From Candidatus Uhrbacteria bacterium (GTDB taxonomy: Bacteria > Patescibacteriota > Patescibacteriia > UBA9934), in the NCBI GenBank assembly GCA_903848275.1, contig CAINGB010000016.1:1-38652 (forward strand): a stretch of 38,652 bases of DNA, written 5' to 3'. Positions 1 through 38,652 of the stretch are shown one piece after another. The notes under the pieces were generated by a model. It did not search any database. It saw only the letters and a list, made by a program, of their open reading frames with translations, and had not been told where the DNA came from. Numbering within the stretch: the stretch's first letter is position 1; the number at the start of each line of letters is the position of its first letter. The position numbers and the translations under genes are program-made.

Positions 1-72
1 ACGAGCAGCGCTGACTATAACTCGGCGTCCGTGTATGCGAGTGTGAACCAGATTGATACGATCTTGCAGTAG
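1..72 (+). CDS. 3' end of an unidentified protein
   Basis: An open frame enters from the left edge and ends at TAG (70-72), giving 23 visible residues ending in VNQIDTILQ. The tail is polar and rich in Ser, Ala and Tyr, with no recognisable motif. A strong terminator hairpin starts 15 nt downstream, which supports a real gene end. The family cannot be judged from this fragment. Confidence 0.5.
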   Translation, partial: TSSADYNSASVYASVNQIDTILQ

Positions 73-87
73 AACTTGCGCAACGAG

Positions 88-126
88 TAACAAAAAGAGC
101 CGGGCTGAGGCTTGGCTCTTTTGTTA
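88..126. terminator. Bidirectional rho-independent terminator
   Basis: Arms 88-101 (TAACAAAAAGAGCC) and 114-126 (GGCTCTTTTGTTA) pair with one bulged A. Both arms carry A/T tracts, so it can stop transcription in both directions: the partial gene on the left (+) and anything arriving from the right (-). Confidence 0.8.
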
Positions 127-133
127 TCGAGGA

Positions 134-171
134 GGTGAATACCCCTGGGATATAAACCAGGGGTATTCACC
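134..171. repeat. Perfect 15-bp hairpin between two terminators
   Basis: Arms 134-148 and 157-171 (GGTGAATACCCCTGG and its complement) pair perfectly around an 8-nt A/T loop. It has no T tract, so it is not a canonical terminator. Its core GAATACCCC/GGGGTATTC recurs in the hairpin at 30821-30848. Role unknown; it may be transcript-end structure or an inserted palindromic unit. Confidence 0.6.
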
Positions 172-179
172 GAAAGGGA

Positions 180-213
180 AAGCCGGAGGCTGCGAGGTGC
201 AGCGCTCCGGCTT
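180..213 (-). terminator. Terminator of the 232-756 gene
   Basis: Arms AAGCCGGAG (180-188) and CTCCGGCTT (205-213) pair perfectly, with a further GCTGC/GCAGC pairing inside. On the minus strand it is followed by a pyrimidine run (TTCCCTTTC). It lies 19 nt beyond the stop codon of the minus-strand gene. Confidence 0.75.
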
Positions 214-231
214 GGAGGACGGGTTGTGGCT

Positions 232-756
232 CTATTCGACGAGATCGCTGGCGTCAACGGCGATGTAGATGTTGTCTCCCCATTCTTCGCTCAAGAGAAA
301 CTTCTTCAGCCGCGGTGCGCCATGACGTTCGCGGGCACAGCTCAGGCCGAACACGCAGGCTTGGTGCTCGGTGTCGCGGTACACCGTGGGAAAGATGACT
401 GTCCGACCGTACATCTCAACCGGCATCGTATCTGGATGCAACAGGTACCAATACAGGACATGAGCCGGCACTACCGGACGAGCACGCAGGCCCAGCATGA
501 TGGCGCTCCCCAAGGTCTTGACCTGCGGCACCAACCACAGCCGAAGGTTGCTGAGCTTGTACTCGCCTTCGACGCGATTTGGCAGCTGGTCCAGGGCCCA
601 GTACCGCACGACGAGACCGGTCTCAAACTTGGGGTCCCCGTCGCAGTTGACAGTCGGCCGGAACCACTGGCTGATCTGCGGGAGATAGTGCCCCAGGAGG
701 AACAACCCCAGGCTGAACCCAACGGCGCACAAGAAACCTGCAATGATCTGTGACAT
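232..756 (-). CDS. Orphan protein with N-terminal membrane anchor
   Basis: 174 residues, family not recognised. Residues 4-24 (IIAGFLCAVGFSLGLFLLG) form one hydrophobic segment, a membrane anchor or uncleaved signal. The rest is soluble in character, with several Trp/Tyr and single Cys residues, and would then face outward or inward from the membrane. The start is set by GGAG 8 nt before ATG and by a promoter at 806-835. A terminator follows at 180-213, so this is a single-gene transcription unit. It is rich in GC-ending codons, as are the other orphan cassettes at 934, 2565, 30098, 31380 and 34917. The antisense frame 226-753 is also open, but lacks a Shine-Dalgarno and promoter and is rejected. 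Confidence 0.7.
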   Translation of the reverse strand: MSQIIAGFLCAVGFSLGLFLLGHYLPQISQWFRPTVNCDGDPKFETGLVVRYWALDQLPNRVEGEYKLSNLRLWLVPQVKTLGSAIMLGLRARPVVPAHVLYWYLLHPDTMPVEMYGRTVIFPTVYRDTEHQACVFGLSCARERHGAPRLKKFLLSEEWGDNIYIAVDASDLVE

Positions 757-805
757 GATTGACTCCGGTGGTAGACGACGAGGCGAGATGCCAAGTCGAC
801 GGATA

Positions 806-835
806 ACTGTAGCTAATAAAGTACAGAAATGTCAA
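806..835 (-). promoter_or_regulatory. Promoter of the 232-756 gene
   Basis: On the minus strand TTGACA (835-830) is followed after 18 nt by TACAGT (811-806). The predicted transcript has a leader of about 45 nt carrying GGAG. It is divergent from the promoter at 857-885, only 21 nt away. Confidence 0.65.
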
Positions 836-856
836 CTGCTGGACGGTATTCAAAGA

Positions 857-885
857 TTGACGATGAAGCACTATTGGGCTATAAT
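857..885 (+). promoter_or_regulatory. Near-consensus sigma-70 type promoter
   Basis: TTGACG (857-862), a 17-nt spacer, then TATAAT (880-885). It drives the small gene at 934-1107. Among the best matches to consensus in the window. Confidence 0.8.
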
Positions 886-933
886 TGTCCCTTAGCTGCC
901 GCATGAAGCGGCATCTATCACCCGAGGTTCAGT

Positions 934-1107
934 ATGCTCGCCGTAGTCGCCTTTGCCCCGCCAACAGTCACTGATGAACAGGTCGTCGTCTCCCCTACTG
1001 AGGTGGTTCGGCCGAAGCCTGTAACACCACCGCTGACCGTCACCTACCCAAGCATCCCGCCCAACCCGTGGCCGAGCTATCTCCCCCACTTCGTCGTCAC
1101 CAACTGA
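934..1107 (+). CDS. Small proline-rich orphan protein (57 aa)
   Basis: ATG at 934, preceded by a GAGG Shine-Dalgarno 6 nt upstream, gives a 57-residue protein beginning MLAVVAFAPPTV and ending PHFVVTN. It is rich in Pro and Val (runs such as PPLTV, SIPPNPWP), with no Cys and no domain recognised. A short hydrophobic start could be a weak signal peptide. Coding status rests on context: a near-perfect promoter 49 nt upstream of the start, a Shine-Dalgarno, and a terminator 43 nt after the stop. Alternatively the transcript could act mainly as RNA. It belongs to the same promoter-SD-ORF-terminator class as its divergent neighbour at 232-756. Confidence 0.55.
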   Translation: MLAVVAFAPPTVTDEQVVVSPTEVVRPKPVTPPLTVTYPSIPPNPWPSYLPHFVVTN

Positions 1108-1150
1108 GCCGAGTCGTCAGAGTCCGTCCGGACTGGCCTAGCCAACGGGA

Positions 1151-1179
1151 GGAGCTGACGATGTCGGCTCCTTTCTTTT
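1151..1179 (+). terminator. Terminator of the 934-1107 gene
   Basis: GGAGCTGA (1151-1158), a 5-nt loop, TCGGCTCC (1164-1171; one G-U pair), then TTTCTTTT. Confidence 0.75.
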
Positions 1180-1189
1180 ACTAAAAATT

Positions 1190-1225
1190 CAAGTCCCGGA
1201 CTCCAGGAGTCCGGGACTTGTTTTT
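1190..1225. terminator. Strong bidirectional terminator
   Basis: Arms 1190-1204 and 1206-1220 form a perfect 15-bp palindrome (CAAGTCCCGGACTCC and complement) followed by TTTTT on the plus strand and by an A/T run on the minus strand. It sits between the convergent 934-1107 and EVE genes and ends both. Confidence 0.85.
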
Positions 1226-1237
1226 ATATTATCGAGA

Positions 1238-1651
1238 TTAGCGCTCGAGTTCGGTCAGCCCCATCTTGAGCAACGCCTTGGCTTGCGGGATGGTGAGGGG
1301 CATGACGGAGAGGCGGGATTGTTTGACGAGGTGTAAGTGCGAGAGTGATTTGCGCATTTTTATGGCGAGCAGGGTGACGGGCTTAGCGATGGCTTTCCAG
1401 GGGGCCAAGTCGACGGCAGTCCACTTCTCGTCCTTGGGGTCAGAGTGCGGACCGGTGATGATTTTGGCGATGCCGACAATGCTCTTCTGTTCCCCGCTGT
1501 GGTAGATGAGCGCGATGTCATTGGCCTTCATTTGCAGCAAAAAATTGCGCGCTTGAAAGTTGCGCACACCGTCCCAAACTGTTTTTTTATCTGCTACGAG
1601 GTTGTCCCAACTGTAGGTGGAAGGCTCGGTCTTCAGCAGCCAGTAGGCCAT
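1238..1651 (-). CDS. EVE-domain protein
   Basis: 137 residues, the full length of a single-domain EVE protein (thymocyte nuclear protein 1/YciO-like PUA fold superfamily). It opens with the family signature AYWLLKTEPSTYSWDNL, followed by WDGVRNFQARNFL (residues 26-38), and then ALIYHSGEQKSIVGIAKI. EVE domains bind modified bases in DNA or RNA, and bacterial standalone copies are often linked to modification sensing; the ligand here is unknown. No Shine-Dalgarno is present. CATACC lies 6 nt before ATG, as in glyA, so the mRNA may be leaderless. Shares a terminator with the converging small gene. Confidence 0.9.
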   Translation of the reverse strand: MAYWLLKTEPSTYSWDNLVADKKTVWDGVRNFQARNFLLQMKANDIALIYHSGEQKSIVGIAKIITGPHSDPKDEKWTAVDLAPWKAIAKPVTLLAIKMRKSLSHLHLVKQSRLSVMPLTIPQAKALLKMGLTELER

Positions 1652-1735
1652 AATATGGGTATGGTACCAAAAGTTGGGTAAAAAGAAAACGCACCTTAAC
1701 GATCACCCGCTCATAGTAATGAAATGAAGAGCGTG

Positions 1736-1757
1736 CTCCGTGACCGAGGCCACGGAG
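1736..1757 (-). terminator. Weak terminator-like hairpin
   Basis: CTCCGTG (1736-1742) and CACGGAG (1751-1757) pair around an 8-nt loop just beyond the stop of the 1768-1986 gene. The downstream minus-strand tract is only moderately T-rich, so termination is uncertain. Confidence 0.4.
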
Positions 1758-1767
1758 GCTCAGGAAA

Positions 1768-1986
1768 TCAGGGAACACGCGAGAACGACTTGGGCGGGAA
1801 GGCGAGGAAATAGCCAAACACCACGAATGACACGCCAATAGCAATTGGCTCGAGGACCGACAGCCAGCTGCGGCTCATATCCCAGGCAATCCCAGGGCCT
1901 AGGATGATGAGCGATAGGCCTAGGATCGACCACAAGATGGCGCCGAAGAGTCGACCGAAGAAGACGAGGTGACGAAAAATGTTCAT
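1768..1986 (-). CDS. Small two-helix membrane protein
   Basis: 72 residues, family not recognised. Two hydrophobic segments are visible, roughly residues 9-30 (FGRLFGAILWSILGLSLIILG) and 44-65 (VLEPIAIGVSFVVFGYFLAF), joined by a short polar loop with Trp, Arg and Asp. The tail KSFSRVP is basic. A GGGGT Shine-Dalgarno-like stretch lies 4-5 nt before ATG. The overlapping 120-residue minus frame at 1760-2122 runs through the tRNA and is rejected. It sits alone between the EVE gene and a tRNA-Pro gene transcribed in the same direction, from which it is separated by a terminator. Confidence 0.6.
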   Translation of the reverse strand: MNIFRHLVFFGRLFGAILWSILGLSLIILGPGIAWDMSRSWLSVLEPIAIGVSFVVFGYFLAFPPKSFSRVP

Positions 1987-2042
1987 GATGACCCCTAGTC
2001 AGCCAAGCGGAATGCTCATGCTGACAAAGAGCATAATCCCAT

Positions 2043-2075
2043 AAAAAGCAAAAAGCCTCAACCGAGTTGAAGCTT
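2043..2075 (-). terminator. Terminator of tRNA-Pro(GGG)
   Basis: On the minus strand AAGCTTCAA (2075-2067), a 5-nt loop, TTGAGGCTT (2061-2053; G-U pair), then TTTGCTTTTT. It begins 2 nt after the encoded CCA. Confidence 0.8.
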
Positions 2076-2077
2076 AT

Positions 2078-2152
2078 TGGTCGGGCTAGTGGGATTTGAA
2101 CCCACGACTTCTTGCACCCCATGCAAGCGCGCTACCGCTGCGCTATAGCCCG
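2078..2152 (-). tRNA. tRNA-Pro (GGG)
   Basis: Acceptor CGGGCTA/TAGCCCG pairs fully; the anticodon stem CTTGC/GCAAG holds loop ATGGGGT with anticodon GGG; the T arm carries GTTCAAAT. CCA is encoded (2080-2078). The body is nearly identical to tRNA-Pro(CGG) at 2355, so the pair probably arose by duplication. Confidence 0.95.
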
Positions 2153-2201
2153 TAAGTTAGCCAAATGAAGGTTGGTGACAGACAAAGATTACTCCACAAA
2201 C

Positions 2202-2230
2202 TTGATAATAGCCAGCCGGTGGGCTACAAT
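2202..2230 (+). promoter_or_regulatory. Promoter of the tRNA-Ser/tRNA-Pro pair
   Basis: TTGATA (2202-2207), 17-nt spacer, TACAAT (2225-2230), ending 10 nt before the tRNA-Ser 5' end. Confidence 0.75.
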
Positions 2231-2240
2231 CCTGCTGCCT

Positions 2241-2328
2241 GGAGGGATCGCATAGCGGCCTAGTGCGCACGCTTGGAAAGCGTGTATACCGCAAGGTATC
2301 GAGAGTTCGAATCTCTCTCCCTCCGCCA
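2241..2328 (+). tRNA. tRNA-Ser (GGA)
   Basis: Acceptor GGAGGGA/TCCCTCC; anticodon loop TTGGAAA with anticodon GGA; long variable arm (about 2286-2300) as expected for serine; CCA encoded at 2326-2328. Confidence 0.95.
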
Positions 2329-2354
2329 GGTAATTTTCAATATTTCAGCCGCGA

Positions 2355-2429
2355 CGGGCTATAGCGCAGCGGTAGCGCGCTTCGTTCGGGACGAAGAGGC
2401 CGTGAGTTCAAATCTCACTAGCCCGACCA
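2355..2429 (+). tRNA. tRNA-Pro (CGG)
   Basis: Acceptor CGGGCTA/TAGCCCG; anticodon stem CTTCG/CGAAG around TTCGGGA gives anticodon CGG; CCA encoded at 2427-2429. It starts 26 nt after tRNA-Ser and is presumably co-transcribed with it. Confidence 0.95.
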
Positions 2430-2435
2430 GAGAAT

Positions 2436-2459
2436 CACGCATTTTGCGTGGTTTTTTGT
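2436..2459 (+). terminator. Terminator of the tRNA pair
   Basis: CACGC (2436-2440), loop ATTTT, GCGTG (2446-2450), then GTTTTTTGTT. Confidence 0.8.
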
Positions 2460-2478
2460 TGTTTAAGCTGGAAATTTA

Positions 2479-2507
2479 TTGACAAAAGCCCTGATTTTTG
2501 TTATATT
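2479..2507 (+). promoter_or_regulatory. Promoter of the 2565/2900 gene pair
   Basis: Consensus TTGACA (2479-2484), 17-nt spacer, TATATT (2502-2507). The predicted leader is about 50 nt and ends in AAGGAGG. Confidence 0.8.
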
Positions 2508-2564
2508 TTTTTGGTCAAACGGCGTCGCTTTTGGTGTCTTTTGCACACCTTCAAGGAGGATTTC

Positions 2565-2903
2565 ATGTTCAAGCTTAATCAAATGCCGTACGATCTTCAA
2601 GTCGGCGATGTCCTCGTGGAAACGAATTGGAATCGAGTGACGAGCTCGAGATACGCCACCATCTACACTTTATTTCGGCAAGAACTCACAACCGTGACGC
2701 ATGACGCTATGTCTATCACGGTATCGAAGGAAGTCGCACGTGCCGTTCGGAAGGATGGTGTCCTTCAAGCCATCGGCGAACTGCTTCGACCGCGAGGCCT
2801 CACGGTTCGCGCACCGAGTAGCTCTAGTTGGCGCGTCCCGTACGGTCGCCGTGGGTGGATCGTCAAGCAAAGTACCGTCACTTGGGTCGTCAAACCAAGA
2901 TGA
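2565..2903 (+). CDS. Orphan soluble protein (112 aa)
   Basis: ATG at 2565 was chosen because a full AAGGAGG Shine-Dalgarno lies 6 nt upstream; the open frame reaches back to 2448, but that part runs through the promoter. The 112-residue product starts MFKLNQMPYDLQVGDVLVE and is rich in Ser, Arg and Val, with a basic C-terminal third (RRGWIVKQ). There is no membrane segment and no family recognised. Its opening resembles the first strands of a small beta domain, but that is only an impression. The stop overlaps the start of a 35-residue frame in ATGA fashion. Promoter and terminator frame the pair as a self-contained cassette. Confidence 0.65.
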   Translation: MFKLNQMPYDLQVGDVLVETNWNRVTSSRYATIYTLFRQELTTVTHDAMSITVSKEVARAVRKDGVLQAIGELLRPRGLTVRAPSSSSWRVPYGRRGWIVKQSTVTWVVKPR

Positions 2904-3007
2904 CGCCCACCATTACGCTGGCCGTCGCGGAAGGGCTGGCCAAGTTCATCGCCAAGGAGATGAACGGCAAGCTGGTGACGAACAGCACCGAGACTCGCGC
3001 GTCCTAG
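2900..3007 (+). CDS. Mini-protein coupled to the preceding gene (35 aa)
   Basis: ATG (2900-2902) overlaps the TGA of the 2565 gene as ATGA, a typical arrangement for translational coupling. The 35-residue frame (start MTPTITLAVAEGLAKF, end ETRAS) looks amphipathic and ends 15 nt before a terminator hairpin. No family is recognised. The same ATGA linkage between an orphan gene and a following smaller one recurs at 31970-31973. It could be a chance frame at a transcript end, but its fit between stop codon and terminator supports it. Confidence 0.45.
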   Translation: MTPTITLAVAEGLAKFIAKEMNGKLVTNSTETRAS

Positions 3008-3021
3008 CGCCCAAGGCAAGC

Positions 3022-3063
3022 CGTCCCTCGGCCTGCTGGGCCCAGGGACGCGCTCTTTGTTTT
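3022..3063 (+). terminator. Terminator of the 2565/2900 pair
   Basis: CGTCCCT (3022-3028) pairs with AGGGACG (3044-3050), with a further GGCC pairing inside, then CTTTGTTTT. Confidence 0.75.
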
Positions 3064-3092
3064 CCGTAAAAGATGCTACAATACCTGCAGTT

Positions 3093-3401
3093 ATGGATAT
3101 CATCCTCCCCAAAGAAAAGTGCTCCAACCCGGTCGCCGTGCTGCGGAGTGCGGGTTATGGTTATAGCGTCGACCCGGTGACTAAGGAAGATAGCTGGATG
3201 ATTAGGTTGACTGGTGGGCTTTACCCCCGTTTTCACCTGTATGTGGAGGATAAAGGCGATAAGGTGAAGTTTAGCCTGCATTTGGACCAGAAAAAGGCTA
3301 GCTACGGCGGCAGTCACGCTCATAATGCCGAGTATGACGGTAAGCTGGTGGCGCATGAGATTCTTCGGTTAGAATCCTGGATCAGGGCTGGAAACCGCTA
3401 A
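3093..3401 (+). CDS. Conserved-looking small protein (102 aa)
   Basis: Start MDIILPKEK at 3093 is preferred over the upstream ATG at 3057, which would lie inside the preceding terminator. An extended -10 (TGCTACAAT, ending 3082) lies 10 nt before this ATG and no Shine-Dalgarno is visible, so translation is probably leaderless. Residues 42-70 alternate hydrophobic and charged residues (RFHLYVEDKGDKVKFSLHLDQKK), suggesting antiparallel strands. A histidine pair (SHAHNAEYDG) follows, then a helical end LVAHEILRLESWI. No family is recognised and no catalytic motif is claimed. Confidence 0.65.
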   Translation: MDIILPKEKCSNPVAVLRSAGYGYSVDPVTKEDSWMIRLTGGLYPRFHLYVEDKGDKVKFSLHLDQKKASYGGSHAHNAEYDGKLVAHEILRLESWIRAGNR

Positions 3402-3416
3402 TAAACGATAAGTTTT

Positions 3417-3445
3417 TTGACATTTTACCGTATTTAGGCTATAGT
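3417..3445 (+). promoter_or_regulatory. Promoter of the DEAD-box helicase gene
   Basis: TTGACA (3417-3422), 17-nt spacer, TATAGT (3440-3445). The predicted leader is about 95 nt, unusually long for a housekeeping gene here. Confidence 0.8.
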
Positions 3446-3512
3446 TAGAGCCTTGATTTTTGCCACCGCTTAATTAATCGCGGCAGGCCTGAACTTCACG
3501 GTCGACACCTAG

Positions 3513-3543
3513 TTGTCTTGATCCAGTCGTTCGATCAAGACAA
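3513..3543 (+). promoter_or_regulatory. Leader hairpin abutting the helicase start codon
   Basis: TTGTCTTGATC (3513-3523) and GATCAAGACAA (3533-3543) form a perfect 11-bp stem with a 9-nt loop, ending 3 nt before ATG (3547). It occupies the ribosome-binding region and no Shine-Dalgarno is seen. Either the stem blocks initiation until opened, for instance by a helicase, or it presents the start codon. Inference only. Confidence 0.6.
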
Positions 3544-3546
3544 TCT

Positions 3547-5052
3547 ATGACCGTATTAACTTCCACCCCTGAAGCTATCAAGGCTTCCGAGGCGCCTGTT
3601 GTCGCGGCCCCAGTCGTAAAAAGTTTTTCGACACTCGGGATCGCCCCCACGCTCCTCACCATTTTGAACAACGCTAAGTTCACTGTTCCGACCCCAATTC
3701 AAGAGAAGTCTATTCCGGCAGCTATTGAAGGAAAAGACATTATTGGTATCGCCCAAACCGGTACTGGTAAGACCCTCGCCTTCGGCATTCCAATGATCCA
3801 ACGCTTGGCCCAGCACAAGGGCAAGGGTTTGATTATCTTGCCAACGCGCGAACTCGCCCTCCAGGTTGACGAAGCTTTGCAGCGTTTGGGCCGCCCGATG
3901 GGCATGCGCACAGCCGTTTTGATTGGTGGTGAAAATATCCAGAAGCAATTGCGTCAGCTTAAAGCTAAGCCACACGTCATCATTGCTACACCTGGTCGTT
4001 TAATTGACCACATGGAGCAGAAGACGTTGACTTTGACCGAGGTGCGCGTGCTCGTTTTGGACGAAGCTGACCGCATGTTGGACATGGGTTTTGCCCCACA
4101 AATTAACCGTATTCTTGGGGCCGTACCAAAGGAACGTCAGACCTTGCTGTTCAGCGCCACCATGCCTAACGACATTGTGGAAATTGCCCGCAAGCACATG
4201 CAGCTCCCCGTCCGCGTGGAAGTTGCCCCAGCCGGAACTGCCTCCGAACGCGTCGCCCAGGAGATTTTCATAGTCCGCAAGGAAGATAAAATCCGCTTGC
4301 TCGAAAAGATGCTCGAGGACTTTAAGGGAACCGTGCTCGTCTTCTCCCGCACCAAGCACGGTGCCAAGAAGATTTGCAGCGCTATTCACAGCATGAAGCA
4401 TACCGCCGCGGAAATCCACGCCAACAAGTCACTCAGCCAACGTAAGGAGGCTTTGGAAGGCTTCAAGCGCGGCAAGTATCGCGTGCTCGTCGCCACCGAC
4501 ATTGCTGCTCGTGGTATTGACGTCACCGGCATTGGCTTGGTCGTCAACTATGACTTGCCAGATAGTTCTGAGGACTACGTACACCGCATTGGCCGTACTG
4601 GTCGTAACGGTTTGGAAGGCAAGGCTGTGTCCTACGCCACCCCAGACCAGCAACAGGATATTCGCGCGATTGAGCGTTTAATCCGCGGAAAGTTGCCAGT
4701 TGGTAAGATGCCAGCGGACCTCCCAGTGGCTCGCGTCATGCCACACACCGATCGTGATGAGGACACTCGTCGCGGCAATGGTCGTGGTCGTCCAGCACCT
4801 GGTGGTAACCGCTATGGTCAATCATCTGGTGGTTACGGCGGAGGCGCTCGGGCCGCAAAGCCATACGGTGCCCGTCCAGCTTACGGCGCCAATCGCGGTG
4901 CTGCTCCAGCCGCTCGTCCAAGCTACGGCACACGCCCAGCTACGAGTCGACCTACCCCAAGCGCTCGCCCATTGCCAACCTATCGCCGCTTAGAAACGGT
5001 TGATGAAGACGACAGGCCAGCGTACAGGTACGAGGCCCCAAGAAGGAAATAA
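3547..5052 (+). CDS. DEAD-box ATP-dependent RNA helicase
   Basis: 501 residues with all core motifs in order: Q motif (PTPIQEKSIP, about 47-56), motif I AQTGTGKT (68-75), PTRELA, TPGRL, motif II DEAD (VLDEADRMLDMGF), motif III SAT (FSATMP), ARGID, and motif VI HRIGRTGRNG. The core ends near residue 390. A disordered tail of about 110 residues follows, rich in Gly, Arg, Pro, Ala and Tyr (repeats like PYGARPAYGAN), as in RhlE/CsdA-type helicases that remodel rRNA and cold-stabilised mRNA. Start is MTVLTSTPEA, following a long leader and hairpin. A strong terminator follows. Cold-shock regulation through the leader is plausible but not shown. Confidence 0.95.
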   Translation: MTVLTSTPEAIKASEAPVVAAPVVKSFSTLGIAPTLLTILNNAKFTVPTPIQEKSIPAAIEGKDIIGIAQTGTGKTLAFGIPMIQRLAQHKGKGLIILPTRELALQVDEALQRLGRPMGMRTAVLIGGENIQKQLRQLKAKPHVIIATPGRLIDHMEQKTLTLTEVRVLVLDEADRMLDMGFAPQINRILGAVPKERQTLLFSATMPNDIVEIARKHMQLPVRVEVAPAGTASERVAQEIFIVRKEDKIRLLEKMLEDFKGTVLVFSRTKHGAKKICSAIHSMKHTAAEIHANKSLSQRKEALEGFKRGKYRVLVATDIAARGIDVTGIGLVVNYDLPDSSEDYVHRIGRTGRNGLEGKAVSYATPDQQQDIRAIERLIRGKLPVGKMPADLPVARVMPHTDRDEDTRRGNGRGRPAPGGNRYGQSSGGYGGGARAAKPYGARPAYGANRGAAPAARPSYGTRPATSRPTPSARPLPTYRRLETVDEDDRPAYRYEAPRRK

Positions 5053-5062
5053 TTGAGAATAG

Positions 5063-5092
5063 AAAAGAGTCTGCGCGGTGCAGACTCTTTTT
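5063..5092. terminator. Terminator between helicase and DsbA-like gene
   Basis: AAAAGAGTCTGC (5063-5074), 5-nt loop, GCAGACTCTTTTT (5080-5092). Symmetric A/T tracts allow it to serve both convergent genes. Confidence 0.9.
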
Positions 5093-5106
5093 GTTTGACT
5101 GACGAT

Positions 5107-5883
5107 TTATTTCTTGAGCTTAGCAATTGCGGCATCGATGAGAGAAGTGAAGCTATCAAGTGGTACGGCGCCTGAGATGAGCTGACCGTCGACAAAGGTG
5201 GCTGGTGTGCCGTTGACGCCAGCGGCACGACCAGAGGCTGTGTCAGCGTCGATGACGGACTGGTACTTCTTGGTTTTGACACAGTCGTCAAACTGAGAAC
5301 GCTTGAGGCCTAGCTGGTCAGCAACCTTGCCGTAGTAATCAGCGCTCAAACTGTCCTGGTTTTCGTAAAGCGCGTCGGTGAACTCCCAGAACTTGCCCTG
5401 CTCGTTAGCACATTCGGCGGCGTTGGCGGCTGGTTGCGCTTCAGGATGGAAGGACAAGGGGAAGTGACGGAAGACCCAGGCGACATCGGTACCGTATTTG
5501 TCCGTCAGCTGTTTCATGGTTGGGTGATGGCGGCTACAGAATGGGCATTCGTAGTCGGAGTACTCGATCAGGACAACCTTGGCTTTTTTGAGGTCACCGC
5601 GGACGTGATCTGTGGCGGTAACAGCGGCGAGTTTACCGGTAGCAGCTGGGGCAGTTGGATCTGGCTTGGCAGTTACGGCAACTGGAGCAGCGGCGGCGGC
5701 AGGTCCTGCGGTACCGCGGAGGACGTCGCCACCAATATAGGTGAGAGCAATACCGGCGACGAGGCCGAAGACGAAGATCATCTTAGGGTTACCGTCAAAG
5801 AAACCTAGTTGCTTTTTGGCAGCCTCGTTCACGACTGGGGCTTGGCTGGTGATTGGCGTTACTTCAATTACTTCGTCGCTCAT
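5107..5883 (-). CDS. Membrane-anchored DsbA-family thioredoxin-fold protein
   Basis: 258 residues. A cytoplasmic N-terminus of about 33 residues precedes one transmembrane helix (about 34-54, MIFVFGLVAGIALTYIGG), then an Ala/Pro-rich linker and the catalytic domain. The active site is CPFC in EYSDYECPFCSRHHP; the cis-Pro loop is GVNGTPATFVDGQ near residue 225. This is the DsbA/BdbD/Com1 (DSBA-like thioredoxin, Thioredoxin_4) type that oxidises or isomerises exported thiols. Two further Cys (AAECANEQG and FDDCVKTKK) match the second cysteine pair common in this subfamily. It lies 23 nt downstream of lgt on the same strand, so both may serve the envelope. No DsbB or VKOR partner is in the window. 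Confidence 0.9.
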   Translation of the reverse strand: MSDEVIEVTPITSQAPVVNEAAKKQLGFFDGNPKMIFVFGLVAGIALTYIGGDVLRGTAGPAAAAAPVAVTAKPDPTAPAATGKLAAVTATDHVRGDLKKAKVVLIEYSDYECPFCSRHHPTMKQLTDKYGTDVAWVFRHFPLSFHPEAQPAANAAECANEQGKFWEFTDALYENQDSLSADYYGKVADQLGLKRSQFDDCVKTKKYQSVIDADTASGRAAGVNGTPATFVDGQLISGAVPLDSFTSLIDAAIAKLKK

Positions 5884-5906
5884 AGGAGATTAATTATTTT
5901 TCGCAA

Positions 5907-6668
5907 CTATCTTAACACCTTTTCTTTTTTTCGCATCTTAGTTATCCACAACAACCAGAGGCCGATGATGGCTAAAATGGCGCCTAAATACTGACCTGGT
6001 GTTAGCCCTAAATAACGCACGTCCACCAATCTGCCGCCATCCGTCAGCAAGCGGAAGAGTCCGTACCACAAGCTAAAGACACCAATAAACGTTCCGGTTT
6101 TAGCCTTCTTGTGAGCCAACCAGATAAATGCGACGGCCATCCCTGCACCGTTGAGCATTTCATATAAACCGTAGTCGTGACGGACCACGTTGCTAGGATA
6201 TTGTACACCCAAAAAGAAATGCGTGGCAGTGCCTGGATGATCGTGAATGAGAAAACAGCCAATACGCCCGATCATGATGCCGAAGGGCAAACCGTACACG
6301 GCCACGTCGACGTATTGCCAGACGTCTACTTTACGGCGACGAAGGAATAAGAGGCCGACGATGACGCAAGCAATGAGGCCGCCGAACATGGAGAGGCCGC
6401 CGTGCCAGATAGCGAAAATTTCTAACGGATTGGCGAGGTAGTAAGGGAAAGCGTAAAAAAGAACGTGACCTAGGCGGCCACCGATCATACCGGCTAGGAC
6501 CATCCAAACCGTAAGGTCGTAAATGATGCTGGCGTCGAGGCCACGTCGCTTGGCTAACTTCCCTGCCATGACAGCCGCGAAAAGAAAGCCTAGACCTATA
6601 AAAAGGCCCCAGACTTGCAGAGTTAATGGTCCGATAACGATTGATGTCCAAGCGAAGTATGGGATCAT
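5907..6668 (-). CDS. lgt: Prolipoprotein diacylglyceryl transferase
   Basis: 253 residues, normal length for Lgt, with about seven hydrophobic segments. It transfers diacylglycerol from phosphatidylglycerol to the lipobox cysteine of prolipoproteins in the cytoplasmic membrane. Family signatures are visible: RLGHVLFY (near residue 65), the WHGGLSMFGG loop, GRIGCFLIHDHPG (near 136-148, the Lgt signature with Arg and Gly; the usual GNFIN-type Asn/Glu positions differ), and GLFRLLTDGGRL near the end in place of the commoner RFxxEFxR. The gene is 3 nt downstream of the membrane gene at 6672 and belongs to the gatC-gatA-orf-lgt-dsbA run. Confidence 0.9.
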   Translation of the reverse strand: MIPYFAWTSIVIGPLTLQVWGLFIGLGFLFAAVMAGKLAKRRGLDASIIYDLTVWMVLAGMIGGRLGHVLFYAFPYYLANPLEIFAIWHGGLSMFGGLIACVIVGLLFLRRRKVDVWQYVDVAVYGLPFGIMIGRIGCFLIHDHPGTATHFFLGVQYPSNVVRHDYGLYEMLNGAGMAVAFIWLAHKKAKTGTFIGVFSLWYGLFRLLTDGGRLVDVRYLGLTPGQYLGAILAIIGLWLLWITKMRKKEKVLR

Positions 6669-6671
6669 AGG

Positions 6672-7136
6672 CTATAGAGCACCGAGATCGACGAGGGCAG
6701 ATTTGAAAGCGGCGACAGCTTTAGTGGCTTCACCACGGCGTAGTGAATAGCCGAGTTCGTGGGCCAGTGTGTTGCGGAGTTTATGCGCCCACCAGACGTC
6801 AGCCAGTTTGCGATATTTGCGCTCCGCAAACTTGAGACGGAAGGCCATGGTCTCGCCTGGAAAGTGTTTGAGTTTGAGGGCTTGGTCCAGCACCGAGTCA
6901 GCCTGCATGATAGCTAACTTGCTCGCCATGTCTTCATTGCGAGCCAATAGGCCTTCCACTTCTGCCCACGACTTTTTGACTTGCTCCCCCTCTTTGCCGA
7001 ACAGCCAACGCTTGTACCAGCGCTTGAGGCGATAGATGAGATACCAAACGACGGCCATGATAATGACAAAAGCGGCGACCGAGAAGCCGAGTTTGGTGTA
7101 ATCGATGTCGACGCTAAACCAGAGGATGTTGGTCAT
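6672..7136 (-). CDS. Membrane-anchored protein of unknown function
   Basis: 154 residues. One transmembrane helix at about 17-36 (LGFSVAAFVIIMAVVWYLIY), followed by a basic stretch (RLKRWYKRW) that places the remainder in the cytoplasm. The rest is helical and ends in a charged segment with HKLRNTLAHELGYSLRRGEA and a short helix AVAAFKSALVDLGAL. The basic HxxRNxLAHE pattern recalls HEPN-like (RxxxxH) surfaces, but the spacing is not canonical, so no function is claimed. Its start overlaps the 3' end of gatA by 23 nt, implying translational coupling; lgt follows after 3 nt. Similar small membrane proteins often neighbour gatA in CPR genomes, from general familiarity only. Confidence 0.75.
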   Translation of the reverse strand: MTNILWFSVDIDYTKLGFSVAAFVIIMAVVWYLIYRLKRWYKRWLFGKEGEQVKKSWAEVEGLLARNEDMASKLAIMQADSVLDQALKLKHFPGETMAFRLKFAERKYRKLADVWWAHKLRNTLAHELGYSLRRGEATKAVAAFKSALVDLGAL

Positions 7137-8550
7137 GCCACTTCGTTATATTTTGATAAGCAGCGGCGGCTTGTAGAGCTTTTTCGTCTTGCATCGAGCC
7201 AGCGAGAAACTGGAGACCGACGGGGAGATTGTGCGCCAAGCCACAGGGGACGGAGATGCCCGCAATGCCAGCAATATTAGCAGCGACCGTAAAGACGTCG
7301 GCGAGGTACATGGCGACAGGATCATCCATCTTTTCTCCAATGTTCCAAGCCACGCCAGGAGCTGTCGGGCTGACAATAACGTCGACACGTTTGAAGGCGT
7401 CGTCGAATTCCGCGCGAATGGCGGTGCGAACGGCCAGGGCTTTTTTGTAGTAGGAGTCGTAATAACCGGCGGAGAGAATGAAGGTGCCGAGCATAATACG
7501 GCGCTTCACTTCCGGGCCGAAGCCGGTACCGCGAGCGTTGACGTAGCTGGCTTCCAAGCTACCGGGAGCACGAGTGCCGTAGCGCATACCATCGTAGCGA
7601 CCGAGGTTGCTGCTAGCTTCGGCGGGTTGGATGATGTAGTAGGTTGGGAGAGCGTAAGGAGTTAGGGGCAGGCTCAGGTCGACGATTTCAGCGCCAGCCT
7701 GCTTCATGACCTCGATAGCTTCGTTGATCCGATTTCGCACCTCGTCGTCCATACCGTCGACGAAATACTCTTTTGGTACGCCAACACGGAGACCAGAAAA
7801 GGACGGAGGACAGACCTGACCCCATAATCGATCAACCGAGGTGGCGTCGTGCTCGTCACGGCCGCCGATAATGGATAAGACGAGGGCAGCGTCCTCTGCG
7901 CTGTGAGTGAAAGTGCCGACTTGATCGAGGCTGGAACCGAGGGCGATGATGCCGTAACGGGAAACGCGGCCGTAGCTAGGCTTCATACCGACCACGCCAC
8001 ACATGGCAGCGGGCTGACGAACCGAACCACCAGTGTCGGAGCCGAGGGCGACGGGAACGAAGCCGGCAGCTACGGCTGCTGCCCCGCCACCTGATGAACC
8101 GCCAGGAATCTTCGTTACGTCCCAAGGATTGTAGGTTTTCTGGCAAGCTGAAGTTTCGGTTGAGGATCCCATGGCGAATTCGTCCATGTTGGTGCGACCG
8201 ATGATGATGGCGCCAGCGCCGATTAAGCGCTCGACGACGGTTGAGGTGTAGGCGGCGGTGTGCTCGACGAGAATCGAGGAACAAGCGGTGGCTTTGTGGC
8301 CAGCAAATAACATGTTGTCTTTGATAGCGACAGGGACGCCGGCTAGTGGCGGCAACTCGGCTCCGCTCTTGACGAGTGCATCAATGGCGGCGGCTTGAGC
8401 TAAGGCGTCGGCATCAAAAGTTTCGAGGAAAGCACCAATGGCACCATCGCGGGCTTTGATGTCGGCCAAAGTTGATTCGACAAGCTGAGTAGCCGAGGTG
8501 CGGCCGCTCTTGATTTCGTCGATAATGGCATTGATAGTTGGGAAAGTCAT
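7114..8550 (-). CDS. gatA: Aspartyl/glutamyl-tRNA amidotransferase subunit A
   Basis: 478 residues, full length for an amidase-signature GatA. It releases ammonia from glutamine to amidate Glu-tRNA-Gln or Asp-tRNA-Asn within GatCAB. The catalytic Ser-cisSer-Lys set is present: Lys in VAIKDNM (near residue 74), cis-Ser in GGSSGGGAAAVAAG, and nucleophile Ser in SDTGGSVRQPAA. gatC lies 3 nt upstream. gatB is not in this window. One region (residues about 243-249, RLWGQVC) replaces the usual family loop before GLRVGVPKEYF and is encoded by DNA carrying the 11-mer GGGGTCAGGTC shared with the REP element. Confidence 0.95.
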   Translation of the reverse strand: MTFPTINAIIDEIKSGRTSATQLVESTLADIKARDGAIGAFLETFDADALAQAAAIDALVKSGAELPPLAGVPVAIKDNMLFAGHKATACSSILVEHTAAYTSTVVERLIGAGAIIIGRTNMDEFAMGSSTETSACQKTYNPWDVTKIPGGSSGGGAAAVAAGFVPVALGSDTGGSVRQPAAMCGVVGMKPSYGRVSRYGIIALGSSLDQVGTFTHSAEDAALVLSIIGGRDEHDATSVDRLWGQVCPPSFSGLRVGVPKEYFVDGMDDEVRNRINEAIEVMKQAGAEIVDLSLPLTPYALPTYYIIQPAEASSNLGRYDGMRYGTRAPGSLEASYVNARGTGFGPEVKRRIMLGTFILSAGYYDSYYKKALAVRTAIRAEFDDAFKRVDVIVSPTAPGVAWNIGEKMDDPVAMYLADVFTVAANIAGIAGISVPCGLAHNLPVGLQFLAGSMQDEKALQAAAAYQNITKWHDQHPLV

Positions 8551-8553
8551 AAG

Positions 8554-8838
8554 TTATTCGAAAACGCCAGGAACTTGTAAGGCGCCGGCAGCACTGACGG
8601 GAAAGGCGGAGATTAGGGCGTCGTGCTCGGCTTGATTGATGATAACGATTTCATCTGAACGAAGGACGTTGAAGGCCTCGGTGAAGTAGTCGCGAGTGGA
8701 AACGGCTGAGGTGTCGACTTCCTGCAAACGGCTAACGTAGTCCAAAATGGCTGGCAGCTGCTCAGCTAGTTTAGTCTTCTCCTCGACGCCTAACTGGAGG
8801 CGGGCGAGCTTGGCGACGTGGTCGATGTCGATATTCAT
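8554..8838 (-). CDS. gatC: Aspartyl/glutamyl-tRNA amidotransferase subunit C
   Basis: 94 residues, normal for GatC. Start MNIDIDHVAKLARLQL matches the family opening (VxKLAxLARL), and RLQEVDTSAVS (about 56-66) is the conserved middle segment. GatC wraps GatA and GatB and stabilises the complex. It is the first gene of the gatC-gatA-orf-lgt-dsbA run, 11 nt from a 140-nt palindromic repeat. No Shine-Dalgarno is seen. Confidence 0.93.
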   Translation of the reverse strand: MNIDIDHVAKLARLQLGVEEKTKLAEQLPAILDYVSRLQEVDTSAVSTRDYFTEAFNVLRSDEIVIINQAEHDALISAFPVSAAGALQVPGVFE

Positions 8839-8849
8839 AAGATTACATG

Positions 8850-8989
8850 GTCAACGCGAGACTCGGGGAGTCCCTTTCTTACTCGGTCGGGCATTTTGAC
8901 GATCGATATTTACTACTTGGGTGAAATATCGCCACCAAAATGCGCGTCCCTCGGTCGACGAAAGGGACATCCCGCTCGTCTTCGTTGAC
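8850..8989. repeat. 140-nt imperfect palindrome, copy 1
   Basis: The element opens with GTCAACG and closes with CGTTGAC. Inner blocks pair in order: AGTCCCTTTC with GAAAGGGAC, GGCATTTTG with CAAAATGC, and an apical stem CGATATTT/AAATATCG around a 12-nt loop. It differs from copy 2 (11456-11595) at about three positions. It lies between ligA (stop at 9004) and gatC (start 8838). The shape suggests a miniature inverted-repeat element or a structured RNA. Confidence 0.85.
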
Positions 8990-9003
8990 TGCGGGCTGCA
9001 TTA

Positions 9004-10980
9004 CTACTCGCCTAGAATACGTAAAAATTCGGCTTCCGACAAGATGGGCACGCCGAGTTGCGTGGCGTCGTCGGCCTTGCTGCCGGGATTGTCGCCAACC
9101 ACAACGTAATTCGTGTTTTTGCTGACGGATCCAGCCACGCTGCCGCCAGCTAAACGGATGCGATCTTTGGCGTCTTCGCGACCCATCGTGGCGAGCGTAC
9201 CAGTCACAACGAACTTCTGGCCGGCTAGTTTTTGCTCGATTTTCTTGGCTTCTTTGACCTCAACGCCGACTTCTTGGTATTCGGCGAGCAGCTTCTGACC
9301 GTGCTCGGAGTGTAGGAATTCGATGATGGCGTCGGCAACCGTCTCCCCCACGTCTGGCACGGTGAGTAAGCGATTCTTGTCCGCGGCGATGAATGAGGCG
9401 AGAGTACCGAAATGAGCAGCTAGGGCAAAGGCCGTCTCCTCGCCGACATGACGAATGCTCAAGGACAAGATGAAAGCGTCGAGGTCGATAGCTTTCTTGC
9501 GAGCGATTTCTTCGCTTAGTTTATTAGCTGAGACTTCACCGAAGCCTTCGAGGTTCTTGATTTCGTCGACGCTTAAACGGAAAATATCCGGGGCGCTATT
9601 CAACAAGCCGGCTTCTTCCAAACGTTCGACGATTTTGCCACCGAGTCCGTCAATACCGAAAGCTCGAGCGGCATGCAAGATGTGTTCGCTAGCCACGGCA
9701 AAACATTGCTTGTTGCTGCACATTAAGGCGACTTCCCCACTGCGACGAATGACGGCCGAACCGCAAACTGGGCAGTTGATTGGTAGTTCGATGGCTTTTT
9801 CCGAGCCGTCGCGCAGTTCTGTTAAGACTTTCGTAATCTTTGGAATGATGTCGCCGGCTTTGGTTAAGATGACGGTGTCGCCTAACTTGAGGCCCAAGCG
9901 AGCAATTTCGTCCGCATTATGGAGCGTGGCGTGCGTGACCGTCGTGCCAGCAATGAAAGTAGCGCCAACGGTGGCAACCGGGGTCAGAGTGCCGGTGCGA
10001 CCGACGAACCAGTCGACGCTCTCCAGTTTGGTGGTAGCTTCTTCCGGCGCGAACTTCCAGGCAACTAAACCACGAGGAGTTTTGCCAACCACGCCGAGCG
10101 ACTCGTAGGCTTGAGCGTTGTTAACACGAACAACGACGCCGTCAATCCAGTAGTCCAGGCTCTCGCGTTCAGCACCGAGGCTAGCAAAATAGGCTTTGAT
10201 GTCGGCGAAGTTTTTAGCGTGGACGAAGGGAGGCGTGGCAAAACCTAGCTCTTGGCAACGCTTGAGATTCTCGACTTGGGTGCGCTGGCCAAGATCGGAT
10301 TCGAGGCGCCAGGCGAAAAAGCGCAGGGGTCGGCTAGCGGCGATAGCGGGGTCGAGTTGACGAATACTGCCAGCCGAAACGTTACGAGGATTAGCAAAAA
10401 GTTCTTCACCGGCAGCCTTCCGCGCCGCATTCAATTGCTCGAAGTCGTCCTTGCGCATGTAAATCTCGCCGCGCACTTCGACGCGACCAGCTAGAGGTTC
10501 ACGCAACTCTAGAGGAATGGATTCGATGGTACGAATGTTCATGGTGACGTCCTCGCCGATGCGACCGTCGCCACGAGTAGCAGCGCTGACCAACTTGCCG
10601 TCAACGTAAACGAGAGACACAGCCAGGCCGTCGATTTTAGGCATGACGACGTAGTCCTGGGCAGCTTCGGATAACTTTTCAATACGAGCGAGCCACTCAC
10701 CCATTTCTGCCGTCGAAAATACGTCCTCCATGGAAAGCATGGGGACGACATGCGTGACTTTATTGAATTTGGCTAGGGCGACGCCGGCCACGCGCTGGGT
10801 TGGCGATTCTGGTGTAATCAAATCTGGATACTCTTGCTCGAGCTGGTAGAGTTCGTGTTTGAGGGCATCGAGGGCTGCCTCCGAAATATCCGCCGCGTTT
10901 AAAACGTGATACTGGTAACGATATTTGCTAATGGCTTCTCGGAGTTTAGCAATGCGGCTGGCGGCTTCAGAATGGGTCAT
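9004..10980 (-). CDS. ligA: NAD-dependent DNA ligase
   Basis: 658 residues, full length. Domains in order: Ia domain at about 1-70 (YxxDAP-type region YRYQYHVLN), adenylation domain with nucleophile Lys in KIDG (MPKIDGLAVSLVY, near residue 115), OB fold (about 310-390), Cys4 zinc site (CPVCGS and CSNKQC, about 396-420), HhH domain (DIFRLSVDEIKNLEGFGE), and C-terminal BRCT (about 580-658, GQKFVVTGTLATMGR). It seals nicks during replication and repair. Divergent from arfB with 57 nt between starts; the stop lies 14 nt from palindrome copy 1. No strong Shine-Dalgarno. Confidence 0.97.
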   Translation of the reverse strand: MTHSEAASRIAKLREAISKYRYQYHVLNAADISEAALDALKHELYQLEQEYPDLITPESPTQRVAGVALAKFNKVTHVVPMLSMEDVFSTAEMGEWLARIEKLSEAAQDYVVMPKIDGLAVSLVYVDGKLVSAATRGDGRIGEDVTMNIRTIESIPLELREPLAGRVEVRGEIYMRKDDFEQLNAARKAAGEELFANPRNVSAGSIRQLDPAIAASRPLRFFAWRLESDLGQRTQVENLKRCQELGFATPPFVHAKNFADIKAYFASLGAERESLDYWIDGVVVRVNNAQAYESLGVVGKTPRGLVAWKFAPEEATTKLESVDWFVGRTGTLTPVATVGATFIAGTTVTHATLHNADEIARLGLKLGDTVILTKAGDIIPKITKVLTELRDGSEKAIELPINCPVCGSAVIRRSGEVALMCSNKQCFAVASEHILHAARAFGIDGLGGKIVERLEEAGLLNSAPDIFRLSVDEIKNLEGFGEVSANKLSEEIARKKAIDLDAFILSLSIRHVGEETAFALAAHFGTLASFIAADKNRLLTVPDVGETVADAIIEFLHSEHGQKLLAEYQEVGVEVKEAKKIEQKLAGQKFVVTGTLATMGREDAKDRIRLAGGSVAGSVSKNTNYVVVGDNPGSKADDATQLGVPILSEAEFLRILGE

Positions 10981-11022
10981 ATAAGAAAAATAAGACCTAT
11001 GGGATCATTAGGGCCTATGCTG

Positions 11023-11028
11023 TATAAT
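11023..11028 (+). promoter_or_regulatory. -10 box giving a leaderless arfB mRNA
   Basis: TATAAT (11023-11028), preceded by TG, lies 9 nt before the arfB ATG (11038), so the transcript would begin at or next to the start codon. Confidence 0.65.
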
Positions 11029-11037
11029 AGTACCATT

Positions 11038-11442
11038 ATGCTCGGCAACCGCAAAATTCCGGAGAATGAAATTAGCTTGGTTTACGTGCGCTCTTCGGGA
11101 GCTGGTGGGCAGAACGTCAACAAAGTGTCGACCAAGGCTCAGCTGCATTGGAACCTGGCTGGTAGCACTATTTTCGATGCGTCAGAAAAAGCTAAACTGC
11201 GAGCAGCTTTCAAGAATCGTTTAACGAATGAGGGTGAGATTGTGCTGACGTCTAGTGAGCAACGCACGCAGAGTCAAAACCGGGAAACGGCGCTCGAGAA
11301 ACTCTATCGTCTGATTGATCATGCGTTGACACCGCAAGCTAAGCGGATTCCGACTAGGCCGACCTGGGCTTCGCAGTTGCGGAAGAGGGATAGCAAAGAA
11401 CGGCGGACGCAGACGAAGAGATTGCGGAAGAATTTAGTATAG
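11038..11442 (+). CDS. arfB: Peptidyl-tRNA hydrolase ArfB-like ribosome rescue factor
   Basis: 134 residues, matching the short ArfB/YaeJ/ICT1 class of GGQ proteins, far shorter than RF1/RF2. The catalytic motif is in SSGAGGQNVNKVSTK (about 19-33). The C-terminal tail is strongly basic (KRIPTRPTWASQLRKRD... TQTKRLRKNLV), as needed to enter the empty mRNA channel of stalled ribosomes. Start MLGNRKIPENEI at 11038 was chosen over the longer open frame from 10906 because a TATAAT box sits 9 nt upstream. No tmRNA gene was recognised in the window, so ArfB may matter for rescue, but that cannot be judged from one contig. Confidence 0.93.
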   Translation: MLGNRKIPENEISLVYVRSSGAGGQNVNKVSTKAQLHWNLAGSTIFDASEKAKLRAAFKNRLTNEGEIVLTSSEQRTQSQNRETALEKLYRLIDHALTPQAKRIPTRPTWASQLRKRDSKERRTQTKRLRKNLV

Positions 11443-11455
11443 TATACAGGCCTCG

Positions 11456-11595
11456 GTCAACGCGAGACTCGGGGAGTCCCTTTCTTTCTCCGTCGGGCAT
11501 TTTGACGATCGATATTTACTACTTGAGTGAAATATCGCCACCAAAATGCGCGTCCCTCGGTCGACGAAAGGGACATCCCGCTCGTCTTCGTTGAC
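11456..11595. repeat. 140-nt imperfect palindrome, copy 2
   Basis: Same orientation and length as 8850-8989, with about three substitutions (two near the 5' third, one in the apical loop). It lies 13 nt after the arfB stop and about 95 nt before the pilD stop. Together the copies form direct repeats around ligA and arfB. Confidence 0.85.
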
Positions 11596-11690
11596 TACGA
11601 GCTCTAGCCGATTAGAGGAAGCTTAATTACGAGGCCTTCTCTAGGCGCAGTTCGTTCCCACTCTTAAAGGCCTCCGTCTGGCTAAAAAGT
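11596..11690. other. Spacer between repeat copy 2 and pilD
   Basis: No gene, promoter or clear hairpin is visible in these 95 nt between the convergent arfB and pilD genes. Confidence 0.5.
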
Positions 11691-12485
11691 TTATTGTAAA
11701 AGCGCCAAGTAGGTATTCAACAACCACGGACCAAAGACCATGGTGATGACGGTGGCGCCGGCCATGAAGGTGCCAAAAGGAACGTGGCTCGTGGTGCTGC
11801 GATGACCACCAGCCAGCAGCAGAACGCCGCCGAGGGCGCCAATGACGTAGGACAGGAAGAGGGCGACAATGCCCATAGGCAGACCGAGCAGGAAGCCCAT
11901 TAATAAGCCCATGCGGATGTCTCCCCCGCCAACCCAACGACCCTGTGAAACAAGGTATTGAATAGCGAAGAAGCCACCAAGTGACAAGCCGCCAAGCAAC
12001 ATGGAGAAAGCCGAGGCGCCAAGCAAGGCGTTAAAGAGAATAACCAAGATGATAGCTGGAATTGAAAATTTGTCTGGAATGACGCTGAAGCGGAAGTCGT
12101 AGAGGAAGATGATGACCAGGAAAACAGCGACGACAGCGTCACGAACAAAGAGAATACCGGTTTCGGTACCGGTAATAAATGAAGGGATGCCAAGTCCGAG
12201 TACCACGCGGGCAGCAAACAGGGCGAAGAGTAAGCCCATGGCCAATTCCACGGCTGGGTATTGCCATTCAATAGCCGCGGAACAACGTCGACAACGACCC
12301 TTGAGCACGAAATAGCTGAGAACTGGAATGAGATCAAACCAGTGGATAGGCTCGACGCAACTCCAGCAACGGGCCCGACTCATGAGGGGCAAACCAGCTT
12401 TGGTGCGGAGGACGGTGGCGTTGACGATGCTGCCGGTCAGGATACCGAGTACACCGGCCAGGATGATAGCGAGGATTATTGACAT
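11691..12485 (-). CDS. pilD: Type IV prepilin peptidase / N-methyltransferase
   Basis: About 264 residues from MSIILAIILAGV (12485), preferred over the ATG at 12536, which would reach into the pilin gene. The N-terminal domain has the two Cys pairs CWSC and CRRC (about residues 40-72), which bind zinc in full PilD proteins with methyltransferase activity. The peptidase aspartates are in YDFRFSVIPD and GGGDIRMG (GxGD), the latter near residue 190. About eight membrane helices are expected. It cleaves and methylates pilins in the cytoplasmic membrane. It follows the pilin gene after 4 nt in one operon. Confidence 0.93.
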   Translation of the reverse strand: MSIILAIILAGVLGILTGSIVNATVLRTKAGLPLMSRARCWSCVEPIHWFDLIPVLSYFVLKGRCRRCSAAIEWQYPAVELAMGLLFALFAARVVLGLGIPSFITGTETGILFVRDAVVAVFLVIIFLYDFRFSVIPDKFSIPAIILVILFNALLGASAFSMLLGGLSLGGFFAIQYLVSQGRWVGGGDIRMGLLMGFLLGLPMGIVALFLSYVIGALGGVLLLAGGHRSTTSHVPFGTFMAGATVITMVFGPWLLNTYLALLQ

Positions 12486-12489
12486 AAGA

Positions 12490-12966
12490 CTAGAGTGAAG
12501 GACAGGCGCCAGGTTTGAGCGCTGTTTCCGTAGCACAGTTAGCGCCCTTAACGAGACCGAGTACGCTATTAGCAGCCTCTAGTTCGAACTGGAGACGATA
12601 TGAAGTGGCGTCACCGGTATAGCAATAAGCGTTGCTAACTCCGCTGCAGCTAGATTTCTTACTGAGACCAGTGGTTGGTGGTGTTGGCACGACTCGCAAG
12701 TAGGAATTACTTGGCGCAATGCTGCAGGCGAAACCGTCGCCAGATAAACACTGAGTGCTGCCTTGACCAAGGGCCAGAGGATCGGCCGACATGGGATAAC
12801 CGGCGTGATCTGTAAAATAAGATTCGAGTGAATCTTGTAGCTCTCTCACGTGCGACAAGCGCGTGGCGTCGCGCGTACGGAGACGAGCGGTGAGGACAGC
12901 GCTGGCAGCCAAACTACCACAAACGCCAATTACTAGAACGACTACGAGGACTTCGATTTTTGTCAT
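12490..12966 (-). CDS. Pseudopilin-like protein starting at the mature position
   Basis: 158 residues. The N-terminus MTKIEVLVVVLVIGVCGSL is the hydrophobic helix of a type IV (pseudo)pilin, with the conserved Glu at position 5. Residues 44-58 (LQDSLESYFTDHAGYP) match the GspG-like segment after the helix. The C-terminal half has six or so Cys (GDGFACS, SSCSGVSNAYC, GANCATE, GACPSL), suggesting disulfides. Oddly, no leader with Gly(-1) exists: TATAAT lies 9 nt before ATG, and an ATG inside that box reaches a stop after four codons. The protein therefore seems to begin at the residue that peptidase normally exposes. It is first gene before pilD. Confidence 0.85.
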   Translation of the reverse strand: MTKIEVLVVVLVIGVCGSLAASAVLTARLRTRDATRLSHVRELQDSLESYFTDHAGYPMSADPLALGQGSTQCLSGDGFACSIAPSNSYLRVVPTPPTTGLSKKSSCSGVSNAYCYTGDATSYRLQFELEAANSVLGLVKGANCATETALKPGACPSL

Positions 12967-12975
12967 ATTACGTTC

Positions 12976-12981
12976 ATTATA
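12976..12981 (-). promoter_or_regulatory. Extended -10 box of the pilin gene
   Basis: On the minus strand TGATATAAT (TGn plus TATAAT at 12981-12976) lies 9 nt before the pilin ATG at 12966. It predicts a leaderless mRNA and fixes the start codon. Confidence 0.7.
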
Positions 12982-13356
12982 TCACACCGCGAGTAAACGT
13001 TTCATCTTGGTGACCAAGCTGCTTGGCGTGAGGTGACCCGTCAACACATATTCGGCGGCACCGGCGGTTAGCGCTTGATGCACGCTAGCGTGATGGGCTT
13101 GGTCGGCTAGTAAAACTATTTTAGTTTTTAGCAAAGTAGGTAAGGTCCGCAAGCGGCGCAGTTCAGAGGTGACATCCGGCAAGGCCTGGGCGTCGATGAC
13201 CAAGATATTTGGCCGAAACTGGACGGCTCGCAGTTCCGCAGCTGGCAGTTTGTCGATTACTTCTACCTCCCAACCGTCACGCTCAAATTGATGCGCAAAA
13301 ATTTCCGCCAAGTGCAGATCGCGGATGGATAAGAGAATGCTGGGCTTAGTCGTCAT
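12982..13356 (-). CDS. Degenerate receiver-domain protein
   Basis: 124 residues with the alternating beta/alpha layout of a CheY-like receiver and nothing else. A central Asp lies after a hydrophobic strand (NILVIDAQ, about residues 50-57) where the phosphoacceptor is expected. The acidic pair after strand 1 is absent (LLSIRD), and the usual Lys after strand 5 is replaced (AAEYVLTGH). It may be a non-phosphorylated adaptor, as in several pseudo-receivers. It sits 2 nt after pilM and 15 nt before the pilin gene. A role in pilus control is inferred from position only. Confidence 0.75.
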   Translation of the reverse strand: MTTKPSILLSIRDLHLAEIFAHQFERDGWEVEVIDKLPAAELRAVQFRPNILVIDAQALPDVTSELRRLRTLPTLLKTKIVLLADQAHHASVHQALTAGAAEYVLTGHLTPSSLVTKMKRLLAV

Positions 13357-13358
13357 AG

Positions 13359-14483
13359 CTACTTGTCATTCTCGGTCAATCTCATGGCTAAGCCGACAGC
13401 AATACTGAAACGTGGGCCAACTTCATCGAGCACGGGACGGAGGCCGGAAGGTGAAGCAATGCGAGCCCAAGGATCGCCAATGTAAACGTTGACGTTCAAG
13501 ACTTTGGTTAGGTATGGATCGAGGGCTGGCAAGTGTGCACTGCCGCCAGTGATGACGATTTTTTCTACCGTTTGGTTGTCGTGGAAGGCTTGGTTAGCGT
13601 AAAGCTCCAGGGAATATTTGAGTTCATGGACTAAAGCGGTGAGTGCGTCCTGCACGGCTTTTGGTGGCTCGGCCTCATGGCTCGAGAGTGATAGGTCGCA
13701 CTTAACCCGTTCCGCCTCGGCAAAACTGACGCCCATGCTAGCTGCCATAGCGCTCGTGATCATCAGGCCGCCACCCTTCATACTGCGATGTAGGTATGGC
13801 ACGCCCTTGTCGACGATGGAAATGTTTGTTTGGTCGTAGCCCATGTCGACCAACATGATGCGCGATTTATCTTTGCCAATTAGGCTACGAATAAGGGCGA
13901 AGACTTCAGTTTCGAGAGAGACGAGTTCGAGCTTAGTTTGACGGAAGAGGTCGATATATTTCTGCACCAAAACTTTAGGCGCGGCCGTGACTAACACGCG
14001 AATATTTTTGCCGGATTCACGCGCCGCCTCCCCGTCGCCACCAACGGCCAGATCCTTCAGCTCTTTGGGCAATAAATCTTTATCTAGAATATTAGAGTCA
14101 ACGATCATGTCCGCCAAGGGCATGGGTAGCAGCTTGCTTGATTGCGTCTCTATCAGCGATTTCATTTCCTCTTTACTCTTGCCGGGCGGAATGGTGACGA
14201 TGGTTTGGAAGACCTGCGCGGAAGGGAGTGCAGCCACTACGCGCGTGGCTTTCATGCCGGATTCTTTGATGATCTGCTTAATAATCTCGGCTGCTTTAGC
14301 TGGATCATTGAGCAGCGACGCGGAGTTTTCTTCGGTTGTAGCAGATTCCGAATAGCCATACGTCGACAAACGTAGTCGCCCTTTGTCTTCTACTAACTCA
14401 ACTATCTTAATGGCTGACGGGCCGATGTCGATGCCCAGCAAGCCGTCAAAATGTTCTTTCTTGTTGCCGCTAAAAAGACTCAT
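13359..14483 (-). CDS. pilM: Type IV pilus assembly protein PilM
   Basis: 374 residues of the actin-like ATPase family (PilM/FtsA fold). Motifs: phosphate 1 loop LLGIDIGPSAIKIVEL (about 15-30), phosphate 2 region MLVDMGYDQTNISIVDKG (about 214-231), and adenosine loop KIVITGGSAHLPAL near residue 315. PilM binds the N-terminus of PilN on the cytoplasmic face and anchors the alignment complex. PilN, PilO, PilB and PilC are not in this window. It is the first gene of pilM-receiver-pilin-pilD. TGATAGAAT (extended -10, 14498-14493) lies 9 nt before ATG, so the mRNA is probably leaderless. Confidence 0.93.
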   Translation of the reverse strand: MSLFSGNKKEHFDGLLGIDIGPSAIKIVELVEDKGRLRLSTYGYSESATTEENSASLLNDPAKAAEIIKQIIKESGMKATRVVAALPSAQVFQTIVTIPPGKSKEEMKSLIETQSSKLLPMPLADMIVDSNILDKDLLPKELKDLAVGGDGEAARESGKNIRVLVTAAPKVLVQKYIDLFRQTKLELVSLETEVFALIRSLIGKDKSRIMLVDMGYDQTNISIVDKGVPYLHRSMKGGGLMITSAMAASMGVSFAEAERVKCDLSLSSHEAEPPKAVQDALTALVHELKYSLELYANQAFHDNQTVEKIVITGGSAHLPALDPYLTKVLNVNVYIGDPWARIASPSGLRPVLDEVGPRFSIAVGLAMRLTENDK

Positions 14484-14492
14484 AGTGACACC

Positions 14493-14498
14493 ATTCTA
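14493..14498 (-). promoter_or_regulatory. Extended -10 box of pilM
   Basis: TAGAAT preceded by TGA on the minus strand, 9 nt before the pilM start codon; no Shine-Dalgarno in between. Confidence 0.6.
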
Positions 14499-14927
14499 TC
14501 ACATTAGGAGATTGCTATCGATAGTCTTATTCACCACGGCATCCGCCTCCGTATTAAAAGCGCGGCGGACGTGCCTAAAAGTGATGTGGCGAAAGTGCTG
14601 CTTGAGGTTATACACTTCTAAAAATAATTTACCGAGCGCCGGATTTTTAACTTTGTAGATGCCGTTCAACTGCTTGACGCAGAGCTCAGAGTCGAGGCAG
14701 ACGTCGAGGTTCTTGATGCCGAGTTCATGGGCTTTGGCGAGACCGATGATGATGCCGGTGTACTCGGCGACATTGTTGGTGGCGTGGTCATAGTACTTCC
14801 CCACTTCGGCTAGGCGTTCAATTTGATTGCCGTCAGCGTCGAGCTTGAAAATAACCGCGCCACCAGCAGCGGGGCCTGGATTGCCTCGCGCTCCCCCGTC
14901 GGCGTACATGCGAGCTTCGTAGTTCAT
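14499..14927 (-). CDS. RNase H-like protein (RNase HI/reverse-transcriptase-type fold)
   Basis: 142 residues of the RNase H fold, in the short branch resembling the N-terminal domain of actinobacterial Rv2228c. Acidic residues are visible: Asp in YADGGARGNPGPAAGG (strand 1), Glu in NNVAEYTGIIIGL (helix A), Asp in VCLDSELCVKQLNG (strand 4), and the final acidic position in HVRRAFNTEADAVVN (the EAD triplet). It would cut RNA in RNA-DNA hybrids. The REP transposon ends about 10 nt upstream of its start, and TAAAAT at that junction could act as a -10 box. Spacing to pilM downstream is 15 nt. Confidence 0.88.
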   Translation of the reverse strand: MNYEARMYADGGARGNPGPAAGGAVIFKLDADGNQIERLAEVGKYYDHATNNVAEYTGIIIGLAKAHELGIKNLDVCLDSELCVKQLNGIYKVKNPALGKLFLEVYNLKQHFRHITFRHVRRAFNTEADAVVNKTIDSNLLM

Positions 14928-14936
14928 AGGTAGTGA

Positions 14937-15818
14937 TTATTTTACAAAGGGGTCAGGTCGGGAATCGGGAATTTTGCGAATTTGCTGGCTTATTTTACCT
15001 ACTGTGGACCTGTCGAGCTTTAAATGCCGAGCTATTTCTGACAATAAATACCCGCATCTTATATGAGCGATGACAATGGTTTGATCACGTTCCTCCTTAG
15101 TCATGTTTTCGTCGAACAGATCTTCTAGCGTTGGTCGTCCGACTATTCTATCTGCTCGGGGCAGCTCCTTGATATCATCCGTCGTATCATTCCAATTCCA
15201 CACCTCGTGCACGAATTGTGGGCTGCCGAGAATAATTCCCTGTTCAATTTCGTCGAATGGCGAGGCGGCGTCGAGGCCTTCGATTACCCATTTACGATAA
15301 TTCTTTTGAGCTTGTGGTCGACGGTGATGAAAGAATTTTAAGAGCGAATCAGTGGCCAAAAACGACGGTGATTCGATCTCGCCCAAAGTTGCTCGATAGC
15401 TACTCCACCGCCACTGCTCTGGCTTCTTTACCAATCCTGCTCGAACTGGATTAAGCACGACATAACGAGCAACCTGCATGAGATAAGTTTCTTTTTCGAT
15501 AAGGAAACTATGGTATCGGCCTTGAAATAAATGACCGGTTTTTTCATGACGCTTGTTGTAATCTTGGCTGACGATTCCGTTCAGGTCACGCATGAAGTCC
15601 GCCAGATTGCCATCTGGGGTCTCGATCTCGAGGTGATAATGATTACCCATTAAACAATACGCATAGCAGATAATGTTTCGAATAAAGGCAATCTCTGCCA
15701 GAACCTGCAAAAAGTGCCGTCGATCAAAGTCGTCAATAAAAATATCTTGCCGACGATTACCACGAACCGTGATGTGATAGAAGGCGCCTGGATATTGAAG
15801 ACGGAGTGGCCTGACCAT
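14937..15818 (-). CDS. REP-associated Y1 (HUH) transposase
   Basis: About 293 residues from MVRPLRLQYPGAFYHIT (15818), the usual family opening; the frame extends upstream to TTG at 15827. Y1 transposase features: HUH pair in GNHYHLEIE (about residues 58-66), the tail of the fold with HLFQGRYHS, and catalytic Tyr candidates in the helix TYLMQVARYVVLNPVRAGL. After about residue 150 there is a C-terminal extension with a helix-turn-helix (CGYLLSEIARHLKLDRSTVGKISQQI). The last residues (RKIPDSRPDPF) are encoded by the inverted terminal repeat. It matches TnpA_REP/RAYT proteins that act on REP sequences through single-stranded DNA. Confidence 0.92.
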   Translation of the reverse strand: MVRPLRLQYPGAFYHITVRGNRRQDIFIDDFDRRHFLQVLAEIAFIRNIICYAYCLMGNHYHLEIETPDGNLADFMRDLNGIVSQDYNKRHEKTGHLFQGRYHSFLIEKETYLMQVARYVVLNPVRAGLVKKPEQWRWSSYRATLGEIESPSFLATDSLLKFFHHRRPQAQKNYRKWVIEGLDAASPFDEIEQGIILGSPQFVHEVWNWNDTTDDIKELPRADRIVGRPTLEDLFDENMTKEERDQTIVIAHIRCGYLLSEIARHLKLDRSTVGKISQQIRKIPDSRPDPFVK

Positions 15819-15866
15819 ATCTGCCAATAAATTCGCAAAATTCCCGATTCCCGACCTGACCCCTTT
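14946..15866 (-). mobile_element. Complete REP-type Y1 transposon with perfect 38-bp inverted ends
   Basis: The ends 14946-14983 and 15829-15866 are exact reverse complements over 38 nt (outer end AAAGGGGTCAGGTCGG, inner end GCGAATTT). The 921-bp unit carries only the transposase. Its promoter-side end abuts the TAA stop codon of murB (15869-15867). No target duplication is visible, as expected for Y1 elements. Solo ends occur at 26882-26919 and 35554-35591. Confidence 0.9.
15829..15866 (-). repeat. REP end, copy at the murB stop codon
   Basis: 38-nt unit immediately after the murB TAA; it is the upstream end of the transposon. On the minus strand it reads AAAGGGGTCAGG... GCGAATTT. Confidence 0.9.
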
Positions 15867-16835
15867 TTAAAAACCCAGGTACTGAACCTCTTCATGTAGC
15901 TCAATACCAGCTTCATCGCGGACTTTTGACTTGATGAGTGAGATGAGTTGCACAATTTGGTCCGCGGTGGCAGCGCCTTTGTTGACCAGGAAGTTGCCGT
16001 GCGTTTCGCTCACCATGGCGTCGCCGATGCGCGTGCCTTTGAGTCCAAGCTGATCGATGATCCAGCCGGCGGCTAAGCGACGACGGGCGAGCATATCTGG
16101 TGGGATTGGGTATTTAGCGGCGAGTTTGGCGATGTCACCTTCAGAAGTGAATTCGAAATTTTTGAACATGCAACCGGCGGAGGAAGAACCGAGCGGTTGG
16201 CTGGCTTTGCGGCCGGCGAGATTCTTTTCGAGGGCTGACATGGCTTCGGCTGCATCGCCTGGTTTGAGTAATAAGGTGACGTCGAGAACTACGTCGTCGT
16301 TGCCCGAGTGCTTGAAGAGGCTGTCGCGATAGGCGAACTGAATTTCGACGGGGAGGAGGGTTTTTACAGCGCCGTCATGAAGGACGCGGACGGATTCGAC
16401 GTTGTCTTTCATTTCGCCGCCAAAACAACCGGCGTTGCCACGAACTGCGCCGCCCATAGTGCCAGGGAGAGAAATAGCCCATTCAAAACCACGCAGTCCA
16501 GCAGTCGCTGAAGCGCGAGCCACGGCGGCAGAAATAACACCAGCCTCGGCGATGATGCGAGGGCCGTCGATCTTCATTTGGCGATTGGCGGCTTTGATGA
16601 CGAGGCCGTTAAAGCCAGCGTCGGCGACCAGAGTGTTGCTGCCACCACCGAGGACGAACCAGGGCTGACCGTACTGCTTGGCGAGCGCCACAGCGTCGAC
16701 AATATCCTGACTCGACACGGCTTCCACGAAATAACGGGCTGGGCCGCCAATGCGGAAATTGACATGTTTGGCCAGTATTTCCTGTTCTTTAAATTTGGTG
16801 CCGAACCGGGTCTGCAGAGAATCGACGAATTCCAT
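15867..16835 (-). CDS. murB: UDP-N-acetylenolpyruvoylglucosamine reductase
   Basis: About 322 residues from MEFVDSLQTRFG (16835). This start is preferred over the ATG at 16853 because TGCTACTCT, an extended -10, overlaps that upstream ATG and lies 8 nt before this one. The FAD-binding domain has NFRIGGPARYFVE (about 28-40) and VLGGGSNTLVAD (about 66-77). Catalytic features: YRDSLFKH (Tyr-Arg), the Ser/Gly of QPLGSSSAGCMFKN (Ser about 220), and the C-terminal Glu region near HEEVQYLG. It makes UDP-MurNAc for peptidoglycan. Its TAA abuts the REP transposon. Confidence 0.95.
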   Translation of the reverse strand: MEFVDSLQTRFGTKFKEQEILAKHVNFRIGGPARYFVEAVSSQDIVDAVALAKQYGQPWFVLGGGSNTLVADAGFNGLVIKAANRQMKIDGPRIIAEAGVISAAVARASATAGLRGFEWAISLPGTMGGAVRGNAGCFGGEMKDNVESVRVLHDGAVKTLLPVEIQFAYRDSLFKHSGNDDVVLDVTLLLKPGDAAEAMSALEKNLAGRKASQPLGSSSAGCMFKNFEFTSEGDIAKLAAKYPIPPDMLARRRLAAGWIIDQLGLKGTRIGDAMVSETHGNFLVNKGAATADQIVQLISLIKSKVRDEAGIELHEEVQYLGF

Positions 16836-16843
16836 ATGGGGAA

Positions 16844-16849
16844 AGAGTA
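16844..16849 (-). promoter_or_regulatory. Extended -10 box of murB
   Basis: TGC-TACTCT on the minus strand (TACTCT at 16849-16844), 8 nt before ATG at 16835. Confidence 0.5.
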
Positions 16850-16904
16850 GCATTTCAGGCAGTCATACACAACCCGTCTGGAGCTTTCTCTTGGCATACG
16901 TTAC

Positions 16905-16910
16905 CATACT
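16905..16910 (+). promoter_or_regulatory. -10 box of glyA
   Basis: CATACT lies 6 nt before ATG at 16917. The surrounding string ACCATAC and ATTATG also precede the EVE gene start. Confidence 0.5.
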
Positions 16911-16916
16911 CGTATT

Positions 16917-18173
16917 ATGATGAATTCCCTCTTTGCCGAAGACCTAGCTGTGGCGCAAGCGTTAGAAGATGAGTTGAATAGAGAACGGGAGGGATTGGAG
17001 ATGATTCCGAGCGAGAATTTTGTGTCGAGCGCTGTGCTCGAGGCCTTGGGGTCTGTGGCCACTAATAAGTATGCGGAGGGTTATCCGGGTAAGCGTTACT
17101 ACGGCGGGTGTCAGCATATTGATGTGATAGAGCAGCTGGCGATAGATAGAGCCAAACAACTTTTCGGTGCTGAGCATGTGAACGTGCAACCACATTCTGG
17201 GGCACCGGCCAACATTGCCGTCTACACTGCCCTATTGCAACCGGGAGATACTGTACTCGGCATGGATTTGTCCCACGGCGGACATTTGACGCACGGTCAC
17301 CCTGTTACCGATAGCGCCAAGCGTTATAATTTTTTGCGCTATAAAACGGACGCCAATGGCAACATCGACTACGATCAGTTGCGGACGATGGCGATTGAGA
17401 ACAAGCCGAAGCTGATTCTGGTTGGCTACTCAGCTTACTCCCGTGAGATCGATTACGCTCGCGTCAAACAGATTGCGGATGAAGTTGGGGCGCTCACGAT
17501 GGCGGATATTGCCCACATTGCCGGACTCATTGCCGGCGGTGAAATGAACAATCCAGTGCCGCTTTTCGATGTAGTGACGACGACGACGCACAAGACTTTG
17601 CGCGGACCACGCGGCGGCATGATTATGTGTAAAGCAATTCATGCGAAGGCGATTGATAAAGCCATTTTCCCTGGTTTGCAAGGCGGCCCGCATGAACACA
17701 GCATCGCGGCGAAGGCGGTGGCGTTTGGTGAGGCGCTCCGCCCTGAGTTTAAAACTTACGCTAAGCAGATCAGACTAAATGCGAAGGTTCTCGAGCGTGA
17801 ACTGACGGCGCATGGTTTTAAGTTGATGTTCGGTGGAACGGATAATCACCTGCTGTTAATCGATGTCACTAGCAAGGGTGTCACGGGGCAGATCGCCGAA
17901 CACGCGCTCGACGCAGCAGGGATTACGGTGAATAAGAACATGATTCCCGACGACACGCGTTCCCCGTTTGATCCTTCGGGAATTAGACTTGGCACGCCAG
18001 CTTTGACCACCCGTGGTATGAAGGAGGGCGACATGGTGAAGGTGGCTGGTTGGATTAATGAAGCGGTGGAAAACCATGGGAATGCCGAGAAACTGGCGGC
18101 TATTCGCGCTGAAGTGAAGGCCTTCACCGCCGCCTTCCCGCTCTACGCTGAGTTGAGTTATTTGGCTAACTAA
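16917..18173 (+). CDS. glyA: Serine hydroxymethyltransferase
   Basis: 418 residues, full length. It interconverts serine plus tetrahydrofolate with glycine plus methylene-tetrahydrofolate. PLP-binding Lys is in [14 protein letters not shown] (Lys near residue 226); substrate-site segments IPSENFVS (about 31), [14 protein letters not shown] (about 52-65), SHGGHLTHG (about 120) and [12 protein letters not shown] (about 198) are intact. Start could be either of two adjacent ATGs (16917 or 16920). folD follows after 18 nt on the same strand, so both one-carbon enzymes are probably expressed together. The start lacks a Shine-Dalgarno and looks leaderless. Confidence 0.97.
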
Positions 18174-18191
18174 GCTATCCTACAGGTCATT

Positions 18192-19025
18192 ATGACCGAG
18201 ATTTTGAACGGACGAGTCCTAGCTAATAATATCCGCGAGAAAGCAGCAGAGCGGATCCATAAGCTGCCGCACCCACCTGGCTTGGCGGTACTTTTAGTTG
18301 GCGAAGATCCGGCCTCGCACTTGTACGTCGGCCTTAAAGAAAATGCGGCGAAGGAAGTAGGCATCTACATAGAAAAGTATGAGTTGCCAGCGGAGACAAG
18401 TGAAAAGAAAATTATCGAGATCATCGAGGAGTTGAATGCGCGTCATGACATTCACGGGATCTTGGTGCAGTTGCCGTTGCCTGGTCAGAACGTCGACAAG
18501 GTGATTGCGGCGATCGACCCGAAGAAAGATGTCGACGGCTTTCATGGTGAGAACCGCCATTTGCTCCTTGAGAATAAACCAATGCTGGTACCGCCGATTG
18601 CCCTCGCGATCATGCGTATGCTGCAAGCCAGCCATACGCCGCTCGCTAACAAGAAAGCGGTGATCATTGGCAACAGCGCAATTTTTGCGGAACCGGTGAT
18701 TGAACTAATGAAAGAAGCAGGAGTTGAGGCTCAGTTTTTGAACCGTCACGCCACGTCAATTGCGGCTAAGACTCGGGCGGCTGATATCATTGTCGTCGCG
18801 GTTGGTGAAGCAGGATTCTTGCAGCGCGATATGGTGAAAGCTGGTGCTGTAGTTATTGACGTAGGGACAAACAAAAAAGATGGCGTAGTGGTTGGCGACG
18901 CCGCACCAGAGCTGATTGGTCATGCTGGCTTTTTGAGCAAAGTACCTGGTGGCGTGGGCCCGCTGACTGTGGCGTACCTGTTGTTCAATGTGATCAAGGC
19001 GATGGAGGTGCAGGAGAGAGGTTAA
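18192..19025 (+). CDS. folD: Methylenetetrahydrofolate dehydrogenase/cyclohydrolase with altered motifs
   Basis: 277 residues, near the usual 280-290. Catalytic Lys is in YVGLKENAAKEVGI (about 52-65); Gln in LVQLPLPGQ and Asp in KKDVDGFHGEN are present; PGGVGPLTVAYL closes the protein. Two normally firm motifs differ: the PCTPxG segment reads PPIALAI (about 134-140), and the nucleotide loop GxSxxVGxP reads GNSAIFAEP (about 157-165). It thus retains the cyclohydrolase residues, but cofactor binding may be changed. It lies 18 nt after glyA and supplies or uses methylene-tetrahydrofolate. The stop overlaps the convergent PIN gene by 4 nt. Confidence 0.92.
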   Translation: MTEILNGRVLANNIREKAAERIHKLPHPPGLAVLLVGEDPASHLYVGLKENAAKEVGIYIEKYELPAETSEKKIIEIIEELNARHDIHGILVQLPLPGQNVDKVIAAIDPKKDVDGFHGENRHLLLENKPMLVPPIALAIMRMLQASHTPLANKKAVIIGNSAIFAEPVIELMKEAGVEAQFLNRHATSIAAKTRAADIIVVAVGEAGFLQRDMVKAGAVVIDVGTNKKDGVVVGDAAPELIGHAGFLSKVPGGVGPLTVAYLLFNVIKAMEVQERG

Positions 19026-19540
19026 GCTAATTGAGACTCGTCAAAGCGATAGAAACCGAAGGTAACTACATCCCTTGGCATATCAACTGTCCAAACTAGA
19101 TCACGCACAAACAGCGGTGCTGGAAAATCTTTGTGATTTCTAGTAATTAAGTATAAATTTGTTTTATATTTTTTCAAAAACGACGCGATGAAACAATCTG
19201 CTAGACTGACATTATTGATCTTCCTAGCCGCATAATAGCGAGCAATCTTTAGAGCATCTCGTAAAAGATCGCTTTCCTCTTTCAGTGGAAGAGTGATGAA
19301 ATTCCAAACTGCTAAATATGCCTTATGAGCTTCAATTAGTTCAGGTTGAAAAATATTTCTAGAAATTTCAAATTGGACCAGTGAAATAATCACCGGCTGA
19401 CAATGTGAAGCTATAAGAAATTCAATCAGATCAGTAAACTTGTCTGGTGACTGATATGCTTCAATAAGTACGTTCGCATCGAGTAAGACGTGTTTATGTT
19501 CGATCTTTTTCTTCATCTCCTCGATAGTAAGCACGCCCAT
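19022..19540 (-). CDS. PIN-domain ribonuclease, probable toxin
   Basis: 172 residues from ATG 19540; the ATG at 19516 (MKKKIEHKHVLLDANV) is an equally good start. PIN-fold acidic residues: Asp in LLDANVLIEAY (strand 1), Glu in VQFEISRNIF, Asp in NVSLADCFIASFL, and a final polar position in LITRNHKDFP. These chelate the metal for RNA cleavage in VapC-like toxins. A 54-residue frame directly upstream overlaps its start and could be the antitoxin. No DNA-binding fold is visible in that partner. The region is more AT-rich than its flanks, which fits horizontal gain. It converges on folD. Confidence 0.8.
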   Translation of the reverse strand: MGVLTIEEMKKKIEHKHVLLDANVLIEAYQSPDKFTDLIEFLIASHCQPVIISLVQFEISRNIFQPELIEAHKAYLAVWNFITLPLKEESDLLRDALKIARYYAARKINNVSLADCFIASFLKKYKTNLYLITRNHKDFPAPLFVRDLVWTVDMPRDVVTFGFYRFDESQLA

Positions 19541-19658
19541 AAACTTCTTCTTTCATTTTTTCATTAGCGGCTTCAAGATCACGAACCCGTTCAGCGGCGC
19601 GCTTCCATTCTTCGATATTGATTGTCCATTTGATTGGACGGCTGAGGATATTGTCCAT
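19494..19658 (-). CDS. Small partner of the PIN gene (54 aa), putative antitoxin
   Basis: Frame from ATG 19658 to TAA 19496-19494: 54 residues, start MDNILSRPIKWTINIEEW, end GDEEKDRT. The middle (WKRAAERVRDLEAANEKMKEEV) looks like one charged helix able to form a coiled coil. It overlaps the PIN start by 23-47 nt, as in many toxin-antitoxin pairs. TATACT lies 8 nt before ATG, so a transcript would begin at the start codon. It contains no known antitoxin family that I recognise, and the call rests on arrangement. Confidence 0.55.
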   Translation of the reverse strand: MDNILSRPIKWTINIEEWKRAAERVRDLEAANEKMKEEVYGRAYYRGDEEKDRT

Positions 19659-19666
19659 ATATTTAG

Positions 19667-19672
19667 AGTATA
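19667..19672 (-). promoter_or_regulatory. -10 box of the PIN pair
   Basis: TATACT on the minus strand (19672-19667), 8 nt before the ATG at 19658; same spacing class as other leaderless genes here. Confidence 0.55.
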
Positions 19673-19713
19673 GTCGATTTGTGGAGAATGTTGAAGAGCA
19701 TTATTCTAAACTA

Positions 19714-20106
19714 TTATCGGACAAATATTAACCAAGGAGTCGTCCTGGAATATGTGACGCCGTTATAATCAGCCGAGGTGTCAGTCATAGTAAGACTTTC
19801 GCGATAACTAGCACCTTTCTCGCCTGGCTTGGCGTATTTCAAAACTAAGGCTTCCTGTTCATTTATACTCGTCGAAGAATCGATGAGCATTGTAGACTGA
19901 CTATCCCCTACGCAATGGGTCTCGCAATGCAGATCTTGGTATATCCTAACGATTTTGTGTGGATAGATATATACGTAAGATAGATCATTTGAGCTGGTGA
20001 TGGCCTTATATGCTCGGTCAGGCAAAATAGCCGAGACAACAAAGATAGCTGAGCCAAGCAAAATTACTAAAACTAATCCGATTATTACTTTTTGATATAA
20101 TTTCAT
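19714..20106 (-). CDS. Membrane-anchored extracytoplasmic protein of unknown function
   Basis: 130 residues. Residues 5-27 (QKVIIGLVLVILLGSAIFVVSAI) form a signal anchor, with Lys2 and Lys6 on the inner side. The outer part contains a Cys pair CETHC (about residues 60-64), which could form a disulfide or bind a metal, and a Ser/Thr-rich end. No family recognised. It lies 12 nt downstream of the permease on the same strand and may share its transcript. AT-rich composition resembles the adjacent PIN locus. The frame's Met-Lys start has no clear Shine-Dalgarno. Confidence 0.65.
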   Translation of the reverse strand: MKLYQKVIIGLVLVILLGSAIFVVSAILPDRAYKAITSSNDLSYVYIYPHKIVRIYQDLHCETHCVGDSQSTMLIDSSTSINEQEALVLKYAKPGEKGASYRESLTMTDTSADYNGVTYSRTTPWLIFVR

Positions 20107-20118
20107 ACTGATTATTTA

Positions 20119-21249
20119 TTACAGCAAGGCCACGATCATGTTCGCTGCGAAGATGCCGGCGACGAGGAGTGAGACCCAACGTGGGAAATAGAGTGAGCGT
20201 TTGCTGGTGTGTGGTAAGCGGCGGAGGGCTTCGTAGGCCGCGACGATACAAAGGCCCATGAGGCCAACAAAGAGGCCGCCAGTTAAGTCGATAACGCGAG
20301 TGATGTCGTGTACGCCGAGGGCTAGGATGAGGACGGGAATACCGAGGGCCAGGGCGAAGGAGGTGAAATAGCGTAAACGATAATCGTAAAGCAAAGTGTT
20401 GTGCAGAACGAGGCCCTGTGAAATGAAGGCGGTGGTGACGGTGCAGAGTCCGACGGCGGAAGCGAGGGCGACAAAGCCGAGGCCAAGAGAATTGCCGAGT
20501 CCATGGAGAGTTTCGGGTGAAGTGCTGAGACCGGTCACGCCAACGATGATAAAGGCAAATAAGGCATAGAGAATGGCCACGGCGATGGTGCCGATGATGA
20601 CGGCTCGTGGGAGTAAGGCTTTTTGTCGGCCTAAAATGTCGCGCATCTCAGGGACAGCGGCGAAGGCTGTTAAGGAGAAGAGGGTCACGCCGAAGGGCAA
20701 GAACCAAGAGTGACCAGTGGCGATGACGAAGTGTTCGAGGGCTAGGTGAGGTGCGGCCACAATAGCGAGTAAGCAGATGCCGAGAGCGTACAGACAGATG
20801 AGATATTTTTGATAACGAGCGACGGTCATAGCGCCGCCAGCGATTAAGATGGCCGAAGAGATGAAGAATAGCAAGCGATAGACTGAAAGTTGAAGCGGCA
20901 AGACGGGCGAGAATACGGTGTAAGCAAAACTGCCGCCGATGAGAGTGTACGCGACCAAGGCGCCATAAATGCTGCCGAATAGTCCAATGGCCGCAAAGAA
21001 GCCGCCGACCGGACCAGCAAACTCGTGAATGAGCCCAACAAAACGCCTGTGACCTTTGAGGGCCAGCGCCAAGTCGGCAAACATGAGGAGAGTAATAATC
21101 GAAACTACGGCTGAGACGCCAAGGGCCAGAAGACCGACACCGAAGCCCGACTGACTGAAGACAAACGGCAGACTAAACAACCCCGCCCCGACCATCTGCC
21201 CGACAAGTGGCCTAATCCCTGCCAAAAACAAGCTTCTTTTTTGCATCAT
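20119..21249 (-). CDS. Amino-acid permease, aromatic amino acid/APC-type
   Basis: About 376 residues from the paired ATGATG at 21249; the upstream ATG at 21270 lies before the -10 box and is rejected. TGCTATACT (21264-21259) sits 9 nt upstream. About eleven hydrophobic helices are visible. The first contains GQMVGAGLFSLPFVFSQSGF, the unwound helix-1 pattern (G-x-G-x-F-xLP) of the tryptophan/tyrosine permease branch (TyrP/Mtr) of the APC superfamily. It would import an aromatic or related amino acid by proton symport, fitting an organism with few biosynthetic genes. Substrate is not determinable here. Confidence 0.85.
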   Translation of the reverse strand: MMQKRSLFLAGIRPLVGQMVGAGLFSLPFVFSQSGFGVGLLALGVSAVVSIITLLMFADLALALKGHRRFVGLIHEFAGPVGGFFAAIGLFGSIYGALVAYTLIGGSFAYTVFSPVLPLQLSVYRLLFFISSAILIAGGAMTVARYQKYLICLYALGICLLAIVAAPHLALEHFVIATGHSWFLPFGVTLFSLTAFAAVPEMRDILGRQKALLPRAVIIGTIAVAILYALFAFIIVGVTGLSTSPETLHGLGNSLGLGFVALASAVGLCTVTTAFISQGLVLHNTLLYDYRLRYFTSFALALGIPVLILALGVHDITRVIDLTGGLFVGLMGLCIVAAYEALRRLPHTSKRSLYFPRWVSLLVAGIFAANMIVALL

Positions 21250-21258
21250 ATTATCCAC

Positions 21259-21264
21259 AGTATA
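21259..21264 (-). promoter_or_regulatory. Extended -10 box of the permease gene
   Basis: TGCTATACT on the minus strand, 9 nt before ATG 21249. It sets the start codon and predicts a leaderless mRNA. Confidence 0.65.
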
Positions 21265-21318
21265 GCACACAGCTTGTCCCCTTCCGAAAGCTTACCAAAT
21301 GGGCTAACATAGCCCCAC

Positions 21319-22827
21319 ATGAGCGAGCTATCTTTGGGTCGAATCCCCCCACACAACCTGGAAGCTGAAGAGTCGCTGCTCGGCGCTATTTTGCTGGACC
21401 AAGAAACTTTGCTGAAGATTGGCGACGCTTTAACGGCTGAAGATTTTTACAAGGACTCGCACCGGATTTTGTACGAAACCATGCAGGAGTTAGCCGAACG
21501 TCACCAGCCAATTGATATTTTAACCGTCGGCAATCGCTTGGAGGAAAAGAATTTGCTGAAGCAGATTGGTGGTCGGACAACACTCGTCGAACTCACGAAC
21601 CAGGTGGCAACCGCGGCCCACGTCGCTCACTATGCGGAGATCGTGACGAAGAAGTCTTTACTGCGAAGGTTGCTGCGGGCGGCGAGTGAGATTACGGCCT
21701 TGGGTTATGACGAGACGGAGGATGCAGATATTTTGATTGACTCGGCGGAACAGAAACTTTTCAACGTCTCGAGCAACGTGCAGAAGACCAGCTTTGTGCC
21801 CTTGCGCTCCGTGTTGACGCAAGCCTTTGACCGCATTGACGAACTGCACCGTGACCGCGGGAAGTTGCGCGGCGTGCCAACTGGTTTTACGGGCCTCGAT
21901 AACTTACTGGCGGGACTGCAGAAGTCGGACTTGATTATCTTGGCTGCTCGTCCATCCGTGGGTAAAACGTCGTTCGCGCTTGATATTATTCGCTCGGTCG
22001 CCATGCGGACTAAACAGCCGGTGGGCTTCTTCTCGCTCGAAATGAGTAAGGAACAGTTGGTTGACCGTATGATTTGTGCGGAGGCTGGCGTCGACCTGTG
22101 GAAGCTGCGCAACGGCCGGTTGTCGGACACGAGCGACGACTTTCCCCGCATTGGTGAGGCACTCGGCAAGCTATCGGAAGCCCAGATTTACATTGACGAC
22201 TCGCCAACGGCTAACATCATGACGATCCGCACCAAGGCCCGACGGTTGCAATCGGAACACGGTCTGTCGCTAATCGTCATCGACTACTTGCAGCTGATGG
22301 AAGCGCGTAAGCAAACGGATAATCGCGTGCAAGAAGTGTCGGAAATTTCCCGCGGTTTAAAACAGATTGCCAAGGAACTTGGGGTACCAGTGCTGGCCCT
22401 CGCGCAGCTCTCGCGTGCGGTGGAAATGACCAAGCCGGCCATTCCAAAACTGGCGCATTTGCGTGACTCAGGAAGCATTGAGCAGGACGCCGACATCGTG
22501 ATGTTCTTGTACCGCAAGGCCGCGGACCGTAACTATTTGCCGGAAGAACTGACGCCGGATGAGCGAACGTCGGCGGAAATCCACATCGCTAAACATCGTA
22601 ACGGGCCGACCGGCATGGTAAAATTGTTCTGGGACGCCGCGAAGACGAGCTTTAAGAACCTCGACAAGCAGCCGGCCGAGCTGCCAACGCCATTAGTTGG
22701 TGGTAATGCAACCCCGCCCAGTGCCGGCATAGTCAACGTCGGTGATAGGAGCAACTTCAACTTACCACCGGGCGCACCGCCCAAGGGCTTCACCCCTCCG
22801 GGTGGGTTTAGACGACCTCAGCATTAA
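21319..22827 (+). CDS. dnaB: Replicative DNA helicase DnaB
   Basis: 502 residues, full length. N-terminal domain about 1-120 opens with RIPPHNLEAEESLLGAILLD, the family start. RecA-like motor: Walker A ARPSVGKTSFALDI (about 215-228), FFSLEMSKEQLVDRM, Walker B LIVIDYLQLM (about 320-329), SRGLKQIAKEL, and SGSIEQDADIVMFLYR with the arginine-finger region. A Pro/Gly-rich tail of about 55 residues (PPGAPPKGFTPPGGF) is disordered. TAACAT lies 8 nt before ATG and no Shine-Dalgarno is seen. ybaB and recR follow on the same strand, a replication-repair cluster. No intein is present. Confidence 0.97.
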   Translation: MSELSLGRIPPHNLEAEESLLGAILLDQETLLKIGDALTAEDFYKDSHRILYETMQELAERHQPIDILTVGNRLEEKNLLKQIGGRTTLVELTNQVATAAHVAHYAEIVTKKSLLRRLLRAASEITALGYDETEDADILIDSAEQKLFNVSSNVQKTSFVPLRSVLTQAFDRIDELHRDRGKLRGVPTGFTGLDNLLAGLQKSDLIILAARPSVGKTSFALDIIRSVAMRTKQPVGFFSLEMSKEQLVDRMICAEAGVDLWKLRNGRLSDTSDDFPRIGEALGKLSEAQIYIDDSPTANIMTIRTKARRLQSEHGLSLIVIDYLQLMEARKQTDNRVQEVSEISRGLKQIAKELGVPVLALAQLSRAVEMTKPAIPKLAHLRDSGSIEQDADIVMFLYRKAADRNYLPEELTPDERTSAEIHIAKHRNGPTGMVKLFWDAAKTSFKNLDKQPAELPTPLVGGNATPPSAGIVNVGDRSNFNLPPGAPPKGFTPPGGFRRPQH

Positions 22828-22846
22828 ATAAATTAATGATTTCATT

Positions 22847-23152
22847 ATGTTCAACAAACTCAAAGAACTCAAAGACATGCGCGATCAGAGCAAGAAGATG
22901 AAAGAAATGCTCGACGAAATTTTGGTCGTCGGTAGCGGCGCCCGCGGTGGTGTTATGATTACCATCAACGGTAGTCATGAGATTTTGGGCGTGCAGATTA
23001 ACGACGACGTGGAGCGCAGCGCTATTGCTCAAGGGATTAAAGACGCCTTCGCCGACGCTAATAAGCAATTGCAGGGGGAGATGATGAAAAAGATGAAGGA
23101 GATGGGCGGCATCGGCGGGTTGGGAGATATGATTAAAAATTTGGGGGCATAA
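22847..23152 (+). CDS. ybaB: YbaB/EbfC family nucleoid-associated protein
   Basis: 101 residues, normal for the family. Start MFNKLKELKDMRDQSKKMKEML forms the first long helix, and VVGSGARGGVMITINGSHEILGVQIN (about 25-50) is the conserved strand-turn pattern of the dimer core. The tail is Gly/Met-rich (MKEMGGIGGLGDMIKNLG). The dimer binds DNA in a tweezer-like manner. It lies 19 nt after dnaB and 1 nt before recR, the classical ybaB-recR pairing. Confidence 0.93.
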   Translation: MFNKLKELKDMRDQSKKMKEMLDEILVVGSGARGGVMITINGSHEILGVQINDDVERSAIAQGIKDAFADANKQLQGEMMKKMKEMGGIGGLGDMIKNLGA

Positions 23153-23153
23153 C

Positions 23154-23756
23154 ATGCGTAATTTCCCAGCGCCAATTCATAATGCGACCGCCGCTTTGGG
23201 AAGGTTGCCGGGCGTGGGGCCAAAAACGGCGCTGCGTTATACGTTTGCGCTGCTGCGGTTGCCGAAGTACGAACTCGATAATTTGGCGGCAACGATCGTG
23301 GGGCTGAAGAATGTCCAGACGTGCAGCGTGTGCTTTGCGTTTACCGAAAAGCCAGTGTGCGAAATTTGTGCTGATAGTTCACGGACTGGCGATATGTTAT
23401 GCGTGGTTAGCGAGTCCCGTGACATTGCGACGATTGAGGCGACGCATGCCTACCGCGGCAAATACTTTGTGCTGGGCGGTGTGCTGAACCCGATTGATGG
23501 GGCGACGCCAGACACCTTGCGTTGTCATGAACTGGTGGCGCGGTTGACGCTACATCCAGAAATCGTCGAGGTCATTCTAGCCTTCAGTCCGGACGTCCAC
23601 GGCGAAACGACTATCCTCTACTTGGGCAAGCAACTAGGCTCGCTGAACCGAAAAACTACCAGACTGGCTCGCGGCTTGCCGATGGGCGCTGACATTGAGT
23701 ACGCCGACGAGGTGACGCTAGCTTCCGCATTTACAGGCCGTTCAAATACGCAATAA
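23154..23756 (+). CDS. recR: Recombination protein RecR
   Basis: 200 residues, usual length. HhH near the N-terminus (LGRLPGVGPKTALRY, about 16-30), a Cys4 zinc site (CSVC and CEIC, about 57-76, spaced by 11 residues), then Toprim (LCVVSESRDIATIEATHAYRG) and the C-terminal segment ARGLPMGADIEYADEVTLASAF, the family signature. It loads RecA at gaps with RecO/RecF. The 3' end overlaps the convergent guanylate-kinase-like gene by 26 nt. Confidence 0.95.
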   Translation: MRNFPAPIHNATAALGRLPGVGPKTALRYTFALLRLPKYELDNLAATIVGLKNVQTCSVCFAFTEKPVCEICADSSRTGDMLCVVSESRDIATIEATHAYRGKYFVLGGVLNPIDGATPDTLRCHELVARLTLHPEIVEVILAFSPDVHGETTILYLGKQLGSLNRKTTRLARGLPMGADIEYADEVTLASAFTGRSNTQ

Positions 23757-24264
23757 ATTCTTGTAGGGCTAGTTCCTTGCCGCCGGGAGTAAAGGAGTTG
23801 ATGAGGGTGAAATCTGGAGCGAGATCGATTTTGGCTCGCGCTTCGTCCTCAGCAGAACGAGCAGTGATGATGGCGGCATTGACGAGTGAGGAGTCGCGAT
23901 TCTCGGGAATTATTCGCACGATGCGAGTTGGATAGGAGCTGGCACGCATGGCGAGTGCCGAGGTTTCGAGCATGGCCCAGAGGACGTGATGGTCAGCAAT
24001 CAAGCGTTCGAGTTCAGCGCGCGGCGTGCCGTAGCGTTTCCCAACCAGAGTAACCGAAGTCAAAAGTTCGCCAGCAGCTTCTAAAGCAGTGAATTCCTCG
24101 TCACTGATAAAATCATAAAAGCGATCGTCCTGTGCTTCACGCCAGGCCCGAGTCGTCACCGATTTGAGCACGGCAAACTTTTCAGGATAAGCGTCGACAG
24201 CAGCCAACGTCAACGTTGTTTTCCCGGCTTGGCTTGGCCCGACTAGTGCAATAACTTGCCCCAT
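23731..24264 (-). CDS. Guanylate kinase-like P-loop protein
   Basis: 177 residues, slightly short for Gmk (about 190-210). P-loop GPSQAGKTTLTL (about 9-20) and the GMP-binding segment SVTTRAWREAQDDRFYDFISDEEF (about 35-58) match the Gmk pattern TTRxPRxGExxGxDYxFxS in register. However, Pro-Arg becomes Ala-Trp-Arg and the Gly of the GMP site is replaced by Asp. A further family element is GKRYGTPRAELERLI (YGT, about 76-90). It probably phosphorylates GMP, but the changes make another nucleotide substrate, or loss of activity, possible. No other gmk is in the window. It starts 34 nt from the divergent 24299 gene. Confidence 0.75.
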   Translation of the reverse strand: MGQVIALVGPSQAGKTTLTLAAVDAYPEKFAVLKSVTTRAWREAQDDRFYDFISDEEFTALEAAGELLTSVTLVGKRYGTPRAELERLIADHHVLWAMLETSALAMRASSYPTRIVRIIPENRDSSLVNAAIITARSAEDEARAKIDLAPDFTLINSFTPGGKELALQEFIAYLNGL

Positions 24265-24286
24265 AGTATTTCGCGATGAATCTAGC

Positions 24287-24292
24287 TATACT
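24287..24292 (+). promoter_or_regulatory. -10 box 6 nt before the PEGA gene start
   Basis: TATACT (24287-24292), then 6 nt, then ATG at 24299; the same arrangement as tspO. A transcript would start on the A of ATG. Confidence 0.65.
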
Positions 24293-24298
24293 GTAGCT

Positions 24299-25477
24299 AT
24301 GCGTCCAGTTTTCCGCAATATCATTTTTACCGGCTTCGCTACAGCATTTTTAGTTGGGGCTCCGTTAGTAGTGCTTTACACTGCTGGCTACCGCTATAAT
24401 ACAGTGAATGGCCATATTGTCCGCACTGGTGTGCTCACTGTGTCTTCGTTGCCACGAGGAGCCTCGGTGCTAATCCCCAACTACTCACAGGACAAAAAAA
24501 CACCGGCTATCTTTAGTCGGATCATGCCTGGCAATTACGCGTTGACACTCAACCGCGAGGCGTACCACGATTGGCAGGCTAATGTGACCGTAGAAAGTGG
24601 TCGCACGACGGCGCTCGGCGAAATTTTATTATTTCATGACTTGGCGCCAACGCTCGTGGCTGCTAAGGATTTAAGCGATACCACGCCTTCGCCTGATGGT
24701 ACCCTGCTAGTCGGTTTGGTGCGCGGAGCAAGTGCAGCAGCTGTGTGGGTGATGGATCTGACAGATGCCACGTCGACTATGATTACAGAATACCCGGCCA
24801 AGCCGAGTGACGCTCTACAATTGAGCTGGAGCCAGGGTGGTTCTTTGATTACTTTAGCGAATAAAACCAGCGGCGTCAGTAATATTTTTACTTTGAATGG
24901 GGCACCAGTCAATGACCCAGTGACGGCGGAAGCGAGTCCGTTTTTGTTAGTAAAAAATAACCAAGCAGTTGAGCTACACGACGCTCGCGAGGCTGCCCAG
25001 CCTTTGATTGGCTTTCTACCTTTAGCCGATTATACAGTGGCCGAGGTCGACAATAATCAGGTAGTTTTGTTGGGTAGTGACCGGTCAATCTATCTAGTTG
25101 ACGTGACGGCTAAGAACCCTATCCTACTCTCGGCTAAGGGTACTATTTATGACTTCGCGCCAACTGTTGGCTTATTTGCCTGGAGCGACGGCATAGAAAT
25201 CCATACCTTTGATTTAGCGAGTCAACAGCAAACGTTTATTACGCGACAAAGTAAGGCCATTATTAGTGTAGCCTGGCATGCTTCTGGTCGCGCCTTAATT
25301 GTCAGCACGAATGACGACGTGAGGGCGTTCGAGTTAAGTGAACGCAAAATTGTAACTTCCCTACTAGCTGACGCCACTATCTTTTCCTTTTGGCTGAATG
25401 CGGCGCGCGATACCGGTTATTTTTACGGCGAGTATCAGGGCACGAGAGGAGTGTTTACATTACCGATTACGAAATAG
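24299..25477 (+). CDS. Membrane-anchored PEGA and beta-propeller-like surface protein
   Basis: 392 residues. One N-terminal anchor (about 9-29, IIFTGFATAFLVGAPLVVLYTAG). A PEGA domain follows (about 40-105): GVLTVSSLPRGASVLI and the closing NYALTLNREAYHDWQANVTV. From about 115 to the end there are repeated blade-like stretches, such as TPSPDGTLLVGLV, LQLSWSQGGSLITLA, GLFAWSDGIEIHTF and SVAWHASGRALIVS, consistent with a WD40/TolB-type propeller. Such proteins are common on CPR cell surfaces and are presumed to bind partners or glycans; function unknown. Convergent with the 25478 gene, whose stop is adjacent. Confidence 0.8.
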   Translation: MRPVFRNIIFTGFATAFLVGAPLVVLYTAGYRYNTVNGHIVRTGVLTVSSLPRGASVLIPNYSQDKKTPAIFSRIMPGNYALTLNREAYHDWQANVTVESGRTTALGEILLFHDLAPTLVAAKDLSDTTPSPDGTLLVGLVRGASAAAVWVMDLTDATSTMITEYPAKPSDALQLSWSQGGSLITLANKTSGVSNIFTLNGAPVNDPVTAEASPFLLVKNNQAVELHDAREAAQPLIGFLPLADYTVAEVDNNQVVLLGSDRSIYLVDVTAKNPILLSAKGTIYDFAPTVGLFAWSDGIEIHTFDLASQQQTFITRQSKAIISVAWHASGRALIVSTNDDVRAFELSERKIVTSLLADATIFSFWLNAARDTGYFYGEYQGTRGVFTLPITK

Positions 25478-25999
25478 CTAGTTAAGAAACTGGAAAGTGA
25501 CGAGCATGATGCCGACTTTTTGGTCGTCCGGATATTGCGTGATTATTTTTATTATCCGATCTTTGTAGGCTACAAAATAGTCCTGTTCGCCGCTTGGCAA
25601 AGTAAATTTATTCGCTGGGTAACCAGCAAATAAGAACTCACTCTTAGTGCTGCCATTGTCTTGATAATAGGTTGCTACTTCAGCCAGCGTGCTAGCAACT
25701 TCACTGATAGTTAAGTAGCTAATATTAGTAAAGGGATCAATAAAAGATAATCCATCCTTGCTCGGAATGAGCTGCCAATCTTCGGGATAGCCCATGGACC
25801 AAACTGACCCGATGTAGGTTTTCCAGTGCGCAATAGGCAGCAATGGCGAGCTGATAGCTCTGTCCGCTGCGGTCGAGGCAGTTGAACGAAGATCTTGACC
25901 ACGGCGTAAAACAACAATCATCGATACCACCAGAGCGATGGCAAAAATTAGCATGACGGTGGTAGCGAAGGGCGAGACTTGGGGTGGCGTGCGACGCAT
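25478..25999 (-). CDS. Membrane-anchored protein of unknown function
   Basis: About 173 residues from MRRTPPQVSPF (25999); the ATG at 26005 adds two residues. An anchor at about 12-33 (ATTVMLIFAIALVVSMIVVL) is followed by a Ser/Thr/Ala linker and an outer domain of about 115 residues with aromatic strands (WKTYIGSVWSMGYPEDWQLI, LSFIDPFTNISYLTIS, DYFVAYKDRIIKIITQYP). The pattern W...GYPxxW near the start recalls PsbP-like/DUF domains found on many CPR lipoproteins, but the match is only visual. It lies 18 nt downstream of rfbD on the same strand. Confidence 0.65.
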   Translation of the reverse strand: MRRTPPQVSPFATTVMLIFAIALVVSMIVVLRRGQDLRSTASTAADRAISSPLLPIAHWKTYIGSVWSMGYPEDWQLIPSKDGLSFIDPFTNISYLTISEVASTLAEVATYYQDNGSTKSEFLFAGYPANKFTLPSGEQDYFVAYKDRIIKIITQYPDDQKVGIMLVTFQFLN

Positions 26000-26017
26000 A
26001 AGCAAAACTAGAGGGGG

Positions 26018-26878
26018 CTAGAGATTGATGCTCGTAATATACTCCTTTAAGGCCAAAGCGCGCGAACGCATGGCTGGAAGTTTAGTATTGTTGAGAGCTG
26101 CAAAGGCGGGGCGTGGCGCTGGTCGCGGGAACTCGCTGCCGAGAACGGGAATGCGTGGAGTGGCTGAAGGGGCGAGGGCGAAAATTTCTTCCGCGAACTG
26201 GTACCAGGTGACGCCGGGGCCTGGGTTGACGAGGTGATAGATGCCGGTTGGTGTGTTCGCTGTTATGAGGCGCAGGGTTTCCGTAGCGATGTCGACAGTG
26301 TAGCTTGGCATGCCGACTTCTTCGTTAACGATGCGCAGTTCTGGTTTGGTTTTGGCGAGGCTAGTGATGAGCTCGACGAAACTCTGCTTGGCGGCACTGG
26401 AAGTGCCAGCTGGGCCGAAGATTTTACTCATACGGCAGAGCAGATAACGGGCGCCAGAATCAATAACAAACTTCTCCCCCGCTGCTTTAGTTTCTCCGTA
26501 TTTCGAGATTGGATTAGTTATGTCATCTTCGGCGTAGCCATCGATTTTGTTACCAGCGAAAACGTAGTCCGTGCTGTAATGGACCAAGAGGGCGTCGATG
26601 CTTTTGGCGGCAGTGGCTAGGTACTTGGGACCGAGAGCATTAATGGCGTAAGCAATGGGATAGACAGCAGCGTCTTCGGCTTTGTCGACCAGGTTATAAG
26701 CGGCTGCGTTGACGATGACGTCGGGCTGATGTTCGGCGATATACGACGAAACCGCGGCCTCGTCGGTGATATCGAGCTCTTCGCGTTCGGTGGCGAGAAC
26801 GTCATGACCTGCGGCGGTGAAGACGGCTAGAAGCTGCGAACCAAGGTTGCCGTGGGCACCGGTGAGTAATATTTTCAT
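26018..26878 (-). CDS. rfbD: dTDP-4-dehydrorhamnose reductase
   Basis: 286 residues, usual length. Nucleotide loop LLTGAHGNLGSQLL (GxxGxxG, about 4-17), STDYVFAG (about 106-113), and the YxxxK pair in ISKYGETKAAGE (about 130-141). It reduces dTDP-4-keto-rhamnose with NAD(P)H to give dTDP-L-rhamnose. Order on the strand is rfbB-rfbC-rfbD, with a solo REP end filling the gap to rfbC. rfbA, which makes dTDP-glucose, is not in the window. Confidence 0.94.
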   Translation of the reverse strand: MKILLTGAHGNLGSQLLAVFTAAGHDVLATEREELDITDEAAVSSYIAEHQPDVIVNAAAYNLVDKAEDAAVYPIAYAINALGPKYLATAAKSIDALLVHYSTDYVFAGNKIDGYAEDDITNPISKYGETKAAGEKFVIDSGARYLLCRMSKIFGPAGTSSAAKQSFVELITSLAKTKPELRIVNEEVGMPSYTVDIATETLRLITANTPTGIYHLVNPGPGVTWYQFAEEIFALAPSATPRIPVLGSEFPRPAPRPAFAALNNTKLPAMRSRALALKEYITSINL

Positions 26879-26881
26879 AGC

Positions 26882-26919
26882 AAATTCGCAAAATTCCCGA
26901 TTCCCGACCTGACCCCTTT
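26882..26919 (-). repeat. Solo REP end at the rfbC stop codon
   Basis: Identical over 38 nt to the transposon ends at 14946-14983 and 15829-15866. It begins directly after the rfbC TAA (26922-26920) and ends 3 nt before the rfbD start, in the same orientation as the copy at murB. No transposase is attached. Confidence 0.9.
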
Positions 26920-27468
26920 TTAAAAAGGTAAATTCAAGTCAGCGAAAGCAGGGGCGGCGGCGTCACGGGGTGAGAGTAAAGGGGCCTGATTGTCGATGAG
27001 GGGCCAGGTGACGTTGAAGGCGGGGTCGTTCCAGGCCACGTTGCCGTCACCGGCTTTGTCGTAGGTTTCCGTGCATTTGTAGACGACGTCGCAGTCGGTC
27101 AGGGCATAGAAACCGTGGGCGATGCCGGGTGGGAGCCAGAGCATTTGATGATTGTCGGCCGAGAGCTCGAGGCCGAACCATTGTTTGTAAGTAGACGAGT
27201 CGCGGCGGAGGTCAACGGCGACGTCAAAGATGCGACCACGACTGCAACGGACTAGCTTGCCCATGGCTTTGGGTGGAAGCTGAAAGTGTAGGCCGCGCAA
27301 GACGCCTTGGACTGACGTCGATTGATTGTCTTGATTGAAGACTGTCGGCAAGCCGAGGGCGGCGAATTTGTCCGCGTTGAAAGATTCGAAGAAAGCGCCA
27401 CGGTCATCAGCGAGAACGTCAGGTGAAATAATGACGACGTCGTTTAATGTGGTTTTTTCGATTTTCAT
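26920..27468 (-). CDS. rfbC: dTDP-4-dehydrorhamnose 3,5-epimerase
   Basis: 182 residues from MKIEKTTLNDVV (27468), supported by an AGGAGGGGG Shine-Dalgarno about 5 nt upstream; the ATG at 27492 would fall in the upstream hairpin. Cupin-fold signatures: FNQDNQSTSVQGVLRGLHFQ (His in GLHFQ is the base, about residue 62), the partner Asp in VAVDLRRDS, and PPGIAHGFYAL. It epimerises C3 and C5 of the 4-keto sugar. The TAA stop abuts a solo REP end. Confidence 0.95.
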   Translation of the reverse strand: MKIEKTTLNDVVIISPDVLADDRGAFFESFNADKFAALGLPTVFNQDNQSTSVQGVLRGLHFQLPPKAMGKLVRCSRGRIFDVAVDLRRDSSTYKQWFGLELSADNHQMLWLPPGIAHGFYALTDCDVVYKCTETYDKAGDGNVAWNDPAFNVTWPLIDNQAPLLSPRDAAAPAFADLNLPF

Positions 27469-27483
27469 AAAGCCCCCTCCTAA

Positions 27484-27503
27484 CTCCCCCATACCTGGGG
27501 GAG
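27484..27503. repeat. G/C hairpin between rfbB and rfbC
   Basis: CTCCCCCA (27484-27491), 4-nt loop, TGGGGGAG (27496-27503). It lies in the 40-nt gap upstream of the rfbC Shine-Dalgarno. Palindromes of this CTCCCCC/GGGGGAG type are widespread in bacteria. It may affect mRNA stability or rfbC initiation. Confidence 0.6.
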
Positions 27504-27508
27504 GGTTG

Positions 27509-28513
27509 TTATTTGCCGAACTGTTGCGAGTGCCAAGAACGGTAGATGCTGCTGTCCTTGATTGGCCGCCACCAAGCTTCGTTTTTACGGTACCATTCTA
27601 CCATATCGCGTAAACCTTCTTCGAATGTTTGACGTTGCGTCCAGCCGAGCTCGCGGGTGATTTTGCTGTGGTCGATGGCGTAGCGTTTGTCTTGGCCAGG
27701 GCGGTCGTTAATGTGGACCAACATGGTTTCGCTCAAACCCATGACACGAATGAGGGTTTTCGCGGTTTCCAGCACGGAGAGTTCGGAGTTGCCGCCCATC
27801 ATGTAAGTTTCACCAACGGTGCCGCGTTCGAGGATAGCTAAGACGCCAGCGCCGTGGTCGCGAGCATGAATCCAGTCGCGTACTTGCGTGCCGTCGCCGT
27901 GAATGGTAAGTGGTTTGCTTTCGAGGAGGTTGGTGATGGCAATGGACAGGAACTTTTCTGGGTACAAGTACGGGCCGTAGTTGTTGGTGCAGTTACTGAT
28001 GGTGGCGCGGAGTCCGTGAGTGTCGATGGCAGCGCGAACGAGATGATCCGCCGCAGCTTTGGTGGCGCTGTAAGGGTTGCGGGGTGAGTACGGCGTGGCT
28101 TCCGTGAATTTGGGATCATTGGCTTCGAGTGAGCCAAAAACTTCGTCGGTGCTGACTTGATGAAAGCGTTTGTTATATTTGACGCAGGCGTCGATGAGGC
28201 GCTGGGTGCCCAAAATGTTGGTCATGATGAACGGCTCGACGTCCGTAATACTGCGGTCAACGTGAGTTTCTGCCGCGAAGTTAATGACGGCGTCGACGGT
28301 TTGCACCAAGCTGTCGACTAGCTCTTTGTTGGTAATGGAGCCGTAGCAAAATTTATAACGAGGGTGAATTTGGAAGTCGAGCGTGGTGGTCAAATTGCCA
28401 GCGTAGGTCAAGGCATCCAAGTTGACGATATCCCAATCTGGACGCTCGGCCAGAACCGTGCGAATGAAGTGAGATCCAATAAAGCCGCAACCGCCTGTCA
28501 CCAAGAGTTTCAT
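27509..28513 (-). CDS. rfbB: dTDP-glucose 4,6-dehydratase
   Basis: 334 residues, extended SDR family. NAD loop TGGCGFIGSHFIRTVL (about 6-21), AAETHVDRSI (about 80-89), catalytic Thr-Asp-Glu in VSTDEVFG (about 119-126), and the YxxxK pair in NPYSATKAAADHLVRA (about 147-162). NCTNNYGPYLYPEKFLS is the substrate loop. It converts dTDP-glucose to the 4-keto-6-deoxy sugar, first of the three rhamnose enzymes here. A nucleotidyltransferase gene of another family precedes it by 12 nt. Confidence 0.96.
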   Translation of the reverse strand: MKLLVTGGCGFIGSHFIRTVLAERPDWDIVNLDALTYAGNLTTTLDFQIHPRYKFCYGSITNKELVDSLVQTVDAVINFAAETHVDRSITDVEPFIMTNILGTQRLIDACVKYNKRFHQVSTDEVFGSLEANDPKFTEATPYSPRNPYSATKAAADHLVRAAIDTHGLRATISNCTNNYGPYLYPEKFLSIAITNLLESKPLTIHGDGTQVRDWIHARDHGAGVLAILERGTVGETYMMGGNSELSVLETAKTLIRVMGLSETMLVHINDRPGQDKRYAIDHSKITRELGWTQRQTFEEGLRDMVEWYRKNEAWWRPIKDSSIYRSWHSQQFGK

Positions 28514-28525
28514 AGTTTTTGAACT

Positions 28526-28996
28526 TTACTGGGCGCCCATCAAAACGTCAATGGCACCAGCGGGAATATGCTTGCGCCAGTCGCTGTTGCCGGCGGCTTT
28601 TTTGGCCCGAATGTCGTCGCTCGAAATGCCTGGGACAGGCACGATTTTCTTGGTCTGGACGCCTAAACCTTCGAAGATAGCGCGAATTTCCTCGCGGCCA
28701 CTCCACACATACGGCTCGCTGCCGCCGGCTTCGTCGAGTACACGCTTGGCCCAGGCCACGTCTTCCCCACCGTCGCGGACAACAACGATAGTAGCGTCCA
28801 TGATGTCGCGAGCGAGCAAGGCAGCGCTAATCATTTCGCGGCGTTGCTCCACGGTGTAGGGCGCGTCGGGCGTCAATTTGCCTTCGTCGCAAATGACAAT
28901 GGTGACGTTGCCGCAGGTTTTAATCATGCCTTGGACGACCATGAGATGGCCTTCGTGAAAGGGTTGGAACTTGCCGGGGAAGATGCAGGTGGACAT
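28526..28996 (-). CDS. NMN adenylyltransferase-like nucleotidyltransferase
   Basis: 156 residues from MSTCIFPGKFQPFHEGHLM (28996); the frame extends to 29068 but that part lies in low-complexity repeats. The (H/T)xGH motif is in GKFQPFHEGH (about 8-17) and the second phosphate motif in PGISSDDIRAKKAAG (ISSxxxR). These mark the HxGH cytidylyl/adenylyltransferase family; the opening GxFQPFHxGH is most like archaeal-type NadM or related bifunctional enzymes. It may make NAD (cofactor of rfbB) or another nucleotide conjugate. It is not RfbA, which has a different fold and a GGxGTRL motif. It lies 12 nt upstream of rfbB. Confidence 0.8.
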   Translation of the reverse strand: MSTCIFPGKFQPFHEGHLMVVQGMIKTCGNVTIVICDEGKLTPDAPYTVEQRREMISAALLARDIMDATIVVVRDGGEDVAWAKRVLDEAGGSEPYVWSGREEIRAIFEGLGVQTKKIVPVPGISSDDIRAKKAAGNSDWRKHIPAGAIDVLMGAQ

Positions 28997-29091
28997 AAGT
29001 AATAGATTAATGGCGGGGTGGTTGAGTAGCGGGGTGGCGGGGTGGTTGGCTCGATGAACTTCTGCCACTACCCAGCTACGCTCCTACCCTG
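28997..29091. repeat. Intergenic low-complexity G/C repeats
   Basis: The 13-mer GGCGGGGTGGTTG occurs at 29012-29024 and 29036-29048. A roughly complementary C/T-rich stretch (CCACTACCC..CTACCCTGC) follows at about 29066-29098 with its own internal repeat of CTACCCAGCT. It can fold as a ragged stem between the DUF362 stop and the nucleotidyltransferase start. No gene or clear promoter seen. Confidence 0.5.
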
Positions 29092-29979
29092 CTACCCAGC
29101 TCGGATAAACTTTCGTCTCAACTGCTCAACTTGTAACGGTGGGACGTCAATCTTGCTCATGTCGATGACGCCGAGGCCCCGCTCGCTACAGTTTACCAGA
29201 TATCCGATGGCGTAGGGATCGTAGCCCATGAGCGTGGCGCCGACAGCGTCGACAGCGACAGCGTCGAGGCCAGCTAGCACAAGGTTCATGGCGACTGGCG
29301 TGCCTTCTACTGGACCAGCACCTTCCATGGCGAGTACAGCGTCGACGATGGCGATGTGACACGGAAGTTCTTGATAAAGCTGGGCGATGCTTTGGTGGCA
29401 GGCGGTCATGCCCTCGTTCTGCAACCAGGGAAAGCGGGCCCAAACGCGACCGTGAGTGCCAATGCGAGGTGGTACCAACCAAGTGCCCAGCGACCAGTTA
29501 GTCACAGTGAGGCCGACACCCAAGTCGCGGTGCGTTTTCATGGGCGCCAAGGAGATGCGGAGGTCGCAGTCGCTGACGGTTTTGGAACGATGGATTTCCT
29601 GCAAGCTGCCGTCGGCGCGGACGGTGTGGCCGACCACTGCTTGGTCGTCGTTGAGGTCGACCAAGGCGACGCGTTGATAGTCCTCGAGCAGGCGGTCGTA
29701 GCCGAAGTTAGTAAAAGCAGGCTTGGTGCCGTAGTGCGCCGCGTCGCCAACGAAGATATCGGCTCGTGAGTACTGACGGATTTCGTCGACTAGGCCGCGG
29801 ACAGCGTCGACGTGAGTGGCGGCTAGCGGCAGCTCGTAATGCTCCAGGTTTACTTTAATGAAAATGCGCTTAGCGGCCTTGACCAAGTCGACAAAACTCT
29901 CACCCAAACTGTGCACGGCTTCGCGCACAGCCTTGCGCCGATTGTCGCCCTCTACCAATATGACTTTAGGCATGCTCAT
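29092..29979 (-). CDS. DUF362-domain protein
   Basis: 295 residues from MSMPKVILVEGDNRRKAV (29979). The frame extends to 30168 without motif, crossing the promoter of the next gene, so the inner start is chosen. DUF362 features: FIKVNLEHYELPLAATHVDAVRGLVDEI (about 40-68), GDAAHYGTKPAF, LISLAPMKTHRDLGVGLTVTNWSLG (conserved Lys-Thr-His, about 147-170), and the C-terminal GLDAVAVDAVGATLMGYDP. Some family members carry ferredoxin-like clusters; no CxxC array is present here. Enzymatic role unknown. It may be co-transcribed with the downstream sugar genes, though a repeat-rich spacer intervenes. Confidence 0.85.
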   Translation of the reverse strand: MSMPKVILVEGDNRRKAVREAVHSLGESFVDLVKAAKRIFIKVNLEHYELPLAATHVDAVRGLVDEIRQYSRADIFVGDAAHYGTKPAFTNFGYDRLLEDYQRVALVDLNDDQAVVGHTVRADGSLQEIHRSKTVSDCDLRISLAPMKTHRDLGVGLTVTNWSLGTWLVPPRIGTHGRVWARFPWLQNEGMTACHQSIAQLYQELPCHIAIVDAVLAMEGAGPVEGTPVAMNLVLAGLDAVAVDAVGATLMGYDPYAIGYLVNCSERGLGVIDMSKIDVPPLQVEQLRRKFIRAG

Positions 29980-30022
29980 AATGACCCTATGGTACCGTGG
30001 GGACGGATTTGGGGCAATAAGT

Positions 30023-30051
30023 TGGACAAGGGGCGGCGTTTCCGCTACCTT
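30023..30051 (+). promoter_or_regulatory. Promoter of orphan cassette A
   Basis: TGGACA (30023-30028), 17-nt spacer, TACCTT (30046-30051). The same promoter, with conserved flanks (GCAATAAGT before; GCG.AGTTT after), recurs at 31305-31333, which supports function better than the match to consensus does. Confidence 0.6.
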
Positions 30052-30097
30052 GGGCGCAGTTTCGTTGCCATTCAGGCAGCTGACTAAGAGGTGAATC

Positions 30098-30700
30098 ATG
30101 TCCGAGACCCAGACCAACAAGGCCCCGTCCTTTCGCGAAGTTCTGCTCCACCTGCACGCCGTGTCCACCCTCGACTTTTCGCAGAGACCTTCAAGCGAGT
30201 TTCCCTGCGGCTACGGCACGGCCATGCTGTACGGCTTGGTCATCCGAACCATGACGGATGACGGGCAGAACCTGCTCGACCAACAAGAACGGGAACGCCG
30301 ACTGGCTGGTGGCCGCTGGTTGGGCTTGCACGACAAGGCCGTTCTGACCACGTTCGACGACCAGCCGTGCTGCCCACCGAACAACGGCCGCGAGATCGTC
30401 AGCCTGTTCCGCCAGTGCGTCGAGCTCGACCCGCTGTTCCTGGCCTGCTTTGACCCGCTGGCCGTGAACTTCATCCTGAAGCACGACCCGCTGGTTGGTT
30501 CGTTCCGTTGCCTGGTGCCGCTCGCCCTGCCGCCGGCTTGGTTGTTCGACGAGCACAGGCCGTGGACCAAGATGATTGCGGCTGGAGCCAAAATGGCCCA
30601 ATTGGCCAACACACCGGAGTGCAACAACGAGACGACCGAGAATGCCATGTGGCGCGGCGTGCTCGAGGAGATGCTCGACAAGTACGAGCCGAGGGCGTAG
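30098..30700 (+). CDS. Orphan protein, paralogue A
   Basis: 200 residues, soluble in character, no family recognised. The Shine-Dalgarno AGAGGTG lies 4-10 nt before ATG. It is a paralogue of the 31380 gene: matching opening MSET.TN..P..RE.LLHL, central ELDP....LACF / KLDPILLAF, and closing LPP.WL....PW....AGA.M........EC.NE...AM.R.VL..MLD.YEP.A. The conserved Trp, Cys and Asp/Glu positions near the C-terminus suggest a folded domain under selection. It carries a Cys-Cys pair (QPCCPPN) absent in paralogue B. It is a single-gene unit with a terminator at 30717-30753. Confidence 0.75.
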   Translation: MSETQTNKAPSFREVLLHLHAVSTLDFSQRPSSEFPCGYGTAMLYGLVIRTMTDDGQNLLDQQERERRLAGGRWLGLHDKAVLTTFDDQPCCPPNNGREIVSLFRQCVELDPLFLACFDPLAVNFILKHDPLVGSFRCLVPLALPPAWLFDEHRPWTKMIAAGAKMAQLANTPECNNETTENAMWRGVLEEMLDKYEPRA

Positions 30701-30716
30701 AAGACACGTACAAACT

Positions 30717-30753
30717 CAGTCATCGGCGCGTAACGCTGGTGACTGTTTGTTTT
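30717..30753 (+). terminator. Terminator of paralogue A
   Basis: CAGTCATCGGCG (30717-30728), loop CGTAA, CGCTGGTGACTG (30734-30745; G-U pairs), then TTTGTTTT. Nearly the same hairpin ends the paralogue B unit at 32279-32315. Confidence 0.85.
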
Positions 30754-30761
30754 GGGCAATA

Positions 30762-30789
30762 TTGACCAATGGATAGATTGTGTTATTAT
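30762..30789 (+). promoter_or_regulatory. Promoter of a short gene-less unit
   Basis: TTGACC (30762-30767), 16-nt spacer, TATTAT (30784-30789). Only about 60 nt separate it from a terminator, and no reading frame lies between. Confidence 0.6.
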
Positions 30790-30795
30790 GTACTT

Positions 30796-30854
30796 ACATT
30801 GGCTTCGCAAGAGGCTCCGAGAATACCCCGGCTCATGCTGGGGTATTCGTTTTT
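30796..30854 (+). ncRNA. Possible small RNA (about 59 nt)
   Basis: Predicted transcript from about 30796 to the T tract at 30850-30854. It has a short 5' hairpin (GGCTTCGCAAGAGGCTCC region) and a strong 3' hairpin, but no start codon with a frame. It also runs antisense to the last codons of the PemK-like gene (stop at 30833). Alternatives: a cassette that lost its gene, or a terminator for readthrough. Confidence 0.4.
30821..30854. terminator. Terminator hairpin overlapping the PemK stop
   Basis: GAATACCCCGGC (30821-30832), TCAT loop, GCTGGGGTATTC (one mismatch; 30837-30848), then GTTTTT on the plus strand. The PemK-like gene ends inside it on the other strand. Shares its core with the hairpin at 134-171. 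Confidence 0.75.
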
Positions 30855-31261
30855 ATGAGATCTATGAATGCAGCGTGCAGAAGTTCGAATTGGTCAACTG
30901 GTAATAAGCCAATCTTACGGATCAGTCGTTTAGCGCTGATGGTTCTAGCTTGGACAAGAACTGCTCGAGAAATTATTCCTTCACATTCCACAGGATGATA
31001 CCAGGTGCCCTCTTTCAAGCCAGACGTCGTTGGAATGATAAACAGCACATCTTTGCTGAACTTTTTAACAATTATAACTGGACGTTCAAAATTGTAATTC
31101 TTGCCATTTTCTTCGGAACCGATATTTTCTCCCAAGCTCGCCCACCAAACTTCTCTTTCATAAAAATACAGGCCAGGTCGCACGGAGAAATGTAGTTCTA
31201 TTTTCTTACTTGACCAGCCTATAAAGCGACGTACTTCCTCGATGATATATTCTGCTGACAT
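30833..31261 (-). CDS. PemK/MazF-like toxin endoribonuclease
   Basis: 142 residues. The core begins near residue 33: REVWWASLGENIGSEENGKNYNFERPVIIVKK, the MazF/PemK pattern (GxIWxxxLG...GxExxKxRPxxIV). It continues with DVLFIIPTTSG (the conserved Thr/Ser after the strand) and SRAVLVQARTISAKRLIRKIG, matching the late Q-x-R/I-xxxR-L segment. A 30-residue N-terminal extension precedes it. It would cleave mRNA, but no antitoxin frame is visible next to it, so it may be solitary or trans-controlled. TATTAT lies 9 nt before ATG (leaderless). AT-rich relative to its neighbours, and inserted between the two paralogous cassettes. Confidence 0.82.
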   Translation of the reverse strand: MSAEYIIEEVRRFIGWSSKKIELHFSVRPGLYFYEREVWWASLGENIGSEENGKNYNFERPVIIVKKFSKDVLFIIPTTSGLKEGTWYHPVECEGIISRAVLVQARTISAKRLIRKIGLLPVDQFELLHAAFIDLIKTNTPA

Positions 31262-31270
31262 AATGGCTCA

Positions 31271-31276
31271 ATAATA
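31271..31276 (-). promoter_or_regulatory. -10 box of the PemK-like gene
   Basis: TATTAT on the minus strand (31276-31271), 9 nt before the ATG at 31261; no Shine-Dalgarno. Confidence 0.5.
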
Positions 31277-31304
31277 CTTGGAGCTGCCACGAACGGCAAT
31301 AAGT

Positions 31305-31333
31305 TGGACAAGGCCAGCGCTTTCCGCTACTTT
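31305..31333 (+). promoter_or_regulatory. Promoter of orphan cassette B
   Basis: TGGACA (31305-31310), 17-nt spacer, TACTTT (31328-31333), conserved with 30023-30051 including spacer residues (CGCTTTCCGC against CGTTTCCGC). Confidence 0.6.
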
Positions 31334-31379
31334 AAGCGTAGTTTGGCTGCCATGGTGGTGGCTGACTATGAGGTGAGCA

Positions 31380-31973
31380 ATGTCCGAGACCAAGACCAAC
31401 ACGACCCCGACCTATCGCGAGATCCTACTGCACCTGACCGAGGTGTCGGCCATGAACTACAAGGATTTGCCCGAAGGTGTGATCCGCCACTACGGCACCC
31501 GCATGGTCTACCAAACGTTTTTGACCAGCGTGATGGTCAAACCGCCTTTCCCAAGCAAACCGAAATACGCGCGTTGGCTGCGCCTGGAGAGTGACCGAAT
31601 CGGCGTTCGGTTTGGCGGCCAAAATATCCGCATACCGAACAATGGCAACGGCGTCGACAAGCTGGTGGCAAATTGCCTGAAGCTCGACCCGATCTTGCTA
31701 GCCTTCACGGTCGAGTCGTTCGCCCGGAGAGTCATCGATGATGATGGCGTGACAAGCAAGGAGCTCCCCGCCTTAATTTTGATCAAGCTTCCGCCAGAGT
31801 GGCTGGGGGCCGACGGCAACCCTTGGGCCAGACTCGAGGAAGCAGGAGCCGAGATGGACAGGCGGACCGACACCAACGAGTGTTTCAACGAGGAGTCCGA
31901 TTACGCCATGCGGCGGCGGGTGCTGACCGCGATGCTCGACAGGTACGAGCCAAAGGCGGAGGCGACGTCATGA
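31380..31973 (+). CDS. Orphan protein, paralogue B
   Basis: 197 residues, soluble, no family recognised. The start follows GAGGTG, 4-9 nt upstream. It is similar to paralogue A at 30098 over the N-terminal 20 residues and the C-terminal 60 (LPPEWLG..PW.RLEEAGAEM, NECFNEESDYAM, MLDRYEPKA), with a more divergent middle. The promoter and leader are also duplicated, so the whole cassette was copied, not only the gene. Its TGA overlaps the ATG of a membrane-protein gene (ATGA), unlike paralogue A, which ends alone. A role with the membrane partner is possible. Confidence 0.75.
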   Translation: MSETKTNTTPTYREILLHLTEVSAMNYKDLPEGVIRHYGTRMVYQTFLTSVMVKPPFPSKPKYARWLRLESDRIGVRFGGQNIRIPNNGNGVDKLVANCLKLDPILLAFTVESFARRVIDDDGVTSKELPALILIKLPPEWLGADGNPWARLEEAGAEMDRRTDTNECFNEESDYAMRRRVLTAMLDRYEPKAEATS

Positions 31974-32260
31974 AGCAGCGACGCTTCTGGCAGACGGTTG
32001 GAGCGGTGCTATACTGGCACTGCGTGGCCGTATGGTGGGAGACAGGCATTGCCGGATTCGCGGCCTACGCGGTGGTGCTCGGCAACCTGGGCTACAGAGT
32101 GCTGGCGGTGGTCGACAGGTGGCCGGGCAATAACCTATACGTGTCCAACGACTCGCCACTCCTCTCACCCATGGCCATCGGCATGATGCTGCCGCTGGTC
32201 GTCGTCCTGAGCTACGACTTCATCCGGCTCTGGTACGGGGTCTGGCGCGGCGAGAATTAG
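31970..32260 (+). CDS. Small membrane protein coupled to paralogue B
   Basis: 96 residues starting MKQRRFWQTVGAVLYWHCVAVWW. ATG (31970-31972) overlaps the preceding stop as ATGA, and a GGCGGAGG stretch within the upstream gene provides a Shine-Dalgarno. Two to three hydrophobic segments: about 9-47 (GAVLYWHCVAVWWETGIAGFAAYAVVLGNLGY, two short spans) and about 70-88 (MAIGMMLPLVVVLSYDFIRLW). The outer loop carries PGNNLYVSNDSPLLSP. No family recognised. The end is followed by a terminator like that of paralogue A, so this gene may have been inserted into, or lost from, one copy. Confidence 0.65.
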   Translation: MKQRRFWQTVGAVLYWHCVAVWWETGIAGFAAYAVVLGNLGYRVLAVVDRWPGNNLYVSNDSPLLSPMAIGMMLPLVVVLSYDFIRLWYGVWRGEN

Positions 32261-32278
32261 GGACGACACGTACTCCTT

Positions 32279-32315
32279 CAGTCACTGGCGCGTAACGCCG
32301 GTGGCTGATTGTTTT
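32279..32315 (+). terminator. Terminator of the paralogue B unit
   Basis: CAGTCACTGGCG (32279-32290), loop CGTAA, CGCCGGTGGCTG (32296-32307; G-U pairs), then ATTGTTTT. Homologous to 30717-30753. Confidence 0.85.
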
Positions 32316-32469
32316 AACTTGATACGTATCATGTATGGCGCCTCGTTCTCGCAAGCGAGCTTCCGAACGAGCGACATGTATGGCGGCACGCGTGTGGCGA
32401 GCGAGCTCGCCGCGCGAGGCCGCGATCCATGTCCCCGCCGCTGCGCGGCGACGCCAGCTGGCGCTGGCT
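32316..32469. other. GC-rich, palindrome-dense DNA without a gene
   Basis: Contains GATACGTATC, CTCGTT-CTCGC-AA-GCGAG-(6 nt)-AACGAG (32342-32371), GGCGAGCGAGCTCGCCG (32396-32412; repeated at 32716-32732), CGCCGCTGCGCGGCG (about 32436-32450) and GCCAGCTGGC (about 32453-32462). CATGTATGGCG occurs twice (about 32331 and 32375). Open frames here run across the tRNA and lack start signals. Could be a structured RNA or remains of inserted palindromic units. Confidence 0.55.
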
Positions 32470-32526
32470 GGAACCACGAAAATACCAGGCCGAAGCCTGG
32501 TATTTTCGTGGTTCCGGGACATGGAT
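32425..32526. repeat. Interrupted inverted copy of the tRNA-Gln 3' end
   Basis: Arm 32470-32490 is the exact complement of 32495-32515 (21 bp, GGAACCACG... CCAGGC, loop CGAA). The right arm continues as GGGACATGGAT (32516-32526) inside tRNA-Gln. Its complement ATCCATGTCCC is found at 32425-32435, but displaced by 34 nt (32436-32469). The inner part acts as the tRNA terminator on the minus strand. Confidence 0.8.
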
Positions 32527-32582
32527 TCGAACCATGGTTCACGGCTTCAAAGGCCGCTGTCCTGCCGTTAGACGATCCCGGA
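32509..32582 (-). tRNA. tRNA-Gln (TTG)
   Basis: Acceptor TCCGGGA/TCCCGGA pairs fully; D arm GTCTAACGGCAGGAC; anticodon stem GCGGC/GCCGT around CTTTGAA gives anticodon TTG; T arm CATGG-TTCGAAT-CCATG; A73 and encoded CCA (32511-32509). Its 3' end is one arm of a long palindrome. Confidence 0.93.
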
Positions 32583-32613
32583 GTAGTTATTTGGCTAACC
32601 CTATTACCCGCCG

Positions 32614-32642
32614 ATTCTATACCAATTTTGTCATTGACGCAA
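32614..32642 (-). promoter_or_regulatory. Promoter of tRNA-Gln
   Basis: On the minus strand TTGCGT (32642-32637), 17 nt, TAGAAT (32619-32614). It overlaps the divergent tRNA-Thr promoter at 32634-32642. Confidence 0.55.
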
Positions 32643-32662
32643 GTCAAAAGCCTTGCTATTCT
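32634..32662 (+). promoter_or_regulatory. Promoter of tRNA-Thr
   Basis: TTGACG (32634-32639), 17 nt ending in TGC, TATTCT (32657-32662). The -35 boxes of the two divergent tRNA promoters overlap, so they may compete for polymerase. The leader to the tRNA is about 60 nt. Confidence 0.65.
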
Positions 32663-32728
32663 ACCCCCGTTCTCAGCACTCTCTCAGCAGCCCCCACCAA
32701 GCGTAGCGCAGACGAGGCGAGCGAGCTC

Positions 32729-32803
<75 letters not shown>

Positions 32804-32808
32804 GAAAC

Positions 32809-32832
32809 TCCCGATTCATTTCGGGATTTTTT
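32809..32832 (+). terminator. Terminator of tRNA-Thr
   Basis: TCCCGA (32809-32814), loop TTCATT, TCGGGA (32821-32826), then TTTTTT. Confidence 0.85.
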
Positions 32833-32858
32833 GTTTTATAGCGGAGAGAACTTTATGC

Positions 32859-32864
32859 TATACT
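32859..32864 (+). promoter_or_regulatory. Extended -10 box of tspO
   Basis: TGCTATACT (TATACT at 32859-32864) then 6 nt then ATG at 32871; transcription would start on the start codon. Confidence 0.7.
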
Positions 32865-32870
32865 TCCCTC

Positions 32871-33368
32871 ATGAAATCTTCAAATAAAATTATGCGAACT
32901 CGCAACGCTTTAAGTTTACTCAGCTTCATTGTAATGAGCGAACTCGCCGGCATCATCGGTTCCCTCTTCACCATGTCGTCTATTCCGACTTGGTATGCCA
33001 CTTTAGTTAGACCGGCACTCAATCCCCCGGGGTGGGTATTTGGCCCAGTATGGACGTTGTTGTACTTGCTGATGGGTGTGGCCGCTTGGTTGGTGTGGCG
33101 TAAGGGTTGGGGGAAGGTCGATGTAAAAATAGCGCTCGGTTTGTTTTCGCTCCAACTAATATTAAACGCGGCCTGGTCGATTATATTCTTTGGTGGGCAT
33201 AATCCGGCCGTGGCGCTGATAGAAATCTTAGCATTGTGGCTGGCTATACTCGGCACCATGCTCGCCTTCGGTCGAGTCTCGAAGCCGGCTGCTTGGCTGC
33301 TAGTCCCCTACTTACTTTGGGTCAGCTTTGCGACTTACTTGAATTTTGCTATTTGGACGCTTAATTAA
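32871..33368 (+). CDS. tspO: TspO/MBR family membrane protein
   Basis: 165 residues with five hydrophobic helices, the TspO fold. Family residues: PTWYATLVRPALNPPGWVFGPVWTLLYLLMG (about 43-73, the PxxxPPxxxFxPVWxxLY signature), WLVWRKG, LNAAWSIIFFGGHNP (about 103-117, xNxxWxxxFF), and the final aromatic-rich helix YLLWVSFATYLNFAIW. TspO binds tetrapyrroles and is linked to stress responses and porphyrin handling. glutaredoxin follows after 1 nt, so the two are co-transcribed. Leaderless start. Confidence 0.93.
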   Translation: MKSSNKIMRTRNALSLLSFIVMSELAGIIGSLFTMSSIPTWYATLVRPALNPPGWVFGPVWTLLYLLMGVAAWLVWRKGWGKVDVKIALGLFSLQLILNAAWSIIFFGGHNPAVALIEILALWLAILGTMLAFGRVSKPAAWLLVPYLLWVSFATYLNFAIWTLN

Positions 33369-33369
33369 T

Positions 33370-33624
33370 ATGAAACCAGTCACTATCTATTCCACCCCCA
33401 CTTGCCCATACTGCATCCGCGCGAAGCAACTCTTCACTAGCTTGAACGTCGCCTTTACCGACGTCGACCTGAGTGCTGATCCAGCCCTGGCCGAAGAGTT
33501 GAATAACAAGCACAACTGGCGAACTGTGCCGATGATTTTTATTGGTGACGAGTTTGTAGGCGGCTATGACGACGTGATAGCGTTGCAAGCGAGGGGTGAG
33601 CTGATGAGTAAACTAGAAGGTTAG
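33370..33624 (+). CDS. Glutaredoxin
   Basis: 84 residues from MKPVTIYSTPTCPYCIRAK (33370), normal for a small dithiol glutaredoxin. Active site CPYC (about 12-15), cis-Pro in RTVPMIFIGDEFVGGYDD (TVPxxFI, about 52-69). It reduces disulfides using glutathione or a substitute thiol. One nt after tspO. Its 3' end overlaps the convergent fic gene by 4 nt, and no terminator follows directly. A second, orphaned glutaredoxin 3' end lies beyond fic at 34744-34803, followed by the likely original terminator. Confidence 0.93.
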   Translation: MKPVTIYSTPTCPYCIRAKQLFTSLNVAFTDVDLSADPALAEELNNKHNWRTVPMIFIGDEFVGGYDDVIALQARGELMSKLEG

Positions 33625-34673
33625 ATTTTACGATAGCGTGTAGTTCTACCCTGGCCAATTCGTTCGAGTTTTTTAAGTCTCAACAATACGTCAATACCTT
33701 GTGAGACAGTTGGTCTAGCGACGTTAGTCGCCTCGGCAATTTCGCCAGCGGTTGCTTCGTCGATGTTTTCAAAATAGCGCCAAACCACCAATTGCTTTGG
33801 CGAGAGAATCTTCTCGATGTTCTCATGCGAAAGAAGTTCAATGGCCCGACGAGCTTGTTCCAGAGAAACACTAAGAAAGAATTCTAGCCACGGAGTGATG
33901 TTCTCTTGTTTTGTGCCTAGAGTTGATTGACTCTTACGCAGGGCTATATAATATTCAGCTTTGTTATCTTCGATCAATTTTTCGTGTGAAATATAGGATG
34001 CATATTCGTAACCAGCTCGCAGCAATAACAGGTTAGTGAGAACACGCGAAAGACGACCATTGCCATCTTGAAATGGGTGAATAGCTAAAAATTCTACAAC
34101 AAAGTTACTAATAATTAGTAAGGGATGTTCCTGCTTTTGCTGTAGAGCTTCTGTCGTCCAGGCAATGAGTTCCGTCATTTGTTGAGGTACTAAATAGGCT
34201 GGAGTAGTTTTGAAGATGACGCCGATCGACTTGCCTAATTCGTCGAACATCTCCACGGAGTTTTCTAATTTCTTATATTCTCCACGGTGCCGCTCATCTT
34301 TATTAGTATACTGCAAAAGGTCTCGATGAAGTTGCTTAATTACTCCCTCGGTTAGCGGGATATGCCTCCAAGAAAGGAAAATATTCTCGAGCAACTCGAA
34401 ATAACCCAGTACTTCTTGTTTATCACGATCAGTGAATTTCTGGAGTACGAGTCCACGAATAAACTTCTCGACATCTTCGTCGGACAAGCGAGAACCCTCA
34501 ATACGAGTCGAGGCCCCAGTTGAAGTCACTAAAACAGAGCGCTTCAAACGACCAAGCACCTGCGAGTTTAATTTTGCTCCGCCGATCCATTGACCCTTCA
34601 GTTGATCAATCTGACTCAACAGTCCTAGAACCGACTTAGGCAGCTGAGAGAGACGTTTAGTACGGATATCCAT
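33621..34673 (-). CDS. Fic-domain protein with winged-helix tail
   Basis: 350 residues. Fic core HPFQDGNGRLSR (about 196-207) has the complete HPFx(D/E)GNGR motif, predicting AMP (or other nucleotide) transfer to a protein hydroxyl. An inhibitory helix motif (S/T)xxxE(G/N) is at the N-terminal side, STRIEGS (about 55-61), so self-inhibition within one chain is expected (class II). HLHRDLLQYT-type flap region QLHRDLL (about 114-120). The C-terminal 70 residues form a winged helix (EATAGEIAEATNVARPTVSQGIDVLLRLKKL). An inverted repeat covers its promoter, suggesting self-repression. It is AT-richer than its surroundings. Confidence 0.92.
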   Translation of the reverse strand: MDIRTKRLSQLPKSVLGLLSQIDQLKGQWIGGAKLNSQVLGRLKRSVLVTSTGASTRIEGSRLSDEDVEKFIRGLVLQKFTDRDKQEVLGYFELLENIFLSWRHIPLTEGVIKQLHRDLLQYTNKDERHRGEYKKLENSVEMFDELGKSIGVIFKTTPAYLVPQQMTELIAWTTEALQQKQEHPLLIISNFVVEFLAIHPFQDGNGRLSRVLTNLLLLRAGYEYASYISHEKLIEDNKAEYYIALRKSQSTLGTKQENITPWLEFFLSVSLEQARRAIELLSHENIEKILSPKQLVVWRYFENIDEATAGEIAEATNVARPTVSQGIDVLLRLKKLERIGQGRTTRYRKI

Positions 34674-34680
34674 AAATGTT

Positions 34681-34719
34681 TAATCATATATTATGACTAT
34701 GGGAGATTATATATGATTA
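34681..34719. promoter_or_regulatory. Inverted repeat over the fic promoter (putative operator)
   Basis: Arms TAATCATATATTAT (34681-34694) and ATTATATATGATTA (34706-34719) are complementary at 12 of 14 positions, spaced by 11 nt. The upstream arm contains the -10 TATAAT of fic, so a bound dimer would block transcription. Confidence 0.65.
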
Positions 34720-34734
34720 TGATATTTTGGACAA
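34706..34734 (-). promoter_or_regulatory. Promoter of fic
   Basis: On the minus strand TTGTCC (34734-34729), 17-nt spacer, TATAAT (34711-34706). Transcription would start near 34699, giving a leader of about 25 nt. Confidence 0.65.
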
Positions 34735-34743
34735 ATAGAACTT

Positions 34744-34803
34744 TACGACGACGTGACGGCGCTGCAGGCGAAGGGTGGGCTGATGGGTACGTTAAATGGC
34801 TAA
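34744..34803 (+). pseudogene. Orphaned 3' end of a glutaredoxin gene
   Basis: The frame reads YDDVTALQAKGGLMGTLNG then TAA, matching the end of the intact glutaredoxin YDDVIALQARGELMSKLEG (14 of 19 residues). No upstream part of the gene remains; the fic promoter region begins about 10 nt before. It is followed 22 nt later by a terminator. It marks the old gene end displaced when the fic segment arrived, or a partial duplication. Confidence 0.85.
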
Positions 34804-34824
34804 TATTAAGTTAATTTTGTGTAT

Positions 34825-34849
34825 AACGCCTTGACAAAAGGCGTTTTTT
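34825..34849 (+). terminator. Terminator whose loop contains a -35 box
   Basis: AACGCCTT (34825-34832), loop GACAA, AAGGCGTT (34838-34845), then TTTTG. It would end glutaredoxin transcripts. The loop and the T tract overlap the promoter at 34831-34859. Confidence 0.75.
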
Positions 34850-34859
34850 GTGCCATTAT
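34831..34859 (+). promoter_or_regulatory. Promoter of the 34917 gene
   Basis: TTGACA (34831-34836), 17-nt spacer ending TGC, CATTAT (34854-34859). Predicted leader of about 50 nt with GGGAG Shine-Dalgarno. Confidence 0.7.
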
Positions 34860-34916
34860 TCGCAGCGAGTACCGCATTTCGCGAACTGCTCAAACAACCT
34901 GCCAAAGGGAGAAATC

Positions 34917-35501
34917 ATGGCTGATCAAAATGTAACAAGAGTGAACGACGATGGGAATTGGACCCCCATCGACGAGCTCGCGAAGCTGCTGGCTCACGAT
35001 GTCCCGTTCACGGAGGACGAGGTGCTCGAAACGTGCGAGGTACTCAGCACTCAGCTCATCGAGGCCGTGGTGTGGAGTGACCGTGACAAGATCGCCGAGT
35101 TCGCCAATGGCGTATTCACAGCTCTTGACTACGCGAAGCCGATCATCGACCGAGCCTACCTCGTGGCTGCCTGCCGAACGCTGAACATGTTCGCCGGTGA
35201 AATGGTGGACAGAATGCGACCGCCCCAGCAGGATGAGTGGGCGCGCAGTGACCCGGCCATCATGGCGATCATCGACGTGCTCTGCGCCAAGTTGATGGAG
35301 ATGTCCGTCCTCGCCGACCTCGTCAAGCAGGAGCCAGATCTTGTAAGGCAGATCGACCGCATGGAGATCGGCGGCCTCGTCAGTTGCGAGTACGCTGCTC
35401 CGCACAAGAGGTACGTCCAGCTCACACCAGCTGGGCAAGATCTGCAGGATGCCGCCTGTCTCGCAGCCAAGAAGGCACAAAACGAGGCCCGCGTGGTCTG
35501 A
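34917..35501 (+). CDS. Orphan protein with winged-helix-like tail
   Basis: 194 residues. ATG 34917 is set by GGGAGA 5-10 nt upstream; the frame runs back to 34848 but overlaps the promoter there. The first 150 residues are helical and acidic, with no family match (PIDELAKLLAHDVPFTEDEV, AACRTLNMFAGEMVDRM). The C-terminal segment MEIGGLVSCEYAAPHKRYVQLTPAGQDL resembles the wing of MarR/PadR-like DNA-binding domains (short hairpin then LTPAG), a visual similarity only. Own promoter and terminator; GC-rich third positions like the other orphan cassettes. Confidence 0.7.
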   Translation: MADQNVTRVNDDGNWTPIDELAKLLAHDVPFTEDEVLETCEVLSTQLIEAVVWSDRDKIAEFANGVFTALDYAKPIIDRAYLVAACRTLNMFAGEMVDRMRPPQQDEWARSDPAIMAIIDVLCAKLMEMSVLADLVKQEPDLVRQIDRMEIGGLVSCEYAAPHKRYVQLTPAGQDLQDAACLAAKKAQNEARVV

Positions 35502-35506
35502 AGCTA

Positions 35507-35537
35507 GCGGCTCGTCTCTCTCTGAGGGACGGGCCGC
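35507..35537 (+). terminator. Terminator of the 34917 gene
   Basis: GCGGCTCGTC (35507-35516) pairs with GACGGGCCGC (35528-35537; one G-U), followed by GTACTTATTT. Confidence 0.7.
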
Positions 35538-35553
35538 GTACTTATTTACCAGC

Positions 35554-35591
35554 AAATTCGTAAAATTCCCGATTCCCGACCTGACCCCTTT
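35554..35591 (-). repeat. Solo REP end at the TPR gene stop codon
   Basis: Matches the 38-nt REP end at 37 positions (GCG to ACG near the inner side). It starts 1 nt after the TAA of the TPR gene (35595-35593), same orientation as the copies at murB and rfbC. Confidence 0.88.
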
Positions 35592-35592
35592 T

Positions 35593-36396
35593 TTAACCAC
35601 TTTTCTTTTTGGTTCGTAGCTCGGCGATGCGGGCTTCGAAGTCGGCGATTTTGGCGTTGTCGGGGTTCACTTCACGGAGATGGTCGAGGGATGAAGTAGC
35701 GGCGTGGACGTCACCAGTTGTGATAGCTGTGTCGATGTAGAAGTCGAGATATTTTGGATTGTTGGGGCTAATGTCGAGGGCGAGTTTGTAGGAGGCGAGA
35801 GCTTCGTCTAGCTTACCTTCGGCTTCTGCGACTTCGCCGAGCGAGGCGCAAACGCTGGCATCTTTGGGTGAGAGGCGGAGGAGGAAATTAAACGTTTCGC
35901 GAGCACCGGGATAGTCCTTGTTGAGTAAATACAAGCGGCCCAAGTGTTCGTAAGCGGGAATGTTTTTAGGGTCGTGGCTGACGACTTCGATGAGCTTCTT
36001 TTCGGCGGCGTCGTAATGACCTTCGTCAATTAGAGTCTCCGATTCGCGAATGAGGCCGCGTAAAATTTCAGGATTATGAGCGACAGTTATGCCGCTTTTT
36101 TGACGGTCGGCGTAACGGCGTTCAATGGCGGTTAGTTTACCGGCCACACGCCGGAAGCTGTCCTGGATTTTGCCACCAAGTGGCTTAAAAACATCACGTT
36201 GCAAACCGGCCAAATGTTCGCCACCCAAACGCTCCACGCGTTGCTTGAGAATGGCGTACTTGAGTTCTTTAGTTTTGGCTTCTTTGCTTGACCCCGGATC
36301 TACCACGCGAATCTGTGGCAGCTTGCGAACGGCCAACCAACCGATCATGATGATCGAAAGGGCGATAACGGCAATGAGAGTTATTTCGAAGATCAT
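35593..36396 (-). CDS. Membrane-anchored TPR protein
   Basis: 267 residues. Anchor at about 3-24 (FEITLIAVIALSIIMIGWLAV), a basic, helical linker (about 35-100, with LKYAILKQRVERL), then at least three TPR-like repeats: LIDEGHYDAAEKKLIEVVSHDPKN, YLLNKDYPGARETFNFLLRLSPKD and AEGKLDEALASYKLALDISPNN, with a fourth around HAATSSLDHLREVNPDN. The soluble part is probably cytoplasmic. It would scaffold a membrane-associated assembly; partner unknown. ATGA overlap with tpiA (4 nt) implies coupled translation. The stop codon is followed by a solo REP end. Confidence 0.85.
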   Translation of the reverse strand: MIFEITLIAVIALSIIMIGWLAVRKLPQIRVVDPGSSKEAKTKELKYAILKQRVERLGGEHLAGLQRDVFKPLGGKIQDSFRRVAGKLTAIERRYADRQKSGITVAHNPEILRGLIRESETLIDEGHYDAAEKKLIEVVSHDPKNIPAYEHLGRLYLLNKDYPGARETFNFLLRLSPKDASVCASLGEVAEAEGKLDEALASYKLALDISPNNPKYLDFYIDTAITTGDVHAATSSLDHLREVNPDNAKIADFEARIAELRTKKKSG

Positions 36397-37160
36397 ACGT
36401 GAGTAGCTGTCATTACTGCGGTACCAGCTTTAATGATGGCGCTGAATTCGTGAATCTTGAGGCTCGCTCCGCCGACCAGAACGCCGTCGACTTCCTGCTC
36501 GCGGAGAATGGCGAGGGCGTTGCTGGCGTCAACCGAGCCACCGTAGAGTACAGCGATGTCATCAATGACGGAACCGAGGCCGACGAGTAAATGACGAATG
36601 AGGCTGTGAGCTTCGCTGATTTGGGCGGCGGTAGCAGGTGAGGCGGCACCAATGGCCCAAACTGGTTCGTAAGCGATGAGGCACGGAGTTTTGCGGGGGA
36701 ACGCGACGTCAGTGAGAGCGCTCGTGATTTGGCGAGTGATGACGGCATTAGTCTGATCAGCGGCGCGCTCGGTAGCAGTTTCGCCAACACAGATAATGGG
36801 CGTGAGGCCAGCCGCGAGAGCCTCGAGTATTTTCTCGTGAACATCGTCGCCCGACTCCCCCGCCGCGCGGCGCTCGGAATGACCGATGAGAGTGTGAGTG
36901 CAACCAACGTCGACCAATTGGGCGGCAGCAACCTCGCCGGTGTGAGCACCGAGGCCAGTTGAAGCCACATTTTGCGCGCCGAGATTAACGGGCGTTTTCT
37001 TGATGAGTTTTTGGACGTCGGGTAAGGCGGTGAAAGTTGGACAGAGAATTATCTCGGGCAGCACGTCATCGAGGCTCAAGCCATGCAAAACTCCTTTAAC
37101 GAGCGCACTAGTTTCGCGGGTAGTGAGTTGCATCTTGTAGTTACCGACGATGTACTTCAT
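36393..37160 (-). CDS. tpiA: Triosephosphate isomerase
   Basis: 255 residues, usual length. Active-site residues: Asn and Lys in GNYKM (about 6-10), His in IGHSERR (about 93-99), Glu in AYEPVWAIG (about 163-171), and phosphate loop LYGGSVDASNA (about 209-219). It interconverts dihydroxyacetone phosphate and glyceraldehyde 3-phosphate. It lies 5 nt downstream of the M16 peptidase gene and overlaps the TPR gene, forming a minus-strand operon. Confidence 0.97.
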   Translation of the reverse strand: MKYIVGNYKMQLTTRETSALVKGVLHGLSLDDVLPEIILCPTFTALPDVQKLIKKTPVNLGAQNVASTGLGAHTGEVAAAQLVDVGCTHTLIGHSERRAAGESGDDVHEKILEALAAGLTPIICVGETATERAADQTNAVITRQITSALTDVAFPRKTPCLIAYEPVWAIGAASPATAAQISEAHSLIRHLLVGLGSVIDDIAVLYGGSVDASNALAILREQEVDGVLVGGASLKIHEFSAIIKAGTAVMTATHV

Positions 37161-37165
37161 ACAAA

Positions 37166-38437
37166 TTATATTTTGATGTGTTGGAGAACAGCGGCGTCAG
37201 TTTTGAAGGGACCGACAACGCCAATACTGAGGCGCGACATGACCAAGATTTCTTTAGCGACGCGAGCAATGTCGGCCACGGTGACGGCGCGTAGTTCCGC
37301 GATTTTTTGCTCGAGTGTTTTAACGTTGCCGAAGAATAATTCCTGACGAGCGAAGAACTCGGCTTTAGCCGATGAGTCTTCGAGGGCTAGCTTCATGACA
37401 CCTTCGGCGTGATCCTTAGCCTTCTTGAGTTCGTCGGCAGTGACACCTTTAGCGGCCATCTTTTTGATTTCCTTGATTATGACGTCACAAGCTAAGCCGA
37501 TGCGCTTGGCGTCGAGACCGGCCCGCACTACGAAGGTGCCGACTTCGTCGTAAGCGTCGACCATGCTGCGAACGGTGTAGCAAAGACCGCGCTTTTCGCG
37601 GACTTCGATGAACAAGCGGGAGGACATGGAGCCACCGAGAATGCTCGACAACAAGCGAATAGCTGGTTGATCAGCATGGCCACGACCGACTGTCGGGAAA
37701 CCAAAAGCCAACTGGATTTGTTCGACTGGCTTAACCTGGCGATTAACGCGCGGTGTAGCGCGAGGCTTGGCTAGGGCGAAAGCTGGACCAGCGGCAGGGA
37801 TGACTTTGCCCTTAGCTTTACCGAAAGTTTTTTCGAGCTGTTCGATGGCGTCAGCAGGAATTTTGCCGGAGAGCACGATGACCGTGTTGCTTGGGACGTA
37901 ATATTGTTCCTTGTATGCCATGACGTCGGCGCGCTTCATGGCCAACATGGTTTTGGCGGTACCGGCGATGTTCTTGCCGAGGGCGTGGCCCTGGAACATG
38001 GCGTCTTCGAGCAAGTCCTCCACATGCATGATGGGGTTCTCTTCGTACATTTTGATTTCTTCGATGATGACTTGGCGTTCCTTCTTCATCTCCTTGAGGT
38101 CGAAGAGAGAGTTCAGCAACATGTCGCTTAACACGTCCATGGCAATGCCGGCTTTGCTGCCGTCGATTTTGATGTAGTAACCGGTTAAATCTTTGCCGGT
38201 GTAGGCGTTGTACTCGGCGCCGTACTGGTCGATGAGTTGGGTCAGTTCGAGCGTTGACGGACGCTTTTTGGTGCCCTTGAACATGAGGTGCTCCAAGAAA
38301 TGCGAGCCACCCCAAACTTTAGTGTTCTCGTTGCGTGAGCCGACTTTGTAGAGCACTAAAATGGTCATGGCCTCCGTGCCGAGCATGGGGACGACGTGGA
38401 CGCGAGTACCGTTTTTTAGCTTAGTTACTTCATTCAT
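37166..38437 (-). CDS. M16-family zinc metallopeptidase
   Basis: 423 residues, the size of one M16B subunit. Inverted zinc motif HxxEH in GGSHFLEHLMFKGT (about 45-58), with the distal Glu in VIIEEIKMYEENP (about 119-131). The C-terminal half carries the Arg-Tyr pair in VREKRGLCYTV (about 281-291), typical of processing peptidase-like active subunits. It would degrade or process peptides in the cytoplasm; only one subunit gene is seen, so it may act as a homodimer. glyS lies 23 nt upstream on the same strand. Confidence 0.93.
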   Translation of the reverse strand: MNEVTKLKNGTRVHVVPMLGTEAMTILVLYKVGSRNENTKVWGGSHFLEHLMFKGTKKRPSTLELTQLIDQYGAEYNAYTGKDLTGYYIKIDGSKAGIAMDVLSDMLLNSLFDLKEMKKERQVIIEEIKMYEENPIMHVEDLLEDAMFQGHALGKNIAGTAKTMLAMKRADVMAYKEQYYVPSNTVIVLSGKIPADAIEQLEKTFGKAKGKVIPAAGPAFALAKPRATPRVNRQVKPVEQIQLAFGFPTVGRGHADQPAIRLLSSILGGSMSSRLFIEVREKRGLCYTVRSMVDAYDEVGTFVVRAGLDAKRIGLACDVIIKEIKKMAAKGVTADELKKAKDHAEGVMKLALEDSSAKAEFFARQELFFGNVKTLEQKIAELRAVTVADIARVAKEILVMSRLSIGVVGPFKTDAAVLQHIKI

Positions 38438-38460
38438 AAGACCGAAAGGACCACTGGGAC

Positions 38461-38652
38461 CTATTGTGAAAGTTTTTGTTTAAAGTATTCCTCCAGGGCG
38501 GCTATAGCCACCCGTTCTTGCAACATGGTGTCGCGATCGCGAACGGTCACGGCTTGGTCGTTGAGTGTCTCGAAGTCGACGGTGACGCAGTATGGCGTAC
38601 CGATTTCATCTTGGCGACGATAGCGCTTGCCGATGGATTGTGTTTCGTCGTA
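38461..38652 (-). CDS. glyS: Glycyl-tRNA synthetase, C-terminal part
   Basis: The right window edge cuts this gene; 63 C-terminal residues are visible, ending [10 protein letters not shown] then TAG (38463-38461). Motif-like end: [27 protein letters not shown], then [15 protein letters not shown], which is the anticodon-binding domain signature of the single-chain (alpha2) glycyl-tRNA synthetases, as opposed to the two-subunit type. It charges tRNA-Gly. The remainder, including the class II catalytic core, lies outside the window. Confidence 0.9.

What the first reader, a model, noticed from the sequence alone, without database searches (positions are those of the whole stretch)
33370..34849. 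A Fic gene has split the glutaredoxin gene from its old 3' end and terminator
Beyond fic, 60 nt encode YDDVTALQAKGGLMGTLNG, clearly the tail of a second glutaredoxin, and a terminator follows 22 nt later. The intact glutaredoxin lacks a terminator and overlaps fic. The simplest history is an insertion that brought fic together with a replacement glutaredoxin 3' end, as when an element reconstitutes its target gene; the alternative is deletion after tandem duplication.
Basis: partly seen in the sequence, partly recalled or inferred. Interest (0 to 1): 0.62.

Follow-up and report, generated by a model that had tools for sequence, protein, structure and literature searches.

The report
Mobile Fic gene beside glutaredoxin remnant
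In a bacterium with a very small genome, a wandering Fic gene sits against the end of a glutaredoxin gene, and beyond it lie the last 19 codons of a second, different glutaredoxin; this is the scar of gene swapping inside an acquired gene island, an ordinary kind of genome rearrangement.

Summary
Beyond fic (34673-33621, minus strand), bases 34744-34803 match the grx 3' end at 45 of 60 positions, in frame to the stop, far above chance.

New facts: (1) A congener (G002) has the locus empty: everything from about 32837 to 35564 (tspO, grx, fic, remnant, a 194-aa ORF) is missing between tRNA-Thr and the TPR gene, so grx itself belongs to a lineage-specific island. (2) fic is mobile cargo: nine of its 12 closest relatives lie convergent to a tRNA-Ser gene, six of 44 fic loci have a tRNA-Ser 3'-end fragment 125-134 bp upstream of fic, and some share an end with a large-serine-recombinase element family. 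The window copy has none of those ends. (3) The 'terminator' is also the -35/-10 region of the next gene and recurs five times in this genome; it is not clearly grx's own. (4) The two grx ends differ with dN/dS about 0.25, so both probably diverged as working genes.

Best reading: recombination with an incoming, diverged grx plus fic replaced most of a resident grx and left its last 19 codons. Two grx copies with a later deletion remain possible. No donor was found.

The parts
32729..32803 (+). tRNA-Thr(GGT), conserved left neighbour of the island
   Evidence: ARAGORN; 97% identical over 32729-32836 in G002
32837..35564 (.). lineage-specific island absent from congener G002
   Evidence: collinear blocks end at 32836 and restart at 35565 against L218 5463/5474; tRNA-Thr(GGT) close to the TPR gene in G012, G013, G015
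32871..33368 (+). tspO (TspO/MBR family)
   Evidence: Pfam E 4.1e-53
33370..33624 (+). intact glutaredoxin gene, 84 aa
   Evidence: Pfam E 1.9e-22
33621..34673 (-). fic, 350 aa, Fic domain plus C-terminal region; stop codon overlaps the grx stop
   Evidence: Pfam Fic E 9.7e-17; PADLOC SoFic model E 1.5e-41; motif HPFQDGNGRLSR in the sequence
34674..34743 (-). fic upstream region with promoter TTGTCC-17-TATAAT (34734-34706), conserved among relatives, cut short at the grx remnant
34744..34803 (+). remnant: last 19 codons and stop of a second glutaredoxin
   Evidence: 45/60 nt to 33565-33624, score 67 against at most 30 in shuffles
34825..34859 (+). hairpin with U-run that is also a TTGACA-17-CATTAT promoter for the next ORF
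   Evidence: related copy at C30
34917..35501 (+). 194-aa orphan ORF, GC 0.60
   Evidence: no Pfam or NCBIfam match

Best explanation
An island next to tRNA-Thr held a glutaredoxin gene. DNA from a relative carrying a diverged grx followed convergently by fic recombined with it. The incoming DNA joined by homology at or upstream of the 5' part of grx, and its other end joined illegitimately inside the resident grx. The outcome is one intact grx that is foreign at least in its 3' part, fic with its own promoter, and the last 19 codons of the resident grx left beyond fic. Shown: the remnant, the empty locus in a congener, the mobility of fic, mild constraint on the remnant. Inferred: the donor, the order of events and the mode of recombination.
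For: Remnant in frame to the same stop, 45/60 nt. dN 0.195, dS 0.787; neutral change keeps as few aa changes and an open frame in 4-5% of trials. Whole block absent from G002. fic is patchy and phylogenetically scattered, and sits at 3' ends of other genes elsewhere. No second grx in the genome. GC of remnant 0.58 resembles the following ORF (0.60); intact 3' end 0.48 resembles tspO and fic. One event suffices.
Against: No donor with grx-fic and no island with grx but without fic was found. The constraint test is weak (57 coding nt). The GC contrast rests on six bases. The remnant could equally come from a second full copy.
Confidence: 0.5

Rival explanations
1. Two diverged grx genes stood side by side in the island (paralogues or two successive acquisitions). 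fic landed between them, and a deletion from just behind the fic promoter into the second grx left only its last 19 codons.
For: Explains two diverged, once functional ends and needs no donor with grx-fic. Serial insertion next to tRNA-Thr is plausible, since the locus is empty in a congener.
Against: No tandem grx pair among 73 genomes of the order, and only one grx match in this genome. Needs several steps. The deletion must stop within a few bases of the fic -35 box.
Confidence: 0.26
2. fic sits in a minimal site-specific element whose attachment site is the grx 3' end; integration supplied a replacement 3' end and displaced the old one, with the recombinase acting from elsewhere in the genome.
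For: Restored target plus displaced 3' fragment in the same orientation is the signature of such elements (PMC4383910). fic relatives show it with tRNA-Ser. The genome has two large serine recombinases on other contigs.
Against: No recombinase and no known element end at the window fic. Other fic units end 125-134 bp upstream of fic, here it is 71 bp. None of 44 fic loci and neither close grx locus repeats the grx-fic arrangement. The identical core is only about 10 nt.
Confidence: 0.12
3. Assembly artefact: strain variants of the locus were joined in a mixed assembly.
For: The genome is in 48 contigs with 2.4% estimated contamination.
Against: The longest identity between the two grx ends is about 10 nt, too short for a usual assembly join. 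Synteny with G002 is clean on both sides.
Confidence: 0.04

Closest known systems
Homology-facilitated illegitimate recombination (HFIR; PMC3240628)
   Same: Joins foreign DNA by homology at one end and illegitimately at the other, giving coupled insertion and deletion of about 1 kb, the scale seen here.
   Different: The homologous exchange tract and the donor are not identified; natural competence of this host is untested.
Genomic islands that restore their target gene and displace a fragment (Islander/TIGER islands; PMC4383910, PMC12884075; the phage e14/icd case is known to me from general knowledge)
   Same: Intact target gene, insert, displaced 3' fragment in the same orientation.
   Different: No recombinase inside; target is a glutaredoxin gene that is itself part of an acquired island; arrangement seen once only.
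Large-serine-recombinase elements at tRNA-Ser ends found here in related genomes (L193-L200)
   Same: Their tandem neighbours include fic units related to the window fic, convergent to the target gene.
   Different: The window fic has neither their left end (CCGCCA-GGACAATTTCTTATCG) nor their right end, and is not at tRNA-Ser.
SoFic-type Fic proteins (phage-defence candidates in PADLOC)
   Same: Fic domain and length; PADLOC SoFic model E 1.5e-41 over residues 45-347.
   Different: 44.8 bits against the NCBIfam SoFic cut-off of 550; activity untested.

Membership tests
Island that reconstitutes its target gene | intact target and displaced 3' fragment in the same orientation on either side of the insert | tested here: met
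   grx 33370-33624, remnant 34744-34803
Island that reconstitutes its target gene | integrase gene on board, or own ends of a known element | tested here: not met
   only fic lies between; no family ends found; recombinases only on other contigs
Island that reconstitutes its target gene | same element recurs at the same target | tested here: not met
   0 of 44 fic loci beside grx; the two nearest grx loci lack fic
Island that reconstitutes its target gene | identical core shared by both attachment sites | tested here: inconclusive
   GACGACGTGA, 10 nt, in a conserved coding stretch
HFIR product | homologous exchange at one end | not testable with these tools
   donor unknown
HFIR product | microhomology of 3-10 bp at the illegitimate joint | tested here: inconclusive
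   stop codons overlap in TTAG at the left joint; parent sequences of the right joint unknown
Decay of a tandem duplicate | relatives with two complete tandem grx genes | tested here: not met
   none in 73 genomes of the order, one grx in the own genome
tRNA-Ser serine-recombinase element family | left end CCGCCA-GGACAATTTCTTATCG and right end at CCGCCA | tested here: not met
   no match in window 26000-38652
SoFic | Fic domain with the HPFx(D/E)GNGR motif | tested here: met
   Pfam Fic E 9.7e-17; HPFQDGNGRLSR in the translation
SoFic | NCBIfam SoFic cut-off score | tested here: not met
   44.8 bits against 550

The most novel reading that the evidence does not exclude
fic travels in this bacterial class as a minimal non-autonomous integrative unit that enters gene 3' ends (tRNA-Ser elsewhere, a protein gene here), carries a replacement 3' end for its target and is moved in trans by large serine recombinases.
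Probability: 0.1. Interest if true: 0.65.

Novelty: new member of a known kind. Interest (0 to 1): 0.33.

Why it matters
It is a readable scar of how bacteria with tiny genomes trade single genes: the old 3' end survives as a signpost of what was replaced. The wider lead is that the same fic family rides beside a serine-recombinase element family at tRNA-Ser ends; a 2014 paper on islands (PMC4383910) stated that serine recombinases were not known to target tRNA genes. I did not establish whether that has changed since.

Tried and rejected
Looked for tspO next to grx in relatives: none among the loci fetched from 73 genomes of the order. Looked for grx in viral contigs: none. Looked for tRNA-Ser repeats and element ends around the window fic: none. 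Tested whether direct repeats flank fic more often than control genes: 7/44 against 5/173, P 0.003, but one control hit (L119) is part of the same tRNA-repeat array and the repeats are of several kinds, so this is moderate support only. The tRNA-Ser enrichment (14 in 433 kb against 1 in 199 kb) rests on one background count: P is 8e-8 at that rate but 0.2 at five times the rate. The side and orientation bias (13 of 14, P 1.6e-7 against a chance of 1 in 4) is sturdier, though the loci are related and not independent. An earlier count said 10 of the 12 closest relatives have a tRNA-Ser; the count is 9. For the two serine-recombinase loci of this genome I compared only a tRNA end with the rest of the locus: tRNA-Trp gives one 31-nt match (81%) just before the recombinase end, not followed up. 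Literature searches found no description of these elements, in an open-access library only.

Full report
Observation. The window holds tspO (32871-33368), grx (33370-33624) and, convergent to it, fic (34673-33621, minus). The grx and fic stop codons overlap in TTAG. Bases 34744-34803 encode YDDVTALQAKGGLMGTLNG-stop and match grx 33565-33624 at 45/60 nt and 13/19 residues. The local score is 67 against at most 30 in 500 shuffles.

The terminator. The hairpin at 34825-34845 with its U-run folds well (z -3.15), but its loop holds TTGACA, and CATTAT follows after 17 nt, before the 194-aa ORF at 34917. A related stretch stands behind an unrelated gene on contig C30. The composite pattern occurs five times in the genome and never in the reversed control; on contig C27 it precedes GC-rich ORFs. 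It may well terminate transcription, but there is no reason to call it the old grx terminator. The nearest grx genes (G046, G053) end with their own, different hairpins (read by eye).

The empty locus. Congener G002 is collinear with the window on both sides: window 26917-32836 matches L218 51-5463 (in several blocks) and window 35565-38652 matches L218 5474-8579. The 2.7 kb between, with tspO, grx, fic, remnant and the 194-aa ORF, is absent. In G012, G013 and G015 a tRNA-Thr(GGT) gene also lies within about 0.6 kb of the TPR gene, without room for such an island. The block is therefore most likely an acquisition next to tRNA-Thr in this lineage. grx was acquired too and is not an old host gene that fic invaded.

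fic is mobile. Homologs with E up to 1e-80 occur in 64 of 381 genomes of the class, scattered over families; a copy from another family (G184) is 77% identical, one in the same family (G019) 73%. Of the 12 closest relatives (69-78%) nine have a tRNA-Ser gene on the downstream side of fic, pointing towards fic, and one (G388) has tRNA-Asp there. Across 44 fic loci, 13 of 14 tRNA-Ser genes have that side and orientation. In six loci a tRNA-Ser 3'-end fragment lies 125-134 bp upstream of fic, with degenerate versions visible in two more. The fic upstream region has a conserved block, kept in the window up to 71 bp, where the grx remnant starts.

Company of fic elsewhere. In G061 and G015 the fic unit stands near elements that encode a 446-450 aa large serine recombinase (Pfam Resolvase, Recombinase and zinc ribbon). 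Copies of that recombinase in G008, G004, G002 and G015 are 93-95% identical to the G061 one. Their left end is CCGCCA|GGACAATTTCTTATCG, joined to a tRNA-Ser gene in the two G008 copies, or to the right end of a preceding (in places decayed) element. Their right end is GTGTACACCGCCA|, followed by different sequence in different genomes. fic units share the left end but have the tRNA fragment as right end. That these recombinases move the fic units in trans is inference. The window fic has neither end and no recombinase near it.

History of the grx end. The two grx ends differ at 15 sites, 13 of them transitions, with dN 0.195 and dS 0.787 (Nei-Gojobori). Random changes of the same number give as few amino-acid changes with an open frame in 4-5% of trials. 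This favours divergence as two working genes before truncation, but the stretch is short. GC of the remnant (0.58) is like the ORF behind it (0.60), whereas the intact 3' end (0.48) is nearer to tspO (0.49) and fic (0.43); this is suggestive only. No second grx exists in the genome at E 0.001.

Mechanism. I prefer replacement by recombination: incoming DNA with a diverged grx and fic exchanged with a resident grx in the island and left its last 19 codons. HFIR, with homology at one end and 3-10 bp of microhomology at the other (PMC3240628), would do this, and Patescibacteria are thought to take up DNA and to hold many islands (PMC12455944). That the host is of that group is inferred from its genome of about 1 Mb and from the records that its grx matches. 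Deletion between two grx copies is the main rival. A site-specific element at grx is the most novel reading and has little direct support.

Possible consequence (inference). tspO-grx transcripts meet no terminator before fic and would run antisense through fic to the hairpin beyond the remnant, which could damp fic expression.

Verdict. A genuine, well-read scar, partly explained, of modest interest. The fic units and serine-recombinase elements at tRNA-Ser ends are the better lead.

Noticed in passing
L200 1558-7133; L199 397-5512; L193; L194; L195 (related genomes): A family of small elements with a large serine recombinase whose left end joins the CCA end of tRNA-Ser genes (CCGCCA|GGACAATTTCTTATCG) and whose right end is GTGTACACCGCCA|; found in tandem arrays, recombinases 93-95% identical across genera, apparently recent movement.
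   Followed up: partly
window 34831-34859; contig C30 32571-32599; contig C27 39133-42274: Composite hairpin/promoter (TTGACA in the loop, T-run in the spacer, ATTAT as -10) in five exact copies, in the cases read before GC-rich orphan ORFs.
   Followed up: partly
window 30098-30700 and 31380-31973: Two related GC-rich orphan ORFs (MSETQTNKAPSFREVLLHL / MSETKTNTTPTYREILLHL) without NCBIfam match; a homolog lies at the same place in G002 (L218 3293-3856).
   Followed up: no
window 30833-31261 (-): MazF/PemK-like toxin gene between the two orphan ORFs, in a low-GC patch; absent from the G002 counterpart region as read from ORFs.
   Followed up: no
L092 3374-6041: A contig classed as viral (IMG/VR) carries a serine recombinase directly before a fic 66% identical to the window's, close to methyltransferase and helicase genes.
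   Followed up: no
L192 1754-11223 (contig C1 of the own genome): tRNA-Trp followed by a set of genes that looks like a type I restriction-modification system and then a large serine recombinase (451 aa); names of the former by eye only.
   Followed up: no
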